Notes under the pieces: model-generated
What the model was told of the DNA's origin: nothing
The model's database searches: none
The model's input: the letters and a program-made list of their open reading frames with translations, nothing else
Shown here: in pieces, positions 1 to 64,000 of the stretch
Numbering within the stretch: the first letter of the stretch is position 1
How the letters are laid out: every line of letters starts with the position of its first letter
Source of the DNA: Myxococcales bacterium
GTDB lineage: Bacteria; Myxococcota; Myxococcia; Myxococcales; Myxococcaceae
Assembly: GCA_016191815.1 (NCBI GenBank)
Contig: JACPVI010000006.1
Span: 186,001-250,000, forward strand
Reading direction: 5' to 3'
Length of the DNA: 64,000 nucleotides
Position numbers and translations under genes: made by a program

Positions 1-2
1 TC

Positions 3-251
3 GCCCTCGCCGTGCCCTCGGTCGCCCTGGCCTGCGAGGCACACCGCGGGAAGAACGCGGCGAAGGAGAACGCGGAGAAGGTCCAGTACGCCCAGGCCGG
101 CTCCGCCGCGCCCGCGGACGCCAAGCCGGAGGAGAAGGCGGCGGCCCAGGTGGCGCCAACCGGGACCAACGCTCCCGCCCCGGCGGCGAAGAAGGCCAAG
201 CCGAAGGCGAAGGCGCTCTCCACTCCCAAGGCGGCAGAGGCCGCGAAGTAG
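3..251 (+). CDS. C-terminal part of a small secreted Ala/Lys/Pro-rich protein (5' end outside window)
   Basis: The reading frame is already open at the window edge, so the true start lies upstream. The first visible residues (ALAVPSVALA followed by Cys) look like the end of a signal peptide, with cleavage just before or at the Cys. About 70 residues follow that are low in complexity and dominated by Ala, Lys, Pro and Glu. This is typical of a disordered periplasmic tail, not of a folded enzyme. It ends about 60 bases before the PilZ gene. The function is not recognised. Only the reading frame and its composition support the call. Confidence 0.5.
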   Translation, partial: ALAVPSVALACEAHRGKNAAKENAEKVQYAQAGSAAPADAKPEEKAAAQVAPTGTNAPAPAAKKAKPKAKALSTPKAAEAAK

Positions 252-313
252 GCCTCGGAGCCAGCGCCGTTTTCAAAGACGGAGAGCGGCGCTTGGGTAT
301 AGTCGCCGTCGCC

Positions 314-718
314 ATGGCGGAAAGACGCAGCGAAGAACGTCGGCTCGCGGAGCGGGCGCCGGAGGCCAGAGGGCGGCGCGATCGGCGAGGCAACGAGCGA
401 AGGGAGTCTCCCCGGGTGCCGATGCACTTCTTGGTGCGCGACATCGCCGAGGGAGGCTCCTACGTCGAACGCGACGGAGATCTGGCTCTGGGCGGCATCT
501 ACTTCAAGGGCAAGTACCCCTCGGTCGGCAAGGAGGTGGAGGTGCGCTTCCGCCTTCCAGGCGTCCCCAAGGAGGTGCGGGCCAAGGGGGAGATCATCCG
601 GGTGGCCGACCAGGGCGGAAAGGGCATCGACTTCCACGTCCGCTTCGTGGAACTGGACGTGGAGAGCGAGCTGGCCATCGCCAAGCACCTCGACGACCAG
701 CTTCTTACGGAGCGCTGA
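314..718 (+). CDS. PilZ-domain protein (putative c-di-GMP receptor)
   Basis: A 134-residue protein made of a highly charged Arg/Glu-rich N-terminus (residues 1-35) and one PilZ-like beta-barrel. The signature Arg pair lies in RRESPR, and the second half of the motif reads DLALGG instead of the usual D/N-x-S-x-x-G, so the Ser is replaced by Ala. PilZ proteins bind cyclic di-GMP and act on motility, polysaccharide or regulatory targets in the cytoplasm. ATG at 314 is preferred over a TTG seven codons upstream because the extension is short and hydrophobic with no clear ribosome site. Single-domain PilZ proteins with a charged N-terminus are common in Myxococcota. Whether this one still binds c-di-GMP is uncertain because of the altered motif. 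Confidence 0.8.
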   Translation: MAERRSEERRLAERAPEARGRRDRRGNERRESPRVPMHFLVRDIAEGGSYVERDGDLALGGIYFKGKYPSVGKEVEVRFRLPGVPKEVRAKGEIIRVADQGGKGIDFHVRFVELDVESELAIAKHLDDQLLTER

Positions 719-766
719 AGGGCAAACTGGCGCCACGGCCCGCTCGTGCGACACTTTCGCGGCGCG

Positions 767-1168
767 ATGCCCGGCGTTCCCTGGGAGAAGCTGTTCGAGG
801 CCGCCCAAGCGGCCCGGGCTTTGGCCTACGCACCCTATTCCGAGTTCCGGGTGGGAGCGGCGGTGCTCTCCGAGGGCGGCGGCGTCTTCGCCGGGTGCAA
901 CGTGGAGAACGCCTCCTATGGGCTCTCCGTCTGCGCCGAGCGGAACGCGATCGCCCGGATGGTCGCCGAGGGGCGGCGCCGCCTGCTGGCGGTGGCGATC
1001 GTGGTCGACACCGAAAGGCCCACCCCTCCCTGCGGGATGTGCCGGCAGGTGATGGCCGAGCTGGGCGCCCCGGCGTTGCCGGTGCGGAGCCGGACCCTGG
1101 CTGGACGCGAAGCGCGATGGAAGCTGGCGAAGCTCTTGCCGCATGCGTTCACGAAGAGGTCCATGTAG
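767..1168 (+). CDS. cdd: Cytidine deaminase
   Basis: A 133-residue enzyme of the short, tetrameric cytidine deaminase type. It hydrolyses cytidine and deoxycytidine to uridine and deoxyuridine in pyrimidine salvage. The zinc site is intact: Cys56-Ala-Glu58 in CAERNA, with Cys89 and Cys92 in PCGMC, and Glu58 as the proton shuttle. The substrate-binding segment FAGCNVENASYGL precedes it. GTG at 746 would add seven residues, but ATG at 767 gives the family's usual N-terminus. The gene stands alone on the plus strand and converges with the FadL-type gene 30 bases downstream. Confidence 0.93.
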   Translation: MPGVPWEKLFEAAQAARALAYAPYSEFRVGAAVLSEGGGVFAGCNVENASYGLSVCAERNAIARMVAEGRRRLLAVAIVVDTERPTPPCGMCRQVMAELGAPALPVRSRTLAGREARWKLAKLLPHAFTKRSM

Positions 1169-1169
1169 G

Positions 1170-1190
1170 GTCGACCCTCGACTCTCGACC
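1170..1190. repeat. Three tandem CTCGACC-type heptamers in a convergent gap
   Basis: The 30-base gap between the cytidine deaminase stop and the FadL-type stop holds GTCGACC, CTCGACT and CTCGACC back to back. The outer bases also form a weak 6-bp inverted repeat (GGTCGA/TCGACC), so this could serve as a poor bidirectional terminator. The same heptamer is repeated at 25236-25263, which argues for a dispersed repeat. Confidence 0.5.
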
Positions 1191-1198
1191 GAGCCAAG

Positions 1199-2389
1199 TC
1201 ACTGGCGAACGGCCACCGAGAGCCCGAGCAGGTGCGCCGTCCCCCGGTAGCGAGCAGGGAAGGCGTCTCCTGTCGTCTCACGCGGCAACACCAGCACCAA
1301 CAGGTAGCCTAGATCGCCGCTCAGGTTTCCCATCCGGTAGCCCGCCCCAGCCGAGAAGAGCAGCCGGTTGCCGTCCGGTAGGGACGGCGAAACCGTGTCG
1401 GAGGGAGAGGGGCTGGGATCGTAGCCGGCTCCCGCCCGGAGGGAGAGCCCTTCCAGCGCCAGCTCCGCCCCTAACCTCACCGTGACCGTGTCGCGCCAGT
1501 CGCGCCTCAAGTCCTGGTCCAGCTCCTCGCTCTCCTGGAAGTCGATGTGCAGCGCATCGAGAGACGACCACGCGGTGTAAGCGGCGTCGGCGACGAGCCT
1601 CAGGCGAGCGGTTGCAAGAAAGGACGCTCCCAGCGTGAGCTGATGCGGGAGCGTGAGATGCGTCAGGACGTCCTGGTCGCGCAGCTTCGATTGGAACTCG
1701 GTCGGCGCGGTGAAGTCCGCCCGCCCCCGAAATACCAGCGGCGTGGCGCTGCGGTACGCAAGCCCAAGCCCCAGGCGCTCCTCCAAGAGCCGAGCAGAGA
1801 CTCCTGCGTTGAATCCGACCCCGTAGGTGCCTCCACCCATCCGAAGGCTGCCCTCGCTGTCCACGAAGTTCAGCTTCTGCGATAGCTCCACCGTCGCCCT
1901 CACCAGACTGACACCCCCGCCGAAGGAGAGCTGATCGCTCATCCGGTAGGCGGAGCACGGGTTCACCGTGAAGGTCGTGATGTTCGCCGCACTCGATTCG
2001 AACCGGCCGTCGAAGTCCTCCGGCCATCTGAGGCCCAACCCGAAGTTCGAGAACGCCCCGATGCCCACGTACACCTGCTTCGCGACCGGCGCCGCCGCGA
2101 AGAGCGAGGGCAGCGCGAACAGACTTGGCTCCACCCGCGACGGCTTTCCATCCACCGCCTTTTGCGGCTCGTACTCGAAGCTCGGGACGATCAGCGTCGC
2201 CGACAGCTCGGCGGAGAGCCCGTCCTCGAAGCCCAGACTGCCGGGGTTGTAGTAGACCGCCGCCGCCCCCTCGATCGAGGCGGCCCCCGCCCCGCCCATT
2301 CCCAGCGAACGCGCCGACTGCTCCGGCACCGCGAACCCCGCCGCCACCGCCAAGGGAGACCACAACAGCGCTGCCGCCGCCGCCCTCAT
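1199..2389 (-). CDS. FadL/OmpP1-type outer-membrane hydrophobic-substrate channel
   Basis: A 396-residue outer-membrane beta-barrel related to the FadL/TodX long-chain fatty acid and hydrocarbon channels. After a signal peptide (ending near LAVAAGFAVPEQSA) comes the conserved N-terminal hatch region, with GMGGAGAA and YYNPGSLG, the latter matching the family's Asn-Pro signature. The rest alternates short amphipathic strands. The start at 2389 overlaps the stop of the upstream lipase-like gene by four bases (ATGA), so the two are translationally coupled. FadL next to a surface lipase matches the VolA/FadL arrangement of Vibrio, where a lysophospholipase releases fatty acids that FadL imports. 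The substrate here is inferred, not shown. Confidence 0.82.
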   Translation of the reverse strand: MRAAAAALLWSPLAVAAGFAVPEQSARSLGMGGAGAASIEGAAAVYYNPGSLGFEDGLSAELSATLIVPSFEYEPQKAVDGKPSRVEPSLFALPSLFAAAPVAKQVYVGIGAFSNFGLGLRWPEDFDGRFESSAANITTFTVNPCSAYRMSDQLSFGGGVSLVRATVELSQKLNFVDSEGSLRMGGGTYGVGFNAGVSARLLEERLGLGLAYRSATPLVFRGRADFTAPTEFQSKLRDQDVLTHLTLPHQLTLGASFLATARLRLVADAAYTAWSSLDALHIDFQESEELDQDLRRDWRDTVTVRLGAELALEGLSLRAGAGYDPSPSPSDTVSPSLPDGNRLLFSAGAGYRMGNLSGDLGYLLVLVLPRETTGDAFPARYRGTAHLLGLSVAVRQ

Positions 2390-5172
2390 GGGTTGCTCCT
2401 CGCGTCGTCGATCCACTGGATCGCCTCCGCCTGGGCCGCGAGCGCCAGTCCGGGAGAGGTGAACAGGTCGAGCAGGAAGGCGTGGCTCCCCCCCGTGTAC
2501 ATCTTGTCGCGAAAGTTGCCCGGGGCCGGCGCCGCATCGACGCTCCGCACCAGCAGCCGGGTGGTCGGGTTCGGCACCACCTGGTCGCCCTCGATCCACT
2601 GCACGAAGATCTTCTTCCTCGGCCCCGCCGCGCCCGCCAGCTCGTCCCGGAGCGGCTCCGCGATCAGGTGGCGGCCGAAAGACTGCGGGTCCGCCGGATC
2701 CAACACCCAGCGCGCGATGTCCAGGAACTGCTCGTAGGCCTGGCTTCCCACCGGTTTGCCGCGCGCCGCCAGGTAGGCATCCATCGCCTGCTTGCCCGAG
2801 CTGAAAGCCGGGGCGGTGAGCATGATGTCCGTCATCGAGGCGCCCGGCACGTTCAGCGTCGAAGCCGGTATCTCCGGCACCGCCGCAGCGATCAGCGTGC
2901 CGATGATTCCCCCGAGGGACTGGCCCAGGTAGCCCGGCCCGGAAGGCTCGAGCTTCTCCACCACCGAGGTGGCCGGATCATCCACGTCGATCGCGGCGAG
3001 ACCGGAGACCTTGTCCTCCAGCACCCGGATGAGCTGGCCGTAGTCGATCACCTGCTGGCGGAAGTGATCGCGGCTCGCGAACACGTTCGTGGACGAGGAG
3101 AACTGGCTCCCGGAGATGTCCGGCGTCTCCAGCGGATCAGGCCGCGGGCCGAGCGGCGTCCCGATGGTGCGGATCCGATAGCCGTCGTTCGGATCCGCCA
3201 GTGTGTCCGGGCAGCGGTGGCCGGTGCAGCTCGTGCCGGCCCGACAGTCGGCGCTCGACTGGCAATAGGAGCGCAGGCCGTGGAAGGGAGCGTCGATCGC
3301 CAGCGTCGCGTAGCCTGCCCTGGCGGCGGTGTTCGCGATCGCCACCGAGTCGCGCCGGGATTGGCCGAGCCCGTGGTGGAAGAACACCAGCGGGGTGCGC
3401 CCGTCCGGGTACCTCGCCGTCTTCGGCACGAAGAGGATGAACCTCCTTGCCTCGGGCCTCGGTGAGGCCAGCGCCGAGGAAGTGAAGGCGCCATCGGTGG
3501 GCACCGAGAGGCCGGAGGCGAGGTTCACTTCGCTCCCCAAAGGATCCAGCGCGTTGCCGGAGGTGAATTCGCCCTCCTTCGCCCAGCGGATTTCGGAGTG
3601 CACGTCGCGCCCGATGAGCGCCGACGTCTGCGCGAGCAGCGAGAGGTCCACCGCCACCAGGCTCGCCGGCCCGCCGGAGAGCCCGCTCGGAAGCCCCCAG
3701 GCCTGCGGCTTGGCCCGAAGCTGGCTCAGCTCGGTGGTGGTCTGGGTGGTGAACGTCCAGGCCAGCAGCACTTCCTCGCGCGGGATGGAGAGGCGGTCGG
3801 CCGCAGCCAGCGCGGGCTGGAGCTTTTGCCTTAGCGGCTCCAGCAGCACCGCAAAGAGATCGTCCAATGAGTCCAGGGTGCTTTTTCCGCCCGAGGCCAA
3901 TGGCGCCGACAAGCGCGAGAGGGCGAAGAGCGGGCTCGCGTTCACCGGCTTGCCGGCCAGGGTTTGCGCTCCCTTGAGCCAGAGCACGGCGTAGCGGGTG
4001 TGCGAGCGCAGCGGCAGTGCCGGCTTGAGCGCCACCTGGTCCGGCTCGCTCCCCGGGGCCTTGGCCCCCTCGCCGCAGGAGCGGCAGCTGACCTCAACGG
4101 GCACCAGCTCGGAGGGGTTGTCCAGGTTCACCAGCCTGAACTGCGAGGCGTCCAGTGAGCGCCCATCGAGGCGCACGTCCGCGGCGCCTTTGGCCTCGCT
4201 CCCCTCGGTGAGCAGCGAGGCGCTGGTGGAGAACCCATCGAGGGCGTTCAGCGCGGCCTTGAGCTGCTGCGCGGAGAGATCGTCCGCCGGGTCCGGGGGC
4301 AGGTTGACGCGCCCATCCTTCATCAGGAGGTCGTTGGGGAAGGGGACCACCTTGCTCGCCGGGTCGAAGGTGGCGAGGCCCATCCGGTGGGTGCTGAAGA
4401 CCCACCCGGCGGCGACCTGCTCCCGGGGCACGCCCTGCTTCTCCAAGAGGTCCAGCGCCGGCTTGAGCGCCCTCCGCGCCCTCTCCAGCAACACCGCCTT
4501 GGCCCGCTCGTCCTCCGCGCTCTCTCCGGAGATGAGGGAGGTGGTGGGCCGGCAGTCGGCGGCCGCCAGGTCGCTGCAGGTGGCGAGCGGCTTCTTCGCC
4601 CGGAGCAGGGAGAAGGTCGGCGCTCCCACCACCTCCTCGCCGCCGGCACCCTTAAGGCCCCCGGCGCCGGCGAGCAACGCCACTGCATAGGAGCGCTCGC
4701 GCCCAAAGCGCGCCGTCACCTTCAGTCGCCGCTTCGACTCCTCGTAGGACGCGGTGGAGGAGAGCTCGATCGGCGCGGAGGGGTCGGTCACGTCGAGCAC
4801 CCGCGCCGCCGCCTGGACCGTGGCGGGGTCCAGCGGACCGGAGAAGGTGCAGCTCGCGGTGGCCGAGCTCGGGAATCCATCCAGCGTGCGGAGGTAGCGG
4901 TTGAATTGCACCTCGGCCTCGGGGACGCCCTCGGCGTCCGCGACGTCGACCAAGCCCGTCCGGTAGAGCGCGAGGTCGTTGGGCCGCGGCACCACCGGCA
5001 CCGCGGCCGACGGGTCGTACTCGGCCACTACCACCGAGGGAGGCGCATCCCTGGGGATGTCCGGAGTGCAGCCGAGGAGCAGGGCGAGGCAGAAGGCCCC
5101 CGCCGCGTCCCAGGGACGCCATGGCCTTCGAGGGCCCAGGACGATTGAGTCCTGGCAAGCGGATGAGCGCAT
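2386..5172 (-). CDS. VolA-like lipase/lysophospholipase lipoprotein
   Basis: A 928-residue lipoprotein; the signal peptide ends in LALLLGC with the lipidated Cys at residue 35. An N-terminal region of about 450 residues resembles the accessory domain of bacterial virulence-factor lipases and contains two similar segments, each starting with a P-N-D-L motif. The C-terminal part is an alpha/beta hydrolase: oxyanion region HHGLGQS, nucleophile elbow GQSLG (Ser near residue 746), candidate acid Asp in EGDQVV (near 862) and His in GGSHAF (near 896). It is the first gene of a pair with the FadL-type channel, as in the VolA/FadL system. The likely role is hydrolysis of extracellular lipids at the cell surface to feed fatty acids to FadL. 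A small Cys-rich insert (residues about 655-675) is unusual. The start at 5172 leaves a rather long pre-lipobox leader. Confidence 0.72.
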   Translation of the reverse strand: MRSSACQDSIVLGPRRPWRPWDAAGAFCLALLLGCTPDIPRDAPPSVVVAEYDPSAAVPVVPRPNDLALYRTGLVDVADAEGVPEAEVQFNRYLRTLDGFPSSATASCTFSGPLDPATVQAAARVLDVTDPSAPIELSSTASYEESKRRLKVTARFGRERSYAVALLAGAGGLKGAGGEEVVGAPTFSLLRAKKPLATCSDLAAADCRPTTSLISGESAEDERAKAVLLERARRALKPALDLLEKQGVPREQVAAGWVFSTHRMGLATFDPASKVVPFPNDLLMKDGRVNLPPDPADDLSAQQLKAALNALDGFSTSASLLTEGSEAKGAADVRLDGRSLDASQFRLVNLDNPSELVPVEVSCRSCGEGAKAPGSEPDQVALKPALPLRSHTRYAVLWLKGAQTLAGKPVNASPLFALSRLSAPLASGGKSTLDSLDDLFAVLLEPLRQKLQPALAAADRLSIPREEVLLAWTFTTQTTTELSQLRAKPQAWGLPSGLSGGPASLVAVDLSLLAQTSALIGRDVHSEIRWAKEGEFTSGNALDPLGSEVNLASGLSVPTDGAFTSSALASPRPEARRFILFVPKTARYPDGRTPLVFFHHGLGQSRRDSVAIANTAARAGYATLAIDAPFHGLRSYCQSSADCRAGTSCTGHRCPDTLADPNDGYRIRTIGTPLGPRPDPLETPDISGSQFSSSTNVFASRDHFRQQVIDYGQLIRVLEDKVSGLAAIDVDDPATSVVEKLEPSGPGYLGQSLGGIIGTLIAAAVPEIPASTLNVPGASMTDIMLTAPAFSSGKQAMDAYLAARGKPVGSQAYEQFLDIARWVLDPADPQSFGRHLIAEPLRDELAGAAGPRKKIFVQWIEGDQVVPNPTTRLLVRSVDAAPAPGNFRDKMYTGGSHAFLLDLFTSPGLALAAQAEAIQWIDDARSNP

Positions 5173-5275
5173 GGCGCGCGGGATAACAGAGCGGGGCGGC
5201 GCCGGAAAGGGGGCCGGCTCACTTCCGGCAAGAAGGGTACGACTTGAGGCGAAGCCGTGTTAGATCCGCCCGGCC

Positions 5276-6601
5276 TTGGAGCTCGTCATCACCAACGGCA
5301 CGGTCGTGACCATGAACCCCGGCCGCGAGGTGCTCCCGAGCGCCGACGTGGTCATCGAGGACGGCCGCATCGTCAAGGTCACTCCCGGCCCGCTCAGGAA
5401 GAAGGGCTTCCGCCGGACCCTCGACGCCTCGGGAAGGGTGGTGTTGCCCGGGCTGGTGCACGGCCACCTGCACGCTTGCCAGACGCTGTTTCGAAACCGC
5501 GCCGACGGGCTCGAGCTGTTGGACTGGCTCCGGGAGCGGATCTGGCCGCTCGAGGCCGCCCACGACGCCGAGTCGATGCGGGCCTCGGCGGACCTCACCT
5601 TCGGAGAGCTGATCAAGTCGGGGGCCACCGCGGCGCTCGACATGGGGACGGTGCGCCACTACGACGCGGTCTTCGAGTCGGCGCGGGACTGCGGGTTCCG
5701 GCTCACCGGCGGCAAGGCGATGATGGACGCCGGCCAGGGCGTGCCGGCCCGCCTCCGGGAGACCACCGGCGATTCGATCGCCGAGAGCCTCCGCCTGCTC
5801 GACCGCTGGCACGGCACCGAGGGCGGCCGGCTGCGCTACGCCTTCGCTCCGAGGTTTGCGCTCTGCTGCTCCGAGGAGCTCTTGCGCGCGGTCGCCAGGG
5901 AGGCGCGCGAGCGGTCGGCCAGGGTGCACACGCATGCGAGCGAGAACTCCTCCGAGTGCGATCTGGTGCGGCAGAAGACGGGCAAGGACAACGTCGCCTA
6001 CCTCCACTCGGTCGGCGTCACCGGGCCCCACGTCACCCTGGCGCACTGCGTGTGGCTCACCTCCGAGGAGCAGCGAATCCTCCGGGAGAGCCGGACGGTG
6101 GTCTGCCACTGCCCCAGCTCGAACCTCAAGCTCGCCTCCGGCGTGGCGAAGGTTCCGGAGCTGCTCGCCGACGGAGTGCCGGTGAGCCTGGGAGCCGACG
6201 GAGCGCCCTGCAACAACAACCTGGACATGCTGCTCGAGATGCGGCTGGCGGCCCTCATCCACAAGCCGCGGGCCGGCGCCGCCGCGATGGAGCCGATGCA
6301 GGTCCTCGAGATGGCCACCCTGGGAGGGGCGCGGGCGCTCGGGCTGGAGGAGGAGATCGGCTCCATCGAGCCGGGCAAGCGCGCCGATCTGATGGTGATG
6401 GACATGGGCTCTTTGCACGCGCTCCCCTCCGCCGCCGACGTGGCCGGGCAGGTGGTGTATGCGGGCAAGTCTTCGGACGTGCGCCACGTGCTCATCGACG
6501 GCCGGCTGGTGATGCGCGACCGGCGCCTGCTCACCCTGGACGAGGACGAGGTCGCCCTCGCCGCGTCCCGCCACGTCGAGCGGATCGCCTCCCGGGCTTG
6601 A
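5276..6601 (+). CDS. Amidohydrolase of the TRZ/ATZ (chlorohydrolase/deaminase) type
   Basis: A 441-residue metal-dependent hydrolase of the amidohydrolase superfamily. The metal ligands are visible: His64 and His66 in HGHLH, His220 in HTHASE with Glu223, His257 in AHC, and Asp308 in GADGAPCNN. This motif set is shared by S-adenosylhomocysteine/5'-methylthioadenosine deaminases, guanine deaminases and triazine hydrolases. The C-terminal GSIEPGKRADLMV is the usual return to the small beta-sandwich. Substrate cannot be told from sequence; purine-nucleoside deamination is the most common role. The start is a TTG at 5276, since the first ATG (5311) would remove the first beta-strand. It is divergent from the lipase operon, sharing a roughly 100-base promoter region. 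Confidence 0.83.
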   Translation: MELVITNGTVVTMNPGREVLPSADVVIEDGRIVKVTPGPLRKKGFRRTLDASGRVVLPGLVHGHLHACQTLFRNRADGLELLDWLRERIWPLEAAHDAESMRASADLTFGELIKSGATAALDMGTVRHYDAVFESARDCGFRLTGGKAMMDAGQGVPARLRETTGDSIAESLRLLDRWHGTEGGRLRYAFAPRFALCCSEELLRAVAREARERSARVHTHASENSSECDLVRQKTGKDNVAYLHSVGVTGPHVTLAHCVWLTSEEQRILRESRTVVCHCPSSNLKLASGVAKVPELLADGVPVSLGADGAPCNNNLDMLLEMRLAALIHKPRAGAAAMEPMQVLEMATLGGARALGLEEEIGSIEPGKRADLMVMDMGSLHALPSAADVAGQVVYAGKSSDVRHVLIDGRLVMRDRRLLTLDEDEVALAASRHVERIASRA

Positions 6602-6727
6602 CCGCCCGAAGCGCCGGCACCCCTGCCCGTCCCCGCGCGCGAACGCGCTCCCGGTCCGGACCCCGGCGGTTCTTCGTGCGAAGCCACGGCGCGACTCGAC
6701 TTGTCGCCCGCCTGGATTTGCGAGAGG

Positions 6728-8695
6728 GTGCCGGCTCTGCCCCTTGCGCCCGTGCTCTCGCCGCCGTTCACCTCGCCCTTTTGCGCCGTCGCCCTCGCCT
6801 CGGCGCTGACCTCCCTTGCCGGCTGCCGCTGCGTCCCGCCCGCAGCGGAGGAGCCTCCTCAGCCTGGGCCCGCCCTCCCGGCCAAAGACGCGGGGACTGC
6901 GCCCAGGCCCCCGCTCGTCCCCGCCCCGGACGCCGGGAGCCCGTTCTCCGACCGATGGGCCGCGGAGGAGTGCCCCGCCGAGATCTACTCGCCCTCCGAC
7001 TCTGGGGTGCGCTTTGGCATCTGCATCGCGCTCCGGAGCCTCTTGGGGAAAGCTTCCCTGAACGGCGCGCCGGTGGCAGGTCCGATCAACCTCCAGTTCG
7101 TCGCCGGCAGCTACGAGAGCGAGATCGACTTCCAGCCCGACGGAGTGGGCGCGTACGAGGTGCGGGTGATGCGGGCGCGCTACGACTCGCTCCGCTACCA
7201 CCCCGAGGGAATCTTCCCCACCCACGCCGGCCACGAGGACTTCGGGCTGGCGGACATGACCCGGAACCAGCAGCGAGACCTCGCCCTCAAGAGCCACTCC
7301 CTCCGGGGGGCGATCTCCTTTGGCGGCATCCCCTGGCTTCCGGTGCAGAACCAGCCGGACGTGCAGCTCACCGCCTCGGGGAAGCCCATCGCGCAGTGGG
7401 TGGGCGCCACCAACCAGGGCGGCGCCTACGAGGTGGGGCTGCTCGAGGGGGCGTTCAGCCTCGAGCTGACCGTCCCTCGGGATGCCCTGGGGGACACCGA
7501 GCTGTACGGCTGGCCGGTCAGCCCGGGGCTGCTCTTCAGCTCGGACCAGGCCATCGACGTGCACATCCCATCGAGCGAGCTGGAGGCCGAGCTGACCGTC
7601 GACGGCCAGCCGTTCCCCGACCGGCGCGCCGGCCACGACTACGAGCTGGACTACGTCGCCTTCAGCTCCCAGCGGGCGCTGGCTCGCAGCTTCCACGAGG
7701 GAGGGACGCCCCAGCTCCACTCCATCGTGCCCAAGGAGCAGTACGCCTTGGTGCTCAACTCGCAGGGCCCGCCAGACCGTTCCTTTCCCTCGTCCATCTT
7801 CGGGCTCCCCCTCGCCCCCTCGGTGGACCTCACCAAGAGCGCGGCGGCGAGCTTCGGGCTGAGGACGTACGCGATCGAAGGAGGCATCACCGTGGACGGG
7901 GTGCCGGTGCGCCCGGTGCCGACCTACGCGTTCTTCCTGTTCGCCTACGGAGTGCCCGGCCCGTTCGAGCCTGGCTTCGTCAGCTACTATGACGTCCCGC
8001 TCACCGCGCCGTCGTTCACCCTGCGGGCGTTCCCGGCCAGCTATTACGTGGCGCTGTGGATCGACGACCACCTCCGGACCGACCTGGTGGAGGGCTGGTA
8101 CCTGGTGGAGCGCCGGCTCGCGGTGACCCAGGACACCAAGATGCCGATCGAGATCGCCACCTCCTCCCTCCAGGGGAAGCTCCTGGTCGACGGGTCGCCG
8201 CCACCTTCGGGGAAGCTGGCCGGCACGCTCATCTTCCAGGGCCCGGGGGGATTCTACCGGCGCCGGCTGATCACCGCCGGGGAGGGCTCGTTCTTCCTCC
8301 GGGTGCCGAAGGGCAACTACGACATCTCCTTCCAGGTCGACCCGGAGACCTACCCGGGGTACGCCGAGGGCTGGCAGCGGCTGATCACCCGGCTCGAGCT
8401 CAAGGAGGCGCAGGTGGCCGAGCTGCATTACCAGACGGTCAAGGTGACCGGGCCGCTCCGGGTGGGCGGCGAGGTGGTGCCCGACTCGAGGGTGGGGCAG
8501 CGGGAGGTGGGCCTTGATCTCCGCCGGACCGTGGACGAGGAGGTGTTCACCTGGAGCTTCCAGGGCGGCAGCGCGGATTACCTGATGCGCATCCCCAAGG
8601 GCGAGTACCTGCTCACCTTCGTCATCGAGCCCTTGGCGCTCCCGGGGGTCGCCTTTGGCCGCGCCCCGATGGGAGCCAGGCTCGTCGCGCGCTGA
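6728..8695 (+). CDS. Surface lipoprotein with about six tandem beta-sandwich-like repeats
   Basis: About 655 residues. The N-terminal hydrophobic segment ends in SLAGC, a good lipobox, followed by a Pro/Ala-rich linker. The rest is a series of roughly 90-100 residue units, each opening with a strand of the form V-D/N-G-x-P (for example LTVDGQPF, ITVDGVPV, LLVDGSPP) and closing with a pattern like LRVPKGNYDISF or MRIPKGEYLLTF. Six units can be counted, the first two more divergent. The layout recalls transthyretin-like or carboxypeptidase-regulatory-like folds that occur in bacterial surface proteins. No catalytic motif was seen. The start is uncertain: GTG at 6728 or TTG at 6701. Function unknown; a structural or binding role on the outer membrane is inferred. 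Confidence 0.7.
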   Translation: MPALPLAPVLSPPFTSPFCAVALASALTSLAGCRCVPPAAEEPPQPGPALPAKDAGTAPRPPLVPAPDAGSPFSDRWAAEECPAEIYSPSDSGVRFGICIALRSLLGKASLNGAPVAGPINLQFVAGSYESEIDFQPDGVGAYEVRVMRARYDSLRYHPEGIFPTHAGHEDFGLADMTRNQQRDLALKSHSLRGAISFGGIPWLPVQNQPDVQLTASGKPIAQWVGATNQGGAYEVGLLEGAFSLELTVPRDALGDTELYGWPVSPGLLFSSDQAIDVHIPSSELEAELTVDGQPFPDRRAGHDYELDYVAFSSQRALARSFHEGGTPQLHSIVPKEQYALVLNSQGPPDRSFPSSIFGLPLAPSVDLTKSAAASFGLRTYAIEGGITVDGVPVRPVPTYAFFLFAYGVPGPFEPGFVSYYDVPLTAPSFTLRAFPASYYVALWIDDHLRTDLVEGWYLVERRLAVTQDTKMPIEIATSSLQGKLLVDGSPPPSGKLAGTLIFQGPGGFYRRRLITAGEGSFFLRVPKGNYDISFQVDPETYPGYAEGWQRLITRLELKEAQVAELHYQTVKVTGPLRVGGEVVPDSRVGQREVGLDLRRTVDEEVFTWSFQGGSADYLMRIPKGEYLLTFVIEPLALPGVAFGRAPMGARLVAR

Positions 8696-8702
8696 CGACG
8701 GT

Positions 8703-8720
8703 CGCCGGCTATCCCCGGCG
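8703..8720. terminator. GC-rich hairpin after the repeat lipoprotein gene
   Basis: CGCCGG and CCGGCG form a 6-bp stem with a six-base loop, starting eight bases after the stop codon of the repeat lipoprotein. No T-run follows, so it is at best a weak intrinsic or Rho-assisted terminator. Confidence 0.3.
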
Positions 8721-8764
8721 GGGCGCGATCGGCTAGGGTGTGCGCCCTAACGCGGAGGGAGCCC

Positions 8765-9523
8765 ATGGCCAAGATCACCAAGGTGAGGATCGACGACCTC
8801 GTCGCCGCCAGCCGGAGCTACGTCGAGGTGCAGCTCAAGAAGGCGGACGTGAGCAAGAACGGGCTGATCAGCCCGACCGAGGCGAAGCGGCTGGCAAAGG
8901 ACCTTCGGGACAACTTCGCTGATTCCCAATTCAAGCTGCCCGCCGGGAGCGTCTCGGCCAAGGACGTGGCACGTGAGTTCGTGGTGATGATGGAGGCCTG
9001 GGCGAAGGCCACCGACAAGAACGGCGACGGGTACCTCAGCTCCGCCGAGGCGAAGAAGCTCCCCAAGAACCTGCGCGACAACTTCGCCAACTATCTCGAC
9101 GCCCAGCAGCGGACGGCGGTGACCTCCGGTGCTCTCACCACCCGCGACACCACGCCCGCCGGCCGAGTGGATCAGCACCTGCGCGCCTTCGGCAGGAGCG
9201 CCATCTCCTACGAGGACGCGTTCGCCCGCGCGCTCAAGGCGGTCGCCTCGGACCAGGAATCGGGGCTCCCCGCCTTCGCCCGCGAGTTTGGCGGGCCTGA
9301 CGGTCAGCCGCTGGAGGACGAGAGGAAGATCGCCGCCGAGGTGGAGCGGCTGCTCAAGGACGGCTCGATGGAGCTGGTCCCGGTCGGCGAAGAGATCCCC
9401 ACCGGCGAAGAGAACAAGGACGCGTGGATCTTCTCCGTCAGCACCGACGGGCAGGGCGACCATGGCCTGTGGGCGATCATCGACCGGAAGACCGGCGAGG
9501 CCTCGGTCACCAACTTCAACTGA
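8765..9523 (+). CDS. EF-hand calcium-binding protein
   Basis: A 252-residue protein without a signal peptide. Two EF-hand loops are visible near the N-terminus: DVSKNGLISPTE (residues about 28-39) and the canonical DKNGDGYLSSAE (about 80-91), each flanked by similar helices (EAKRLAKDLRDNF and EAKKLPKNLRDNF), so the pair arose by duplication. The C-terminal half is unrecognised and ends in a beta-rich segment (WIFSVSTDGQGDHGLWAII). ATG at 8765 has a GGAGGGA ribosome site five bases upstream and is preferred over the ATG-less extension to 8738. Calcium binding is well supported for loop 2. The downstream role is unknown. Confidence 0.78.
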   Translation: MAKITKVRIDDLVAASRSYVEVQLKKADVSKNGLISPTEAKRLAKDLRDNFADSQFKLPAGSVSAKDVAREFVVMMEAWAKATDKNGDGYLSSAEAKKLPKNLRDNFANYLDAQQRTAVTSGALTTRDTTPAGRVDQHLRAFGRSAISYEDAFARALKAVASDQESGLPAFAREFGGPDGQPLEDERKIAAEVERLLKDGSMELVPVGEEIPTGEENKDAWIFSVSTDGQGDHGLWAIIDRKTGEASVTNFN

Positions 9524-9655
9524 AGCTCTCCCGCATCGACCGGCCCCTGCCCGTGGTGCGTTGCGGGGCGGCCGTATGGGGCCCCTGCGAAGGAGGCTCC
9601 CCCGGGTCCGGCCGAGGGAGGCGCCTTTGGGGCTGAGCCGCGCGAGGAGGCTGGA

Positions 9656-10183
9656 GTGATTCCCTTGATGGCAGTTGCGCTCCTGACCGCGCAGGCCGGC
9701 GACGGCGGCGCGAAGGTGCAGGCGATGGAGATGGCGGAGATCGGCCGGAGGCTGTCAGTGGTGTTCCGCGATCACCGCGTCTCGCCGAGAGTGGAGGTCG
9801 GGGCCGACCGGCTCGAAGCCGCATTCGGCCTAAAGAAGCGGCAAGTCGACATCACCCAGTTCATCATCGACCGCCGGCCGAACCGCCCGCGGCAGGTGAG
9901 CGAGCAAGAGGTGCCGATCGGGAAGGGCTTCCGGCTAAGCGTCGAGCGCACGCGTCACATCCCGCAGCTATTGACTCAATTCGTGGCGCCGCCGGGGCCA
10001 GAGCTGCAGCGCTTCGAGCACCGCTCGCCGAAGGGAGAGCTGCTCTCGGTGCAGCGTTGGTACGGCCCCAAGTCGCTCTGGCACGAGTTGCCCGAGCCGG
10101 TGTTGCTCTACTCCATCGAGACGGGCGCCAAGGTCGAGGAGGCCTTCGTCCGCGACGTCCGCGCGGCCATCGAGGGGCGTTAG
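9656..10183 (+). CDS. Conserved hypothetical protein upstream of an ABC exporter
   Basis: A 175-residue protein starting at GTG 9656 with a strong GAGGAGG ribosome site. The first residues (IPLMAVALLTAQAGD) look like a short signal peptide, so it may be periplasmic. No family is recognised; the body is mixed alpha/beta with many Arg and a Trp-containing segment (RWYGPKSLWHELPEP). The gene lies three bases before the ABC ATPase gene, so it is probably co-transcribed with the exporter and may be an accessory factor. Confidence 0.6.
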   Translation: MIPLMAVALLTAQAGDGGAKVQAMEMAEIGRRLSVVFRDHRVSPRVEVGADRLEAAFGLKKRQVDITQFIIDRRPNRPRQVSEQEVPIGKGFRLSVERTRHIPQLLTQFVAPPGPELQRFEHRSPKGELLSVQRWYGPKSLWHELPEPVLLYSIETGAKVEEAFVRDVRAAIEGR

Positions 10184-10186
10184 GGC

Positions 10187-10921
10187 GTGGCGGCCATCTC
10201 GCTCGAGGAGTTGACCAAGGACTTCGGGGCGCTCCGCGCGGTCGATCGGCTGTCGCTGGAAGTCCGGCCGGGCGAGGTGGTGGGCCTGCTCGGGCCGAAC
10301 GGCGCAGGGAAGACCACCGCGCTCAGGGTGCTGGCCGGCCTGCTCGCCCCGACCTCCGGGCGGGCGCTCCTTTTGGGCTTCGACGTGACGGAGCGGCCCC
10401 TGCAGGCGCGCCGCCAGCTTGGCTTCCTCACCGCCAGCACCGGGCTCTACGAGCGGCTCACCGTGAAGGAGGTGCTCTCCACCTTCGGCCGGCTGCACGG
10501 AATGGCGGAGGTCGCCATCACCGGCCGGCTCGCTCAGCTATCAGCGGAGCTGGAGCTGTCGGAGTTCCTCGACCGCCGCTGCGGATCGCTCTCCACCGGC
10601 CAGAAGCAACGCGTCTCCATCGCCCGGGCAGTCCTGCACGAGCCGGCGGTCTACGTCTTGGACGAGCCCACCGCCTCGCTGGATCCGCTGGCCTCCTCCG
10701 GCATCCTCGAGATGGTGCGGCGTGCGCGGGGGGCGGGGAAGGCGGTGCTCTTCTCCACCCACCGGATGGAGGAGGCGGAGTTCCTCTGCGACAGGCTGGT
10801 GTTCCTCGCCGCGGGGAAGGCGGTGGCCGAGGGCACTCCCGCGGAGCTCCGCCACCGGAGCGGCGAGCCGTCGCTCACCGGAGCGTTCCTCCATTACGCG
10901 AAGCTCGGAGCCCGCTCGTGA
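10187..10921 (+). CDS. natA: ABC transporter ATP-binding protein, NatA type
   Basis: A 244-residue ATPase with Walker A GPNGAGKT (residues about 37-44), signature LSTGQKQR, Walker B VYVLDEP and the switch His in STHRMEE. The order and spacing match the NatA/CcmA-like ATPases that drive ABC-2 exporters. It starts at GTG 10187 and its stop overlaps the GTG of the permease by four bases, so the two subunits are coupled. In Bacillus NatAB exports sodium ions. The substrate in this organism is not known, so the gene name is family-level only. Confidence 0.85.
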   Translation: MAAISLEELTKDFGALRAVDRLSLEVRPGEVVGLLGPNGAGKTTALRVLAGLLAPTSGRALLLGFDVTERPLQARRQLGFLTASTGLYERLTVKEVLSTFGRLHGMAEVAITGRLAQLSAELELSEFLDRRCGSLSTGQKQRVSIARAVLHEPAVYVLDEPTASLDPLASSGILEMVRRARGAGKAVLFSTHRMEEAEFLCDRLVFLAAGKAVAEGTPAELRHRSGEPSLTGAFLHYAKLGARS

Positions 10922-12141
10922 GCGCGGTCGGGGTGCTGCTCAAGAAGGAGCTGATCGACAGCCTGCGCGACCGCCGCACCCTGCTCACCATGGTGCTCCT
11001 GCCCATCTTGCTCTACCCGGGGATGATGGCGCTGGTGGGCTTCGTGATGGCCGCCGGCCAGGAGCGGCTCGCCCGGGAGGAGCTGACCGTCGCGGTGGTG
11101 GGCGACGACGCCGAGGCCTTCCTGCGCGGCCAGCCGCCGCCTGCCCACACCAGCTACCGGCGGCTCACGCGCGCCGAGGCCGAGCGGGCCCTCGGCGAGA
11201 AGAAAGTCTGGGCGGTGGTCGACGCGCCGGAGGGCTCACACCAGGAGGTCTCGCGCGGCCGGCAGGCGCACCTCACCGTCCTCTACACCAAGCGGCACGA
11301 CCGCTCGATGGAGGCGCTGGAGCGCGTCCGGCGGGTGTTGGCCTCGGCCGCGGTGGGCGCGCTCAAGCTCCGGCTGGCGGGGGCGAAGCTGCCGGAGACG
11401 TTCGCCGAGCCGCTGAAGACCGAAGAGGTGGACGTGGACTTCCAGAAGGACCTGGGCCCGCTGGTGGCCTCGCGGGTGCTGCCGGTGCTCCTGGTGGTGA
11501 TGCTCTTGATGAGCGCGCTCTACCCGGCGGTGGACGCGACCGCCGGCGAGAAGGAGCGGGGGACGCTGGAGACGCTGTTGGCCGCGCCGGTTCATCCGCT
11601 CCAGGTGATGGCCGCCAAGTACCTCTCGGTCTCGGTGATCGCCACCTTGGCCACCCTGGTCAATCTCACGGCGATGGCGATCTCCTTCGGCATCGGCTTC
11701 CGGTTCCACGAGACGGTCGCTCGGATGGCGTTCGGGCCGGGACAGATCTCGGTGCTGCTGTTGTGCCTGGTGCCGGCGAGCTTCCTCTCGAGCGGGGTGG
11801 CGCTGGCGGTGGCTTCCTTGGCGCGCTCGTTCAAGGACGCGCAGAATTTGCTCACCCCGGTGGCGCTGCTCGCCATGGTGCCGGGGCTGTTGACGATGAT
11901 GCCGGGCATCGAGCTCAACGCCTGGACGGCGGCGATCCCACTCCTGAACGTGGCCTTGCTGGTGAAGGCGACGGTGTTGGGAACGGCGGGGCCCCTCCAC
12001 GTGCTGATCACCCTGGCGTCGGTGCTTGCTTGCTCGGCGGGCGCGGTGGCGCTGGCGGCGAGGGCCTTCCAAAGCGAGCGGCTCCGCTTCGGCGGCGCAC
12101 AGAGCTGGCGCGACCTTTTGAGGCCTTCACGGCCGCGCTGA
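10918..12141 (+). CDS. natB: ABC-2 permease, NatB type
   Basis: A 407-residue membrane protein. One N-terminal helix (residues about 22-46) is followed by an extracytoplasmic domain of about 130 residues and then five or six C-terminal helices. The cytoplasmic coupling motif GEKERGTLETLL, typical of NatB-like ABC-2 permeases, is present. The start is the GTG that overlaps the ATPase stop. The 3' end overlaps the convergent Kelch gene by 15 bases. Together with the ATPase it forms an exporter, probably for sodium or another small cation or a lipid-like substrate. Confidence 0.82.
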   Translation: MSAVGVLLKKELIDSLRDRRTLLTMVLLPILLYPGMMALVGFVMAAGQERLAREELTVAVVGDDAEAFLRGQPPPAHTSYRRLTRAEAERALGEKKVWAVVDAPEGSHQEVSRGRQAHLTVLYTKRHDRSMEALERVRRVLASAAVGALKLRLAGAKLPETFAEPLKTEEVDVDFQKDLGPLVASRVLPVLLVVMLLMSALYPAVDATAGEKERGTLETLLAAPVHPLQVMAAKYLSVSVIATLATLVNLTAMAISFGIGFRFHETVARMAFGPGQISVLLLCLVPASFLSSGVALAVASLARSFKDAQNLLTPVALLAMVPGLLTMMPGIELNAWTAAIPLLNVALLVKATVLGTAGPLHVLITLASVLACSAGAVALAARAFQSERLRFGGAQSWRDLLRPSRPR

Positions 12142-13668
12142 CGATCGCACGAACACTTCCAGCCCTACGGCCCAGTCCGCTGGTTCGCGCGGTGGGAAGC
12201 TGGCTCCGCGCTGCCCCCGGGCGCCGCCGGCCACCAGCACGCTGGCGTCGGGGAGCGCCACCGCCGCCACGCCCGCGCGCGCCGGAATCAGCCCCACCCG
12301 CTCGAAGGAGCCGTGGTAGACGTCTCCGATTTCGCCGGTCGGGCTGAACTTGAGCGCAGTCCCGGGCCGGCCTGGATCGGGCGTCCCCAGGGGCTCGTTC
12401 TCGCCGCCGACGATCAGCACCTCGCCGCTCTCCAACCGGACCGCCGCGTGGCCGGCACGCGGCTCGAGCGGCTGGCGCGAGTGGGTGTCCTCCACGGCGA
12501 CGAATTCTCCGCTGGCGCCGGCGGTGGGAATGAACGCCTCCGGCGCGGCGAGGGTCCGCTCGCCATCGCCCAGCCCCCCGAAGATCACCACCCGCCCGTC
12601 CGACAAGGGAGCCGCCGAGTGCGCACCGCGCGGCGAGTTGAGATCCGCCGCTCTCCGTGCGCTGGTGCCGTCTGCCGAGTACACCATCGCAGCCCCGCTC
12701 GGCTCGCCGGCCGGACCGAGGCCACCGCACACCAGCACCTCCCCGCTCTCCAGCATGGCCGCGGCCGGCAGGGAGACCCCGCCCGGAAACGGTGGGGCCT
12801 CGGCGGCCACGAAGGCGGAGAGGTCGATCAGCACTGCCCGCGCGCTCGGCTGGGCGGCGGTGTCCAGCCCACCGACCTGCAGCACGCGCCCGTTCCTGAG
12901 CGCCACCGACGCCGCGCCCGCTCGCGGCAAAAGCCCCGGCACCCTGAGCCGGAGGAACTGCCGGGAAGAGCCGTCGAAGAGGTAGGCGTCGTCCAGCAGT
13001 AGCCCGGAGGCGCTGGCGCCACCGGCGACGAAGACCCGGCCATCGGGCAGCGTCACCGCGGCGTGCAGCCAGCGAGGCGCAGGCCGCTCGCCGGAAAGGC
13101 AGTCCTCGCCGCACACCCGGCCCGCTTGCGGCTCGTGGACGAAGACGCCGCCCAGGCCGACGAGCAGCACGGAGCCGTCGGGCAACAGGCTGGCGGAGGC
13201 GAACGGCCCGAGGCCTCCTTCCACTCTCCCGGAGGCCGCGAAGTCGTCGGCGATTCCGAGCATGAGCGGGACCTGGGCCGAACCTCTGGCGGGCACCTCG
13301 AAGGGCCTGCTGCGCCCCAGCGCCCAGAGGAATCCGAAGCGGTCCTTCCCGGACAGCGTCACCTGCCAGCCCGCCCCGGCAGCAATCGGCAGCGCGCCGA
13401 GGACCTGGCGATCCGAGACGCCGAGGTCGCTCGGCAGCTCCAGCGTGTGCTCTTCGCCCGTCTGCGAGTTTCCGGCCGAGAGGCTCAGAAGCTCGACGTC
13501 CGAGCCGGGTCGCTCGGCGGTGCCGAGATTCTTGAGCGGGTCTCTCCACTCATCCCCCAGGACCCGAACGAGGAGCTGCACCGTGGCCGGTGGCGGAGGC
13601 CCGCATGCGGACGCCGCCAGCCAGGCGGCGCCCAAGCCCAAAGTCAACCGGCAGGCGGAGGGCCTCAT
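12127..13668 (-). CDS. Kelch/galactose-oxidase-like beta-propeller lipoprotein
   Basis: A 513-residue secreted protein; the signal peptide ends AASAC, so lipidation is likely. After an N-terminal domain of about 150 residues come repeated blades with the pattern 'LPDGRVFVAGG', 'LRNGRVLQVGG', 'LESGEVLVCGG', 'LSDGRVVIFGG', 'LESGEVLIVGG', 'LPDASVLVAGG', seven in all counting the first degenerate one. This is the Kelch motif, giving a beta-propeller. It is the last gene of the four-gene kinase operon and overlaps the upstream PEGA gene by ATGA. A binding or adhesive role is likely, since no catalytic site was seen. Confidence 0.8.
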   Translation of the reverse strand: MRPSACRLTLGLGAAWLAASACGPPPPATVQLLVRVLGDEWRDPLKNLGTAERPGSDVELLSLSAGNSQTGEEHTLELPSDLGVSDRQVLGALPIAAGAGWQVTLSGKDRFGFLWALGRSRPFEVPARGSAQVPLMLGIADDFAASGRVEGGLGPFASASLLPDGSVLLVGLGGVFVHEPQAGRVCGEDCLSGERPAPRWLHAAVTLPDGRVFVAGGASASGLLLDDAYLFDGSSRQFLRLRVPGLLPRAGAASVALRNGRVLQVGGLDTAAQPSARAVLIDLSAFVAAEAPPFPGGVSLPAAAMLESGEVLVCGGLGPAGEPSGAAMVYSADGTSARRAADLNSPRGAHSAAPLSDGRVVIFGGLGDGERTLAAPEAFIPTAGASGEFVAVEDTHSRQPLEPRAGHAAVRLESGEVLIVGGENEPLGTPDPGRPGTALKFSPTGEIGDVYHGSFERVGLIPARAGVAAVALPDASVLVAGGARGQRGASFPPREPADWAVGLEVFVRSSARP

Positions 13669-15014
13669 CGCTGGCGCTCCAGCACGAAGAGAGTCGACGG
13701 CGGAGCGGCCGGCCGGCTGGCGGCGTAGTACACCGCTCCGGTCGCCGCGGCGGCGACGGCGGCGGAGCCGGCCCAAACCCACCACTTGGCGTACAGCGGC
13801 GACGGCGGCGGCCCGGGCGGTGGCTGTGACCAGGACATCTTCCGGGCGGGCGCCTGGCCCGGCGCCATCCCCACGCCGTACTTCGCGTAGTCCAAAACCC
13901 GCCCCGGGCGCTGGCCCTCCCGCATTCCGCCGGACACCTTTCCCGCGTCCTGCGGCGGCAGTGGTGTGGAGACCCGCATGGCCAGTTCCTGCGCAAGCTG
14001 CGCGCACGCGGCCTCCGTCGCGCCTGGCTCGTCCCCCAAGGCCACCGCCACCGCCCGCCCATGCCCGGCGCGGGAGAGGTGGACCACGCTCAACAGGTAG
14101 GCCTCGTCGGTGAGGCCCAGCGCCGCGACGATCACCCCGGGAGCGTCGAGCGCCGCGGCGAGGGCTGCTCCCGCGTTGAGCATCGAGGCGGGATCGCCCC
14201 CCTGCGAGAGGAGTCCCTCGAGCGTGCGCAAGGCCTCCGCCCCGGGGTGGAGCGACAGGGTCGCCTCCATTTCCAGCTTGTCGTAGGAGGTGACGGCGAT
14301 TCGCCGCACCCAGACGGAGTGGCCTGGCAGCTCCACCCGGACCGCATGTTCTCCCACCGTCAGCGGCAGGCTCACCGGCGTCATCCCCGCCGCCACCTCG
14401 TCGACGTACACCTCCGCGAGGATCGGATCGGAGCTCACGGTGAGCCGGCCGCGCGGCACTTTGAGCCGGGCTCTTTGCACGCGCTCGAAGGCCTCCACCA
14501 CGGTGGGCGCGAATTGCGACGGGTCCACCCGGTACTCGGGCCGGAGGCGGGTCAAGTCGGAGAAGGCCTCGTCCGCCGCCCGCCGGTCGCCGCCCGCCAG
14601 GGCAGCCGCGCCCAGGTACATGAGCGTGTCGGTGAGCGCCCCGTAGTCGCGCAGCCTGTCCAGCCGGTCCACCAGCTTGGCTCGCGAGGCCCGCAGCGAC
14701 TGCACCGCGCCGGCGAATTCGAAGCCTTCGTACTGCGCCCTCCCCTTGCTGAGGAGCGCCAGGGTATCCAGCGTCTCCGGCGCCAGTTCACGCCCGGCGC
14801 GCACGCGGGCCAGCTCCGCCTCCGATGAGAGCTCGAAGGCCTCGCCGAGCTTCGCCCTCAGCTCGGCAGAGGCGCGGTCGATGAGCGACTTGGGGATCTG
14901 GCCGTCGATGACCACGAGCTCCAGCGCCCCGGCGGCGGGTCGCTCCGCGCGCGAAGGGAGGGCGAGGTGCAGCGCCAGGAGGACTGCTCCCAAGACACTG
15001 GGGTGAGCGCTCAT
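13665..15014 (-). CDS. PEGA-domain protein with C-terminal membrane helix
   Basis: A 449-residue protein with an N-terminal signal peptide (ending near LPSRAERPA). A helical tetratricopeptide-like region covers residues about 90-190. A PEGA domain follows, recognisable from GRLTVSSDPILAEVYVDE and TPVSLPLTVGEHAVRVELPG. A Pro-rich stretch leads to a single helix near the C-terminus (WWVWAGSAAVAAAATGAVYY) and a short basic tail. PEGA domains are thought to bind surface or peptidoglycan-like ligands and are abundant in Myxococcota. The gene overlaps both neighbours by ATGA, so it is firmly in the operon with the kinase, the giant repeat protein and the Kelch lipoprotein. Confidence 0.78.
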   Translation of the reverse strand: MSAHPSVLGAVLLALHLALPSRAERPAAGALELVVIDGQIPKSLIDRASAELRAKLGEAFELSSEAELARVRAGRELAPETLDTLALLSKGRAQYEGFEFAGAVQSLRASRAKLVDRLDRLRDYGALTDTLMYLGAAALAGGDRRAADEAFSDLTRLRPEYRVDPSQFAPTVVEAFERVQRARLKVPRGRLTVSSDPILAEVYVDEVAAGMTPVSLPLTVGEHAVRVELPGHSVWVRRIAVTSYDKLEMEATLSLHPGAEALRTLEGLLSQGGDPASMLNAGAALAAALDAPGVIVAALGLTDEAYLLSVVHLSRAGHGRAVAVALGDEPGATEAACAQLAQELAMRVSTPLPPQDAGKVSGGMREGQRPGRVLDYAKYGVGMAPGQAPARKMSWSQPPPGPPPSPLYAKWWVWAGSAAVAAAATGAVYYAASRPAAPPSTLFVLERQR

Positions 15015-18000
15015 CGCCGCCTCCTCAGGGCAAGAACGGTTGCCAGCGCCAAGAGCGTGTAGGCAGCGCCGGTAAGGCCACAGCCACAGCCTCCCCGCCG
15101 CCGGCACTCCACCTTCACCAGGAACTCTTGCGCGGCGGCCCCCGCGGAGTTCTCCGCCACGATGGAAACGCGGTTCTCGCCCGCCTCCGCCTCGGAGGGC
15201 GTCCAGAGCAGCTCGCCGGTGGCCGGGTCGATGCTCATTCCGCGCGGACGCCCCACCTCGGTCTTGCCCTTGCCGAGGGACCAGGTGAGAGGGTGAGTGC
15301 CCAAGGCGCGGGCCCTCCCGTCTTCGCCGTAGCGGTAGGCCACTCCGCAAGTACCCTCCAGGGTGGGCAGGCTGGCGATCTCCGGCCTTTGCACGCCGCT
15401 GGCGTTGGCCGCCTCGACCGAGGCCGCCGAGACGCAGGTCAGTCCCGCGTCATCGGTCACGGTGAGCCTGGCGGTGAGGCGCGAGGGTTGGAGCAGGGTT
15501 CGCTCCACGGCGCCGTCGGTGCGGAGGGCGTCCATGCGCACCCCGTCGGAGAAGCTCCAGGCGGCGGAGGCCACCGAGCCGTCCTCGTCGCCGAAGGAGG
15601 CGGTGAGCTCGGCGCGCAGCGGCGCGGGCCCGAGTGCGGGAGTGGCCGCCACCTCGCACCTCGGCGGCTCGGCGCCGGAGGCGGTCACCCGGACCGAGAG
15701 CTGGTCGCGCCCCACGCACCCCTGCGCGGTGATCACCGCGAGTGACACCTGGTGCTCGCCGGGGAGGAAGGTGTGCTGGGCCTCGCGGCCGCGCGAGGCG
15801 GCGCCGTCGCCGAAGTCCCAGAGGTACACCGCCCCGGAGTCCTCCACCTGGCAGTCGCATCGGAAGGTCGCGTCGAGCTGACCGTCCGCCTCCGCGCGGT
15901 CGGAGACGATGCGCACCCTGGGCGGCGAATCGCAGCCGCCGCCGGTCACCCGCACCTCGCCCCCGGCCCAGGCCGATTGCCCGACCGCGTCGAACACCCG
16001 CGCCCGGACCCGGTACACGCCGGCCTGCGCGTAGACATGGCTGGCCGTGATGCCGGTGGCGCGCGCGGTGGCATCTCCCCAATCCCAGAGGACCGCGAAG
16101 GGCTTGAGGCCGGCGCTCTGGCTGGCGTCGGCCGACAGCGAGTCTCCGGTGCGCAGCTCCACCGGCGAAAGCGACATCGAAGCCAAGGGCCGAGCCGGCG
16201 GCGCCGCGATCACCTGGACCGTGAAGCGGTAGGTGTCCTCCCCGCACGATCCGGCCACCTCGAGGCAGACCGGCTGACCCCCCTGCGCGGTGGGAGTCCA
16301 ATCGAGCACTCCGACCTTGGGGTCCATCCGCGCCCCGGGCGGAGGACTGTCGCAGAGGGACCAGGTGAACGGCCCCTGACCGCGGAGGAGGCTTGGCTTT
16401 CCGAAGGCGCTGTAGCGGTAGCGCACTCCTACCGCTGCGGCGAGGTTGGCCTCGCGGCGAATGGCTGGCTGCTGGCAGCAGCCGGGCCGGGGCGCGTTGG
16501 CGCAGCCGGAGGCGCCGTCGCAGGAATCCACCGTGCAGGCGTCGCCGTCGTCACAAGACAGCGGCGAGCCGGTGGCGCAGGCGCCGCCCTGGCACGTCTC
16601 CCGACCGTTGCAGGCGTCGCCGTCGTCGCACGGCGCCCCATCGACGGACGCCGGGCAGAGGATGGTTTCGGTCTGCGTTCCGGCCGAAAGCCCGGGGGCG
16701 GTGGCGGTGACGATCGGCGTTCCGGCGGCCCCGTCGCGGTAGTGCAGCAGCAGCCGGTAGTCGCCCGCGGGCAAGGCGAGCTGCGCCACCTTCGTCGAGC
16801 AGTTGGGCTCGAGGTAGAAGCCGCCCGAGGCAGACGAGCTGCCGACCGCCACCTCGGTGGAGGCGGCGACGCGCGAGGCCGCGCCTGAGCCGTCCTGCGC
16901 CTGGAGCACCACGGGGCTCGAGCAGACTCCGGCCTCGATTGTCTTCGGCGCGCTGGTGAAGGCGAGCTTGGCCGGCGGCCCCGCGGGCCGCACCGTCTGG
17001 GACTGGGACGCGGAAGCCAACCCCGCGCCGGAGGCGGTGATCACCGGACTTCCGGCGGCGGCGTCCTGGAAATGGAAGTCCACCTTGCCCCCGCCCTTGG
17101 CCAACTGCAGCGCCGAGACCGGAGAGCGGCAATCGGGCTCGCCGAAGAAGCTCATTCCACCCGAGTTGCTCTGCAGGGGAATGGCGATGTCCGCCTCGGC
17201 CAAGGTGGAGTTGCCCAGGGCGTCGCGCAGCTCGACCTGGCTCATCGCCGAGCAGGTGTCGACGCCCACTTCCTGCGGCGAGGTGACGAACGCCAGCTTG
17301 AAGGGCGGGCCGGCGACGACGGTCGCCGCCTGCGACGCGGGAGTGAGCCCTACCATGGAGGCGGTGAGCGCCAGCGGCCCGGTCGCCGGATCGACGAAGA
17401 AGAAGCCCGAGTTGTCCTGTCCCGCCAGCAGACCCAGGCTGTTCACCCCATCTGTGCAAGCGGCGTCGGAGTAGAACGCCGCCGTCGCGCGCGAGGAGGA
17501 GAGTCCCACTTGCGAGGCCGCACCCAGGGAGGCGCGATTGCCGTAGGCGTCCTGGATCCAGAACGGGATGATCTCCGAGCAGGCTCCGGCGCGAACCACC
17601 GGCGCGGCCGCCATGGAGATCGCCAGCTTCGCCGGGCTGCCGGCCACGACGGTGTTCGTCTGGGTCGCGCTGGAGAGCGCGGCACTGGAGGCGGTCAGCC
17701 CACTCGCGCCCGCGACCGTGTCCCGATAGTAGAAGGTGGCGCTGCGGCCTCCGGTGGGGACGGTCACCGAGGCGGAGGAGTTGAGGCAGGCCGGATCGGA
17801 GAAGAAACCGCCTCCGCTGGAGGTGGTGCCGAGCGACACGGCAGCCGGCGCCGGGACCGCCGAGGGGTTGCCGTACGCATCGCGCGTCTGGACGGTGATG
17901 GGCGTGGAGCAGGCGCCGGCGCTGAGGATGCGCGCCGGAGTGGCGAAGGCGAGCTGCGCCACCTGCGCCGGGGCGATGGTGGCCGGTTGCGAGCCCTGGG

Positions 18001-21000
18001 CCAAGCCCAGCGCGGAGGCGGTGAGGGCGGGGCTCCCGGCGGCCAGATCCCGGAAGTGGAACGTCACCGTGCTCGAGCCGGATGCGGCGTTGAGGCTCGG
18101 CGCAAGAATCGCGCAGCTCGCGTCACTGAAGAACGTGGCCCGCGCCGAGGTGGAGGACAGCGAGACCGGGTAGGGGCCCGGCGGCGGCGCGGGATTGCCG
18201 AACGCGTCCTGGAACTGCACCGTGGCGGCCGCCGAGCAGCTTCCCGCGATCAGGCTCTGCGGCTGCGAGAGGAAGACCAGCCGGCTCGCCGCGTCGGCGG
18301 AGATGGAGGCCACCTGGGTCGCGGCGTTCAGGCCCGCCGACGAGGCGGTCAAGGAAGGCGTCCCCGTCCCGATGTCGCTGTAGTGGAAGGTCGCCGAGCT
18401 GGCCCCGGCGGAGATGGCGATCGCCGTCACCAGCGTGCTGCAGGTGAAGTCGCTGTAGAAGGCGCCTCCCGCGGAGGTGGTGCCGAGGTTGACCGCGGCG
18501 CCCCCGGGCAGCACGGTCGGGTTCCCATGGACGTCGCGGGCCTGGACGGTGATGGGCGGCGAGCAGGGACCCGCGGTGAGCGCCAGCGGAGGCGTGGTGA
18601 AGGCCAGCTCCGACGGGGCGGCGGGGCCGACGCTCTCCGTCTGGGAGGCGGGCGCCAGTCCCGCGGCGGAGGCGGTGATGGCAGGGCTTCCGGCGACGGT
18701 GTCGCGATAGTAGAGGCTCGCCGAATCGGAGCCTGCCGCGACGGTCACGCTGCTGACCGCACCCGCGCAAGCCGCGGTCGGGTGGATCTCGGCTCCGGCC
18801 GAGGTCGAGGAAAGGTTGACCTGCGTCGCGCTGGCGACCGGCCGGGGGTTGTTGAAGCTGTCTCGCACCTGGACGGTGAGCGCCAAGGAGCAGTTTCCGG
18901 CCTTGAGGATTGCGGGGGCGGTGGTGAAGGCGAGCTTCGCCGCCGCCGCGGGGGCGACGAGCTGAGTCTGGCTGTCGCCGGACAAGCCCCCCGATGGACT
19001 CGCCGTGAGCGTGGCGCTGCCGGCCCGAAGGTCGCGGTAGTGGAAGGGTGTCGTGCTCGCGCCTGCGCCGATGCCGGCGCTGGCCAAGGCCAAGGAGCAG
19101 CTCGGATTCGAGTAGAAGGAGCCGAGGGGCGAGTCGCTGCCGAGGGCGATGGAGTTGGCCACCGCCAGGTTCGAGCGGTTGCCGAAACCGTCCCGCGCCT
19201 CCAGGTCGATGGCCGGGGAGCAAACGCCCGCGGAAAGTGACAGCGGCAAAGTGGCGAAGACCACCGCCGTGGCCGCCGCCGGGTAGACCGTCTCGGTGCG
19301 CGAGGCGCTGGTGAGCTGGGCAGCCGAGGCGCCGAGCGCCGGCGTGCCCGCGGTGAGGTCCTGGTAGTAGGCGGTGAAGGAGTTGGACCCGACGGCGATG
19401 GTCGCGCCGCCCACCTTCGCGCCGCAGCTCGAGCCAAGGTGGAAGGAGCCCGTCGCCGAGGTCGTCTTCAGGCTCACCGTCGTCGGCGAGGCGACGTTCA
19501 CCGGAGTGCCGAAGCTGTCTTGCGTCTGCACGGTGAGGCCGGCGGAGCAGGAGCCGGCGGTCAAGTTGAGCGCAGGGCCGAGCAGGGCCAGGCGCGAGGG
19601 CACTCCCGCGCCGCTGATGGTGACTCCCTGCGCAGCCGAAAGCAGCGGCGGCGAGGACGCGCTCAAGGTGGCGGCCCCGGCGGTGGAGTCGCGGTAGTAG
19701 AAGTCCACCTCCGAGGTTCCGCTCGGCATCGCTACCGATGAGACGAGGCCGCCGCAGCCGGCGCTCCCGTGGAGCTCGCCCGTGCCGGAAGTCGTGCCCA
19801 GCGCCACCGTGGCGGTGGTCGTCACCGGCGATTGGTTGCCGTATTCGTCCTGCGCCTGGACCTTGATGGCCGCCGAGCAGGCGCCGGCAGTGACGGTCTG
19901 AGACGGCGTGACGAACGCCAGCGTCGAAGGAGGCTTGGCGGTGACCGTCGCCGGCTGGTTGACGCTGCCCAGCCCCGACGCGCTGGCGGTGAGCGAAAGG
20001 CCCCCGGCCCGGCTGTCCCAGAGGTGGAAGCTCACCGCGGCGGCGCCGGCGGGGATCGCCACGCCGCTCACCGCGGAGCCGCAGGAGGAAGTGGGGTGGA
20101 AGGTCGCGGTGGCGGAGTCGGAGAGCAGGCTCAGCCAGGTGCTCGCGCTCACCGCCGACGGGTTGTCGTATGGGTCCCGAACCTCGACCGAGAGGGCCGC
20201 CGAGCAACTCCCGGCGACCGACGCCACCGGGCCGGTGGCGAACGCCAGCTTCGAGGGCGGCGCCGCGCTCACCGCCTCCGTCTGGCTGGCAAAGGTCAAG
20301 CCGGAGGAGGACACCGTGACCGCGGCGGCGCCGGCGGCCGTGTCTCGGTAGAAGAAGGTCGCCGTGCTCGCCCCCGGAGGAATGGCCACCCCGCCGGTCA
20401 AGACGTTGCAGCTCGGGTCCGAGTAGAACCAGCCGTCGGTGGAGCTGGTGGCCAGGTTGACCGTCCTCGCCACGGCGCCGTTGGCGGGGTTGCCGTACTG
20501 ATCCCGCGACTGGACCAATAGGCCCGGAGAGCAAGCTCCGGCAGCGAGGGTGAGCGGCGCGTTCACGAAGGCGAGCTGGGAGGGAGTGGCCGGGTTGATC
20601 GTCTCCTGCTGGGATGTGCCGGTGAGGCTGGGGGAAGTGGCGCCGAGCTGAGGCGTCCCCGCCAGGGTGTCCCGGTAGTAGAAGGTGACCGCGGAGGTGG
20701 ACTGGGCGATGGTGACGCTGCTCGCCGGCAGCGTGCAGGAGGCGTTGAGGTGGAAGGCCCCGCCCGCCGACGTGGTGGTCAGGTCCACTAAAGTCGCAGC
20801 GGCGACCTTGGATGGGTTCTGAAACGCATCGCGCGCCTCGAGGGTGACGGCGTTGCACGAGCCAGCCGCGGCGGTCAGCGGCGCGCTCCTGAATTCGAGC
20901 TGCGAAGGAGGCGCGGCGCCGACGGTCTGCGTCTGAATCGCGGAGGCGAGGCCCGAAGCCCAGGCGGTGACGTCAGGCGCTCCCGCCACCGTGTCGCGGT

Positions 21001-22354
21001 AGAAGAAGGAGGCGGAGTCTCCCCCCGCCTGGATGGTCACCCCGGTCACCTGGGTAGTGCACGCGGGGTCGATGAAGGCCGCGCCCCCGGTCGAGGTGGT
21101 GGCCAGGCCCACCGAGGTGGAGGTGGGGACCGCGGCGGGGTTACCGGCCGAGTCCCGCGACTGGACGGTGAGGACGCCCGAGCAGGCGCCGGCGGAGATG
21201 GTCTGCGCAGTGGTGGCAAAGGCGAGCGCGGTCGCCGGCGCGCTGATGGACAGCTGGCCACCCGAGAGCGGAAAGCTCCCCGCCGCCACCACCGGCTGGG
21301 TACCCGCGGGGCTCCACGCCAGGAGCCGCCCGCGCGAGGCGACGCTGGCGGTGAACGACTTGCCCGGCGAGGCTCCCGGCGCGAAGTCGTACGTCACCAG
21401 GTAGGCGGCCGAGGAGGACGCGCCGATCACCTGCGGCGTCACATCGAAGTTGAACACGATGGTGCCGTCGTCGGCGGGGAAGGTCTGCGTGGTCCCGAGC
21501 TGCACGTCTCCCGCGGTCACCGTGCCGCTCTCGTCGGCGTCGTGGAAGAGGCGCACCGCGGTGATCTCGGTGAAGTCGTTGCCCGAGCCTTGGCCGGAGA
21601 CCTTCGCCATCCGGAAGCTCACGCCTCCCTGGGCGCCGGCGGTGAGGCGGAACTGCAGCCCGGGGACGCTGGCGGAGCCCGGCAAGACGCTCCTGGCGCC
21701 CGGGTTCGCCGGGCCGGGCATCGCCCCAAGGAGCGGCGAGCCCGAGGAAACGCACGTCATTCGCGGCTCGTTGCCCGCGCCCCCGTGCATGTTGGACTGG
21801 GGAATGGGCACCCCGTCCACCACGAAGCGGAAGTGATAGGTCGTCGGGCTGGCGCAGCTCTGCGACAGCTCGAGGACGACCTCCTCCTCCGTGTAGGAGT
21901 TGGTGCCCGTTGGATCCGTCCAGGCGGCGATCGGCGCCTCCTGCACCAGGCCCTGCTGGCTGGAGGCCTGGTGGTCCGAGGTGAACAGCGGCGCGGCCAC
22001 TTTGGCCTGGTGGAGCACCAGCGAGGAGTCGAAGTGCCTGAAGACGCGGGTGGTGTCGCCCTGCTGGCCGACGTCTTCCCATTGATTGGTGAGCGGGCTT
22101 CCGTACTGGACCTTGATGGCATGCGCGGAGGAGCCGCTCCAGCCGTCCTGAAGCAGCTGCCGCAGCCGGAAGCGCACCCCTTGCACCGCCCCGGTGACGG
22201 ATCTGTCGTCGTAGTTGCCGCTCTCGCTCCAGTGGGCGTACGGCGTCGGCCTCGGCGAATCGTCGTCGGTGAAGGCGTAGTTGTGGGCGGTCTGCGCCGG
22301 GCTCGCCGCCGCGCAGAGGAGGCACGCAAGCAAGGTGCTGGCGCTCGCTCTCAT
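15011..22354 (-). CDS. Giant repeat surface protein with PKD domains and MYXO-CTERM tail
   Basis: A 2,447-residue protein with a signal peptide (residues 1-21). Residues about 20-365 form two unrecognised domains. Residues about 368-1900 hold 14 tandem units of about 109 residues. Residues about 1901-1960 are Cys-rich, with two 'CDDGDAC' motifs. Then come two putative-Ig-like units (each with a 'TWSL ... WTP' pattern) flanking three PKD-like domains (WDWGD, WDFGD, WSFSD). The last 30 residues are a MYXO-CTERM-type signal: GCGCG, a hydrophobic helix and four Arg. Such tails are processed by a myxosortase-type system, leaving the protein on the outer surface. A good GGAGG ribosome site lies before ATG 22354, inside the end of the kinase gene. 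Possible roles are adhesion or matrix structure. Confidence 0.85.
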   Translation of the reverse strand: MRASASTLLACLLCAAASPAQTAHNYAFTDDDSPRPTPYAHWSESGNYDDRSVTGAVQGVRFRLRQLLQDGWSGSSAHAIKVQYGSPLTNQWEDVGQQGDTTRVFRHFDSSLVLHQAKVAAPLFTSDHQASSQQGLVQEAPIAAWTDPTGTNSYTEEEVVLELSQSCASPTTYHFRFVVDGVPIPQSNMHGGAGNEPRMTCVSSGSPLLGAMPGPANPGARSVLPGSASVPGLQFRLTAGAQGGVSFRMAKVSGQGSGNDFTEITAVRLFHDADESGTVTAGDVQLGTTQTFPADDGTIVFNFDVTPQVIGASSSAAYLVTYDFAPGASPGKSFTASVASRGRLLAWSPAGTQPVVAAGSFPLSGGQLSISAPATALAFATTAQTISAGACSGVLTVQSRDSAGNPAAVPTSTSVGLATTSTGGAAFIDPACTTQVTGVTIQAGGDSASFFYRDTVAGAPDVTAWASGLASAIQTQTVGAAPPSQLEFRSAPLTAAAGSCNAVTLEARDAFQNPSKVAAATLVDLTTTSAGGAFHLNASCTLPASSVTIAQSTSAVTFYYRDTLAGTPQLGATSPSLTGTSQQETINPATPSQLAFVNAPLTLAAGACSPGLLVQSRDQYGNPANGAVARTVNLATSSTDGWFYSDPSCNVLTGGVAIPPGASTATFFYRDTAAGAAAVTVSSSGLTFASQTEAVSAAPPSKLAFATGPVASVAGSCSAALSVEVRDPYDNPSAVSASTWLSLLSDSATATFHPTSSCGSAVSGVAIPAGAAAVSFHLWDSRAGGLSLTASASGLGSVNQPATVTAKPPSTLAFVTPSQTVTAGACSAAIKVQAQDEYGNQSPVTTTATVALGTTSGTGELHGSAGCGGLVSSVAMPSGTSEVDFYYRDSTAGAATLSASSPPLLSAAQGVTISGAGVPSRLALLGPALNLTAGSCSAGLTVQTQDSFGTPVNVASPTTVSLKTTSATGSFHLGSSCGAKVGGATIAVGSNSFTAYYQDLTAGTPALGASAAQLTSASRTETVYPAAATAVVFATLPLSLSAGVCSPAIDLEARDGFGNRSNLAVANSIALGSDSPLGSFYSNPSCSLALASAGIGAGASTTPFHYRDLRAGSATLTASPSGGLSGDSQTQLVAPAAAAKLAFTTAPAILKAGNCSLALTVQVRDSFNNPRPVASATQVNLSSTSAGAEIHPTAACAGAVSSVTVAAGSDSASLYYRDTVAGSPAITASAAGLAPASQTESVGPAAPSELAFTTPPLALTAGPCSPPITVQARDVHGNPTVLPGGAAVNLGTTSAGGAFYSDFTCSTLVTAIAISAGASSATFHYSDIGTGTPSLTASSAGLNAATQVASISADAASRLVFLSQPQSLIAGSCSAAATVQFQDAFGNPAPPPGPYPVSLSSTSARATFFSDASCAILAPSLNAASGSSTVTFHFRDLAAGSPALTASALGLAQGSQPATIAPAQVAQLAFATPARILSAGACSTPITVQTRDAYGNPSAVPAPAAVSLGTTSSGGGFFSDPACLNSSASVTVPTGGRSATFYYRDTVAGASGLTASSAALSSATQTNTVVAGSPAKLAISMAAAPVVRAGACSEIIPFWIQDAYGNRASLGAASQVGLSSSRATAAFYSDAACTDGVNSLGLLAGQDNSGFFFVDPATGPLALTASMVGLTPASQAATVVAGPPFKLAFVTSPQEVGVDTCSAMSQVELRDALGNSTLAEADIAIPLQSNSGGMSFFGEPDCRSPVSALQLAKGGGKVDFHFQDAAAGSPVITASGAGLASASQSQTVRPAGPPAKLAFTSAPKTIEAGVCSSPVVLQAQDGSGAASRVAASTEVAVGSSSASGGFYLEPNCSTKVAQLALPAGDYRLLLHYRDGAAGTPIVTATAPGLSAGTQTETILCPASVDGAPCDDGDACNGRETCQGGACATGSPLSCDDGDACTVDSCDGASGCANAPRPGCCQQPAIRREANLAAAVGVRYRYSAFGKPSLLRGQGPFTWSLCDSPPPGARMDPKVGVLDWTPTAQGGQPVCLEVAGSCGEDTYRFTVQVIAAPPARPLASMSLSPVELRTGDSLSADASQSAGLKPFAVLWDWGDATARATGITASHVYAQAGVYRVRARVFDAVGQSAWAGGEVRVTGGGCDSPPRVRIVSDRAEADGQLDATFRCDCQVEDSGAVYLWDFGDGAASRGREAQHTFLPGEHQVSLAVITAQGCVGRDQLSVRVTASGAEPPRCEVAATPALGPAPLRAELTASFGDEDGSVASAAWSFSDGVRMDALRTDGAVERTLLQPSRLTARLTVTDDAGLTCVSAASVEAANASGVQRPEIASLPTLEGTCGVAYRYGEDGRARALGTHPLTWSLGKGKTEVGRPRGMSIDPATGELLWTPSEAEAGENRVSIVAENSAGAAAQEFLVKVECRRRGGCGCGLTGAAYTLLALATVLALRRRR
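16640..21270 (-). repeat. 14 tandem ~327-bp coding repeats in the giant surface protein
   Basis: Each unit starts with a strand like LTAGSCSAG or ISAGACSG, continues with VQxRDxxGNP, and ends with a pattern such as ATFFYRDTxAGxxxxTASxxGL. Fourteen copies of the A-G-x-C-S core can be counted between roughly 21190 and 16935, giving a period of about 109 codons. The copies are clearly diverged, so the array is old. Each unit also has a second conserved Cys, suggesting one disulfide per unit. Confidence 0.85.
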
Positions 22355-22360
22355 GGCCTC

Positions 22361-24067
22361 CTAGTCCTCGAGTCGGATAACCTCCCGAACCGTCGCGCCG
22401 GCCGCAACCTTCACCTGCACCCGCTTGGCCAGCCCAGCCGGGGGATTCTCGAGTGATAGCACGTACGTTCCAGGGGCCAATGTCAACCGGGCCGGCGACG
22501 TCTTGCCGGTGTCCTTGCCATCCACGGCGATGCGGCACCAGGGAACGCAGGCCACCTCCACCGTGCCTCTCGGCTCCTCCCGCCGCCGCTTTGCGGAGAC
22601 GGCCACCGCGCGCGCCTCCCCGGCGGCCACCTCGGCGATCGACTCGAACGGCAGGTAGCCCTTCGCCTCCACCACGACGAGGTGGGCCCCCGCCGCAACC
22701 TGGAAACCGGAGGCGGTGTCCGCGACCGCAACCCCGTCGACCTTCACCTGGGCTCCCGGAGGCAGAGTTTCGAATCTGAGCACCGCCATCTTCGGCGGCT
22801 CGGGTGGGGGCTGGACCGGGGCGGGCTTGGGCGGCGCCTCTGCCACGACCGCGGGCGGCGGCGCCGGTGGAGGCGGAGCTGCACCGTGGTGGGTCAGCGC
22901 CGAAGCGGCCACGGCCACCGCGGCCATTGCCGCGGCCCCACCGAGCGCCCAGAGCAGCACTGCCGGCCGGATGCGCCTCTCTCCGCGCGGCTCGATGCGA
23001 CCGGTCGAATCCGCGCGAATGAGGGTCGGCTCCAGCGAATCATCGGGCTCGAGGGCCAGGGAGGTCTCTTCGGGCTTGGCGCCCAGTCCACCCGCCGAGA
23101 TGCCGAGCTTTTTGCGCCGAACGTCCTCGCCGAAGAGCGAGGCGAGGTAGCTCGCCACCCGCTCTGATGCCGCGAGCGAGTCGCGCTCCTTGCGGAGCGG
23201 AGTGAGCGCGGCCACCAGCTCGGCCGCGGACTGGAAGCGCTCGGCCGGGTTCCTCGCCAGGCAGCTCATGGCGATCGCGTCCAGCTCCGGCGGCAGGCCG
23301 ACCCGCCACCGGCTGGGTGGAGTGATCTCCGCGTGGCGGACCGCCTGGAGGATTTCCGCTTCGTTGGCCCTCAGGAAGAGCCGCTGCCCGGTGAGCAGCT
23401 CGTGCAGCACCAGCCCGAGCTGGAAGACGTCGGTGCGGCGGTCGACCGCCGTCCCTTCCACCTGCTCCGGGGCCATGTAGAGGAAGGTGCCCTTGAGGGC
23501 GCCGGTGCCGGTGTCGACGGCCTTTCCCCGCATTCGCGCGAGGCCGAAGTCCACCACCTTCACTTCGCCGCGGTAGGTGACGAAGACGTTCGACGGCGAG
23601 ACGTCGCGGTGCACGACGTTCAGCGGGTTGCCCTCCGCGTCGGCCAGCTCGTGGGCGAAGTGCAACCCCTGAGCGGCGCCCAGAACCAGCTCGATCGCGA
23701 GGTCAGGCGGAATGGCCTCGAACTCCTGGTACGCCTGATGGACGACCGACGCCAGGTCCTCGCCCGGCAGGTACTCCATGGTCAGGTAATACCGCCCAGC
23801 CACCTCCCCCATGCCGTAGACGCGGACGATGTTGGGGTGCTCCAGGCGCGCCGCCAGCCGCGCCTCGTCCAGGAACATCCTCACGAACTCCTCCGAAGCG
23901 CACAGCTCGGGCAGCATCCACTTGAGCACCACCACCTTCTCGAACCCCTGTGGCCCCTGCTGGACCGCGAGGAAGATCTCGGCCATTCCGCCTCTGGCCA
24001 GCTTGCGGACCAGGCGGTACTGACCGAGCTGCGCCGGAGGCTTCTCTGTCGAGGGATGCGGCCCCAT
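22361..24067 (-). CDS. Ser/Thr protein kinase with C-terminal PEGA repeats
   Basis: 568 residues. Kinase domain at about 16-290: Gly-rich loop ARGGMAEIF, Lys49 in VLKWM, catalytic HRD (153-155) in VVHRDVSPSN, DFG (173-175) and APE (199-201). All catalytic residues are present, so it should be active. A single membrane helix lies at about 368-391, then a Pro-rich linker and two PEGA-like modules outside the cytoplasm (PPGAQVKVDGVAV and VPWCRIAVDGKDTG). It is the first gene of the four-gene operon; the giant repeat protein starts six bases after its stop. ATG at 24067 is chosen because it places the kinase domain close to the N-terminus, as usual. It probably senses the envelope and signals into the cell. 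Confidence 0.9.
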   Translation of the reverse strand: MGPHPSTEKPPAQLGQYRLVRKLARGGMAEIFLAVQQGPQGFEKVVVLKWMLPELCASEEFVRMFLDEARLAARLEHPNIVRVYGMGEVAGRYYLTMEYLPGEDLASVVHQAYQEFEAIPPDLAIELVLGAAQGLHFAHELADAEGNPLNVVHRDVSPSNVFVTYRGEVKVVDFGLARMRGKAVDTGTGALKGTFLYMAPEQVEGTAVDRRTDVFQLGLVLHELLTGQRLFLRANEAEILQAVRHAEITPPSRWRVGLPPELDAIAMSCLARNPAERFQSAAELVAALTPLRKERDSLAASERVASYLASLFGEDVRRKKLGISAGGLGAKPEETSLALEPDDSLEPTLIRADSTGRIEPRGERRIRPAVLLWALGGAAAMAAVAVAASALTHHGAAPPPPAPPPAVVAEAPPKPAPVQPPPEPPKMAVLRFETLPPGAQVKVDGVAVADTASGFQVAAGAHLVVVEAKGYLPFESIAEVAAGEARAVAVSAKRRREEPRGTVEVACVPWCRIAVDGKDTGKTSPARLTLAPGTYVLSLENPPAGLAKRVQVKVAAGATVREVIRLED

Positions 24068-24216
24068 CGGGTTTCGCTCGCGGACCTGCAAGCCAGCTTC
24101 ATACCGCACTCCCGCGCCCTGCCGCCTTGATCCATTGGCGGCCGAAGGCGCGAATCCGGCCGGGTTGACCGTGCGTGACGGTGCCACTACGGTGCGCTGC
24201 CTTCCGAGGAGGGACC

Positions 24217-25140
24217 ATGGCCCCCGCGAGACTGTCGAAGAAGCCGGTGCAGCCCCCGAAGCCCCAAGGCGTGGCGGTGGCGCCTGCCATTCCCCCGCCC
24301 CCGAGGGCGCTGGCGGGCCGCTCGGGGAGCGTGGACACCTTCCGCATCGACGCGCACGGCGCGCAGCCGCCGATCCACAAGGCGGCGGCCTACTCGCTGT
24401 TCGTGGGAAACAACTTCGCGCACGCCAGCGCGAGCCTGGAGGGGGTGGCGGCGGCGGTTCCGGCTCCGCACGGGGTGGAGGCTGGAAAGCCGCTGGTGGT
24501 GTCCTACTTCCAGGAGCCATCGCACCTGGGGCGGCCGGACGCGAAGCTGACCAGCGTGAAGATGCACTACCGGATCGACGGGCGGGACTACCCACCGCTG
24601 GAGGTGGTGGGGCGGGGCCGATACTCGGCGGAGCCGGTGCGGCTGACCAAGCAGATCGACATCCCCGCGGACGCGAAGGGAGAGCTGGAGTACTGGTTCG
24701 AGTGCGCGACCGATCGCGGCGAGACTTTGTGGGACAGCAAGTTCGGCGAGAACTACCGGCTGAACATCATCCCGGTGAGTGGTGGAACCATCCGCTTCGA
24801 CGACCTCTGGGGAGAGTCGGTGAAGGGCCCGCTGCAGGCGGGGGGGACGCTCAGGCTCTCCTACGATGCGGACCGGGTGCGCCAGTTCCTCGGGGACCAG
24901 TGGCACCGGACGGGCAACACCCTCTCCATCACGGGGCACGTCTCCTTCGACGGCCGGCCGCCGGTCGTGCTGCCGATCTCGACCTTCGACACGCAGCACG
25001 GCATCCACCTCCACGAGGCGGCGGTGGAGATCCCCTCCGACGCGCGCAAGGCGAGCATCTGGTTCAAGGGAACGGGGGTGGCGAATTCCATCTACGACTC
25101 GGACTTCGGGGCCAACTACACCTTCGACGTGCAGCGTTGA
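24217..25140 (+). CDS. Two-domain beta-rich protein of unknown function (DUF6209-like)
   Basis: A 307-residue protein from ATG 24217, with a GAGGAGG ribosome site just upstream. A Pro-rich N-terminus is followed by two similar beta-sandwich halves. Each ends in an alike motif: '[20 protein letters not shown]' with GENYRLNI in the first half, and '[19 protein letters not shown]' with GANYTFDV in the second. So the protein is an internal duplication. The motif resembles a domain of unknown function found in myxobacteria, recalled as DUF6209, but this is from memory. No signal peptide is seen. The gene is divergent from the kinase operon, with about 150 bases between. Confidence 0.65.
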
Positions 25141-25235
25141 GACGGCAATCGCCCCGGGGTTCGGCCGTAGGCCGTTTCAAGCTCGAGCAAGGACGACCAA
25201 GGACCGCCGAGCGCCTGACGATCGTTGAACTCTCG

Positions 25236-25263
25236 CTCGACACTCGACCCTCGACCCTCAACC
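25236..25263. repeat. Four tandem CTCGACC-type heptamers upstream of pspA
   Basis: CTCGACA, CTCGACC, CTCGACC and CTCAACC stand head to tail about 30 bases before the pspA start. The same unit is repeated in the gap at 1170-1190. No hairpin is formed. This could be a dispersed simple repeat or a regulatory array in the pspA leader. Confidence 0.5.
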
Positions 25264-25294
25264 CGCTAGATTCGCTCCCTTCGCCGAGGTCCCC

Positions 25295-26029
25295 ATGTGG
25301 AATCGTTTCAAGCGCGCGCTGCGCAGCTTCGTAGGCTTCTTCGTCAGCTCGATCGAGGATCCGGAGCTGATCCTCGAGCAGAACATCCGGGACATGAACG
25401 ACCAGGTCCCGAAGATGAACGAGTCGATCGCCATGGTGCGGGCGAACGTCACCTTGCTGGAGAAGGAGAACGTCAAGTACAAGCAGGAGGTGGGTGACCT
25501 CACCGCCAAGGTGAAGGCCGCCATCCAGGCTGGCCGCGATGACTTGGCGGCGCAGTACGCCACCCGGCTCCAGATGGAGAAGAGCGCCCTGGCACGCAAC
25601 GAGGGGCAGCTCACCACCGCCAAGTCGGCCTACGAGAAGGCGATCAACGTCAAGAAGGCCTTCATGCGCGAGAAGGAGCGCAAGACCGGAGAGGCGATGA
25701 CCGCCATCCGCGACGCGCGCCGCGCCAAGTGGCAGGCCAAGGTGGCCGACGCGATGGAGTCCTTCGAGGTGGCCGGCATCGACGCCACCCACGACGAGAT
25801 GATCCGCAAGGTGGAGGAGCAGACCGCGGTGAACGAGGCCCGCATGCAGATGGCCCTCGAGACCGTCGACCACCAGGCGCTGAAGATCGAAGAGGACGCG
25901 GAGAAGATCCAGGCCCAGGAGCTGGTGAAGCAATTCAAGATCGAGATGGGGCTCACCAGCCCGGCGCCGGTGGCCGACGTGGCCGGCGGCGGCGAGAAGA
26001 CGATCGGGAAGAAGGTCGAGGTGAAGTAG
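25295..26029 (+). CDS. pspA: Phage shock protein A / IM30 family protein
   Basis: A 244-residue PspA/Vipp1-type protein. The N-terminal amphipathic helix and the segment [20 protein letters not shown] match the family. The rest is a long coiled coil, with a basic Lys/Arg-rich helix at residues about 110-155. PspA proteins are ESCRT-III-like and polymerise on damaged inner membrane. It begins a three-gene operon with a substrate-binding protein (five bases downstream) and a coiled-coil membrane protein. The usual partners PspB/PspC and the PspF activator are not nearby, so regulation and partners differ from the enterobacterial system. Confidence 0.88.
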
Positions 26030-26033
26030 GGCC

Positions 26034-27194
26034 TTGGCCCCGCGGCGCGGAGGGCTCATCGCCTTCCTCTTGCTCGCCTCCTTCGGGGCCGGCTGGACGC
26101 TGGCCTCCCGTCCGCAACTCCTCCAGCGCGCCAAGCATCGGCTGCTCGGCCGCCCGGCGCCGTCTCCCAGGCTCTCCTCGGGCGACTTCCCAGCCGGAGC
26201 CGCCGCCCCGGTGGGCGAGATCGCCTCTGTTCCGCTCAGGCCCACGCGCCTGGGTTTCACCCCTCGCGGCTCCTCCGCGGCGCTGCTGTTGGCCGCCGGT
26301 GCGCCCGGCGGGGAGCGGGGGCCGGGACTCCTCCGGACCGCCTACGCCCTCGACGCCCAGGCGGTCCCCTTTCTCAAGGAGGAGGAGCTGCGCGAGGCCC
26401 TCTCCTTGGGCGGCGACCACGGCGGGGTGGATGCGGCGGCGCTCTCGGTCGACCGGCTGGCGGAGTGGGCGGTGTCGCTGCGCGACGCCTCCCCGCGAAC
26501 GCTCCTTTTGCTCGGGAGGAGCCGCGGCCAGGAGGCCATCGCCGCGGTCGGAGTGGAGTCGGCGGCCGAGCTGCGCGGGAAGCGGTTCGGGGTATACCCG
26601 CACGGCTCCGCGCGCTACTTCGCGCTCTGGACTCTCTCTCGCGCCGGGCTGTCGACCGCCGAGGTGACTTGGGTGGAGCTGGGCTCGACCTCGGAGGCCG
26701 GGGCCGCCCTCCGCGAGGGACGGGCCGACGCGGTGGCCGGGTATGCGGGCGATGTAACGCCGGCCGCGCGCGACCGCGGAGGGAAGCTGCTCGCCTCCAC
26801 CGCCGACGCGCCGCACCTCATCGCCACCGTGCTGGTGGCCCGCCGCGAATTCTTGGCTCGCTACCCCGACGCGGTGCGGAGGGCGCTCCGGGGCCTGCTC
26901 GACGCCGGCACGGTGGTGGCTCGGGACCCCACCGGGCCGGCGCGGCTCCTCGGAGAGGTGGCGCCTCACCTTGGAGATCCGGTGGAGGCAGTGAAGAGCG
27001 CTCCCCCATCGAGCCTGCGCGACAACCTCGCCTTCTTCGGACTCTCCGGGGAGGCGCCGGTCACCTACGACGAGCTGTTCACCAGCGCGTCCGAGCTTTG
27101 GTTGAAGCTCGGACGAAGTGGCGGCTCGGTGCGCGCCGAGGACAGCCGCGACCTCGGGCCGCTCAAGTATGTTGCGGAGGCGCGTGGCCCATGA
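26034..27194 (+). CDS. Periplasmic substrate-binding protein (NMT1/THI5/SsuA-like) in the pspA operon
   Basis: A 386-residue protein with one N-terminal hydrophobic segment ([18 protein letters not shown]) that may be an uncleaved anchor or a signal peptide. The body resembles type II binding proteins of the nitrate/sulfonate/thiamine-precursor class: [20 protein letters not shown], then YAGDVTPAA, and later [26 protein letters not shown]. No ABC permease or ATPase is adjacent, so the protein may be a sensor and not part of an importer. The start is TTG 26034, and its stop overlaps the next gene by ATGA. Its position between pspA and a coiled-coil membrane protein is unusual. Confidence 0.7.
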
Positions 27195-28000
27195 AGAAGC
27201 GCCCCAGCTACATCAAGGCCGCCTTCCTGATGCCGGCCAACCTCTTCGCCCTGGCCGCCGCCGGGGTGGCCTCGGTGCTCACCGGCGAGCCCACTCCGAT
27301 GCTGGTGGCGCTGGGCGGGGAGGCCCTGTACCTGGGCCTTTTGTCCTCGGCCCGGAGCTTCCGGCGGGTGGTGCGGTCCAACTTCGAGGCGCAACAACTC
27401 GAGGTGGAGGGGGCGAGGGAGGTGGAGACGCTGCTCGGCGAGCTCGCTCCTTCGCAGAGGGAGCACTACCGGGCGCTCAGCGCGCTCAAGGACGAGATTC
27501 TCTCCAACTACCGCAAGCTGCCCGGCGGGAGGGTGATGGCCGCCGCCTCCGAGCAGCGGGTGAACGCGCTCTTGACCTCGTTCCTCAGGCTCCTCGCCAC
27601 GCTGAACAGCTACCGGAAGTTCCTTTCCGGCTCGGACAAGCGGGCGCTGGAGACCGAGCTGGAGAAGCTCAAGGCCGAGGCCGGCGCCGAGCAGAGCGTC
27701 CGGCTCAGGGAGGTGAAGGAGAAGCGGGTAGAAATCCTCCAGCGGCGGCTGCAGCGCTTCCAGCAGGCGGAGGAGAGCCGGGAGGTGGTGAGCCACCAGC
27801 TCGCGAGCATCGAGGACCTGCTCCGGCTCACCCACGAGCAATCGATTGCCATCCGCGACCCGGAGTCCTTGGGGAGGCAGATCGACGCGCTCTCCTCCGA
27901 AGTGCAGTCCACCGAGGAGACCGTCCGGGAGATGGAGCGGTTCATGGAGCTCAGCGATGAGGTGGGCTCCCACCTTCCTCGCGGCGAGCGGATTCGCTGA
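27191..28000 (+). CDS. Membrane protein with long coiled coil, pspA operon
   Basis: A 269-residue protein. Two hydrophobic segments near the N-terminus (AAFLMPANLFALAAAGVASVL and MLVALGGEALYLGLL) should form a hairpin in the inner membrane. Residues about 60-265 are almost all helical and highly charged, predicted coiled coil with heptads rich in Leu, Glu and Arg. No known family was recognised. The ATG overlaps the upstream stop, so translation is coupled. A plausible role is a membrane partner that recruits the PspA-type protein, filling the place of PspB/PspC. That is inferred from gene order and coiled-coil content only. Confidence 0.65.
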   Translation: MKKRPSYIKAAFLMPANLFALAAAGVASVLTGEPTPMLVALGGEALYLGLLSSARSFRRVVRSNFEAQQLEVEGAREVETLLGELAPSQREHYRALSALKDEILSNYRKLPGGRVMAAASEQRVNALLTSFLRLLATLNSYRKFLSGSDKRALETELEKLKAEAGAEQSVRLREVKEKRVEILQRRLQRFQQAEESREVVSHQLASIEDLLRLTHEQSIAIRDPESLGRQIDALSSEVQSTEETVREMERFMELSDEVGSHLPRGERIR

Positions 28001-28031
28001 TTCCCCCGCCCAGTGTGCCAGAGGCAGCCGC

Positions 28032-28054
28032 CGCCCCCGAGCGGCGCGGGGGCG
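28032..28054. terminator. Bidirectional hairpin between convergent genes
   Basis: CGCCCCCG and CGGGGGCG form a perfect 8-bp stem with a seven-base loop, placed in the 57-base gap between the converging pspA operon and mazF. No T-run is present. Confidence 0.5.
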
Positions 28055-28057
28055 CGC

Positions 28058-28381
28058 TCAGTGAGGCCAGCTGAAGCCGAGGGCGAACATCAGCGCCTGC
28101 TGGACTTCTTTCCATCGATCGGGGGACAGCCGCGCCACCAGCGACCCGAGCCTTGCGCGCGAGACAGTCTGAAGATGATCGAGGTTGATCGCGCAGCGTC
28201 GCGGCATTCCATCCGCGGCCGAGAGCACTACCTCGGAGGGGACGTCCCGAATGGTGGTGGTGACCGGAGCCACGGTGAGCTCACCGAGGAACTCGATCGC
28301 CGAGTCCCGCGTCAGGACCAAGACCGGCCGCCGCTTGTCAGGCGGGCGAAAGCCGTACCAGCGGATCTCCCCCCGCCTCAC
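28058..28381 (-). CDS. mazF: MazF/PemK-type mRNA endonuclease toxin
   Basis: A 107-residue protein of the MazF/PemK fold. Diagnostic segments are RRGEIRWYGF at the start, KRRPVLVLTRD (with the catalytic Arg region), TVAPVTTTIRDVPSEV, CAINLDHLQTV and the C-terminal helix. MazF toxins cleave single-stranded RNA at short sites. The GTG start overlaps the stop of the upstream antitoxin gene by four bases, the usual antitoxin-first order. The toxin looks complete. Confidence 0.9.
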   Translation of the reverse strand: MRRGEIRWYGFRPPDKRRPVLVLTRDSAIEFLGELTVAPVTTTIRDVPSEVVLSAADGMPRRCAINLDHLQTVSRARLGSLVARLSPDRWKEVQQALMFALGFSWPH

Positions 28382-28611
28382 TCGTCGCCCCAGACTTGCT
28401 CTGTCTCCCAGCGATCGAACTCACCGGGCCGAGCGGGGTGCTTGCGGTAGCCCTCCCGGTGGCGGCGTTCCAGCTCTTCGCGCTCGAGTGACTCCAGCGC
28501 ACTGCGGAGCGCGCGCCGGGTGAAGCCGGATCGGCTCATCCGCAGGCGACGCGCGGCCTGGTCGACCTCCCGGACCAGCGCCTCGTCGAGAGTCATCTGA
28601 ATCGTCCTCAT
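28378..28611 (-). CDS. Ribbon-helix-helix antitoxin paired with MazF
   Basis: A 77-residue protein with an N-terminal ribbon-helix-helix DNA-binding fold (MRTIQMTLDEALVREVDQAA, then RLRMSRSGFTRRALRSAL). The acidic/Arg-rich C-terminal tail, ending in a Trp-containing segment, is where MazE-like antitoxins wrap the toxin. It should bind and neutralise MazF and repress its own operon. ATG 28611 is chosen because it gives the typical start; an upstream ATG at 28632 would add seven residues. Its promoter shares a 200-base divergent region with the RelA/SpoT-type toxin gene. Confidence 0.85.
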   Translation of the reverse strand: MRTIQMTLDEALVREVDQAARRLRMSRSGFTRRALRSALESLEREELERRHREGYRKHPARPGEFDRWETEQVWGDE

Positions 28612-28813
28612 CGCAGTAGCTAGGGTAGTCATGATGAGAGTCCACATCAAGGCCGGGTGAACCCAGCAATCGATCGCTAGCTGCTTCTCGACCTGCTCGC
28701 CCCCGGAGCTCACCTCCGCCACACCCGGTCCCGGCGGGTGCCGCCGGCCTGAGCGGAAGTCGGCGTGTTCCTCGGGTATGATCTGGGCACCACCGCTCGC
28801 GTACGAGGAAGCC

Positions 28814-30439
28814 ATGCCGGTCAAGACCTCCGGGCGAACCCCCGAGCTGGCTCCAGCGACCTCACGCGCCACTGCTCCCAAGCCGGCCCCGGCGAAGCGG
28901 ACGGAACCACCGCCCCCGAAGCCCGAGCCCTCCGGGCGGTGGAAGGTGGCGCCTCGGGAACCGGCCGCCCCGCGTTCGACGCAGCCGGCACAATCCACGG
29001 TGCCCTCGCGCCCCGCTTCGGGCGCCGCGACCACCGGAGCGCCGAAACCGCAGGAACCCGCCGCCAGCCCCGCGGCGCAAAGGGCCATCTCCGACGCGAT
29101 GAAGCAGATGAACTTGGCGCAGCAGGAGCTGCGCACCAAGGGCACCATCGGGAGCAAGGTGGCGAGCGCGCTCACCGGCGGGGCGCTGGGGGGCGCCGCC
29201 CAGTCGGTGGACAGCCTGGTCGCCACCGTGAACGGCCAATACCAGGCGTACATGGTGAAGGGCTACCTGACCGAGCGGGAATCCCGCCTGATGGATCAGA
29301 GCGTTCGCGGAGCAATGTCCTCCATCGGCGATGTGAAGGAGATTCGCCGCGACGTCTTGAATACCACCGTCACCGCCGCCACTGGCGCGGGCCTGGCGGT
29401 GGCCACGGTGGCTACCGCCGGAATGGCAGCCCCGGCCGCGGTGGCGACGCTGGGCGCGGTGGGCGCCGGTACCCGTGCGGGCACGATGGCGGTGATGGAG
29501 GGGTCCAACTACAGCCTCGGGCGGGCCGCCCAGGACGCGGCCATCGGAGCGGTGCAAGGCGGGACCTCGGCGATCGGCGGCAGCGTCGGGACCGGAGTCG
29601 CCAAGGCCGCTTCCTCCGCCTCCGCGCGGGTGATTGGCCAGACCGGCGCCCGGGTGTTGGGAGGTGCCATCCAGGGAGCCAGCTCCGGCGCGGTGGGAGG
29701 CGCGGTGAGCCAGGGGGCCGAGGCGGCGGTGACGGTCGAAACCTGGAAGCAAGGCGCCTCGCAGGGCCTGAGGACCGTCGGCCAGCGCGCCGGGCAGGGC
29801 GCAGTCTCGGGAGCGGTGGGCGGCGGAATCGTCGGCGGCCTGGTGAACATCCGGGGCCAGGGCATCTACGACAGCGTCACCAAGGCGAAGATCGAAGCTG
29901 ACCTCAGCAAAGCCTACGAGCAGGCGGCCAAGGCTCACCCCAAGCTCCAGGCGGCCGTCGACGACGTCGCCAAGAGGACTAATGGCACCGCAGACGTCCC
30001 CACGGCGCTCAAAGGAAGGGACCGCGCCCTGGAGAAGGTGCTCAACGACTACGGCGGCGACGCGAGCCGGATCACCGACCTCTCGCGCGGGAGCATCACG
30101 TTCGACTCGGCGGACGACGCGAGGAGGGCGCTGGACCAGCTCAAGGAGCGGTTCGAGGTGGTGCGGGTGAAGGACCGCTTCGCCAAGCCGGGGCCCGACG
30201 GCTACCGCGACATGCTGGTGAACTTGAAGATCGACGGCCACGTGGTCGAAGTCCAGCTCCACCACAAGGGCATCCTGGCGGTGAAGAACGGGCCGGGGCA
30301 CCGGATCTACGAGCAGGTGCGGAGCATCGAGGCGGCGGCCAGCTCGCAGGGCCGGGCGCTGACTGCCTCCGAGCTTTCGAGGATCGAGAAGCTGCAAGCC
30401 GAGTCGGCCAGGCTGTACGAGGCGGCGCTCGGGCGTTGA
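28814..30439 (+). CDS. Candidate polymorphic toxin with C-terminal RelA/SpoT-type domain
   Basis: 541 residues. Pro/Ala-rich disordered N-terminus (1-90), a helical region, then a Gly/Ala-rich, zipper-like hydrophobic core (residues about 185-345, many GxxxG/GGAxxG steps), and a C-terminal domain from about 375. That domain aligns by eye with the RelA/SpoT nucleotide pyrophosphokinase fold: a KGRDRALEKV segment for the Arg/Lys-rich ATP site, Asp422 in TDLSRGSI for the metal Asp, KDRF then GYRDM (Tyr464) for the guanine-stacking Tyr, and VEVQLHHK with Glu479 for the catalytic Glu. Similar domains occur in toxic small alarmone synthetases and in the Tas1 (p)ppApp effector. ATG 28814 has a GAGGAAG ribosome site. 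No signal peptide was seen; the export route is unknown. Confidence 0.6.
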   Translation: MPVKTSGRTPELAPATSRATAPKPAPAKRTEPPPPKPEPSGRWKVAPREPAAPRSTQPAQSTVPSRPASGAATTGAPKPQEPAASPAAQRAISDAMKQMNLAQQELRTKGTIGSKVASALTGGALGGAAQSVDSLVATVNGQYQAYMVKGYLTERESRLMDQSVRGAMSSIGDVKEIRRDVLNTTVTAATGAGLAVATVATAGMAAPAAVATLGAVGAGTRAGTMAVMEGSNYSLGRAAQDAAIGAVQGGTSAIGGSVGTGVAKAASSASARVIGQTGARVLGGAIQGASSGAVGGAVSQGAEAAVTVETWKQGASQGLRTVGQRAGQGAVSGAVGGGIVGGLVNIRGQGIYDSVTKAKIEADLSKAYEQAAKAHPKLQAAVDDVAKRTNGTADVPTALKGRDRALEKVLNDYGGDASRITDLSRGSITFDSADDARRALDQLKERFEVVRVKDRFAKPGPDGYRDMLVNLKIDGHVVEVQLHHKGILAVKNGPGHRIYEQVRSIEAAASSQGRALTASELSRIEKLQAESARLYEAALGR

Positions 30440-30470
30440 CGCCGGGCGCGGCCAGGTCCATAGAGGCCCC

Positions 30471-30695
30471 ATGAGACTGCCGCGGTACTTCATCGTAGGA
30501 GATCGCCCGGTGAAGGCGGTTCTCACCGCCGACGGCGGCATGGACGTCCTCGCCTTCGACTGGGGCTCGGGAGAGATGGTCCGCGAGATGGGCTATCTCA
30601 CGCGGATCATGACCTCGGACCCGGAAGTCGACGAGGTGAGCCGCGAGGAGTTCGACGAGAAGGTCCGCGAGCTGACCGGCCGGCTCCGCAAGTGA
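30471..30695 (+). CDS. Small protein downstream of the RelA/SpoT-type toxin (possible immunity protein)
   Basis: A 74-residue acidic protein, 31 bases after the toxin candidate and on the same strand. It is predicted to hold a short beta-meander (RYFIVGDRPVKAVLTADGGMDVLAFD) followed by helices ending in a charged tail. No family is recognised and there is no signal peptide. Size, position and acidity fit a cytoplasmic immunity or antidote protein. The evidence is positional only. Confidence 0.55.
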   Translation: MRLPRYFIVGDRPVKAVLTADGGMDVLAFDWGSGEMVREMGYLTRIMTSDPEVDEVSREEFDEKVRELTGRLRK

Positions 30696-30878
30696 GGGCG
30701 GATCAGAAGTGACCGCTCGCCGGTCGCCGGGTTGGCAGCAGAGCCTTGCGGTCTGCCGGGAGGCGGACGCTTCTTGCTCTAGGAGGGGAGGACGCCCCGG
30801 GGGCGCTTCGGACCGCGAAGTGCTGGCGCGCCTCGGTTGGTGAGGCTAGCTTGCTTCGCCTCTGCGGAGGCGAGTTGG

Positions 30879-31262
30879 ATGCCAAGTCGTGCGAGGGACT
30901 GGTTTGTTCAGGCCGAGCGCGATCTCGAGCAGGCGCGGGCTTCACAGGATCAAGGCCGACATGAATGGGCGTGCTTTGCCGCTCAACAAGCTGGCGAGAA
31001 GGCGGTGAAGGCCCTCCATCTTTCTCGCGGGCAGGAAGCGTGGGGTCACGTCGTTGCCCGACTGCTCGAGGAACTTCCCATCGGCGTCCCGGAGGGCATG
31101 GTGGACAAAGGGCGAGTGCTGGACAACTTTTACGTGCCCACTCGGTACGCCAACGGTCACCCTGAGGGAGCACCCTTCGAGCACTATGGCCCGCTCCAGA
31201 GCAACGATGCCATTCGCTATGCCAGTGAGATCCTCGAATTCGCCCGTGCTCAGATGGCCTGA
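30879..31262 (+). CDS. HEPN-domain toxin of a HEPN/MNT module
   Basis: A 127-residue all-helical HEPN protein. Signature parts are the first helix with RARDWFVQAERDLEQAR, the central CFAAQQAGEKAVKALHL, and an R-x6-H motif formed by Arg50 and His57 (RGQEAWGH). HEPN toxins are RNases whose R-x4-6-H forms the active site. ATG 30879 follows a GGAGGCGAG ribosome site. Its 3' end overlaps the nucleotidyltransferase gene by 17 bases, the usual operon layout. In some HEPN toxins a Tyr just after the His is AMPylated by the partner; here the following residues are Val-Val, so inhibition may work differently. Confidence 0.82.
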   Translation: MPSRARDWFVQAERDLEQARASQDQGRHEWACFAAQQAGEKAVKALHLSRGQEAWGHVVARLLEELPIGVPEGMVDKGRVLDNFYVPTRYANGHPEGAPFEHYGPLQSNDAIRYASEILEFARAQMA

Positions 31263-31611
31263 TCGGGCTGAAGTAGATCGGGCGGCGCACGCCTGGATCG
31301 CTCGCGAAGGGCCGAGGCACCCGGAGCTGGTCGCGGCTGGGTACTTCGGCTCGTACGCCCGGGGCGATTGGGGCGTGGGGAGCGATCTCGACTTGGTGGC
31401 CATCGTGCGAGCCACCTCGGAGCCGTTCGAGCGCCGCGCACTTGGCTGGGTCCTCAGCCCGCTCCCGGTTCCGGCGCAGCTGCTGGTCTACACCGCACAG
31501 GAGTGGCAACGACTCTTGGATGAAGGCGGGCGTTTCGCACGCGTGCTCGCCTCCGAGACCGTGTGGATCCACGGGCGTATGCCTGCAAGCTCTGCCAGCT
31601 CGCGCGGCTAG
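31246..31611 (+). CDS. MNT nucleotidyltransferase antitoxin
   Basis: A 121-residue minimal nucleotidyltransferase. The GS-x10-DxD motif is exact: Gly35-Ser36 then Asp47 and Asp49 in the segment starting FGSYARGDW. A third acidic residue is not obvious in the later strand (QLLVYTAQEW). In MNT/HEPN systems the MNT protein AMPylates and silences the HEPN RNase. It starts at GTG 31246, within the end of the HEPN gene. A perfect palindrome follows the stop. Confidence 0.82.
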   Translation: MLRWPDRAEVDRAAHAWIAREGPRHPELVAAGYFGSYARGDWGVGSDLDLVAIVRATSEPFERRALGWVLSPLPVPAQLLVYTAQEWQRLLDEGGRFARVLASETVWIHGRMPASSASSRG

Positions 31612-31612
31612 C

Positions 31613-31630
31613 CCGTGCTTCGAAGCACGG
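31613..31630. terminator. 18-bp perfect palindrome after the HEPN/MNT operon
   Basis: CCGTGCTTC and GAAGCACGG form a perfect inverted repeat starting one base after the MNT stop. As RNA it folds to a 6-7 bp hairpin with a small loop. No T-run is seen, so it is a terminator or RNA-stability hairpin candidate. The 220 bases after it, up to 31849, hold no gene I can support. Confidence 0.4.
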
Positions 31631-31849
31631 CCTTGGAGGTCTCCAGGCGTCCCGCTCTCAGCCGCCGGGTGGGATGATCTCCCTCGCGGAGAGGATGGCG
31701 AAGTCCAGCGTCCTCCACCCGTCGACCCGGAAGGTGCAGGCGCGCGCAGGCCGACGCCGCGCGTCGTGGAACGCCGATGTCTCGCCCGGGTGTAGCCTAT
31801 CAACAACTCGATCGACCCGCCCCCAAACCGCCGCTAACCTGCCGCGCCC

Positions 31850-33463
31850 ATGTTCCACCGACTCCTCCTCGCCGCCCTGCTGGTGCTGGTGGCCTCCTGT
31901 TCGAAGTGCGGCAAACCCAGCGAACGGCCCGCCGCGGCTGACCTCACCCGCTTGCTCCCATCGGATGCGGATCTGGTCGCGGTGGCGCCGGAGCTGGGAG
32001 CGCTGGGACAGAAGATCGCCGTCCTCGAGGGACTCAAGATCTCCTCCTTCGCCGCCCAGCTCCAAGGCATGGCCGACGCCCACGAGTACGCCTCGGCACT
32101 GATGGGGCAGCTTGGGCTCGACCTCCGTTCGCGAGAGGCGATCGCCGAGGCGGGCATCGACCCGGCCCGCCCCCTCGCCATCGCGGTTCTCCCCGGCGGG
32201 GCCGGCTACTCGGTGGTGGGCGTGAAGGACGAAGCGAAGCTCGGGAAGTTCCTCCTCGGGCTCGCCAGTCGCCGGCTGAGCGCGGGCGAGGTGCGCGCGC
32301 GCACCGAGGCCGGCGTGGCCCTCACCGAGCTGGCAGATCGCTCCGGCGCGGTCCGTCTCGCCTACGCGGTGCGCGACGGCTACGCGCTGATCGCCGCGGA
32401 GCAGTCGGCCGGGCGAGTAGCCGCGTTCGCCTCCCTCCCCAGGGAGCGCTCCCTCGCCGCGAGCGAACCGCTCGCCAAGGCGCTCGCACGGCTCCCGGCC
32501 GAGCGGGACCTGTGGGTGCACCTGCCTTCGTCCTCCAAGCTGGCCGAGGGAAGCTCTTTTCGCGGCCTGACCGCCGCGGCGCGGCTATCTCCCGAGGCCC
32601 TCGCGCTCACCGCGGACCTCCCCTGGAGCGAGCCCGGCTCGCTCGAGCTCTTGAGGAAGAAGGCCGGCGCGGACCTGTTCCGGTACCTGCCGGCCGATGC
32701 TTTCCTGGTCGCCGGGTTCTCCGGCGACCCCAGGCTCCTGGCTCCCCACTGGGGCCGATTGGTGGGGCCGCACCTCGAGCGCGCGTTCAAGGAGTCAGGG
32801 TTCGACGTGAAGGCCGAGATCCTCGACAACCTGAAGCCGGGAGCGGCGGCGTCGCTCTCCCTCTCGCCGGAGGCCAAGCTGACCGGCATGCCCCAGCTGG
32901 ACGTGCGCCGCACCAACCCCTTCCGGTACGTCCACCTCACCGCCCTCGCCGAGGCCGAGGACGAAGCGAAGCTCGCCGCCACCTTCGAGAAGATGCCGGC
33001 GATCGCCCCCCGCTTCGGGGCTTCCATCCAGCCTGCGGAGCGGCAAGGGAGGAAGGTGTTCCTCACCTCCTACTCGCAGGGCGAGGGAGTCCACTTCGCC
33101 GCTCAAGACAACCGGGCAGTGTTCGCCGCTCCCGCGCTCCGGTTGGACGATGCCCTCGAACGGCTCACCTCCAAGCAGGAACGCCCCGGTCCGATCGCCG
33201 AACCGGAGCTCCGAAGGCCCTTCGACTCCCGGGCCGCGGCGCTGGTGATCGATCTCCGCCGGCTCTCCGAGTCGGTGCGGGAGCTTCCCTCCGAGGCCTG
33301 GGGAGTCGGAGGCTTCGCCATCAAGGCCAGCACCTTGCGCTGGCTCGATGCCGCCGACGACCTCCGCGCCGTCGTGGCCACCGCCGACGCCAGGGACGGC
33401 GCCCTGCAAGCGGAGATCAGCCTGCGCATCCAGCGCGCGCCGCAGAGGGTCGAACAGCAGTGA
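31850..33463 (+). CDS. Lipoprotein of unknown function upstream of an ABC exporter (DUF3352-like)
   Basis: A 537-residue lipoprotein: the signal peptide ends in LVLVASC with Cys17. The start of the mature part (LTRLLPSDADLVAVAPEL) and the later pattern LPADAFLVAGFSGDP resemble secreted proteins of the DUF3352 type, in which two similar halves each begin with a P-x-D-A/T motif. No catalytic residues were recognised. The stop overlaps the GTG of the ABC ATPase gene by four bases, so it is the first gene of a MacB/LolD-type operon and probably an outer-membrane or periplasmic accessory protein. Confidence 0.68.
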   Translation: MFHRLLLAALLVLVASCSKCGKPSERPAAADLTRLLPSDADLVAVAPELGALGQKIAVLEGLKISSFAAQLQGMADAHEYASALMGQLGLDLRSREAIAEAGIDPARPLAIAVLPGGAGYSVVGVKDEAKLGKFLLGLASRRLSAGEVRARTEAGVALTELADRSGAVRLAYAVRDGYALIAAEQSAGRVAAFASLPRERSLAASEPLAKALARLPAERDLWVHLPSSSKLAEGSSFRGLTAAARLSPEALALTADLPWSEPGSLELLRKKAGADLFRYLPADAFLVAGFSGDPRLLAPHWGRLVGPHLERAFKESGFDVKAEILDNLKPGAAASLSLSPEAKLTGMPQLDVRRTNPFRYVHLTALAEAEDEAKLAATFEKMPAIAPRFGASIQPAERQGRKVFLTSYSQGEGVHFAAQDNRAVFAAPALRLDDALERLTSKQERPGPIAEPELRRPFDSRAAALVIDLRRLSESVRELPSEAWGVGGFAIKASTLRWLDAADDLRAVVATADARDGALQAEISLRIQRAPQRVEQQ

Positions 33464-34134
33464 TCTGCACCCGCGGGCTCAAGAAGAGCTACCCGGATCC
33501 CGGCGGCGAGCTGGTGGTGCTGGACGGGCTCGAGCTGGAGGTGAAGGAAGGCGAGTTCGTGGCGGTGATCGGCCCCTCGGGCAGCGGCAAGTCCACGCTG
33601 CTCCACGTCCTCGGCGGGCTGGACGTCGCCTACCAGGGCGAGGTGACGGTGGCCGGCACCACCTTGCGCGGCCTCTCCGAGCGCGAGCTGGCCAGCTTCC
33701 GCAACTCCCTGGTGGGGTTCGTCTTCCAGTCGTTCCACCTGGTGCCCAACCTCTCCGCGCTGGAGAACGTGCGGCTCCCGGGCTACTTCGGCCAGCAGGG
33801 CGCCTCCAGCTCCGCCCGCGCCGAGGAAGTGCTCGCCAGGGTTGGCCTCTCGCACAAGAAGGAGAAGGTCCCGGCCCAGCTCTCCGGCGGCGAGCGCCAG
33901 CGCGTCGCCATCGCCCGGGCGCTCTACTCTCGCCCCAAGGTGCTCTTCTGCGACGAGCCGACCGGCAATCTCGACGCCGTCACCGGGAAGGAGATCATCG
34001 GCTTGTTCCAGGAACTGCACCGCGAGGGGCTCACCCTGCTCGCCGTCACCCACGAGGAGCGGATGAGCTCCGCCGCCCAAAGGGTGCTCCGCCTCAAGGC
34101 CGGACGGCTCCTCGCGGATGGGGGAGCCGAGTGA
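33460..34134 (+). CDS. ABC transporter ATP-binding protein, LolD/MacB class
   Basis: A 224-residue ATPase: Walker A GPSGSGKS (residues 38-45), Q-loop [18 protein letters not shown], signature [15 protein letters not shown], Walker [13 protein letters not shown] and switch His in VTHEE. This exact set is typical of the LolD/MacB/FtsE class, which drives mechanotransmission and not classic transport. The GTG start overlaps the lipoprotein stop, and the stop overlaps the permease GTG. Substrate unknown; lipoprotein release or peptide/macrolide export are the family options. Confidence 0.9.
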
Positions 34135-35411
34135 CCTCCCGATCGCTCCTGGCGCTGGTGCGGCTGTCGCTCTTTCGGGACCGGAGAGGCGCCGCCTTCT
34201 CCGCCTTCGGGGTGGCGATGGGAGTGGGCTCGCTGGTCTTCTTCTTGGGCCTCGGGCTCGGGGTGGGAAAGGTGGTGCGAGAGAAGGTCTTCCCCCAGGA
34301 CGCGAGGCTGGTGGACGTGGTTCCGCCCACGCTCTCGTTGGGCGCGTTCATCGGCGGAGGGAAGATCGACCAGGCCGCGGTGGACCGCCTCGCGGCGCTC
34401 CCAGGAGTCGAGCGCGTCTACCGCAAGATGACCGTCCGGGTGCCGGCGGTGAGCCGCTACGAGGGAGACTTCTTCGGCGCCAGGCTCAGGATGGGCGTGG
34501 AAATCCTCGCGGTGGGCGTGGACCCCGGCCTGGTGAAGAAGGACATCCAGCTCGGCGAGTTCTCCGATCCCGGGCCGGGCAAACCCATCCCCGGAGTGGC
34601 CGCCTCGCGGCTCTTGGAGATCTACAACAAGAGCTTCGCCCCAGCCCGGAGGCTGCCCCAGCTCTCCCCCACCATGGTGGTGGGCTTCGCCTTTCCGGTC
34701 GAGTTCAACCGGTCCTTCGTGGCGGCCACCGCTCCCGGGCCGATCACCCAGGAGCAGGTGCAGGTAGTGGGAGTCTCCGACCGCGGGCTATTGGCCGGCA
34801 TCACCATTCCCCTCGAGGTCGCCGTGCGCATCAACCGCTCGGCGGGGGTGGACGCCGAGACCTTCACCGGCGCGACCCTTCAGGCTGTCGATCCCTCCGC
34901 GGTCCCGCGCGTGGTCGAGGAGGCCAAGCGCATGGGCCTGCAGATCGACGACCAGGAGCGGCGGCTGGCCGAGAACGCCGGGGCGGCAGTGGCGGTCACC
35001 ACCTCTGCCCTGGCCTTGCTCTCGGCCCTCATCTGCCTGCTCGCCGGGGTGAACATCGCGCACGCCCTCTCCGCCTCGGTCCGTGCCCGCGCCAAGGAAA
35101 TTGGAGTGATGCAGGCGGTCGGCGCCTCCCGCTCCGACGTCCGGGACCTGGTCTTCGCCGAGGCGGCGGCGCTGGGCCTCTTCGGAGGCGCCGTCGGCAC
35201 CGTGCTCGCGGTGGCCGCCATGAAGGCGGTCGACCTCTTGTCCGCCTCCTATCTCCCGCCGTTCCCATTCAAGCCGGACACCTTCTTCGCCCTGCCCTGG
35301 TACGTGGTCGCCGGAGGAGTCGCCCTCGGCCTTCTCGCGGCCCTGGCCGGCGCCTACTTCCCCGCACGGCACGCTGCGTCGATGGATCCCGCCCGGACGC
35401 TCGCGGGGTGA
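34131..35411 (+). CDS. ABC permease with MacB/FtsX fold
   Basis: A 426-residue membrane subunit. Topology is one N-terminal helix (residues about 20-45), a large periplasmic domain (about 50-285) and three C-terminal helices ending in ARHAASMDPARTLAG, the standard MacB/FtsX finish. The coupling segment ARAKEIGVMQAVGASRSDV is well conserved. It is coupled to the ATPase by a GTGA overlap and followed 19 bases later by a Ser/Thr kinase gene. Confidence 0.88.
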   Translation: MTSRSLLALVRLSLFRDRRGAAFSAFGVAMGVGSLVFFLGLGLGVGKVVREKVFPQDARLVDVVPPTLSLGAFIGGGKIDQAAVDRLAALPGVERVYRKMTVRVPAVSRYEGDFFGARLRMGVEILAVGVDPGLVKKDIQLGEFSDPGPGKPIPGVAASRLLEIYNKSFAPARRLPQLSPTMVVGFAFPVEFNRSFVAATAPGPITQEQVQVVGVSDRGLLAGITIPLEVAVRINRSAGVDAETFTGATLQAVDPSAVPRVVEEAKRMGLQIDDQERRLAENAGAAVAVTTSALALLSALICLLAGVNIAHALSASVRARAKEIGVMQAVGASRSDVRDLVFAEAAALGLFGGAVGTVLAVAAMKAVDLLSASYLPPFPFKPDTFFALPWYVVAGGVALGLLAALAGAYFPARHAASMDPARTLAG

Positions 35412-35430
35412 TTTTCGCGGACGAGGACGG

Positions 35431-37917
35431 TTGACGCTCCGAGTCACCGGTCGCTACGCTCCGGGCGACCCGGGGTATCTCCCACCACCACCCGTGAGCA
35501 CTGCGCCCTCAAAGCGGCAGCCCATCCCGTTCGGCAAGTACCTCTTGCTGGACCGGATCAACATCGGCGGCATGGCCGAGGTCTGGCGGGGCAAGACCTT
35601 CGGGGCGGGCGGCTTCGAGCGGCTGGTGGCGATCAAGCGGATCCTCCCGAACATCGCGGAAGATGAAGAGTTCATCTCGATGTTCCTCGACGAGGCGAAG
35701 ATCACCGTCCAGCTCGCCCACGCGAACATCGCGCAGGTCTACGACCTGAACCACATCGGCACCAACTACTACATCGCGATGGAGTACATCTCCGGCAAGG
35801 ACATGCGGGCGATCTTCGACCGCTGCCGGAAGAAGGGCGAGCCGGCGCCGGTCCCGCTGACGTGCTACGTCCTCTCCAAGGTGTGCGAGGGGCTGGACTA
35901 CGCCCACCGCAAGAAGGACAACATGGGCCGGGACATGAACATCGTCCACCGGGACGTGTCGCCCCAGAACGCCCTCATCAGCTACGAGGGCGAGGTCAAG
36001 GTCATCGACTTCGGCATCGCCAAGGCGGCCGGCAAGGCCACCAAGACCCAGGCCGGAATCCTCAAGGGCAAGTTCGGCTACATGAGCCCGGAGCAGATCC
36101 GCGGACTTCCTTTGGACCGGCGCTCCGACGTCTTCTCGGTGGGCATCTGCCTGTACGAGATGCTGACCGGAGAGCGACTCTTCGTGGGGGACTCCGACTT
36201 CTCGGTGCTGGAGAAGGTCCGCAAGGCCGAGGTGCTCCCTCCCTCCACTTACAACCGGCGGGTCCCCGAACCCTTGGAGAAGATCGTTCTCAAGGCATTG
36301 GCCAAGGACGTGGACGAACGCTACCAGTACGCCAACGAGGTGGCGGACGACCTGCAGCGCTTCCTCATCACCTCGGACTCCATCTTCAGCCGCAAGGACC
36401 TGATGCAGTACATGAAGTCCACCTTCGCCGAGGACGTGGAGCGGGAGAAGCTCCGCATCCAGGAGTACGCCGACATCAAGCCTCCGGAGGGGATGCTGGC
36501 GGCGGCCGAGATGGGCTTCGGCGTCGGGGCAGTGCCGCTTCCTCCGCCGTCCTCGGCGGGCGCCAGCGAGCTGACGGTGCAGCCCCAAACCGCCACCGCT
36601 GCCGCCCCCCAGGCGACAGTGGCCTCGCCCACCATGGCCGTGCCCCAGGCGAAGGGGCGGCCTCCTCCGCTCCTCCAGCCTTCTGTCAAGGGGCCGCCGG
36701 TGCTCTCGCCGGCGACCTCCCAGGAGACCAAGGTCCCCGGAGCGAACGGGCCGCGGCGCCCGGCCTCGGTTCCGATGGTGGCGCCGGTGTCCGCGGCCAA
36801 GCTCACCGCCGCCGCCCCGATGCTCAGCAACGTGGCCGGCATCGACGAGGACGAGGACGCGGCGACCATCCTCGCCGACGGGCGCGACTACTTCAACGAC
36901 CCCGCCGAGGCTGAGAAGGTGCTCGGGCCGAAGGCCGGCGCCTCCAGGCCGAAGCTGGGCGAGCCTCCCCCTACCAACCCGGATCAGGCGGCGCCCACGC
37001 TCCCGCCCGGTCGCTCGGGCGAAGGGCAGCGGGTCTCCCGGTCGGTCGCGCCCACCCGCCAGGAGGTCTCCACCAGCCCTGGCGAGCGGATCGCCGAACG
37101 GACCGCGTCCGAGGGCCCCTGGAGCAAACCGGTGGTCGCGGCGTTCGCCGCCGGTGGCGCGCTCCTCGTATGCCTTTTGGGGGTGCTGGGGTGGCTCTTG
37201 CTTCGAGAGCCAGCCTCCGGGTTGCTCCTTCTGGAGGTGCCGCAAGAGCTGCGAGGCAAGGCGCGCATCAACGTGAACGGCGATGAGGTGAAAGACTCCG
37301 CCGGCAAGCCCCCGGCTCAGTTCCCCATCCTCCGGAAGGTGAAGGCGGGCAAGGCGGTGATCTTGGTCACCGCCGATGGCTACGAGGCCTTCACCGCCGC
37401 TGTCGTGGTGAAGGGGGGAGAGGAGGTAACCCCGGTCAAGGCCGTCTTGAAGCCCTCGGTGCAGAGCGTCCAGCTCATCGTGGTGACGCAGCCCGAGCTG
37501 GCGGAGGTGAGGGTGGACGACGAGCTGGTCAAGCCGTTGGGCACCCCGGGGATGTATGTGGGAGAGATGGCCGCCGGAGTGGAGCACCGCATCGAGGTCA
37601 AGCTGCCCGGGTTCCGCCCGTTCAAGAAGACCCTGAGCGCGAAGGAGACGAGCGCTCCAGCCAAGGTGACCGCGACCCTCGACCCGTACGAGTACGCGGT
37701 GAAGGTCACCTCGGAGCCTTCGCGAGCGACGGTGGTGGTGAACGGCAAGGCCTTGGGCGAGACGCCGGAGGACGTGACCATCCTCGGTGGAGTGAGCGAG
37801 CTGCTCTTGAGGAAGAAGTGCTACGAGACCACCCGAGTGCCGGTGCCGCTCCCGCCGGAGCCGAAGGGAGTCATCACCGTTTCCGGGTCGCTCAGGCGGC
37901 TCCAGAACTGCTACTAG
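35431..37917 (+). CDS. Ser/Thr protein kinase with three extracytoplasmic PEGA-like repeats
   Basis: 828 residues. Kinase domain at about 36-312: INIGGMAEVW loop, Lys69 in VAIKR, HRD at 173-175 (VHRDVSPQN), DFG at 193-195 and SPE at 219-221, so it should be active. A Pro/Ala-rich linker with an Asp/Glu-rich patch leads to one membrane helix (around residue 570-592), then three PEGA-like units (with INVNGDEVK, VRVDDELVK and VVVNGKALG). Start TTG 35431 has a GAGGACGG ribosome site; GTG 35494 is possible. The gene sits inside a run with an ABC exporter upstream and an AAA+ ATPase eight bases downstream, so these may be its targets or partners. Confidence 0.9.
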   Translation: MTLRVTGRYAPGDPGYLPPPPVSTAPSKRQPIPFGKYLLLDRINIGGMAEVWRGKTFGAGGFERLVAIKRILPNIAEDEEFISMFLDEAKITVQLAHANIAQVYDLNHIGTNYYIAMEYISGKDMRAIFDRCRKKGEPAPVPLTCYVLSKVCEGLDYAHRKKDNMGRDMNIVHRDVSPQNALISYEGEVKVIDFGIAKAAGKATKTQAGILKGKFGYMSPEQIRGLPLDRRSDVFSVGICLYEMLTGERLFVGDSDFSVLEKVRKAEVLPPSTYNRRVPEPLEKIVLKALAKDVDERYQYANEVADDLQRFLITSDSIFSRKDLMQYMKSTFAEDVEREKLRIQEYADIKPPEGMLAAAEMGFGVGAVPLPPPSSAGASELTVQPQTATAAAPQATVASPTMAVPQAKGRPPPLLQPSVKGPPVLSPATSQETKVPGANGPRRPASVPMVAPVSAAKLTAAAPMLSNVAGIDEDEDAATILADGRDYFNDPAEAEKVLGPKAGASRPKLGEPPPTNPDQAAPTLPPGRSGEGQRVSRSVAPTRQEVSTSPGERIAERTASEGPWSKPVVAAFAAGGALLVCLLGVLGWLLLREPASGLLLLEVPQELRGKARINVNGDEVKDSAGKPPAQFPILRKVKAGKAVILVTADGYEAFTAAVVVKGGEEVTPVKAVLKPSVQSVQLIVVTQPELAEVRVDDELVKPLGTPGMYVGEMAAGVEHRIEVKLPGFRPFKKTLSAKETSAPAKVTATLDPYEYAVKVTSEPSRATVVVNGKALGETPEDVTILGGVSELLLRKKCYETTRVPVPLPPEPKGVITVSGSLRRLQNCY

Positions 37918-37925
37918 CCGGATCC

Positions 37926-39680
37926 ATGGCCAAGCCGCGGAGGATGAAAGAGGACCCGCTGGTCGACCTGCCCACCTGGGCGAGGAAGCTGGCGCAGCGC
38001 TACTACACCAAGACGGTGAGCACCTTCCTGGTGTACGGGGCGGTGAGGGACCTCCAGCCGGTGACGATGGAAGACGGCTCGCCCGGGTTCGGGACGCTCA
38101 AGGCCTTCCTCTCGGAGGAGCTGTTCGGCGGGAGAGACCACGTCGTCTTCTACGACCGCTCCTCCGGCATCCGGGCCTCGATGCCGGAGACCCAGCAGGA
38201 CCTCTCCCGGGCGATGGCCGGCTACGACGCGATGTACGGCACCGACTACTCGAAGGTGATGCCGCGCGACCCGGGGCGGGCGCTGCAGATCCTGGAGAAC
38301 TACTTCCGGATGCGGCTGGGAGACGGGAAGTCCCTGGCGCTCTTGGTCGACTTCGCGGAGACGCTGGCGCCCGGCGGCGAGCTGTCGCACCTGTCGGCGG
38401 AGGACCGCTTCGTCCTCGCCACCTTGGTGAAGTGGGCCCACGACCCGCAGTTCCTCTCCGCGGACATGTCGGTGGTGCTGGTGGTGGAGAACCTGGCGGA
38501 GATCTCCTCGAAGCTGTCGCGCAACCCCTACGTGGCGAACATCGAGATCCCGCTCCCGGAGGAGGCCGAGCGGCTGGAGTACGTGAAGTACAAGCTCGAG
38601 GGGAAGAAGCTGGCCACCATCTCCGACGTGCCGGTCGCCGGGCTGGCCAAGATGACCGCCGGGCTCTCGCGGATCAACCTCGACCGGCTGCTCACCGAGG
38701 CGATCGAGGGCGGCTCGCGGATCACCACCGAGGTTTTGAAGGACAAGAAGAAGGAGATCATCCAGGCCGAGTGCCACGGGCTACTGGAGTTCATCGAGCC
38801 CAGCCACGGCCTCGACGCGGTGGCCGGACACGCGAAGGCGAAGCAGATGCTCCGGAGCGCCGCCGCCGCCTTGAAGAAGGGGCGGATCGAGGTGTTGCCG
38901 ATGGGCTACCTCATCTCCGGCCCGGTGGGCACCGGGAAGACCTTCATGGTGACCTGCTTCGCCGGGGACATCGGTATCCCTTGCGTGAAGTTCCTCAACT
39001 TCCGCAGCCAGTGGCAGGGCGTCACCGAGGCCAATCTGGAGAAGATCTTCAACCTGCTCAAGGCGCTCTGGCCGGTGGCGGTGATGATCGACGAGGCGGA
39101 CGCCTTTTTGGGGAACCGGGACGCCTCGGGCGACTCGGGCACCTCGAGCCGGGTGTTCGCCTCGATCGCCTCCTTCATGGGGAACACCCAGTACCGGGGG
39201 AAGATCATCTGGTTCCTCCTCACCTGCCGGCCCGACCTCTTGCCGATCGACCTCAAGCGGCAGGGGAGGGCGGAGGAGCACCTGGCGCTCTTCTACCCGC
39301 AGACGCCAGAGGAGCGGGACGAGCTGTTCCGGGTGATGTGCAAGAAGACCGAGGTGGAGGTGAGCGGGGCGACCTTCTCGTCCCTGGTGGGAAAGGCCTC
39401 GGCGGTGAACCTGAGCGGGGCGGACATCGAGGCGGTGCTGGTGCGCTCGAAGTTCCACGCCCTGGCCGCCGGCCGGGACAAGGTGAGCCAGGAGGACGTC
39501 GCGGCGGTGCTCAAGGACTTCGTCCCGCCCTCCTATCCATTGGAGATCGAGCTGCAGAACCTGGCGGCGGTGCAGGAGTGCACCAGCCGAGAGCTGTTGC
39601 CGGAGACGTTCCGCGAGATGCCCCGCGACCAGGTGACCCGGCGCATCCGCGAGCTGAAGGTCCTGCTCGAGGAGCGTTAG
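37926..39680 (+). CDS. AAA+ ATPase with degenerate N-terminal and active C-terminal module (Ycf46-like)
   Basis: 584 residues. The C-terminal module has Walker A GPVGTGKT (332-339), Walker B VMIDEAD (386-392), sensor 1 in LLTCRPDLLP and an Arg-finger region KRQGRAEEH. The N-terminal 280 residues look like an AAA-type fold that lacks Walker motifs (with LALLVDFAETLAPGG at the Walker B place). A silent plus an active module recalls the Ycf46 family, whose role is poorly known. No signal peptide, so cytoplasmic. ATG 37926 is eight bases after the kinase stop. Confidence 0.82.
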   Translation: MAKPRRMKEDPLVDLPTWARKLAQRYYTKTVSTFLVYGAVRDLQPVTMEDGSPGFGTLKAFLSEELFGGRDHVVFYDRSSGIRASMPETQQDLSRAMAGYDAMYGTDYSKVMPRDPGRALQILENYFRMRLGDGKSLALLVDFAETLAPGGELSHLSAEDRFVLATLVKWAHDPQFLSADMSVVLVVENLAEISSKLSRNPYVANIEIPLPEEAERLEYVKYKLEGKKLATISDVPVAGLAKMTAGLSRINLDRLLTEAIEGGSRITTEVLKDKKKEIIQAECHGLLEFIEPSHGLDAVAGHAKAKQMLRSAAAALKKGRIEVLPMGYLISGPVGTGKTFMVTCFAGDIGIPCVKFLNFRSQWQGVTEANLEKIFNLLKALWPVAVMIDEADAFLGNRDASGDSGTSSRVFASIASFMGNTQYRGKIIWFLLTCRPDLLPIDLKRQGRAEEHLALFYPQTPEERDELFRVMCKKTEVEVSGATFSSLVGKASAVNLSGADIEAVLVRSKFHALAAGRDKVSQEDVAAVLKDFVPPSYPLEIELQNLAAVQECTSRELLPETFREMPRDQVTRRIRELKVLLEER

Positions 39681-39683
39681 GTT

Positions 39684-41054
39684 GTGACGGCGCGGCTGAC
39701 GCTGGCCACCGCGCTTTGTGTGTGTGCTTCGGCCCGGGCCCAGGCGGGCTTCGAGTGGAAGGCCGCCCTGGATGCAGGGTCGGTGCGCCAGGTGATGGTC
39801 GCCGAGCTCGACGGGGCCGGGCCGCCGGAGCTGGCGATCCTCTCTGCCACCGGTGAGCTTTGGGTCTACTCCGAGCCGGCGCCCTTCGCGTTCGTGCTGA
39901 GCGCCTCGCTGCGGACTCCCGGGTACGCCCTGGCGGTCGCGCGCGGCGACCTCGAGGGCGACGGTATGCCGGACCTGATCGCCTCCTACTATGTCTTCCC
40001 CGGAGCGGACGGAGGGTTGGAACCTGGCCTCGCCCTCTTTCGCAACCTCGGAGGAGCTGCGTTCGCTTCGCCGGTGACGACTCCACTGGGCTTCATGTCG
40101 TTCGGGCTCGCGTCGGGCCGGATCGATGGCGACCCGTTCGATGACCTGGTAGTGGCAGCGCACAGCGGCACCTCCATCCGGCTGTCGGGGTCGCCGGCCG
40201 GGCTCGTTTCCCCCACGCCGATCGGGACGAACGCCGATCACCACTCGCCGGTGATCGCGGATCTCGACGGCGACGGCCTGCTGGACGTCGTGCAGGACAA
40301 CTGGGCCACCCAGGACCTCGCGCTGCTGCTTCAAAGGGCCGACGGCGGTTTTCCGGAATCGACCGTGGCCCTGGACGGTGGCGGCGAGGCCTTTCCGGTG
40401 ATCGCCGCGGATCTCGATCGGGCCCTGGGCCCCGACTTGGCGGTCCTCACCCGTTCCCCGCCCAGGCGAGTTTGGGTCTTCCTCTCCGCTTCGCAGAAGC
40501 CGCTCTCGTTCCGTCCGCCCGCCAGCTTCATCATTCCCTCGGCCGCTGCGCTCGCCTCCGGCGACGTGGACGGAGACGGCTGGATCGACCTGGTCTGCGG
40601 ACTGGGGCCCGACCGGCAGCTGGCTTGGCTCCGCGGCGCCGGCGACGGAGGCTTCTCCCCGCCGGAGCCCTTCGACACCCCGGGCTACGCCTATTCGGTG
40701 GAGGTCGCCGACCTCGACTCCGACGGCCGCGCCGACGCGCTGGTCGGCGATCCAGTCGCGGGGCTGGTCCACGTGCTGCGGTCCGCCTTCGACGCGGGCG
40801 CCGGCGGTGGAGCCGATGCAGGCGCGGGCGCAGGCTCCGACGCGGGGCCGCCGGATGCTGGATTCGACGCAGGGCCCTCCGACGCCTCGGTGGACGCAGG
40901 CAGCGCCGGCGCGGCCCAGGCTTCCGGATGCGACGGAGGCTGCGAGCCCGAGGCCGCCCCGCCACCGGCTCCTCCACCCGGCTGCGGCTGCGGCCACGCG
41001 CTGGTGATGGCGCTCGCGGCTGCGGCGGGCGTCCTGCGGCGGCGTCCCGGCTGA
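39684..41054 (+). CDS. FG-GAP/VCBS repeat protein with MYXO-CTERM-type tail
   Basis: A 456-residue secreted protein. After a signal peptide (ending SARAQAG) come about seven FG-GAP/VCBS-like blades, with calcium-type loops such as DLEGDGMPDL, DLDGDGLLDV, DVDGDGWIDL and DLDSDGRADA. A low-complexity linker of Asp-Ala-Gly repeats (about residues 375-420) leads to the C-terminal signal GCGCG, a hydrophobic helix and LRRRPG. It should be sorted to the surface by the myxosortase route. GTG 39684 lies three bases after the AAA+ stop, so it is probably co-transcribed. Confidence 0.82.
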   Translation: MTARLTLATALCVCASARAQAGFEWKAALDAGSVRQVMVAELDGAGPPELAILSATGELWVYSEPAPFAFVLSASLRTPGYALAVARGDLEGDGMPDLIASYYVFPGADGGLEPGLALFRNLGGAAFASPVTTPLGFMSFGLASGRIDGDPFDDLVVAAHSGTSIRLSGSPAGLVSPTPIGTNADHHSPVIADLDGDGLLDVVQDNWATQDLALLLQRADGGFPESTVALDGGGEAFPVIAADLDRALGPDLAVLTRSPPRRVWVFLSASQKPLSFRPPASFIIPSAAALASGDVDGDGWIDLVCGLGPDRQLAWLRGAGDGGFSPPEPFDTPGYAYSVEVADLDSDGRADALVGDPVAGLVHVLRSAFDAGAGGGADAGAGAGSDAGPPDAGFDAGPSDASVDAGSAGAAQASGCDGGCEPEAAPPPAPPPGCGCGHALVMALAAAAGVLRRRPG

Positions 41055-41072
41055 AGGCCCTTGGGCTCTCGT

Positions 41073-41944
41073 TCAGCTCTTTCGCTTCAGGACGCCGACC
41101 TCGAACAGGATCGCGCCGCGCTGGACCAGGCTCGCGATCACCTGGGCGTAGAAGCGGGACATCTGGGGCAGCTTCTCGCTGGAGAGCCGCTGGCTCAAGC
41201 CGAACCCTCCGCGCCCATCGAGTCCCAGGTAGTCGCGGGTGAGGTCGCGCTCCAGCAGCCGCCTTTCGAAGCCAAAGCTCGTAGAGGGAGATGCCGGTGA
41301 TCACGAGGTAGCTCAGCGCGAAGAGGCTCCCGCCAAGCACCACCAAGATCGAGAAGTGAGGCCAGACGAATCGGGTGAGCCACATTCCACCGATGTCGAC
41401 CCAGGCGCCGAGGAAGCTGGAGGCGATGATCGCCCATTTGGTCTGCTCCCTGACCGAAGTGCCGAGGAAGACCAGCCCGAGCAGGCCGGAGATCACCGCC
41501 AGGCTCATCAGATGGGTGTGGCTCGTCTGAATGAGCAGCGGCGTCCGGATCCACACCCGCGCGGAGTCGCTAACCTCCGAGAGGTCGATCTCGCGCTCGC
41601 CTTCCGGAGCGCTCTCGTGCCCGTGCGCGAGCGGGGTCTCCGGGCTGAGTGCGGGAGGGATCGGCCGAGGCGGGAGTCGCGCCGAAGGCCTCGGGGACTA
41701 TCTGCAGCCCGGTGCTGTACACCGCCGAGCCGACGAAGAAGCCGTTGATCTTCGCCCCCGCCACCTCGAGTTGCGGGAACCCGAGCGCCTACAGGAGGCT
41801 CTCCTTTCCCAGCGACACCTCGCGCTCCACGGTCCCCGCGCCAGGCGGCTCTGCGGCGAAGGAAGGAGGCGGCTCCTGTCCGAACGCGGCGGGGGCCAAA
41901 CCCGTCACGAGCAAGCCACTGGCAGCGATACGCATCCAGGTCAT
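41073..41944 (-). pseudogene. Broken gene for a secreted/membrane protein: one nonsense codon and two frame changes
   Basis: Reading on the minus strand from ATG 41944 (GGGAGG ribosome site) gives a signal peptide (RIAASGLLVTGLAPAAFGQE) and 51 residues up to an in-frame TAG at 41791-41789. The same frame then continues sensibly with LEVAGAKINGFFVGSAVYST and IVPEAFGA. Between about 41690 and 41640 the frame changes by one, giving HGHESAPEGEREIDLS and about four membrane helices (LMSLAVISGLLGLVFLG onward). At 41264-41266 (an AAA run on the coding strand) a further change gives RLLERDLTRDYLGLDGRGGF to a stop at 41073. Three lesions in one gene point to a true pseudogene. The first part resembles an outer-membrane protein and the later part a multi-pass membrane protein, so two genes may have been joined by a deletion. 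Confidence 0.72.
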
Positions 41945-42062
41945 CGCGCCCCTCCCGGCGGTCGGCGGAACAGGTCCAATCTTGGCGCAGACGTTCCACG
42001 ACGGCCTGCGGCATGTTGTCGCAGGGACCAGCCGGTGCCGGGGGAGCTGAAAGGTGGAAGAG

Positions 42063-42224
42063 TCAGCGTCGCGGCGGGTGCTTCCGCAGCTTTCGCTGGA
42101 GCGATCGCCGGTGAAGCGAAAGGCGCCGGGCGGCCTCGGAGACGTTGCCGCCGCAGTCCGAGAGCACCCTCTGGATGTGCTCCCACTCGGCGCGGGCGAG
42201 CGAGGGCGCCGTGGCGTTCTTCAT
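42063..42224 (-). pseudogene. RegA/PrrA-type response regulator remnant (Fis-like helix-turn-helix only)
   Basis: Only 53 residues are left. SLARAEWEHIQRVLSDCGGN followed by VSEAARRLSLHRRSLQRKL is the C-terminal DNA-binding part of RegA/PrrA/ActR redox regulators and matches it closely. The receiver domain of about 120 residues with its phosphorylated Asp is missing. The ATG overlaps the stop of the RegB-like remnant by ATGA. The first residues (MKNA) look like the N-box of the kinase read in another frame, which suggests a deletion that joined the two genes. It may still be translated as a small DNA-binding protein. Confidence 0.65.
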
Positions 42225-43189
42225 GAGGCCTCGAACCCGCGAGTCACGGTGCGGTGAGGGACCGACAGCCGGCACCGTGCCGCTTGCTCCGTCAGCTCGA
42301 TGCGAATCGGACGATCCTCCGACAGGCCCGCGGCAGCCTCGTCGAGCAAGGAGGCCACACCGATGGCGTGGGCCGGCTCGGTGGCTTCCACCTCGGCGTC
42401 GGCGGCCATCTGGAGCAGGATCTCGCGGCCGCGCTGCACCTGCTGCCGGATGAGGGCGGCGTCGGCGGCGGCCTCCGCTCCGTTCGGGGTCAGCTGGCGC
42501 TCCAGCTCGCGAGCCGCCACTGCGATCGAGGAAAGCGGCGTGGACAGTTCGTGGGCCGCACCGGCCGACAGCGTCGCCAGCGCCACGATCTTCTCGCTCC
42601 GGGCGGCCTGGGCCCGCGCCTCGGAGAGCTGGGCGTTCCGCAGGGACAGCGCGCTGGTCACCCGGTGCACGAAGTGCACGATGAACCCCGCCGCGAGCGC
42701 GAACGCCACCCACATGCCCTGCAGGTGGATCTGCACGTTGTGCTGCATCTTGGAGGTGTCAGAGCTGTCAAGCTTGAGCCAGACATGGTCCACGAAGAGC
42801 ACGCCGAAGCAGAGGCAGCAGAGCGCCACCAAGAGCCAGCTCAACCGCGAGGTGAGGATCGCCGCCGCCAGGGCGATGTGGACCAGGTAGAGCGAGCTGA
42901 ACGGGTTGAACGGGCCTCCGGTGAGGTACAGGAGCGTCGTGAGGATCACCACATCGAGCGCCATCACTGCCCAGAGCGTCCATTCGTTCACCGTGCTCGA
43001 GCGCCGCATCCAGAAGGTGGCGGCGAGGTTGGTGAGCAACTGGACGAAGACGGCGGCGAGCAGCGGCGCCAGCGGGAGGTGAATCCGGAGGTAGACCTGG
43101 ACGAAGGCGATCACCAGGAGCTGCCCGAGGGCGGCACCCCACCTCAGCTTGAGCAGCCACGAGAGGTTGATGGAGTTGGCGTTCGTCAT
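42221..43189 (-). pseudogene. RegB/PrrB-type sensor kinase remnant lacking the ATP-binding lobe
   Basis: 322 residues. Five or six membrane helices (residues about 10-170) with the GGPFNPFSSLYLVHIALAA segment that corresponds to the quinone-sensing GGxxNPF motif of RegB. Then a linker and the phosphorylation helix with the H-box His in AHELSTPLSSIAVAARELER. After a further 70 residues the reading frame ends. The N, G1, F and G2 boxes that bind ATP are absent, so autophosphorylation is impossible. A one-base shift at the end would read on into LMKNA, an N-box-like sequence now used as the start of the regulator remnant. Likely a decayed redox two-component system. Confidence 0.68.
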
Positions 43190-43205
43190 CAGAGAATGGC
43201 GCTGG

Positions 43206-44903
43206 CTATTGCCCGAGGAGCGTGAGCTCGATCCGCCGGCCTCGACGCTCGCCAACTTCGAGAGGGGGGCCGCCTTGGCTCCCCTCGGCGCTCACCCTTT
43301 CTTCGGCCACTCCCCGCTCGAGGAGGTAGTCCCTTACCGCCGCCGCTCGAAGCGCGGCCAGCGCCCGATTGGATTCCGGCGAACCGGCGTCGCCGGGGTG
43401 GGATTCGATTCGCACCCGGATGCCCGGCTGGCGCAGGAGGATGTCGGCCACCTCGTCCAGCGTGGAGGTGGAGTCCTCGAGCAGGCGCGCCTCCTCGAAG
43501 GCGAACTCGATCGGCTGGAGGAGATCGATGCGCCCTTCGCCGAGTCTCGCCGCCCTAGCCTCGGGCGCCTCCCGCAGGATCATCTCCACGGTAACGACTT
43601 CGCCAGCGCGGGCCGAAACCCGGCGAGCGGCGACCAGGTGGCCCGGCGCACGCACCTCGAGCCGGTAGGCGCCTGGTGGAAGCTCGAGCTCGAGCTGTCC
43701 CGTGGTGAGCGGATAGCTCTGCGCAAGAGCGGCCTCCCCATTCCAGAGCGGGGTGACCGAGATCTCGAGCGGTCCCCCCGCGCCTGCCGGCGCCGACGCA
43801 CGGACGATGGCCTTGGCTTGGCCGCTCGCTTGGCCGCCCAGCACCACTTGCGAGGGCTGGGGACTCCACCCGCTCCACAGCCGACCAAAGTCGAGCTGGT
43901 AGCCGAGCTGGGCGAAGACCCCGTACGGGTAGTACCTCGCCGGGGCGCGGTAGAGCCGGCCGCTCATCCCCGCGAGCACCCGGCCCGGGCCGGCGTCGAA
44001 GCTCGCCCCCAGCCAGGCGCCGATTCCGGCTCCGAGGCCTTCCGGAGTGGGGTGCGCCACCGCGCTCAGCTCGACGAAGGGAGAAATCTCTCCGGCTCTT
44101 TCTCCCCAAGGGTGGAGCCCGACGAATGCCCGGCCCCCCGCCGCGCGCCCGAAGACCGCCGCGGCACCCGCGCCGAGCCTGGGGCCGAACGCATAGGCAA
44201 CCCCACACTCGCCACCGCTCTGGCGGGAGACCGCGTCGCGAAAACCCGTCACCACGAAGCGAAGACCGGGGCCTGGTGCCGGCGGCCCGGAGGACGGAGC
44301 TTCCGCCAGCGCGGGGCCCCCGATGAGCGCCGCGATTGCGGCCCACCTTGCCGCCTGTCGCCTGGCCCGGAGGAGTGGAAGCCGAAGCAGCCACAGCCCC
44401 ACTCCCGCTCCCCAAAGGAGGTCCGCGCCGCTCCGCCCGGTGGCGTTGCAGCTCCAGCCGGCCATGCCGAGCCGAGCCTCGGGCGCGAGCTCTTCCCCGG
44501 GGCCCGGGGGCTCGCCACCGTCGAGCGCTCCTTCGACGCACACCGAGTCTCGGCAGCGGTAACCGGTCGCGCAGTCGCCGTCCGAGGCGCAGCCGGTCGG
44601 GCAGCTCGCGCCCTTCCCGTCACAGACGTAGGGCGCACAGGAGGGCTTGCCGGCGGTGCCGGGGGGAGAGGCGCGACAAAGTCCAAAGGCGTCGGCACTG
44701 TCGCACTCGTCGCAGGGGCCGTCGCAGGGCGTGTCACAGCAGGTGCCCGCGATGCAGTTTTTCGAGACGCACTCGCTCGGTTCGGTGCAGAACCCGATGT
44801 GAAACGGCTGGCCCTCCTCGAACCTCTCTGGGCCCGGCTGGTACGCGATGCAGACCGCGACCCCCGCGATCGGCGCCAGGGTCCATGTGATGGTGGAGGG
44901 CAT
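43206..44903 (-). CDS. Fusion: Cys-rich sorting-signal module plus OmpA-type outer-membrane protein
   Basis: 565 residues in one open frame. Residues 1-150 are a signal segment and a Cys-rich region (CDTPCDGPCDECDSADAFG, CPTGCASDGDC). Next comes LGMAGWSCNATG with a hydrophobic stretch and LLRARR, which looks like a C-terminal sorting signal. Instead of stopping it runs directly into AARWAAIAALIGGPALAEA, which looks like a fresh signal peptide, then a beta-barrel-like part and an OmpA peptidoglycan-binding domain at the C-terminus (VRIESHPGDAGSPESNRALA, ending RRIELTLLG). No ATG, GTG or TTG is present at the junction. The parallel gene at 46425 stops right after its GWSC signal, so this is probably a read-through fusion of two genes. 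Confidence 0.65.
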   Translation of the reverse strand: MPSTITWTLAPIAGVAVCIAYQPGPERFEEGQPFHIGFCTEPSECVSKNCIAGTCCDTPCDGPCDECDSADAFGLCRASPPGTAGKPSCAPYVCDGKGASCPTGCASDGDCATGYRCRDSVCVEGALDGGEPPGPGEELAPEARLGMAGWSCNATGRSGADLLWGAGVGLWLLRLPLLRARRQAARWAAIAALIGGPALAEAPSSGPPAPGPGLRFVVTGFRDAVSRQSGGECGVAYAFGPRLGAGAAAVFGRAAGGRAFVGLHPWGERAGEISPFVELSAVAHPTPEGLGAGIGAWLGASFDAGPGRVLAGMSGRLYRAPARYYPYGVFAQLGYQLDFGRLWSGWSPQPSQVVLGGQASGQAKAIVRASAPAGAGGPLEISVTPLWNGEAALAQSYPLTTGQLELELPPGAYRLEVRAPGHLVAARRVSARAGEVVTVEMILREAPEARAARLGEGRIDLLQPIEFAFEEARLLEDSTSTLDEVADILLRQPGIRVRIESHPGDAGSPESNRALAALRAAAVRDYLLERGVAEERVSAEGSQGGPPLEVGERRGRRIELTLLGQ

Positions 44904-44924
44904 CCGCTGGCGGAATGATACACC

Positions 44925-44943
44925 GGGCCGCCATTGGCGGCCC
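44925..44943. promoter_or_regulatory. 19-bp inverted repeat in a divergent promoter region
   Basis: GGGCCGCC and GGCGGCCC flank a 3-base ATT centre, 22 bases upstream of the OmpA-fusion start. On the minus strand a TGTATCAT sequence (extended -10-like) lies just after it, so the repeat would overlap a -35 region. The 284-base divergent gap to the TolC-type gene holds no gene I can support. Confidence 0.35.
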
Positions 44944-45187
44944 TCGCGCTGCGTGCGCCGGTTTCCTGTGTTTGCCAACACCGGCATCCGGGCGCCACAA
45001 TCGCTCTCCCCGAGGAAAGGCCTGGCGATGCCACCGACAGCCAGTGCTTGCTGCGTTCGATGTCTTCTCGTTGCCGGCGCGTTGGCAGATGAAGCGCTCG
45101 CGAAGGTCCCGCCGCTCGATGTTGGTCACGCCGCCGCCTTCCTCTACTCTCATCCGCTCCTCGACCTCCTGCCCGACACCTCGATCA

Positions 45188-46501
45188 ATGGGCTACGCTC
45201 TCCGCAAGATCATCGCCGCGACCGTGCTGCTGTCCGCGGGCGCGGCCCGGCCCGAGTCCTTGAGCCTCGCCGCGGCGATCGACCTCGCCGACCGCAACAG
45301 CCCGGCGCTGGCGAGCGCCCGCGCCGAAGTCGATGCCGCGCGGGGCGCGGTGGCCCAGGCCCAGCTCCGACTGCAGGCGAACCCGGCGATCGAGCTGGAG
45401 TACGCCTCGGACGCCTTCACCACCGGCGCCGGGGACCAGCGCCTCCACGCGATGGTGCGCCAGGAAGTGGAGGTCGCCGGTCAGCCTTCGGCTCGCCGCC
45501 GGGCGGCGGTGCTGGGGCTCGAGGCCGCCGAGGCTCGCCTCTCCCAGGTCCGCGCCGACGTCCGGGCCGAGGTGACCCACGCCTACGCGAGGGTGCACTC
45601 GCTGCAGCGCCGGCTGGCGCTCGCTCGCGGGGTGGAGAAGCTGGCCGTGGCGGTGGCGGAGGCAGCGCTGCGGCGGTTGAAGGAGGGAGACGTCTCGGAG
45701 GTGGACGCTGCCATCCTCGCCGCCGACGCCGCCCGCTTTCGGGCACAGATGCGTTCCGCTTCGGTGGAGATTGAGGCGGCACGCCGGGATCTGGGCGTGG
45801 CCGTCGGCTGGTCTCTCCCGCCCGACCTGGTGGTGGACGACATCCCCGAGCCTCCGGCGGCGCTGCCCGCGGCGGAACCGGCAATCGAGTCCCTGGCCGG
45901 TGTGGCCACCGAGCTGCGGGCGGCGGCGGCGAGGAGAGAGGAGCTGTCTCTGGTACGCCTGGAGCGGCTGCCCACCCCTTCGTTGGCGATCGGCTACGAG
46001 CGTGAGGCCTCCCCCATCGGTCCGCCCTCGCTCGGCCAGGCCCACGTGGATCACCTGATCGTCGCGAGAGTGGAGGTCCCGATTCCCCTGTGGAACCGCC
46101 GCGACGGAGAAATCGCGCGCGCCGCGGCGGCCCTGGACAGCGCGCAGGCCAAGGCGCGCGCGGCCCTGCTGGTCGCGGGGGCCCAGGTGCGCGCCGCGCG
46201 GACCAGCGCCAGCCTGGCGCTCGAGGTGGAGCGCTCCTTTGCCGAGGTGCTGCCGCGCGCGGAGAAGGCGTTGGGTATCGTGGAGGAGGCCTTCCGCGTC
46301 GGACAGCTCGGCCTCGCCGAGTACCGCGTCCGCCGAGACGCTCTCTACCAGGCTCAGGTCGACGCGATCGAGGCCCAGCTCGAGCGGGTCCGCGCAGTCT
46401 CCGAGCTGCAGCGCTTGCTGGTGGTCATCGGCGGCCGCGGCGGGAAGCCGAGCCAGGCCGCCCCCTCCGCCGGAGCAGCCACAGACTCACTCCGGCGGTG
46501 A
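45188..46501 (+). CDS. TolC/CusC-type outer-membrane efflux channel
   Basis: A 437-residue protein with a signal peptide (ending LSAGAARPES) and two homologous halves of long helices plus short strands, as in outer-membrane efflux factors. The start of the mature part (LSLAAAIDLADRNSPALASA) and PIPLWNRRDGEIARAAAALD in the second half are typical of the CzcC/CusC subgroup that works with heavy-metal RND pumps. No RND pump or adaptor is adjacent in this window. ATG 45188 chosen; upstream in-frame codons are in the divergent promoter. The 3' end overlaps the convergent gene by 77 bases. Confidence 0.85.
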   Translation: MGYALRKIIAATVLLSAGAARPESLSLAAAIDLADRNSPALASARAEVDAARGAVAQAQLRLQANPAIELEYASDAFTTGAGDQRLHAMVRQEVEVAGQPSARRRAAVLGLEAAEARLSQVRADVRAEVTHAYARVHSLQRRLALARGVEKLAVAVAEAALRRLKEGDVSEVDAAILAADAARFRAQMRSASVEIEAARRDLGVAVGWSLPPDLVVDDIPEPPAALPAAEPAIESLAGVATELRAAAARREELSLVRLERLPTPSLAIGYEREASPIGPPSLGQAHVDHLIVARVEVPIPLWNRRDGEIARAAAALDSAQAKARAALLVAGAQVRAARTSASLALEVERSFAEVLPRAEKALGIVEEAFRVGQLGLAEYRVRRDALYQAQVDAIEAQLERVRAVSELQRLLVVIGGRGGKPSQAAPSAGAATDSLRR

Positions 46502-47567
46502 GGAGCCCCGGCGAGCCGGCCCGAGCGGCGCAGCTCCAGCCCGCCATCCCAACCCTGGTCGAGGGGGCGCCGGCATCGACCGCAGCGCCGCCGTCGGTCG
46601 GTCGCCCCCCGTCGGAGCCTTGCTCCGGCAAGCAGACCGAGCTCCGGCAACGGCGCCCTGCCGCGCAGTGAGCGTCGGAGGTGCAGCTCGTCGGACAAGC
46701 CGCGCTGTCCCCGCCGCAGGCGAAAGGCGCACAGGGAGGGTCGCCCGCGCTGCCGGCCGGAAGTGCGCGGCACTGGCCCGCGGGCTCGCACCCGGCGCAG
46801 GGACCGCACCCGCCGGGGGAACAGCGGCCGCCGTCGGACACTCCGGCGTCGAGGTAGGGCCCTCCGGGGACCCAGAGCATTCCGCGCCAGGTGGTCTCGC
46901 ACGGCGGCTCATTCGGCGCCTCCGCCCTCGCGTAGAGCTGGTAGAGGCCCTTGGGGATGCCCGCCACCGAGAAGGGGTATCGACCCTCTCCACCGCCGTC
47001 GGGCAGCTCCAACCCCTCCGCGATGCCGTAGACGCCGGTCGCGTCGCGGTACTTGAGGGAGACCGAAGTGGCGCTATCCGGATCGTGCACCCGGAAGCGG
47101 ATCTCGAAGGTGCCGTAGGGGTCCACCAGCTCGCCGGGCGTATTCGCGATCCAGACCGCTGGCGGGACAAAGCTCGGCCCCGGGACGGTGACCTTCCCCT
47201 GCGACTCGACATACTCGTCGCCCTCCACGGGATCTCGGAGCATCGCGTAAGGCTGGTAGCAGCCGGCCGGAGCCGCAGAGGTGACCCAGGCGTAAGTGTC
47301 GCCGGCATCAGCGACGAGGAGGCTGGTCGGATTGATCAGGACGTCCGGAGCCTGCGAGCCCGTTTGGGGCCAGCCGGACAGCGCGCGCCTGGAGGCATAG
47401 AAGTCCAGCATCACGGTGCCGAGAGGTTCGTACGCGGACCAGCGGATCAGCGCCATTCCGCCATCCGGGAGATTGCCCACCCCATCCGGCGCCAGGAAGG
47501 TGAAGAGGGTTCCGTGCGCGAGCGCCGCAAAGGGGCTCAAGAGGAGCGCGGCCGCGATTGCTCTCAT
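46425..47567 (-). CDS. Secreted Cys-rich protein with GWSC-type C-terminal sorting signal
   Basis: 380 residues. Signal peptide at 1-18 (cleavage after AALA, before HGTLFTF). The mature protein starts with His, as in copper-binding lytic polysaccharide monooxygenase-like or chaperone-like proteins, though the fold is not established. Residues about 20-245 are a beta-rich domain. Then a Cys-rich region with 14 or more Cys (CGPCAGCEPAGQC, CPTSCTSDAHCAAG). The end is VGMAGWSC, a hydrophobic stretch, then LLRRRGRP and further Arg. The Cys-rich part and the GWSC signal match the N-terminal module of the gene at 43206. ATG 47567 preferred over TTG 47576. Confidence 0.72.
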   Translation of the reverse strand: MRAIAAALLLSPFAALAHGTLFTFLAPDGVGNLPDGGMALIRWSAYEPLGTVMLDFYASRRALSGWPQTGSQAPDVLINPTSLLVADAGDTYAWVTSAAPAGCYQPYAMLRDPVEGDEYVESQGKVTVPGPSFVPPAVWIANTPGELVDPYGTFEIRFRVHDPDSATSVSLKYRDATGVYGIAEGLELPDGGGEGRYPFSVAGIPKGLYQLYARAEAPNEPPCETTWRGMLWVPGGPYLDAGVSDGGRCSPGGCGPCAGCEPAGQCRALPAGSAGDPPCAPFACGGDSAACPTSCTSDAHCAAGRRCRSSVCLPEQGSDGGRPTDGGAAVDAGAPSTRVGMAGWSCAARAGSPGLLTAGVSLWLLRRRGRPGSASRRGRR

Positions 47568-47835
47568 GCCCGGCAATCAACGTCCAGGCGGCTGCACGAC
47601 GCAAGGGCCCGGCATGGCCGGCGCTGGCCACCCGAGCTGGCGATCCGCACGCCAAGCCGATCGGAGGACGGCCCTGGAGCTGCCGGGCAAGTCTTCCTCC
47701 GCTTGCGAGAAACAGTACCCGCGGCGCATGCCGAGGCGGGGTCCACGACACCCTCAACGCTCGCCTCGAGGATTTCCGCCAGTCCGCCGAGTACCTGGCT
47801 GGTTGGCTCGCGCGGCAGGGGCCCGACGGGCCGGG

Positions 47836-49833
47836 CTAGCGCCCGAAGACGACCAGCGCCTGGCCCGCGCGGATTTCCTTGCCGGCGAGCCCGTTCCAGC
47901 GCCGAAGCTCCTCCACGCTGACCCCGTACCTTCGCGCCACCGACCAGAGCGTCTCGCCCGCGGCGATGGTGTGCGTCATCCGCTTGCCCTCGGCCGACTG
48001 CGCCACCACCGTCCCCGCGCGCGCCTCCACCGAGGCCTTCTCGCCCGGCCAGATGGTCAGCACTGCTCCAACCCGGAGCGACCTCCGCCCGCGCGGCAGG
48101 CCGTTCCAGCGACGCAAGTCCTCCACCGAGCAGTCGAAGCGCTGCGCGATCAGCCACAGCGAGTCGCCGGCCTGGACGCCATAGGTGACCCGCGTGCGGC
48201 CCCCCACCACCTCGGTCTTCACCGGGCCCTGCGCCACCGCCTTGGTCTGCGTCCCCGCCGGGACTTCGTCCTCCGGCCGGACGACCTGGATGCCGGCACG
48301 GCGCGCCCGTGAAACTTGCCGCTCCAGGGCGGGGTCCGTCCTCCCCGCGCGCTGGGCGGCCGCCGAAGGCACCGGCACCACCAACTGGGCGTTGACGCGC
48401 AACGCCCTCGCCGACCGGAGCCCGTTCATCCGCAAGATGGCCTCCGGGGCGCTCCGGTAGCGGGCGGCGATCGCCGACACCGTGTCGCCACGCTTCACGG
48501 TATGCACCCGGAAGAAGAGGCGCTCGGCCGCGCTGAGCTTGGATAGCTCGGCGGCGGTCTTCTCTCCCATTCCCTTGGGCACCCGCAGCGCGTAGGGCTC
48601 GCGCGAAGAGGCGGGAGGGGTACACCACCGCTTCAGCTCGGGGTTCAGCTCCTTCACTTCGTCGATGTCCACCCCCGCGGCGCGGGCTACCACCTCGAGG
48701 TCGGTGGCGTGCTCCAGCTTCACCTCGTCGAACTCCAGCGGCGGCTGGAAGTCGAATTCCTCGTCGGAGAACCCGAAGGCCCTGGGGTACTTGGCGATCA
48801 GCGCGGCGGCGATCAGCTTGGGGACGTAGTGCTTGGTCTCCCGGGCCAGCCCCTTCCCGTCGGAGAGCTGCCAGAAGTCGGTGGTGCCCTTCCGTTTCAC
48901 CAGCCGCCGGAGCCGCCCGCCTCCCGCGTTGTACCCCGCCCAGGCCAGATACCAGGTGCCCAGGTTGGCGTGGAGCTGAGTGAGGTAGGCCGCGGCAGCG
49001 TGGGTGGACTTGATTGGATCTCTCCGCTCGTCGACCCAGAAGTCCTGCTTGAGGCCGAACATTTTCCCGGTGCTGGAGATGAACTGCCAGGGCCCCGCGG
49101 CGTGGGCCCAGGAGTAGGCCTGGGAGGAGAAGCCGCTCTCGATCATCGCCAGGTACACCGTGTCGCGGGGGAGGCCCTTCGACTCGAGGATCGGCTGCAT
49201 CACCGGCAAGTACCGGGTGGAGCGCGACATCCAGTGGCGGTACCACTTCCTCCCCGGGCCCTGGAAGAAACGAATGTACTGCGCCACCAGAGGCTGCATC
49301 TCGATGGGGATGTCGTACTGGTCCTTTACCAGCGAGACGTCGAAGCTCGCGAGGTCGGTGACCGGAGGCAGTTCGAGCGGCACGTCCTGCCGGAGGTCCA
49401 GCTCATCGAAGGCGCAGTGCATCCGATGCCGGAGCGGGTTCCCGAAGCCCAGCCGCCGGATGGCCAGCAGAAGCTCGGCCCCCTGCTGAGCGGCCGGGTC
49501 CAGCGCCGCCTCCTCCAAGGCGCGAAGCCCCTCCAGCTCCGCCGATTCGGCCTCGATTTCCTCGGAAAGCTCGGGGTCGTCCGGCGCCTCGGAGCCGGCA
49601 GGATCCGCCTGCAGCTCGGCTCGGTAGTCGCGGGGCAGCTCCTTCATCCCCGGAGGGGCAGGCGGCAACGGAACCTCGCGCAGCAGCCTGGTCCCAGGCG
49701 GAGGAGGAGGCATCGGCGGCTCCCCCTGGCGAGGCACCGCCGCCGACGTCCCTGCCGGGAACGATTCGAGCGCCACCTTTCCCGGAGGCACCGCGGCGAG
49801 GTGGGTGAGGATGGCGACGGCGGCGATGTGCAT
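47836..49833 (-). CDS. mltD: MltD-type membrane-associated lytic transglycosylase with three LysM repeats
   Basis: 665 residues. Signal peptide-like start (HIAAVAILTHLAA), a Pro-rich stretch, then a lytic transglycosylase domain: catalytic Glu in LAMIESGFSS (near residue 231), followed by AAGPWQFISSTG and AWAGYNAGGGRL. Three LysM repeats follow (VKRGDTVSAIAARY, VQAGDSLWLIAQRF, IAAGETLWSVARRY). The enzyme cuts peptidoglycan glycan strands to 1,6-anhydro ends; LysM domains hold it on the wall. The 268-base gap from here to the upstream GWSC gene has no gene I can support. Confidence 0.92.
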   Translation of the reverse strand: MHIAAVAILTHLAAVPPGKVALESFPAGTSAAVPRQGEPPMPPPPPGTRLLREVPLPPAPPGMKELPRDYRAELQADPAGSEAPDDPELSEEIEAESAELEGLRALEEAALDPAAQQGAELLLAIRRLGFGNPLRHRMHCAFDELDLRQDVPLELPPVTDLASFDVSLVKDQYDIPIEMQPLVAQYIRFFQGPGRKWYRHWMSRSTRYLPVMQPILESKGLPRDTVYLAMIESGFSSQAYSWAHAAGPWQFISSTGKMFGLKQDFWVDERRDPIKSTHAAAAYLTQLHANLGTWYLAWAGYNAGGGRLRRLVKRKGTTDFWQLSDGKGLARETKHYVPKLIAAALIAKYPRAFGFSDEEFDFQPPLEFDEVKLEHATDLEVVARAAGVDIDEVKELNPELKRWCTPPASSREPYALRVPKGMGEKTAAELSKLSAAERLFFRVHTVKRGDTVSAIAARYRSAPEAILRMNGLRSARALRVNAQLVVPVPSAAAQRAGRTDPALERQVSRARRAGIQVVRPEDEVPAGTQTKAVAQGPVKTEVVGGRTRVTYGVQAGDSLWLIAQRFDCSVEDLRRWNGLPRGRRSLRVGAVLTIWPGEKASVEARAGTVVAQSAEGKRMTHTIAAGETLWSVARRYGVSVEELRRWNGLAGKEIRAGQALVVFGR

Positions 49834-49950
49834 GGGGTGGGGGTGAGACCGCCCTCTCGAGCGGAAATCGTATTCGTGCCCTCTCCGGACCGTCAAACAA
49901 GCGTTCGCCTGCGCCATTCCACGGTGAGCGAACACCCGCGAGGTGGAGCG

Positions 49951-51486
49951 CTACTTTCCGGCCTGCCCGGTGCCGCCGTCCGCCGGCTTGCCGTGGCCGG
50001 GGCCGAGGATCTTCTCCCGGTAGCTCTGGAAGTCGAAGTGCGGAGAGTTCTCCCGGTCGTGGCAGCCGACGCAGGTCGTGGCCTCGAGCCGGGTCGCCAC
50101 GTTGTCCACCTCCGGGGTGCCGCAGTGGATGGAACCCGGCCCGTGGCAGCTCTCGCAGCCAACCCCCTTGCGGCCGACGACCTTGTCCACCCGGCACACC
50201 CCGCCCGGCCGCTCGGCGCCGGTCACATGGCAATGCACGCAGTCGAGGTGGAACTGCTTGCCCTGTCCCTCCAGCGTCTCGTAGGCCCGCGCGTGCTTGG
50301 AGGCCTCCCAGACCGGAAACTCCTCCTCGTGGCAGCCCAGGCACGGCTCGTTGCCCACGAATTGTGCCTCGCCCTCCTTGGGCGGCGGGCAGTCCTTTCC
50401 GTGGCGCTGGGCCCATTCGAGGTTCAGCCGCCCCACGTCGCGGTCGTAGGCGGCGACCAGCTCCCTCGCCTCCGGCAGGCTGGGGAAGCTCGACTCCAGC
50501 GGCACGAAGCGGACGGTGAAGACGTTCCTCCCAGGTGGCACCTCCAGCGGAGCCGAGGCCAGCGACTCCCTGCGGGAGATCAGCTCCTCGAGCTTGGCCC
50601 GCCGCATCTCCATAAGCTCCCGCTTGAGCGACGGCTCGTTGACCTGCTTCTTGAGCAGCTCGATTCGCCCGTCGAGCGCCCCGAGCTCGAGGTCCCGATC
50701 TCCCTGGCCCCGCACCAGCTCGAAGCGGCTCCCGGCGGGCCCGCCGAAGGTCAGCTCCAATCTCATCAGCGAGCGGCCCTTGCTCTGCACCTGGGCCGCA
50801 GGCACCGCGGAGCGGACCAGCTTGCTCTCCTCGGCCGTGAATTCTCCCTGGCTGTGGCCGGCCACCAGAAGGTCCGCTTCAAGGCCGGGGGCCTGGGCGG
50901 CTCTCTGGGTCTCCTCCAACTCCCCGTGCAGCAGCCCGAGGACGAAGGCAGCGCCCCTGGCGCGGGCCTCCTTCGCCGCGCGCGAGAGCCGCTCCGCGTC
51001 CGGCGCCACCGCGACGCCCAGCTTGTGGCTTCCCATCTCCAGCAGCCGGACCGGTTCCTGCTGATCCGGCAGGCCGAGCGAGGTGCGAAAATGGGCGCCG
51101 CGGGCCTCGTCCAGCTCGCCCACCGCCCGCGTGGACAGGCCCATCAGCTTGAACGCGTCCGCGAGCGCCCGCGCCTTTCGCTCTTCCTGAGGGACCGCCT
51201 GCTCGGAAATCTCGATGCGGCCGAAGAGCGAGTCGCCCGCATCGACGACCAACACGGGTTTGCCGGACTTCCGTGCCTGGTCCACCTGGTAGGCCGCCCG
51301 GGCGATGCCGCCGCGCATGCTCTCGCTGCACCCGCAAGGCCCGAGGTAGCCGCGCAGCCCGGCGGAGACGCAGATCACCGCCGAGGGAGCCGGTGGGTTT
51401 CCCCCATCGATCCGAACTTCCTTCTTCGGGCAAGCCGAAAGCGCCACGCCGAGCAGCGCCGCGGCCGCCCACGGCCGCCGCGTCAC
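49951..51486 (-). CDS. Tetraheme c-type cytochrome lipoprotein with metallophosphatase-like N-terminal half
   Basis: 511 residues. The signal peptide ends in LGVALSAC, so lipidation is likely. Residues about 35-215 resemble the front half of UshA-type 5'-nucleotidase/metallophosphatase proteins (GYLGPCGCSESMRGGIAR, LVVDAGDSLF), but several metal ligands seem to be missing. A helical linker follows, then four CxxCH heme sites (CLGCH, CVHCH, CESCH, CVGCH), as in cytochrome c554-like proteins. This fusion is known from several Deltaproteobacteria and Myxococcota. It should transfer electrons in the periplasm. GTG 51486 overlaps the response regulator stop by four bases. Confidence 0.83.
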   Translation of the reverse strand: MTRRPWAAAALLGVALSACPKKEVRIDGGNPPAPSAVICVSAGLRGYLGPCGCSESMRGGIARAAYQVDQARKSGKPVLVVDAGDSLFGRIEISEQAVPQEERKARALADAFKLMGLSTRAVGELDEARGAHFRTSLGLPDQQEPVRLLEMGSHKLGVAVAPDAERLSRAAKEARARGAAFVLGLLHGELEETQRAAQAPGLEADLLVAGHSQGEFTAEESKLVRSAVPAAQVQSKGRSLMRLELTFGGPAGSRFELVRGQGDRDLELGALDGRIELLKKQVNEPSLKRELMEMRRAKLEELISRRESLASAPLEVPPGRNVFTVRFVPLESSFPSLPEARELVAAYDRDVGRLNLEWAQRHGKDCPPPKEGEAQFVGNEPCLGCHEEEFPVWEASKHARAYETLEGQGKQFHLDCVHCHVTGAERPGGVCRVDKVVGRKGVGCESCHGPGSIHCGTPEVDNVATRLEATTCVGCHDRENSPHFDFQSYREKILGPGHGKPADGGTGQAGK

Positions 51487-51863
51487 CACAGGATGCTCTG
51501 CACCAGCTCGTCGACCTTCTCGCCCATCGCGTCGAGGCCGTTGGCCTTGGAGAGGTACCCATCGGCCCCCACCTGCTCGGCCAGGTTGCTCAGCTCCTCG
51601 TCGTTCAGGCTGGAGAAGAGGACGATCGGGATGTCCTGGGTGTTGTACTCGTTCTTCAAGGTGCGGCAGATGTCCGTGCCCTTCGCCTCGGGCATGTGGA
51701 TGTCGGTGAGGATCAGGTCCGGCTTCCACGCCTGGAGGATCTTCTCGAACTCCACCAGGCTCGGAGTGGCTCTCACCTCGTAGCCGCGCGCCTCGAGGAC
51801 CGCCTTCTCCATCGCGAGCGTGATCTCGCTGTCGTCGATGAGGAGGATCTTCCGCTTTTCCAC
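51483..51863 (-). CDS. Single-domain response regulator
   Basis: A 126-residue CheY-like receiver with no output domain. The acidic pair is Asp10-Asp11, the phosphoacceptor Asp54 in ILTDIHMP, the switch residue Ser84 or Ser85 in VLFSSL, and Lys106 in YLSKAN, so it should be phosphorylatable. It starts at GTG 51863 and is coupled by GTGA to the cytochrome gene downstream. No cognate kinase is adjacent. It is divergent from a Fis-type regulator, sharing about 90 bases. Confidence 0.87.
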   Translation of the reverse strand: MEKRKILLIDDSEITLAMEKAVLEARGYEVRATPSLVEFEKILQAWKPDLILTDIHMPEAKGTDICRTLKNEYNTQDIPIVLFSSLNDEELSNLAEQVGADGYLSKANGLDAMGEKVDELVQSILW

Positions 51864-51955
51864 GGCCTAAAGCCATAGCAGGAAGTCGCCCCCCCGGCGA
51901 GCGTTGACCGCCAATTTCGCCCAAGCTAAGACCCGCGCGCCTCCCCGTAGTCTCC

Positions 51956-52225
51956 ATGGACCCTCTCAAGCTTCCGCTCGAGGAGCTCTTGTACCTCCGG
52001 CTCGGCTGCTTCCTCGATCAGCTCGGGGGCCGGAAGGTCCCCGGGCTGTACCGGGTGTTGCTGGACCAGGTGGACCGGGCGGTGCTCCGCCAGGCGATCG
52101 AGCGGAGCGACGGGCAGATCAGCACCGCGGCGGAGCTCTTGGGCCTCGACCGCAACACCCTGGCCCGGAAGATGAAGCGGCTCCGGGTGGCCGCTTCCCC
52201 GGCGCGCGCGGTGGCCCAAAGATGA
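51956..52225 (+). CDS. Fis-type DNA-binding protein
   Basis: An 89-residue protein with a Fis-like C-terminal helix-turn-helix: VLRQAIERSDGQISTAAELL, then GLDRNTLARKMKRL. The N-terminal helix region (LPLEELLYLRLGCFLDQLG) would form the dimer, as in Fis. No receiver or AAA domain. It overlaps the MscS gene by ATGA, so the regulator and channel are co-translated. It may act as a nucleoid-type regulator or control the divergent response-regulator operon. Confidence 0.83.
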   Translation: MDPLKLPLEELLYLRLGCFLDQLGGRKVPGLYRVLLDQVDRAVLRQAIERSDGQISTAAELLGLDRNTLARKMKRLRVAASPARAVAQR

Positions 52226-53349
52226 GCGCAGCCCGGGTCTTGCCCGAGGTCTTCTACGAGCGGTCCTTCGGGCCGCTGGCGCTCTGGCAATGGGCGGTGC
52301 TGCTGGCGCTGTTCGGCGGGGGGCTGCTGTTGGCCATGCTGGTGGAGCGGGGGCTCTTGGGCGCCGCCCAAAAGGTGGCGAAGCTCACCGCCACCCAGCT
52401 CGATGACCAGCTGGTGCTCGCGGCGAAGGGCCCGCTCGCGCTTTTGTTGTGGGTGCTGATCTCGGTGGGCGGGCTGCGACTGATCAGCCTGCCGCCGCTG
52501 GTGGTCCAGGCGCTGAACGGGGTGGTCCGCTCGCTGGCGATCGTGGCCTTCGTCTGGTTCCTGCTGCGGATGCTCAGGGCAGGCGGAGAGCTGCTCGAGT
52601 CGCGGGTGCCCTCCGGCGCGCTCGACGCCCGGGAGCGGAGCCTCCGGACGCAGGTGGCGGTGTTCCGGCGCCTGGCGGAGCTCGCGGTGTGGCTGGTGGG
52701 CGCGGCGCTCCTTTTGATGCAGTTCGACCTGGTGCGCAGCGTGGGGGTGTCGGTGCTCGCCTCGGCGGGCATCGCCGGCCTGGTTTTCGGGCTCGCGGCG
52801 CAAAGGTCCATCGCGATGCTGCTGGCCGGCATCCAGCTCTCGCTCACCCAGCCGATCCGCATCGGGGACGTGGTGGTGGTGGAGGGCCAGTTCGGCACGG
52901 TGGAGGAGATCCGCCTCACCTACGTGGTGGTGAAGGTCTGGGACATGCGCCGGCTGGTGCTTCCGATCACCCACTTCCTCGAGAAGCCGTTCGAGAACCT
53001 GACAAGGGGCGAGCCCCAGCTGCTGTGCACCGTGAACCTCTCGGTGGATTACTCGGCGGACGTGGAGGCGATCCGCTCCGAGCTCAAGCGCCTGCTCGAG
53101 GCGGAGGCCGGGGAGCTTTGGGACGGACGGGCGTGGAACCTCCAGGTCACCGAGTCTGGCCCGGACGCGCTCACCGTTCGCGCGCTGCTGAGCGCGGCCG
53201 ATCCCTCCAAGGCGTGGGACCTCCGGTGCCTGGTGCGCGAGCGATTGGTTCGCTTCGTGCAGCGGCGCTCGAGCTGGCTCCCGCTCCGCCGCATCGCCAG
53301 CAGCCCGGCGCCCGCTCCGCATCCGGCGGGAGACAGGTTGGCCGGGTGA
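52222..53349 (+). CDS. MscS-family mechanosensitive channel
   Basis: 375 residues with four or five membrane helices (N-terminal at about 20-45, 72-90, 100-118, 145-165) and the pore helix ASAGIAGLVFGLAAQRSIAM, followed by the conserved QPIRIGDVVVVEGQFGTVEEI of the MscS beta-domain. The C-terminal cytoplasmic cage follows. It opens under membrane tension to release solutes during osmotic downshock. Start ATG 52222 overlaps the Fis-type stop. Confidence 0.9.
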   Translation: MSAARVLPEVFYERSFGPLALWQWAVLLALFGGGLLLAMLVERGLLGAAQKVAKLTATQLDDQLVLAAKGPLALLLWVLISVGGLRLISLPPLVVQALNGVVRSLAIVAFVWFLLRMLRAGGELLESRVPSGALDARERSLRTQVAVFRRLAELAVWLVGAALLLMQFDLVRSVGVSVLASAGIAGLVFGLAAQRSIAMLLAGIQLSLTQPIRIGDVVVVEGQFGTVEEIRLTYVVVKVWDMRRLVLPITHFLEKPFENLTRGEPQLLCTVNLSVDYSADVEAIRSELKRLLEAEAGELWDGRAWNLQVTESGPDALTVRALLSAADPSKAWDLRCLVRERLVRFVQRRSSWLPLRRIASSPAPAPHPAGDRLAG

Positions 53350-53442
53350 CCTCCGCGCCCTTGCCGGAGGCCTGAAGGTTGAATATGCGGAGGGCCCGCG
53401 CGTCTGGCCGGCTACCTTTCGGCCGGAGAATTCGGAGAATCG

Positions 53443-53994
53443 ATGCTTCGCGGAAACGCCCTGAGGGCTCTCTCGGCCGTGCTGTGGCTCCTGCCCGCCG
53501 CCGCCTTCGCCCAGGAGCGCGGTCGCACCGACGGACCGGAGGGCTCCGAGCTCGGGAAGGGCGGCTACGAGCGGCCGGGCGGAGGCCGGTACTCGGTGGC
53601 TTTCAACTGGGGCGCCTCGCTGCAGGATCGCGATCCGCTGACCGGCATGGAGGGCCCGCCGCTCTTCGTCGGAGCCACCGCCTCCTACTGGACCGACGAC
53701 TGGTTCGTGCTCGACGCCAGCGCCGCGTACCTGCTCAACAGCGGGCGGATCCTCCTGCTGATCGGGCCCAAGGTCCGCTCGGGCTTCTATCCCATCAGCG
53801 GCTTCCTCGGGCTGCAGGCGGGGGCAATCGTCCAAAGCGGAAAGCCGCTTCACTTCGGGCTGTCCCCTTCGGTGGGCGGGGACATTCTCCTGGCGGACAG
53901 GCTCATCCTCGGCCTTGGCTACGCGATGGACATTCCGCTGGGCCGCGAGCTGCCGGGACACCGCGTCTTCATGAACATCGGCTACAGGTTCTAA
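53443..53994 (+). CDS. Small outer-membrane beta-barrel protein
   Basis: A 183-residue protein with a signal peptide ending AAAFAQE. The body alternates hydrophobic and polar residues in about eight strands (for example FVGATASYWTDDWFVLDASA and GLGYAMDIPLG) and ends NIGYRF, a C-terminal Phe as is usual for outer-membrane barrels. No specific family is recognised. It is the first gene of a plus-strand cluster with LpoB; the next gene starts four bases after its stop. Confidence 0.68.
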   Translation: MLRGNALRALSAVLWLLPAAAFAQERGRTDGPEGSELGKGGYERPGGGRYSVAFNWGASLQDRDPLTGMEGPPLFVGATASYWTDDWFVLDASAAYLLNSGRILLLIGPKVRSGFYPISGFLGLQAGAIVQSGKPLHFGLSPSVGGDILLADRLILGLGYAMDIPLGRELPGHRVFMNIGYRF

Positions 53995-53998
53995 CGCC

Positions 53999-54787
53999 AT
54001 GCTCCCCGTGCTCCTCTTAGCCCTCCTCGGTGGGCAGCCGCTTCCGGTGCTGCCGTTTCCTCCCGGCGAGACCAAGACCATCAACATCATCCAGTGGGAC
54101 GCCAACGCGCTCCCCAAGGTCTTCCAACGCTCGGACCAACTGCCGCTGACCGAGGAGGAAGTCGCGAAGCTGTCCCGCGCGGGCTTCGAGCCCGCCCAAC
54201 TGGTGAAGATGCTGGAGGAGCGGCGCTGCGCCTGCGATGCCTCCGCCGACGGGCTGATCCGGCTGAAGGCCGCCGGGGCGCACAAGGACGTCTTGCAGGC
54301 CGTCTCCACCCACGCCCTGCCGCCGAACCGCGCGCTCGGCCTCGAGGTGCGGCTCGACTTCCAGGGGGAGGGCAGCGAGGCGCGGGAGGGCTTCCTCTAC
54401 TTCTTCGTCGACGACGGCGAGCTGACCCGCGCTTTCACCGCCAACCTCTCGGAGTTGCTCTCCCGCCGCAATGCCCACGAGGCGCTGGTCGACCGGAGCG
54501 ACCTCCTGCTTTCGAAGAAGGTCCGCCGCATCGAGCTGGCGGGGCAGGTTCCGCTCAAGGCCTATGGGCGGCACCAGGTGATGGTGGTGGCGAGCGCCAG
54601 CCCGACCATCACCCACCCCTCGCAGCTCCCCGAGGCGGAGAGGAAGCGGGCCCTGAGCTACACCTTCGAGTACCCGCGCTCCTCGCTCCAGAGCGTCTGC
54701 CGGCTCAACGCCGCCTACAAGCGCGACGCCATGCTGGCCCACAAGTGGCACTTCCAGGGCAGCCGGTTCGAGTGCGAGTGGAACTAG
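53999..54787 (+). CDS. Secreted protein of unknown function in the LpoB cluster
   Basis: 262 residues with a short signal peptide (MLPVLLLALLGGQPLPV). The N-terminal part (LTEEEVAKLSRAGFEPAQLV and later RLKAAGAHKDVLQAV) contains two similar helical motifs, like those in proteins that bind cell-wall or membrane partners. The C-terminal half is beta-rich. Cys pairs (CACD near residue 78, CRLN and CEWN near the end) may form disulfides. Four bases after the barrel gene and eight before lpoB, so a shared envelope role is likely. No family recognised. Confidence 0.62.
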   Translation: MLPVLLLALLGGQPLPVLPFPPGETKTINIIQWDANALPKVFQRSDQLPLTEEEVAKLSRAGFEPAQLVKMLEERRCACDASADGLIRLKAAGAHKDVLQAVSTHALPPNRALGLEVRLDFQGEGSEAREGFLYFFVDDGELTRAFTANLSELLSRRNAHEALVDRSDLLLSKKVRRIELAGQVPLKAYGRHQVMVVASASPTITHPSQLPEAERKRALSYTFEYPRSSLQSVCRLNAAYKRDAMLAHKWHFQGSRFECEWN

Positions 54788-54795
54788 GAGAGACC

Positions 54796-55386
54796 ATGAG
54801 GAACGGCATCGCCATTCTGAGCCTTGCGCTGTTCGCCGGCTGCTCGGGCCCGCGCGCCTTCACCAAGGGGACCTACGAGGACCCGAACACCATCGAGATG
54901 CTCTCGGACCAGTTCAACGAGAACGATCTGCAGCTCATCGCCAAGAAGATGGTGGATTCGCTCTCCGGCTCACGGGCCTTCGCCGACATCAAGGGGCGGC
55001 CCTTGCTGGTGGTGGGCAAGTTCAAGAACAGCACCTCCGAGCACATCGACCTGCGCTCGCTCGCGGACAAGATTCAGGTCCAGCTCGCGAAGACCGAGAA
55101 GTTCGCCTTCCAGGACAAGGGCGCGCGAGAGGAGATCGCCGAGGAGTACGAGTACCAAGGCTCGGGCTACGTGCGGTCGGACCAAGCCAAGGGGCCCGGC
55201 CAGCAGTCCGGCGCCGACTACCTGATGACCGGGGAGATCAGCTCCATCGTGCAGCAGGTCGGAAACGACAAGCTCGTCTACTACAAGATGACCACCAAGC
55301 TTCACAACCTGCGCACCGGCGTGATCGAGTGGATGGACGAGAAGGAGCTTCGCAAGAAGTTCCAGCGCCGCGCGGTCGGCTGGTAG
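54796..55386 (+). CDS. lpoB: LpoB-type activator of penicillin-binding protein
   Basis: A 196-residue lipoprotein with lipobox LFAGC at residues 12-16. NENDLQLIAKKMVDSL, GKFKNSTSEHIDLRSLADKI and GADYLMTGEISSI match the LpoB family. In Escherichia coli LpoB crosses the periplasm and activates PBP1b. GGAGAG ribosome site before ATG 54796. It is followed at 12 bases by a COG3014-like lipoprotein, a pairing also known from gammaproteobacteria (with YcfL). Confidence 0.9.
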   Translation: MRNGIAILSLALFAGCSGPRAFTKGTYEDPNTIEMLSDQFNENDLQLIAKKMVDSLSGSRAFADIKGRPLLVVGKFKNSTSEHIDLRSLADKIQVQLAKTEKFAFQDKGAREEIAEEYEYQGSGYVRSDQAKGPGQQSGADYLMTGEISSIVQQVGNDKLVYYKMTTKLHNLRTGVIEWMDEKELRKKFQRRAVGW

Positions 55387-55397
55387 GCCGGCGCGGG

Positions 55398-56633
55398 GTG
55401 GGCGCGCGCGTGAGAGCCGTCCTCGCCGCGGCGCTGGGTCTCGCTCTCTCGGGATGCGCGTCGGACTACGTCGCCCGCACCCGCGATGTCCGCGAGGCCT
55501 ACCAGGCCTACCGGCACGAGCAGGCGCTCGGCCTCATCGAGGAGGAGCTCCAGAACGGGCCGCAGGCAGACCGTCTCCTCGCGCTGATGGACAAGGGGAT
55601 GATCCTCCACTCGGCCGGGCGCTACGAGGAGAGCATCCGCGCCCTCGCCGAAGCCGAGCAGCTCGCCGACTCGCTGGAGATCGTCTCCGTCTCCGAGGAG
55701 GCGGAGACGCTCTTGTCCAACGAGCGCCACCGCGCCTACCGCGGCGAGGACTTCGAACGGTTGATGATCTCCACCGTGCAGGCGCTCAACTACGCCCGCT
55801 TGGGCAAGGACGAGGACGCGCTGGTGGAGGTGCGCAGGGTGAACGAGCGGATCCGGAAGATGATCGCCGAGGAGAAGAAGCCCTACGAGCAGCTGGCGAT
55901 CGCCCGCTACCTGGGCGGCGTCATCTGGGAGGACCAGGGCGAGTGGGACTCGGCGTTCATCGACTACCACGAGGCCCTGAGGATCGAGCCCGGCCTCGGG
56001 CATCTCGCCGAGCCCTTGCTTCGCCTGGCGAAGAAGACCGGGCGCGAGGAAGCGCATCGTGAGCTTTCCTCGCGTTTCCCCGGGCTTTCGCACGAGCCGA
56101 TCGGCCCCGAGGAAGGGCAGGTGGTGGTGGTGATCGAAGCCGGGCTCTCGCCGCAAAAAGAGCCGCGCTCCACCGAGCGCAGGCGTGGCGGGGAGCTGGA
56201 ACAATTGACCGTGCCGCACTTCCGCGAACGTGGCGGAGCCAAGGCAGCCACGGTGCGCGTGAAGGAGCGAGCAGTGGAGGCCGTGCGGGTCACCTCGCTC
56301 GAAGAGGTGGCGAAGGTACACCTCGACGACCGGGTGGACCGGATCCTGGCTCGCCAACTGGCGAGCATCGCGGTCAAGGCGGGCGTGGCGGCGGGGGCGG
56401 GGGCCTTGGCGAAGAACGAGAAGGTCGGACTGCTGACGTTCTGGCTACTCAACCTCGCGAGTCAACCCGACCTGAGGAGCTGGCTCTCGCTCCCTGCCGA
56501 GTTCCGGCTGGCGCGGCTGCGGCTGCCGGCTGGAGTGCACTCGCTCGCGGTCGAATCGGGCGGGAAAGTCACCGCCCAGGAGGTGGAAGTCCGAGCTGGC
56601 CGCATCGCGGTGGTGGTGGTGCGCAGCCACTAG
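55398..56633 (+). CDS. COG3014-like TPR lipoprotein next to LpoB
   Basis: About 411 residues. Signal peptide with lipobox ALSGC. Residues about 25-225 form tetratricopeptide-like helices (DKGMILHSAGRYEESIRALA, RYLGGVIWEDQGEWDSAFI). The C-terminal half is beta-rich, ending in SLAVESGGKVTAQEVEVRAG. This is the layout of COG3014-type lipoproteins, which accompany lpoB in other bacteria. The start may be GTG 55398 or GTG 55410. Presumed role: envelope assembly with LpoB. Confidence 0.75.
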   Translation: MGARVRAVLAAALGLALSGCASDYVARTRDVREAYQAYRHEQALGLIEEELQNGPQADRLLALMDKGMILHSAGRYEESIRALAEAEQLADSLEIVSVSEEAETLLSNERHRAYRGEDFERLMISTVQALNYARLGKDEDALVEVRRVNERIRKMIAEEKKPYEQLAIARYLGGVIWEDQGEWDSAFIDYHEALRIEPGLGHLAEPLLRLAKKTGREEAHRELSSRFPGLSHEPIGPEEGQVVVVIEAGLSPQKEPRSTERRRGGELEQLTVPHFRERGGAKAATVRVKERAVEAVRVTSLEEVAKVHLDDRVDRILARQLASIAVKAGVAAGAGALAKNEKVGLLTFWLLNLASQPDLRSWLSLPAEFRLARLRLPAGVHSLAVESGGKVTAQEVEVRAGRIAVVVVRSH

Positions 56634-56702
56634 TCAGAGCTAGACTCCTCACTTGCGCGCGCGGCACAGAGTTCGGGCCGCCTGGGCAAAGGAGGGGCAA
56701 CC

Positions 56703-56963
56703 ATGAAGTGGAAGATCTGGGTCGGGACCATTCTGAACTTCTTCCTATTGGGTCCAGGCTATCTGTTCTTCACCAAGAAGAAGGTGCTCGGGGTCTTTCT
56801 CACCATCGGGGCAGTACTCGCCACCTGGGTCGAGCAGGTCCCGCTCTCGAAGATGGAAGACAAGACGCCCTTCGCGGTGATGTTCGCGGCATTCCTCTGT
56901 CTTGCCCTGGGCTGCGCCATCGACGGGTATCAGGAGATCAAGAAAGGCCTCGCGGGAAGCTAG
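56703..56963 (+). CDS. Small membrane protein, unknown function
   Basis: An 86-residue protein with two to three membrane helices (IWVGTILNFFLLGPGYLFF, LGVFLTIGAVLATWV, FAVMFAAFLCLALGCAI) and a basic loop KKK between the first two. GGAGGGG ribosome site eight bases before ATG 56703. A short gap after the COG3014-like gene suggests possible co-transcription. It converges with the cyclase gene, 14 bases downstream. No family recognised. Confidence 0.7.
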   Translation: MKWKIWVGTILNFFLLGPGYLFFTKKKVLGVFLTIGAVLATWVEQVPLSKMEDKTPFAVMFAAFLCLALGCAIDGYQEIKKGLAGS

Positions 56964-56977
56964 CGCGGCCCCTCGAT

Positions 56978-58678
56978 TCACTTACCTGGCCTGGCGGCCT
57001 TGGCCTCGGCCGCGCCGAGCACCCGGAAGATCTCCACTGGCTGCTCCTTGCCCTTCACCTTCACCTTGCCGCGGCTCTCTGCGCGGAAGGCCGCCCTCAC
57101 CCGCTCGTAGGTGCTCGCGCTCACCACCACCTCTCCCCCCGCCGCCTGTGCCTGGAGCCGTTCCGCCAGGTTCACCGCGTCGCCGATCACCGTGTACTCG
57201 AGCCGCTGCGAGCTGCCGATGTTGCCGGCGATCGCCACCCCGCTGTTCACCCCGATGCCGAACCGCGCCGCCTGCTGTCCTTCCGCCGCCCGCTGGGCGT
57301 TGTAGGCCTCCACCACCGACTGGATCTCCAGCGCCGCCGAGACCGCCCGGCGCTCCGGCTCGGGGATCTCCCGCGGGACGCCGAACATCGCCATCACCGC
57401 GTCCCCGATGAACTTCACCACCACCCCGTCGTACTTCATCACCACCCCAACCACCCGCTCGAAGTAGCTGTTGAGCAGGTCCACCACCTCCCGCGGCGCG
57501 AGCCGCTCGGCGATGGGCGTGAACCCTCGGATGTCCACGAAGAGGATGGTCACCTCCACCTGCTCGCCCTTCACCTCGAAGTCGCTGTTCTCGCGCAGGA
57601 TGCGCGCCGCCACCTCGCCGGAGAGGTAGCGGGAGAAGGACTGCCGGAGCCGTTCCCTCTCCTTGAGCCCGCGCACCATGGTGTTGAAAGCCTCGCCGAG
57701 CAGCGCGATCTCGTCGTTGCCGCGCACCTCCACCCGGCCCTCGAGGTTACCCGCCTCGATGTCCGAGACCGCCCGCTCAAGCCGCTCCAGCGGACGGGTG
57801 ACCGTACGCACCGCGGTGAAGCCGAGCAGCACCGCCCCCAACAGCCCCACGGCCGCCCACAGGACCGCCGCGCGGTACTGCCGTCGGATCGGGTGCAAGG
57901 CCTCCTCGGTCGATTGCTCCACCTTGACCTTCCAGCCCACCTCCTTCACCAGCGCCGCTGCCCCCAACGGCTCTCCCTGGGCGGCCGGGGTGTCCTCCCA
58001 GAGGGTGCCTCCCGCGGCGTCCACCAGCGCCGCTCTTCCCGACTGCCCTAGGCGGAAGCGCGATAGCCGCTCCACCACCGGACGCAGCGACACCTCCACC
58101 GCGATCACCCAGGTCGCCCCGCGCGGGGCCAAGGTCGGGGCGGCGATCACTACTCTCGGCATCGCCTGCTCCTGGTCGTCCTGGCGCGAGTAGACCGGAC
58201 CGACCACCGACCGGCCGTGGGCCAAGGCTTCCTTGAACGGGACTTGGCGGGCGAACTCGGCCAGCGCCTCTTCGTCGGCGGCCTCCTGGAAGGAGAGGCC
58301 GCGCTCCTTCGGCTTCGGCTCGAACACCGGGGTGATGATCGCGTTCCCCTCCGAGTCAAAAAGCGCCACCACTCCCGCCGACTTGGTCTGCGAATAGACC
58401 AGGCGCATCGCCTGCTCCAGCGGCAGCCGGTCGCGCCCCCGCGGGTCGCCGAACTCATCGAGCCCGAGCACCTTCGAGTACAGCTCGAGGGCGGTGGCCT
58501 TCTCTTGGAGCACGCCGTGGATTTCCTCCGCCAGCCCCTCGGCGCTGGTGGCGTACAGCTCGTGGAGCTGTCTCCTCAGCTCCCGGGCCGAGCCGGGCAG
58601 GGTCACCGAGCTGGCGAGCAGCAGGGGGCCGGCGCTCGCGGCGGCGAGCAAGAGCGAGAGCTTGTGCGCGAGCCGCAT
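56978..58678 (-). CDS. Receptor-type class III adenylate/guanylate cyclase
   Basis: 566 residues. One N-terminal helix, an extracytoplasmic sensor of about 230 residues (Cache-like), a second helix (AAVLWAAVGLLGAVLLGFTAV), a HAMP domain (RTVTRPLERLERAVSDIEAG) and a class III cyclase domain. Metal-binding Asp residues lie in FVDIRGF and in FIGDAVMAMFG; the transition-state Asn and Arg lie in DAVNLAERLQ. It makes cyclic AMP (or GMP) in response to an external signal. ATG 58678 is chosen as it gives a clean first helix. It is divergent from the ZIP gene, with 84 bases between. Confidence 0.9.
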   Translation of the reverse strand: MRLAHKLSLLLAAASAGPLLLASSVTLPGSARELRRQLHELYATSAEGLAEEIHGVLQEKATALELYSKVLGLDEFGDPRGRDRLPLEQAMRLVYSQTKSAGVVALFDSEGNAIITPVFEPKPKERGLSFQEAADEEALAEFARQVPFKEALAHGRSVVGPVYSRQDDQEQAMPRVVIAAPTLAPRGATWVIAVEVSLRPVVERLSRFRLGQSGRAALVDAAGGTLWEDTPAAQGEPLGAAALVKEVGWKVKVEQSTEEALHPIRRQYRAAVLWAAVGLLGAVLLGFTAVRTVTRPLERLERAVSDIEAGNLEGRVEVRGNDEIALLGEAFNTMVRGLKERERLRQSFSRYLSGEVAARILRENSDFEVKGEQVEVTILFVDIRGFTPIAERLAPREVVDLLNSYFERVVGVVMKYDGVVVKFIGDAVMAMFGVPREIPEPERRAVSAALEIQSVVEAYNAQRAAEGQQAARFGIGVNSGVAIAGNIGSSQRLEYTVIGDAVNLAERLQAQAAGGEVVVSASTYERVRAAFRAESRGKVKVKGKEQPVEIFRVLGAAEAKAARPGK

Positions 58679-58762
58679 CCGGCCGGCGATTGTCGGCCAC
58701 CCAACCCGAGGGGACAAGCGCCCGCGTCGCTTCCTTCTCCGCCTTGCACTAGGTTGGCCAGG

Positions 58763-59524
58763 GTGTCGGCGGCCCTCCTCATCGGCATCTACTCGGGAGT
58801 GATCGTGCTCGGCGCCCTGGGCGGGGCGCTCGTCCCCCTCTACGCGCGAAAGGAGGAGCGGCTGATCGCCTTCGTGGCCTTCGCCGCCGGAGTGCTGTTC
58901 GGCGCGGCCTTCTTCCATATGCTGCCCGAGGCGTTCCACCTGGGCGGCTACCGCACCTTCCCCCTCTTGGGGTTGGGATTCCTCTCGCTCTTCCTGCTCG
59001 AGCGGCACGTTTTGGCCCACATCTGCGAGGAGCCCCCGGACTGCAAGGAGCACGGTCACGGCCGGGCGCTCGGCCTGGCTGCCTTCGCCGGGCTGTCGGT
59101 GCACACCCTCTTCGACGGGGTGGCGCTCGGCTCGGCCGCCGCCGGAGGAGTGGGCCTGATGGCCTTTCTGGCCATCGCCGCGCACAAGGTGCCCAGCTCG
59201 CTCTCTCTGGCCGCCATCCTCAAGGCCGAGGGGAGGAAGGGGGCGAGCATCCTCCTGTTCGCCGGCGCCTTCGGCTTGATGGTGCCTTTGGGCGCGGCCC
59301 TCTACTTCGCCCTGGAGAGCGCCCTCGGGCTCTCCTCCCTCGCCGCCCACGCGCTGGCCTTCTCCTCGGGCACCTTCCTCTACATCGCCGCCTCCGACTT
59401 GCTCCCCCACGTCAACCGCCACGGGCGGGCGGGGAAGCTCTCCAACATCCTCGCCCTCGCCGCCGGCCTTTTGCTGATGTTCGCCCTCACCCTCATCTCC
59501 AGTCACGCCCACCCCGGCCCTTGA
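58763..59524 (+). CDS. ZIP-family divalent metal transporter
   Basis: 253 residues, eight predicted membrane helices. TM4 carries SVHTLFDGVALGSA and TM5 AIAAHKVPSSLSL, the His/Asp-rich metal path of ZIP proteins; the loop after TM3 has a short His/Cys motif (HICEEPPDCKEHGHG) that may bind metal. It should import Zn2+ or related ions. Start GTG 58763. Its stop is overlapped by a promoter-like TTGACG for the next transcription unit. Confidence 0.85.
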   Translation: MSAALLIGIYSGVIVLGALGGALVPLYARKEERLIAFVAFAAGVLFGAAFFHMLPEAFHLGGYRTFPLLGLGFLSLFLLERHVLAHICEEPPDCKEHGHGRALGLAAFAGLSVHTLFDGVALGSAAAGGVGLMAFLAIAAHKVPSSLSLAAILKAEGRKGASILLFAGAFGLMVPLGAALYFALESALGLSSLAAHALAFSSGTFLYIAASDLLPHVNRHGRAGKLSNILALAAGLLLMFALTLISSHAHPGP

Positions 59525-59550
59525 CGCCGGACTGCCTGATGGCGGATAGT
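59521..59550 (+). promoter_or_regulatory. Candidate sigma-70 promoter for the Trp-rich peptide/XRE operon
   Basis: TTGACG at 59521-59526 and GATAGT at 59545-59550 are separated by 18 bases, close to the sigma-70 consensus. They lie about 50 bases before the first gene of the operon. The -35 overlaps the ZIP stop codon. Confidence 0.35.
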
Positions 59551-59557
59551 GCGCTCA

Positions 59558-59571
59558 TCCGTTCTAACGGA
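59558..59571. promoter_or_regulatory. Candidate operator: inverted repeat TCCGTT-CT-AACGGA
   Basis: A perfect 6-bp inverted repeat with a 2-base centre lies just downstream of the candidate promoter and before an operon encoding an XRE-type repressor, which often binds such sites to control itself. A second, looser repeat (CGGAT ... ATCCG) overlaps it. Confidence 0.4.
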
Positions 59572-59599
59572 CAGACGTCCACTTTCAAAGAGGCACCCC

Positions 59600-59737
59600 A
59601 TGAGCAGCGCGGCCGCGGTGATCGACTTCGAGGCCTTCCGGCGGAGGCGGCTGGAGGAGGCGGAGAAGCCGGCGATGCGTGCCCCGCTGGGGACCTGGGT
59701 CCCGGTGTGGGTCTGGGTCTTGGTCTGGCCGGGATGA
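59600..59737 (+). CDS. 45-residue Trp/Val-rich small protein coupled to the XRE regulator
   Basis: A 45-residue reading frame with an AGAGG ribosome site. The N-terminus SSAAAVIDFEAFRRRRLEEAE is a charged helix; the end, TWVPVWVWVLVWPG, has four Trp and many Val in 14 residues. Its stop codon overlaps the ATG of the XRE-cupin gene (ATGA), so the regulator is translated by coupling. It could be a leader peptide sensing tryptophan, a small membrane-active protein or a ligand of the regulator. It is too short for family assignment. Confidence 0.55.
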   Translation: MSSAAAVIDFEAFRRRRLEEAEKPAMRAPLGTWVPVWVWVLVWPG

Positions 59738-60405
59738 AGTCGGTCCGGGAGAACACGCAGCCGAAGAAGCGGCGGCGAGCTTCCAACGGTGCCCCGGGGG
59801 GACCTTCCTGGGCCTACGAGGTGGCCCACCCCGACGCCTCGGCGGACCTGGCGCCGGTGGTGGGGCGGAACCTCAGGCGGCTCCGGGTGCAGCGGGGGCT
59901 GTCGCTCGAGAAGCTCTCCAAGGCTTCCGGGGTGAGCCGGGCGATGCTGGGGCAGATCGAGCTGGGCCAGAGCGCGCCCACCATCAACGTGCTGTGGAAG
60001 ATCGCCCGGGCGCTCGGCATTCCCTTCTCGGGGCTCATCACTACCAGCGGGGCGGGGGGAACGGTGGTGCTTTTGGCGAGCCAGGCGAAGCGGCTGGCCT
60101 CACACGATGGCCGGTTCAGCTCGCGGGCGCTCTTCCCATTCGATGAGCCGAGGCGGGTGGAGTTCTACGAGCTGAAGCTCGCCGGCCACTCCCAGGAGAA
60201 GGCAGACCCGCACCCACCGGGCACGATGGAGAACCTGATCGTGGCGCAGGGGACGCTGGAGATCGAGCGTCCCGGTGAGCGGCACCTTCTTGCCACCGGG
60301 GACGCCATCCTCTTCGAGGCGGACGTGCCGCACGCCTACCGGAACCCGGCTCCGGTGGAGGCGGTGATGTACCTGGTGATGACCTACGCCGAGACCGTCG
60401 GCTAG
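59734..60405 (+). CDS. XRE-family regulator with C-terminal cupin domain
   Basis: 223 residues. Basic N-terminus (KKRRR), a helix-turn-helix of the XRE type (NLRRLRVQRGLSLEKLSKAS, GVSRAMLGQIELGQSAPTIN) at residues about 45-105, and a C-terminal cupin (GTMENLIVAQGTLEIERPGE, then DAILFEADVPHAYRNPA). The XRE-cupin class usually controls metabolism of amino acids, polyamines or small ligands bound in the cupin. Possible operator at 59558-59571. It converges with the Met-rich gene, two bases apart. Confidence 0.88.
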   Translation: MKSVRENTQPKKRRRASNGAPGGPSWAYEVAHPDASADLAPVVGRNLRRLRVQRGLSLEKLSKASGVSRAMLGQIELGQSAPTINVLWKIARALGIPFSGLITTSGAGGTVVLLASQAKRLASHDGRFSSRALFPFDEPRRVEFYELKLAGHSQEKADPHPPGTMENLIVAQGTLEIERPGERHLLATGDAILFEADVPHAYRNPAPVEAVMYLVMTYAETVG

Positions 60406-60407
60406 GG

Positions 60408-60776
60408 CTACTTCGGGGTACCCATCGCCATCGGCATGCCGTTGCACACCAGCATGCAGGGGGCGCCCATCGCCATCATCGCGTTGATGGCCTCGCAGCA
60501 CTCGCGGAGGGTATCCATGCTCTGCCCCTCCATCGGCATCATCTTGCAGACCAGGCCTTCCTTGCTCATCTCGCAAGTCATGCGGGTCATCACCGGCATC
60601 ATTCGCATCATCATCGGCATCATCGCCGGCATTCCCATCATCGGCATCTGCATCGGCATCCCCATGCCCATCCCCATCATCGGCATGCCCATGCCCATCA
60701 TCGGGGGCATCATCATTCCGGGCATCGGGGGGTTCATCATCGGGGCCTGCATGCTCATCGGCATCGCGGTCATCAT
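60408..60776 (-). CDS. Extremely Met-rich small protein with Cys-containing C-terminus
   Basis: 122 residues, of which 46 are Met (38%). Residues 1-70 are almost only Met, Gly and Pro in motifs like MPMMGMGMGMP. The C-terminal half has six Cys (TCEM, VCKM, RECCE, PCML, VCNG) interleaved with Met. It resembles Met-rich copper-binding tracts but the fold is unknown. No signal peptide is obvious. A GGAGG ribosome site precedes ATG 60776, which supports real translation. The opposite strand gives an Ile-rich frame that is a mirror of the Met codons. Confidence 0.72.
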   Translation of the reverse strand: MMTAMPMSMQAPMMNPPMPGMMMPPMMGMGMPMMGMGMGMPMQMPMMGMPAMMPMMMRMMPVMTRMTCEMSKEGLVCKMMPMEGQSMDTLRECCEAINAMMAMGAPCMLVCNGMPMAMGTPK

Positions 60777-60928
60777 CGTCGTAGCCTCCCTGGGAAAGCG
60801 TTCACTCCGAAAGCCGGCGCACTTGTAGGCGCGGGCCGCCGGGGCGCCAACGGCGATCGTCTCCTTTCCTCCAAGCTAGCGGACGCGCGTACGGCAGAGC
60901 GGAGAAACCTCCGTCTCCGGCGGAAGTG

Positions 60929-60946
60929 CCTCCGCTGTGGCGGAGG
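60929..60946. terminator. Perfect 7-bp hairpin downstream of the AAA ATPase gene
   Basis: CCTCCGC and GCGGAGG enclose a 4-base TGTG loop, 20 bases after the stop of the minus-strand ATPase. No T-run is present. Other CTCCG/CGGAG copies nearby make this a short repeat-rich patch. Confidence 0.45.
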
Positions 60947-60965
60947 TGGGTGTCGAACAGCCAAC

Positions 60966-63900
60966 TCAGCCTGGCGGGCGCCCGGGAGGCGGTCGCCGCA
61001 CCTGCCGCACGCCCATCGCCTTGATGAGCTCAATGGCCTCGTTGACCTGTTTCCACACCTGCATCGCGTCGAGGTGGCCGTCGCCTCCGGTCTGCAGGGT
61101 GCGCCGGGCCTCCTTGGCCAGCGGGGCGAGCATCTCCTGGACCAGCTGGAGCTGCTTTCCCACCTCCTCGGGCAAGCTGGCCGCGGCGCGCTGCTTGTAG
61201 CTGAGCCCGGGAGGGATTGCGGGTGGGCTCGACGCCTTGGCCACCTCCAGGACGGCGGCCCGCAGGGCCTCGAGCTGCGGGGCGAGCTCGGCGCCGCTGG
61301 CTCGGCTGGATTGTGAGAGCTCGCGCACCGCTCCCACCAGCGCCTCCAGCCTGGGCGACAGCTCGTTGGCCCCCGAAGGCCGAGCTTGCGCGGCCTCGGC
61401 GGACCTGAGCACCGCCTCCCTGAGCCCGTCCAGCTTGGGCAACAGCTTGAGAGTGGCGGGATCCTCCGCGGGGCGAGAGGCGGCGGCCTCCACCGCCTCC
61501 CTCAGGCTGGACAGCTCGACGCCCAGGGTGGCGAGCTGCCCGGTGACGCGCACTGCCGGGTCGTCGTCCTTGCCGCCCATGGCCTGCACGCGCCGATAGC
61601 CCTTCTTGATCTCCTGCCACCTCGCCTGTTGCTCCGGCGTCATCCGCCCGCGCAGCTCGGCGAGCTTGAGCAGGTTGTGCTCGGCGGAGGTGGTGAGCGT
61701 CTGGGCCTCGCGCTGGTAGTGGTCGTCGATCAGCCGCTCCAGCTCCTCCTCGTTCATCGCCGCCACCACCTTCTCGGCGAGCTTGTTCATGTTGCGGTAG
61801 CTGCCCTGCAGCTTGAAGGCCGGCTCGGAGCGGAAGCGCTCGTCCTGGGACGCCGAGGCGATGTACTGCTGGTTCACCTTGAGCAGCACCTCTTGGAGGT
61901 GGAAGAGGCGCTGGAAGACGGCGGTCAGCTCCTGGATTTCCACCGCCGAGTAGCCGTGGGACAGCTCCGAGGCGTTCACCTCTTCGCCCTTGGCCATGCG
62001 GACGAGCTTGTGCACGTCGGAGGCGGGGCGGGTGGCCAGCGGGGCGAGGGTGGGGTTCGAGGTGAGCGCGTTCTCCAGGTAGGAGAGGGCGAACAGCTCC
62101 TCCTTGCCGGCGAGGATGTCCCCCAGGTTGTAGGTGTCGGCGCGGTTGGCCAGCATGTCCGGGATGCGGAACCGCTCCCCTGACTCGGTGTAGGGATTGC
62201 CGGCCATCACCACGCAGAACTTCTTGCCGCGGAAGTCGTAGGTGCGCGTCCGGCCTCCGTAGACGCCCTCCACCCTCCTCTGGGCGTCGCAGAGCGAGAT
62301 GAACTTCTGCAACAGCTCGGAGTGGGTGTGCTGGATGTCGTCGAGGTAGAGCATCACGTTGTTGCCCAACTCGAAGGAGAGGTTGATGCGCTCCACCTCC
62401 TGGCGGGCGGTGGCGTTGGGCGCCTCGGCGGGATCCAAGGAGCGCACCTCGTGGCCGAGCGCCGGGCCGTTCACCTTCACGAAGGCGAGCCCCAGCCGGC
62501 TCGCCACGTACTCCATCAGGGTGGTCTTCCCGTAGCCGGGCGGGGAGATGAGGAGCAGCAGCCCCATCCGGTCGGTGCGCTTGCCCTCGCCGGCCGCGCC
62601 GAGCTGCTTGGCGAGGTTGGCGCCGATCACCGGCAGGTACACCTCGTCGATCAGCCGGTTCCGGACGAAGGTGGAGAGCACCTTGGGCGAAAGCTCCTCG
62701 AGCCGGAGCTTCCCCCGCTCGCGCTCGACGACCTCCCGGATGCGCTCGCGGTAGGCGCGGAAGGCGGGAACCCGCACCGTGGCGAACTCGGTCAGGCGCG
62801 CCACCATCTCGTCCAGCCGGACGGTCAGCCCTCCGCCGGCGATGCGCGGGTGCTGCCCGAGCAGTCCCTGCACCTCGCCGGAGGTGAGGGCGGTGGCGAC
62901 ACCTCGGTCCAGCCGCCGCTCATCGGCCAGCACCAGTACCGCCGCCTCGTCCAGCGCGTCGCGGTGCGCCGAGGCGGCGGCCTTCGACTCTGCGAAGGCG
63001 GTGAGCCAAGCCCGGACCAGGCGGAAGCGCTCCGAGAGCGCCTTCGGACCTGAAATCGCGCGCAGGTCCTCCTCCAGTGCTGCCCGAGCGCCGGAAAGCT
63101 CGAGCGCGCTCCACAGGCCGGCGCGGAGCGCGGAGGCGCCGGCGCTGGTCACGAAGCGCGGGTGCTCGCCCGACAGCTCCTCGGCGAGGTACCGGCCCGC
63201 GAGAAGGGCGTCGGAGCCCGAGTGCTCTAGCCCCGCGGTGGCAAGGAAAGAGTCGATGCGCTCGCCCAGCTCCGCGCCGAGCGCGGCGGCCTCGGCGCTC
63301 TGGGAGAAGGACTCGCGCAGCCTGCGGAGGCTTCTGGCCCTGTGGGCGAAGGAGGCCCTGGCCGCCTCGTCGGCGAGCTCGGACCAGAACAGGCACCCCC
63401 AGGCGCGCGGGGTGGGGGCGTAGCGGAGCAGCCCCGCTCCCTCGCGGAGGGAGAGCAGCTTCTCCAGTATCGCCGCGGCATCGGCGTCGTGCAGGCCGCG
63501 GTCGTAGCCCTCGTCGTAGCGCTCGGCGGCGAAGGAGCGGACCAGCGCGAGGAGGCCATCGCCCGAGCGCGCGGCCTCCTGGAGCCTCCCAAGGCTCAGC
63601 CCTTCTCGGCCCTCCTCGGCGGCGAAGAGGATGGAGGCGGCCAGGTGCTCGCCCCGGTACACCTCGGGGGACTCGGAGACCAAGGTCTGCTCCCAAAGCC
63701 CCTTCGCCTTCTCCAGCTCCGGGTCCTCGAGCCTCAGTTGAAAGTCGGTGCCGGACAGGTGCAGCCAGAGCGCCCCGTCGCGGGGCACCACCGTCAGCTC
63801 CAGCGGTTGGGCGTTGACGTTGAAGCGGAAGGGGCCGAGCTTGATGACCTGGGCGCCCTCCTCGAAGAGGTCCAGCCGGTCCCGCAGGCTCCGGAGCGCG

Positions 63901-64000
63901 TCCTGGCGGGCGGCCTTGAGGCGCGACTCCACCTCGTCGGCCTTGACGCTGTCGCCCAGAGAGAGCAGCTGCCCGGCGAGGGCGCGGAGCTTCTGCACCA
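60966..64000 (-). CDS. Large AAA ATPase (annotated elsewhere as DNA repair ATPase), 5' end beyond the window
   Basis: The last 1,010 residues of a larger protein; the frame is open to the window edge. Walker A SPPGYGKTT is near visible residue 488 and Walker B VMLYLDDIQ near 549, followed by VVMAGNPYTESGERFRIPDM and a C-terminal coiled-coil region of about 250 residues. Front part (residues 1-450) has no recognised motif. The layout fits a class of very large ATPases of Myxococcota and Actinobacteria, recalled as 'DNA repair ATPase' with DUF3686. Role unproven. The start is not in view; GTG 63998 is only the first possible codon. Confidence 0.75.
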   Translation of the reverse strand, partial: VQKLRALAGQLLSLGDSVKADEVESRLKAARQDALRSLRDRLDLFEEGAQVIKLGPFRFNVNAQPLELTVVPRDGALWLHLSGTDFQLRLEDPELEKAKGLWEQTLVSESPEVYRGEHLAASILFAAEEGREGLSLGRLQEAARSGDGLLALVRSFAAERYDEGYDRGLHDADAAAILEKLLSLREGAGLLRYAPTPRAWGCLFWSELADEAARASFAHRARSLRRLRESFSQSAEAAALGAELGERIDSFLATAGLEHSGSDALLAGRYLAEELSGEHPRFVTSAGASALRAGLWSALELSGARAALEEDLRAISGPKALSERFRLVRAWLTAFAESKAAASAHRDALDEAAVLVLADERRLDRGVATALTSGEVQGLLGQHPRIAGGGLTVRLDEMVARLTEFATVRVPAFRAYRERIREVVERERGKLRLEELSPKVLSTFVRNRLIDEVYLPVIGANLAKQLGAAGEGKRTDRMGLLLLISPPGYGKTTLMEYVASRLGLAFVKVNGPALGHEVRSLDPAEAPNATARQEVERINLSFELGNNVMLYLDDIQHTHSELLQKFISLCDAQRRVEGVYGGRTRTYDFRGKKFCVVMAGNPYTESGERFRIPDMLANRADTYNLGDILAGKEELFALSYLENALTSNPTLAPLATRPASDVHKLVRMAKGEEVNASELSHGYSAVEIQELTAVFQRLFHLQEVLLKVNQQYIASASQDERFRSEPAFKLQGSYRNMNKLAEKVVAAMNEEELERLIDDHYQREAQTLTTSAEHNLLKLAELRGRMTPEQQARWQEIKKGYRRVQAMGGKDDDPAVRVTGQLATLGVELSSLREAVEAAASRPAEDPATLKLLPKLDGLREAVLRSAEAAQARPSGANELSPRLEALVGAVRELSQSSRASGAELAPQLEALRAAVLEVAKASSPPAIPPGLSYKQRAAASLPEEVGKQLQLVQEMLAPLAKEARRTLQTGGDGHLDAMQVWKQVNEAIELIKAMGVRQVRRPPPGRPPG

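What the first reader, a model, noticed from the sequence alone, without database searches (positions are those of the whole stretch)
43206..44903. Read-through fusion of a sorting-signal protein with an OmpA protein
The GWSC motif, helix and LLRARR in the middle of this frame match the very end of the gene at 46425, where a stop follows. Here the frame continues into a signal-peptide-like stretch and a complete OmpA-type protein. No start codon exists at the junction. A lost stop codon (for example CGA from TGA just after the Arg cluster) would explain it.
Basis: partly seen in the sequence, partly recalled or inferred. Interest (0 to 1): 0.5.

Follow-up and report, generated by a model that had tools for sequence, protein, structure and literature searches.

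The report
Built-in fusion of two surface proteins
One bacterial gene here codes for two cell-surface proteins in a single chain, with a likely cutting signal for each kept in the middle; relatives carry the same arrangement, so it looks like a real design that evolution has made more than once and not a lost stop codon.

Summary
In detail: window 43206-44903 (-) is one frame of Cys-rich stalk, GWSC-helix-Arg tag, signal-peptide-like helix ending ALA, 8-strand barrel and OmpA domain. The same order occurs in frame at four further places in three genomes (own contig C26, G009, G038 twice); the two-gene version, overlapping by 4 bases, occurs at three places, one in the same genome. In a second, TraB-like barrel family, 42 of 100 best-ranked places were scored fused and 40 as adjacent gene pairs. 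Seven chosen fused/split near-orthologue pairs differ by a 44-74-base stretch carrying the stop and a next start. Trees reject one origin of the fused state. A lost stop alone would leave the OmpA part startless. Best reading: a polyprotein cut by myxosortase at the tag and by signal peptidase I after ALA; the Arg cluster serves both signals. The cuts are inferred. One such protein, MXAN_5598, is already in print as an atypical fusion likened to TraA+TraB. Added here: a second barrel family, recurrence, how fusions arise, and that they are not rare (at least 43 of 195 genomes searched).

The parts
43206..44903 (-). whole fused frame, 565 aa (593 aa if the in-frame ATG at 44987 is used), stop included
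44835..44903 (-). N-terminal hydrophobic stretch, probable export signal (weak n-region if the ATG at 44903 is the start)
   Evidence: sequence; inference
44538..44789 (-). Cys-rich stalk (res 39-122), resembles the neighbour at 46425-47576
   Evidence: no Pfam family at E<=0.01 for the N-part
44448..44459 (-). GWSC motif (res 149-152), presumed lipidation and myxosortase site
   Evidence: not matched by the TIGR03901 model
44370..44420 (-). first transmembrane helix of the tag (res 162-178)
   Evidence: sequence; hydropathy
44346..44369 (-). shared Arg cluster RARRQAAR (res 179-186)
   Evidence: sequence
44304..44345 (-). second hydrophobic segment ending in ALA (res 187-200), signal-peptide-like
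43887..44267 (-). 8-stranded barrel (res 213-339), family A1
   Evidence: AlphaFold model (eight strands, block pLDDT 83-96)
43578..43817 (-). small beta domain (res 363-442); weak CarboxypepD_reg/PEGA matches below cut-off
43281..43505 (-). OmpA peptidoglycan-binding domain PF00691
46425..47576 (-). neighbouring unfused gene with the same kind of tag (VGMAGWSC...LLRRRGR) and a stop

Best explanation
A genuine, established fusion gene. It makes one precursor whose two halves are both exported. The first half (Cys-rich stalk) is held by a MYXO-CTERM-like tag (GWSC, helix, Arg cluster); the Arg cluster sits in the cytoplasm and at once serves as the positive n-region of the following signal peptide, which returns the chain to the periplasm. 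Myxosortase MrtX cuts at the Cys and leaves a lipid-anchored surface protein; signal peptidase I cuts after ALA and releases an OmpA-type barrel to the outer membrane, tied to peptidoglycan. The two are made 1:1, a one-gene version of a TraA/TraB-style pair. Shown here: the open frame, its recurrence, the two-gene counterparts, the barrel and OmpA folds as predictions, and an MrtX gene in the genome. Inferred: lipidation, both cuts, topology, and partnership of the products.
For: Same order in frame at four further places of the A1 barrel family: G000:C26, G009:C444, G038:C84, G038:C48. Two-gene version at three places, all with 4-base overlaps: ATGA in G000:C35 and G038:C25, GTGA in G005:C152. 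TraB-type barrel family: of 100 fetched places 42 scored fused, 40 split tandem, 18 other. Of 48 fused junctions, 47 pass the test hydrophobic - Arg cluster - hydrophobic (the miss, L193, has only 2 R/K in its best 6-residue window); an A-X-A follows the second segment in 42 of those 47 and also in L193; the five without it are L104, L106, L116, L126, L131. Of 22,411 control windows elsewhere in the fetched frames of the 42, 0 pass the first test. L123 has no ATG/GTG/TTG between Cys and barrel; L126 only a TTG beyond the second signal. Own genome: one MrtX (346.7 bits, cut-off 180) and 15 tags over the MYXO-CTERM cut-off.
Against: The window's tag is not recognised by TIGR03901: absent from the own-genome search at E<=10 and no NCBIfam family at E<=1 for the 36-residue stretch. 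No cleavage, lipidation or localisation was measured. An in-frame GTG at 44402 leaves a chance of an extra internal start. The first hydrophobic segment and the Arg cluster were part of the selection rule for the fused TraB-type places, so only the second segment and A-X-A are independent there. The N-part here is short and has no receptor domain found, so a TraA-like role is unproven. The A1 tree has no starred branch. No raw reads were available.
Confidence: 0.75

Rival explanations
1. Two genes merged only in this sequence by a lost stop codon, or by a sequencing or assembly error.
For: The tag is described as a C-terminal one (PMC11980579, abstract) and the neighbour's tag at 46425 is followed by a stop. 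No raw reads could be checked.
Against: The same in-frame fusion recurs at four other A1 places and in TraB-type proteins; a stop at the junction would leave the OmpA part without an ATG, GTG or TTG; codon-position GC is continuous.
Confidence: 0.04
2. The OmpA part is translated separately from an internal start (GTG at 44402) as well as, or instead of, from the fused chain.
For: In-frame GTG at 44402 preceded by GGGGAG; most other fused copies also have in-frame ATG/GTG/TTG codons near the junction.
Against: The GTG lies inside the first helix, so the product would carry part of that helix as well as the second segment; fused copies exist without any usable start there: L123 none, L126 only a TTG past the second signal.
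Confidence: 0.1
3. The fused chain stays uncut and works as one long envelope-spanning protein.
For: The fusion is in frame in many genomes and arose more than once.
Against: A barrel needs release from the inner membrane to reach the outer membrane (general knowledge); an A-X-A follows the second segment in 43 of 48 junctions; MrtX cuts the TraA tag experimentally (PMC11980579, abstract).
Confidence: 0.1

Closest known systems
MXAN_5598 of Myxococcus xanthus (Guo, Haft and Wall 2025, PMC11980579; abstract, section 12 part 1 and passages seen)
   Same: N-part, internal MYXO-CTERM, C-part with OM barrel and OmpA domain; the authors suggest a two-gene fusion and processing of the N-part, and compare it with TraA+TraB
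   Different: Here a short Cys-rich N-part instead of a large adhesin, a small 8-strand barrel (A1), and a GWSC tag that the MYXO-CTERM model does not match. MXAN_5598's own sequence was not fetched, so that its barrel belongs to the TraB-like family A3 is a guess.
TraA/TraB of Myxococcus xanthus
   Same: Cys-rich protein with a MYXO-CTERM tag next to a barrel-OmpA protein; ORFs overlap by four bases (PMC3325183, passages), as in the three split A1 pairs
   Different: Two genes; TraA has a PA14-like domain and TraB thrombospondin type 3 repeats (PMC6372800, passages), neither found in the window's protein; the window's match to the TraB model is the OmpA domain only, 45.2 bits against a 700-bit cut-off
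OmpA (8-strand barrel plus PF00691)
   Same: Eight predicted strands then an OmpA domain; OmpA/Pal-type domains are the best hits among solved structures
   Different: A small beta domain lies between them; no solved structure in the rows shown matched the barrel by sequence, and the top Foldseek rows are OmpA/Pal-type domains of about 100 columns (ranges not printed)

Membership tests
Internal MYXO-CTERM / OmpA fusion (MXAN_5598 kind) | Cys motif - helix - Arg cluster inside the frame, followed by barrel and OmpA domain | tested here: met
MYXO-CTERM (TIGR03901) | match to the curated model, cut-off 20 bits | tested here: not met
   no match for the window's tag; the split pair's tag at G000:C35 scores 18.8 and 14.6 bits
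MYXO-CTERM (TIGR03901) | tripartite layout: Cys motif, transmembrane helix, Arg-rich cytoplasmic end | tested here: met
MYXO-CTERM (TIGR03901) | cleavage by myxosortase | not testable with these tools
   an MrtX gene is present in the genome
TraB (NF033763) | score over 700 bits | tested here: not met
   45.2 bits, OmpA domain only
OmpA family (PF00691) | score over 27.2 bits | tested here: met
   55 bits, 51 bits

The most novel reading that the evidence does not exclude
Myxococcota repeatedly turn overlapping or adjacent receptor-barrel gene pairs into single polyprotein genes by losing the short stop-plus-start stretch, so that one Arg cluster serves both as the cytoplasmic end of a sorting tag and as the start of the next signal peptide. 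This would be a widespread way of making surface lipoprotein and barrel partners in equal numbers, not a rare oddity, and the window shows it in a second barrel family.
Probability: 0.55. Interest if true: 0.5.

Novelty: new variant of a known kind. Interest (0 to 1): 0.42.

Why it matters
It shows that a sorting tag thought of as C-terminal is quite often internal, giving candidate polyproteins in the bacterial envelope that could be cut by two different proteases. It offers natural fused/split near-orthologue pairs for testing whether myxosortase works inside a chain, and whether TraA/TraB-like partners need equal, linked production. For annotation, it warns against splitting such frames or flagging them as errors.

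Tried and rejected
Lost stop codon or assembly error: rejected on recurrence and on the missing start codon. Internal start: kept as a minor rival. Phage or plasmid origin: no match in either collection. Named relatives in genome contigs: two hits over the OmpA end only (query res 446-565), in records titled Bacteroidia and Lentiprolixibacter, not useful; the window's organism was therefore not named. Solved-structure and Foldseek searches gave OmpA-type domains and no barrel match that I could see in the rows shown; a few long Foldseek rows have rmsd near 20. The TraB model was tested and not met. A first classification script picked wrong domains and was replaced. A paper search for bacterial polyproteins with internal signal peptides listed three unrelated papers; a search for TraA/TraB single-gene fusions listed three, none opened for this.

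Full report
WHAT IS THERE. Window 43206-44903 (-) is one frame of 565 aa, or 593 aa from the in-frame ATG at 44987. In order: a hydrophobic N-terminus; a Cys-rich stalk (res 39-122); LGMAGWSC, a helix and RARRQAAR (res 145-186); a second hydrophobic segment ending ALA (res 187-200); a barrel (res 213-339); a small beta domain; an OmpA domain (PF00691, 51 bits, 55 bits). The neighbour at 46425-47576 has the same kind of stalk and tag (52% over res 53-212, a match that runs past its stop). Only one ATG/GTG/TTG lies between GWSC and ALA, a GTG at 44402 inside the first helix. GC at the third codon position is 0.86 / 0.83 / 0.81 in N-part, junction and C-part.

A search of 60 genomes, the own one included, and the reading of the frames found them. 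With a profile of the barrel (A1, nine rows), 7 of 195 genomes of the phylum had a match at E<=1e-5, 15 places, of which 12 scored E 8.6e-18 or better (nine of these twelve are rows of the profile). Of those 12: five fused (the window, G000:C26, G009:C444, G038:C84, G038:C48); three tandem pairs, tag gene then barrel gene (G000:C35, G038:C25, G005:C152); four with no tag gene recognised next to them (G005:C365, G005:C491, G000:C72, G065:C6). In all three pairs the genes overlap by four bases (ATGA, ATGA, GTGA), as published for traA/traB (PMC3325183, passages). Fused and split versions thus coexist in the window's own genome. On the barrel tree (12 rows, 115 columns) no branch is starred, but a single clade of the five fused is rejected (AU p 0.0016).

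A SECOND BARREL FAMILY. Twenty OmpA-domain regions, chosen mainly for long open frames, were fetched; the script found an internal Cys-helix-Arg tag in six. Their barrels are TraB-like: L079 scores 207.8 bits with NF033763, its best stretch covering model positions 4-318, under the 700-bit cut-off. A profile of these six (A3) rings in 173 of 195 genomes at E<=1e-8. I took the first 105 rows of that listing: five had been read, all fused, and the other 100 were fetched. This is not a random sample, and the profile was built from fused proteins, so proportions are for that set only. Scored by script, the 100 are: 42 fused, 40 split tandem, 18 other. Of the 18, L106 is fused by eye (its helix missed the threshold), L136 and L181 are cut by a contig end, and the rest show no tag gene that the script recognised upstream. 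Counting genomes by hand, fused copies lie in 35 genomes of the 100-place set (L106 included), five more, and three more from family A1: 43 of the 195, a lower bound.

HOW FUSIONS ARISE. In seven fused/split pairs that I chose (70-94% DNA identity over about 330 bases), the fused copy lacks one main stretch of 44-74 bases that in the split copy carries the first gene's stop and a candidate start codon of the second, an ATG or an overlapping GTG (pair L126/L127 also, a clean 60-base gap at 94% identity); L110 has a further 3-base gap. On a tree of 40 TraB-type orthologues (13 fused, L106 counted as fused) six changes of state are needed, all six forced by starred branches, and one clade is rejected (AU p 2e-54). 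A tree of 44 that also held four distant rows, some long-branched, needed seven, four of them forced. Direction is not given by the method; fused rows nested among split ones suggest repeated fusion.

THE JUNCTION. Across 48 fused junctions (43 TraB-type including L106, five A1), 47 pass the test hydrophobic - Arg cluster - hydrophobic; L193 fails on its Arg count. A-X-A follows the second segment in 43 of 48 (not in L104, L106, L116, L126, L131). Of 22,411 control windows elsewhere in the fetched frames of the 42, 0 pass the first test. The first segment and the Arg cluster helped to choose the TraB-type set, so the second segment (present in 48 of 48) and A-X-A are the independent part. L123 has no start codon between Cys and barrel, so there the fused chain is the only route by ATG, GTG or TTG.

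MECHANISM. The genome search found four Rce1-like proteins; one is MrtX (346.7 bits, cut-off 180) and the other three are below the myxosortase cut-offs. MrtX cuts MYXO-CTERM in TraA and needs its cysteines (PMC11980579, abstract and passages). I infer: export of the N-part, anchoring by the tag helix with its Arg cluster inside, re-export by the second segment, MrtX cut at the Cys, signal peptidase I cut after ALA, barrel to the outer membrane. An AlphaFold2 model of the C-part (10 sequences, mean pLDDT 83.5, pTM 0.54) shows eight barrel strands, a beta domain and an OmpA fold. MXAN_5598 is listed as an OmpA domain protein among M. xanthus vesicle proteins (PMC4158809, one passage), which fits an outer-membrane product.

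AGAINST. The window's tag does not match TIGR03901. A profile of GWSC-type tags (A2) finds five places at E<1e-4 in this genome, but four of them are rows of that profile; the fifth, C33, is also over the MYXO-CTERM cut-off. No step of processing was measured. No Pfam family was found in the short N-part, so no TraA-like receptor domain is shown.

WHAT IS KNOWN. Guo, Haft and Wall (PMC11980579, section 12 part 1 and passages) describe MXAN_5598: internal MYXO-CTERM, adhesin N-part, barrel and OmpA C-part, possibly a two-gene fusion, similar to TraA plus TraB; they call ORFs with internal tags rare cases. In the held library 14 papers hold MYXO-CTERM or myxosortase and two hold MXAN_5598. I saw no other account of such fusions, but I looked into four papers only (passages, and one section of one).

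VERDICT. Real, known in kind, new in detail: a second barrel family with the same fused layout, recurrent fusions, and a simple route by which they arise.

Noticed in passing
42221-43187 (-): RegB/PrrB-like sensor kinase (NF033792 185.5 bits, model positions 4-299 of 423) with no ATPase domain found, running at once into a short Fis-like tail (MKNATAPSL..., by eye), as if the kinase's ATPase part and the regulator's receiver were lost together.
   Followed up: partly
46425-47576 (-) and 44915-46501 (+): The neighbouring tag gene and a TolC-like efflux gene (OEP) overlap at their 3' ends; the tag protein starts AHGTLF after its signal-peptide-like stretch (His first, by recall reminiscent of copper-binding enzymes) and matches no Pfam family at E<=1; a TIGR04201 Cys-repeat match is below cut-off.
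   Followed up: no
39684-41054 (+): Repeat protein (FG-GAP-like by eye) with a GCGCG...RRRPG end resembling MYXO-CTERM (weak NF045523 match).
   Followed up: no
L045, L064, L075 N-termini: By eye, several fused proteins begin with a lipobox-like stretch (such as VAAGC, LLSC), so the N-part might be lipidated at both ends.
   Followed up: no
L068 and L069: Barrels of the same A1 family end frames with a TPR-like N-part (by eye) and no OmpA part.
   Followed up: no
L039 (G000:C26): Own-genome paralogue C26 is a fused frame of 2137 aa with propeller-like repeats (by eye) and a long Cys-rich stalk ahead of the tag.
   Followed up: partly

Follow-up and report, generated by a model that had tools for sequence, protein, structure and literature searches.

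The gene and its family

Within a stretch of 64,000 nucleotides from a Myxococcales bacterium (the window), a minus-strand open reading frame specifies a protein that consists to more than a third of methionine, which poses the question of whether so repetitive a reading frame is a gene at all and, if it is, what purpose its product serves. The deduced protein has 122 amino acids, of which 46 (38%) are methionine and 6 are cysteine, with no histidine, no aromatic residue and few lysine or arginine residues; the methionine and cysteine counts, noted in a preliminary description made from the letters of the window, were confirmed at the exact coordinates given there. The reading frame terminates 2 nt from the end of a plus-strand gene for an XRE-cupin regulator (Table 1).

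Table 1. Coordinates of the features of the Met-rich locus in the window
Feature	Position	Strand	Basis or remark
Met-rich protein gene, stop codon included	60408..60776	-	direct ORF reading, conserved family, purifying selection in the coding frame
Residues 1-57, Met/Gly/Pro low-complexity tract, predicted disordered	60606..60776	-	
Residues 58-122, conserved Cys/Met domain	60411..60605	-	
Ribosome site GGGAGG	60785..60790	-	direct reading
Gene for the SutR-like XRE-cupin regulator, convergent to the Met-rich gene	59734..60405	+	Pfam, conserved neighbour, similarity to SutR and 1Y9Q
Leader ORF, 45 aa, MSSAAAVIDFEAFRRRR...WVPVWVWVLVWPG	59600..59737	+	overlaps the regulator start by ATGA
TCCGTTCTAACGGA palindrome upstream of leader and regulator	59558..59571	+	likely autoregulatory site
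Met-rich promoter array, four TCCG-type sites 20-21 nt apart	60865..60944	-	
TCCG-type sites of the array	60931-60944, 60910-60924, 60890-60903, 60870-60883	-	
Conserved TTGGAGGAAA element at the end of the promoter array	60865-60874	-	

The C-terminal Cys/Met domain could be aligned across all relatives, and the methionine content stays high (36-50% across the whole family, 38-50% in the myxobacterial set) while the length of the N-terminal Met/Gly/Pro tract varies in the alignment. AlphaFold2, run on two alignment rows, returned models of low confidence (pLDDT 53-55), in which the domain was weakly predicted as strand-strand-helix-strand with a pLDDT of about 55. Among 28 myxobacterial members, the window's own included, the pN/pS of the domain was 0.37 in the sense frame versus 0.94-1.81 in the five other frames, indicating that purifying selection acts on the sense frame only. 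This result and the conservation together ruled out a chance or antisense reading of repetitive DNA, and judged by these measures the Met-rich ORF is a real gene. GGGAGG is a good ribosome site, as had been claimed, and purine-rich sites likewise precede the Met-rich genes of relatives. The loss of methionine in relatives had been set beforehand as evidence that would speak against a thioether- and thiol-rich protein; methionine is kept, and the claim of such a protein stands, for a gene that is both real and conserved. TGC and ATG differ in all three bases, yet the cysteine columns mostly change to methionine: in the 28-member domain alignment 8 of 11 changed cells in these columns have become Met, a count of sequences and not of independent events.

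No Pfam or NCBIfam model matched the protein, and PHROGs and PDB sequences yielded no significant match. The preliminary description had been unable to name a near relative, but our homologue search found relatives in two phyla. When searched with the C-terminal domain, 28 of 96 Myxococcaceae genomes, belonging to 8 genera, proved to be carriers; in a 29th the gene is interrupted by a contig end, and a phylum search added 2 carrier genomes from another family within the same order. Outside Myxococcota the spread was sampled from plasmid records. With the window's regulator as query we reached plasmids of Rhizobium, Microvirga, Mesorhizobium and Shinella, on which the regulator again faces a convergent Met-rich gene; a rhizobial domain query matched 44 plasmid records (Rhizobium, Shinella, Mesorhizobium), and the Microvirga plasmid also encodes a Met-rich relative. 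A further relative, found by tblastn, lies on plasmid NZ_CP106953.1 of the beta-proteobacterium Eleftheria terrae, where the gene (L085, 7757-8348) contains two tandem domain copies and faces a convergent XRE gene. Mesorhizobium sp. AR10 carries a domain-only version of 52 aa (L162, 3694-3852) that has no Met tract and is still convergent to the regulator. We also considered a phage origin and rejected it, having found no match among phage records or in IMG/VR. Several public records annotate the strand opposite the Met-rich gene, as a 'hypothetical protein' in Eleftheria and in several rhizobial records, which amounts to an annotation blind spot; the records of Shinella sumterensis, Microvirga and Mesorhizobium annotate the gene's own strand. 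Set against the openly licensed literature, these comparisons identify the Met-rich protein as an overlooked, widely conserved family.

A conserved module with a SutR-like regulator

The preliminary description had pointed to two neighbours, the XRE-cupin regulator and a ZIP transporter, of which the regulator proved relevant. It matches the Pfam models HTH_3 (E=1.2e-16) and Cupin_2 (E=4.3e-11), and it is the convergent neighbour of the Met-rich gene in 17 of 19 myxobacterial loci (18 relatives and the window), while the rest of the neighbourhood varies between myxobacterial genera; in two carrier genomes the regulator is located elsewhere, away from the Met-rich gene. The two genes also adjoin each other in all 39 plasmid records compared by coordinates, many of which are closely related and thus do not count as 39 independent cases. 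In 38 of these records the genes converge, their matched stretches being separated by 133-265 nt; in the remaining one the pair spans the origin of the circular record. The ZIP transporter does not recur as a conserved neighbour in relatives; its presence is incidental, and we dropped a functional link to it.

In the family search of Myxococcaceae every Met-rich carrier had an ortholog of the regulator, about 16 genomes had the regulator without the Met-rich gene, and genomes without the regulator lacked both. On the regulator tree, built without several rhizobial rows, the linked state is clustered, requiring 3 changes versus 11.9 in shuffles, and may or may not trace back to a single origin. 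Some loci depart from the common arrangement. In one genome (G062; L091, 5565-6860) about 1.2 kb of transposase-like DNA seemingly lies between the regulator and the Met-rich gene, and the contig end falls inside this Met-rich gene. Of the pair G146/G147 (L121, L122), one genome has two regulator copies, the first Met-linked and the second unlinked, and its sister combines the Met-rich gene with the unlinked copy only.

A third component of the module is a short leader ORF, which overlaps the regulator start by ATGA and is present upstream of Met-linked myxobacterial regulators and not of unlinked ones. It begins with [VI]I[DN][LF]..[FY]R and ends in a Trp-rich stretch of the W.PVWVWV.VWP type (WVPVWVWVLVWPG in the window); it has no Pfam match, and counterparts exist in rhizobia.

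We compared the regulator with two XRE-cupin factors of E. coli, SutR and PuuR. To SutR it showed 37% identity (119 bits over 167 columns, HTH and cupin), as opposed to 38 bits, within the HTH only, to PuuR; on this similarity it belongs with the SutR-like XRE-cupin subfamily, and Eleftheria's regulator matches SutR as well. The closest solved structure is 1Y9Q from Vibrio cholerae, with which the His/Glu/His positions of the cupin motif align; 1Y9Q contains a bound D-methionine, a ligand that may be incidental. SutR regulates sulfur-utilization genes (PMC10781874), and the targets of XRE-cupin factors are neighbouring genes (PMC7901475). Around the module in Rhizobium and Shinella lie tauA with its ABC partners, msuE, ssuD, cysE and sulfonate ABC genes, together with genes for SfnB, a homocysteine S-methyltransferase, a TIGR01244 sulfur transferase and a gamma-glutamylcyclotransferase. 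The flanking genes in the window and in other myxobacteria are not sulfur genes.

Shared promoter elements

A TCCG-N6-CGGA palindrome occurs in the regulator promoter of linked myxobacterial loci, often twice, and commonly sits just after a TTGACA-like -35 element. Several unlinked regulator orthologs are also preceded by it, as would be expected of an autoregulatory site; in rhizobia only some regulator promoters share it. The motif occurs by background in 2.8% of random 250-nt windows and its frequency in the window alone corresponds to chance, so that the evidence lies in the position and conservation of the palindrome.

About 107-133 nt ahead of the start, the myxobacterial Met-rich promoters contain a related element, TCCG-N6-YGGA-GGAAA. 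Further copies of TCCG often precede it, at about -21, -42 and -62, that is, at spacings of two helical turns. The exact palindrome is found in 13 of 28 Met-rich promoters, and in two divergent genomes both half-sites are altered together, to TCTG-N6-CAGA. This phased element lies upstream of the Met-rich gene in carriers and is only sporadic elsewhere; as candidates for further targets, the other matches were rejected, being mostly isolated and without a phased TCCG array. The sites shared by the two promoters lead us to infer that the regulator controls both itself and the Met-rich gene.

Common to myxobacteria and rhizobia is the element GGAGGAAA upstream of the Met-rich gene, present at a similar distance in 8 of 8 distinct Rhizobium, Shinella and Microvirga promoters read; in the stretches examined from Mesorhizobium and Eleftheria it was not observed. 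Elements of the TTGGAGGAAA type, which Myxococcota and alphaproteobacteria have in common about 105-126 nt ahead of the Met-rich start (outside the window in L163-L166, L169, L173, L175 and L176), resemble a ribosome site. By eye no conserved start codon follows GGAGGAAA, and its reading as the ribosome site of an upstream ORF was discarded; it could be either a DNA site or an RNA element.

Function of the Met-rich protein

A sulfur-type regulator, a target packed with sulfur and, in rhizobia, a location among sulfur-assimilation loci make a sulfur amino acid store or sink the best explanation. We favour a cytoplasmic reserve or sink of methionine, that is, of organic sulfur, under a sulfur-sensing SutR-like regulator, at a probability somewhat short of even. 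The more inclusive proposal, in which a Met reserve protein of Myxococcota and Proteobacteria comes with a leader peptide and with a dedicated XRE-cupin regulator that senses methionine, and has been overlooked since annotation often calls the antisense frame, we put forward more tentatively. Both build on the coding frame, the family, the module, the promoter sites shared among myxobacteria, the regulator subfamily and the rhizobial organosulfur context, which are documented by sequence comparison. The mechanism that we infer, from the binding and ligand of the regulator and the direction of its control to the location of the protein and its function as store or sink, would run as follows. 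A small, probably cytoplasmic protein would pack organic sulfur as methionine, plus some cysteine, and its gene would be the target of the dedicated SutR-like regulator encoded tail-to-tail with it. The cupin pocket of the regulator probably serves to detect methionine or some related sulfur compound, and the regulator probably acts as a repressor of its own promoter and as a switch for the Met-rich gene through the TCCG-N6-CGGA sites. Surplus organic sulfur would thereby be fixed in the Met-rich protein and later drawn on, or sulfur amino acids would be buffered. Several observations complicate this scheme. The XRE-cupin factors studied are repressors, but at the Met-rich gene the sites are placed upstream of the likely -35. 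A plain store would have no need of a conserved domain in which non-sulfur residues (E, G, N, P) are fixed; this domain suggests a defined structure as well, perhaps with a packing role. The non-sulfur flanks in the window and other myxobacteria, the two carriers whose regulator lies elsewhere and the possibly incidental ligand of 1Y9Q also weigh against it.

The same sulfur density could serve other ends. As an oxidant sink the protein would sacrifice Met and Cys to oxidants such as peroxide or hypochlorous acid, to be restored by methionine sulfoxide reductases, as a cytoplasmic counterpart of MrpX. Its very high Met content, the accumulation of Met at non-essential positions and the change of cysteine cells mostly to Met (8 of 11) agree with this, and scavenging by Met-rich peptides is a known principle (mBio 2015 e00233-15, cited in PMC7464077). 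The context lends this reading no support, though: the annotated flanks examined showed no gene for a methionine sulfoxide reductase, no signal peptide is evident by eye, and the regulator belongs to a sulfur-utilization subfamily rather than to a known type of oxidant sensor. We consider an oxidant sink unlikely, if still a serious contender. Binding of Cu(I), which the preliminary description had favoured, would make the protein a sponge in which thioethers and thiols buffer Cu(I) or Ag(I) in the cytoplasm. The dense methionines and conserved cysteines would suit such a role, Cys/Met interchange preserves sulfur ligands, and SilE, a disordered protein of the periplasm, takes on a fold when its Met and His motifs bind Ag(I) (PMC5008109). 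Nearly all members lack histidine, however, no metal genes or metal-type regulator are linked in the loci examined, and the ZIP neighbour is not conserved. The context thus lent Cu(I) binding no support (neither copper nor silver genes are annotated in the flanks examined, and the protein has no His and no evident signal peptide); it points to sulfur metabolism instead, and we judge a soft-metal role improbable.

Quite doubtful, in our estimate, is a condensate or docking protein, whose Met tract would self-associate in a redox-dependent manner or dock onto hydrophobic partners, among them perhaps the leader with its Trp-rich end. The tract is of low complexity, repeat-like and variable in length, a leader with a W.PVWVWV.VWP end accompanies the gene, and two reports link eukaryotic Met-rich prion-like or low-complexity domains to stress-dependent phase separation (PMC9312190, PMC8394241). 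Against it, the Mesorhizobium version does without the tract, and docking to the leader is speculation.

Bacterial reserves are well known for carbon, nitrogen (cyanophycin) and phosphorus, and to our knowledge no protein reserve of sulfur amino acids is known in bacteria. If the sulfur store is real, predatory myxobacteria and plasmids of legume symbionts would share a sulfur amino acid reserve with its own sensor; should the protein prove to be an oxidant or metal sink instead, it would still represent a new family of very high Met density, whose domain is defined and whose regulator can be tested.

Comparison with known systems

The window's regulator resembles both E. coli SutR (YdcN) and 1Y9Q over HTH and cupin, and differs from them in having a Met-rich target gene as its partner and, where linked, a leader ORF. 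MrpX, compared by description, is a periplasmic Met-rich scavenging peptide that works with a methionine sulfoxide reductase; the window protein is likewise small and Met-rich and could act as an oxidant sink. Unlike MrpX, the window protein has no signal peptide evident by eye, contains a conserved Cys/Met domain and is associated with another type of regulator, and no adjacent methionine sulfoxide reductase gene is annotated in the plasmid-locus flanks read, the myxobacterial flanks being partly annotated. Like SilE, it contains a disordered chain with Met residues that might serve as ligands of soft metals. SilE is periplasmic, has His/Met motifs and is encoded in a silver-resistance operon (PMC5008109); the window protein and its first nine relatives contain no histidine and hence no such motifs, and no linked silver or copper resistance genes are annotated in the plasmid loci read. 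If the store reading holds, the closest parallel in role, with no homology claimed, would be the sulfur-storage seed proteins of plants, a Met-rich sulfur reserve (PMC3420316), from which the Met-rich protein differs in being bacterial, small and equipped with a dedicated regulator.
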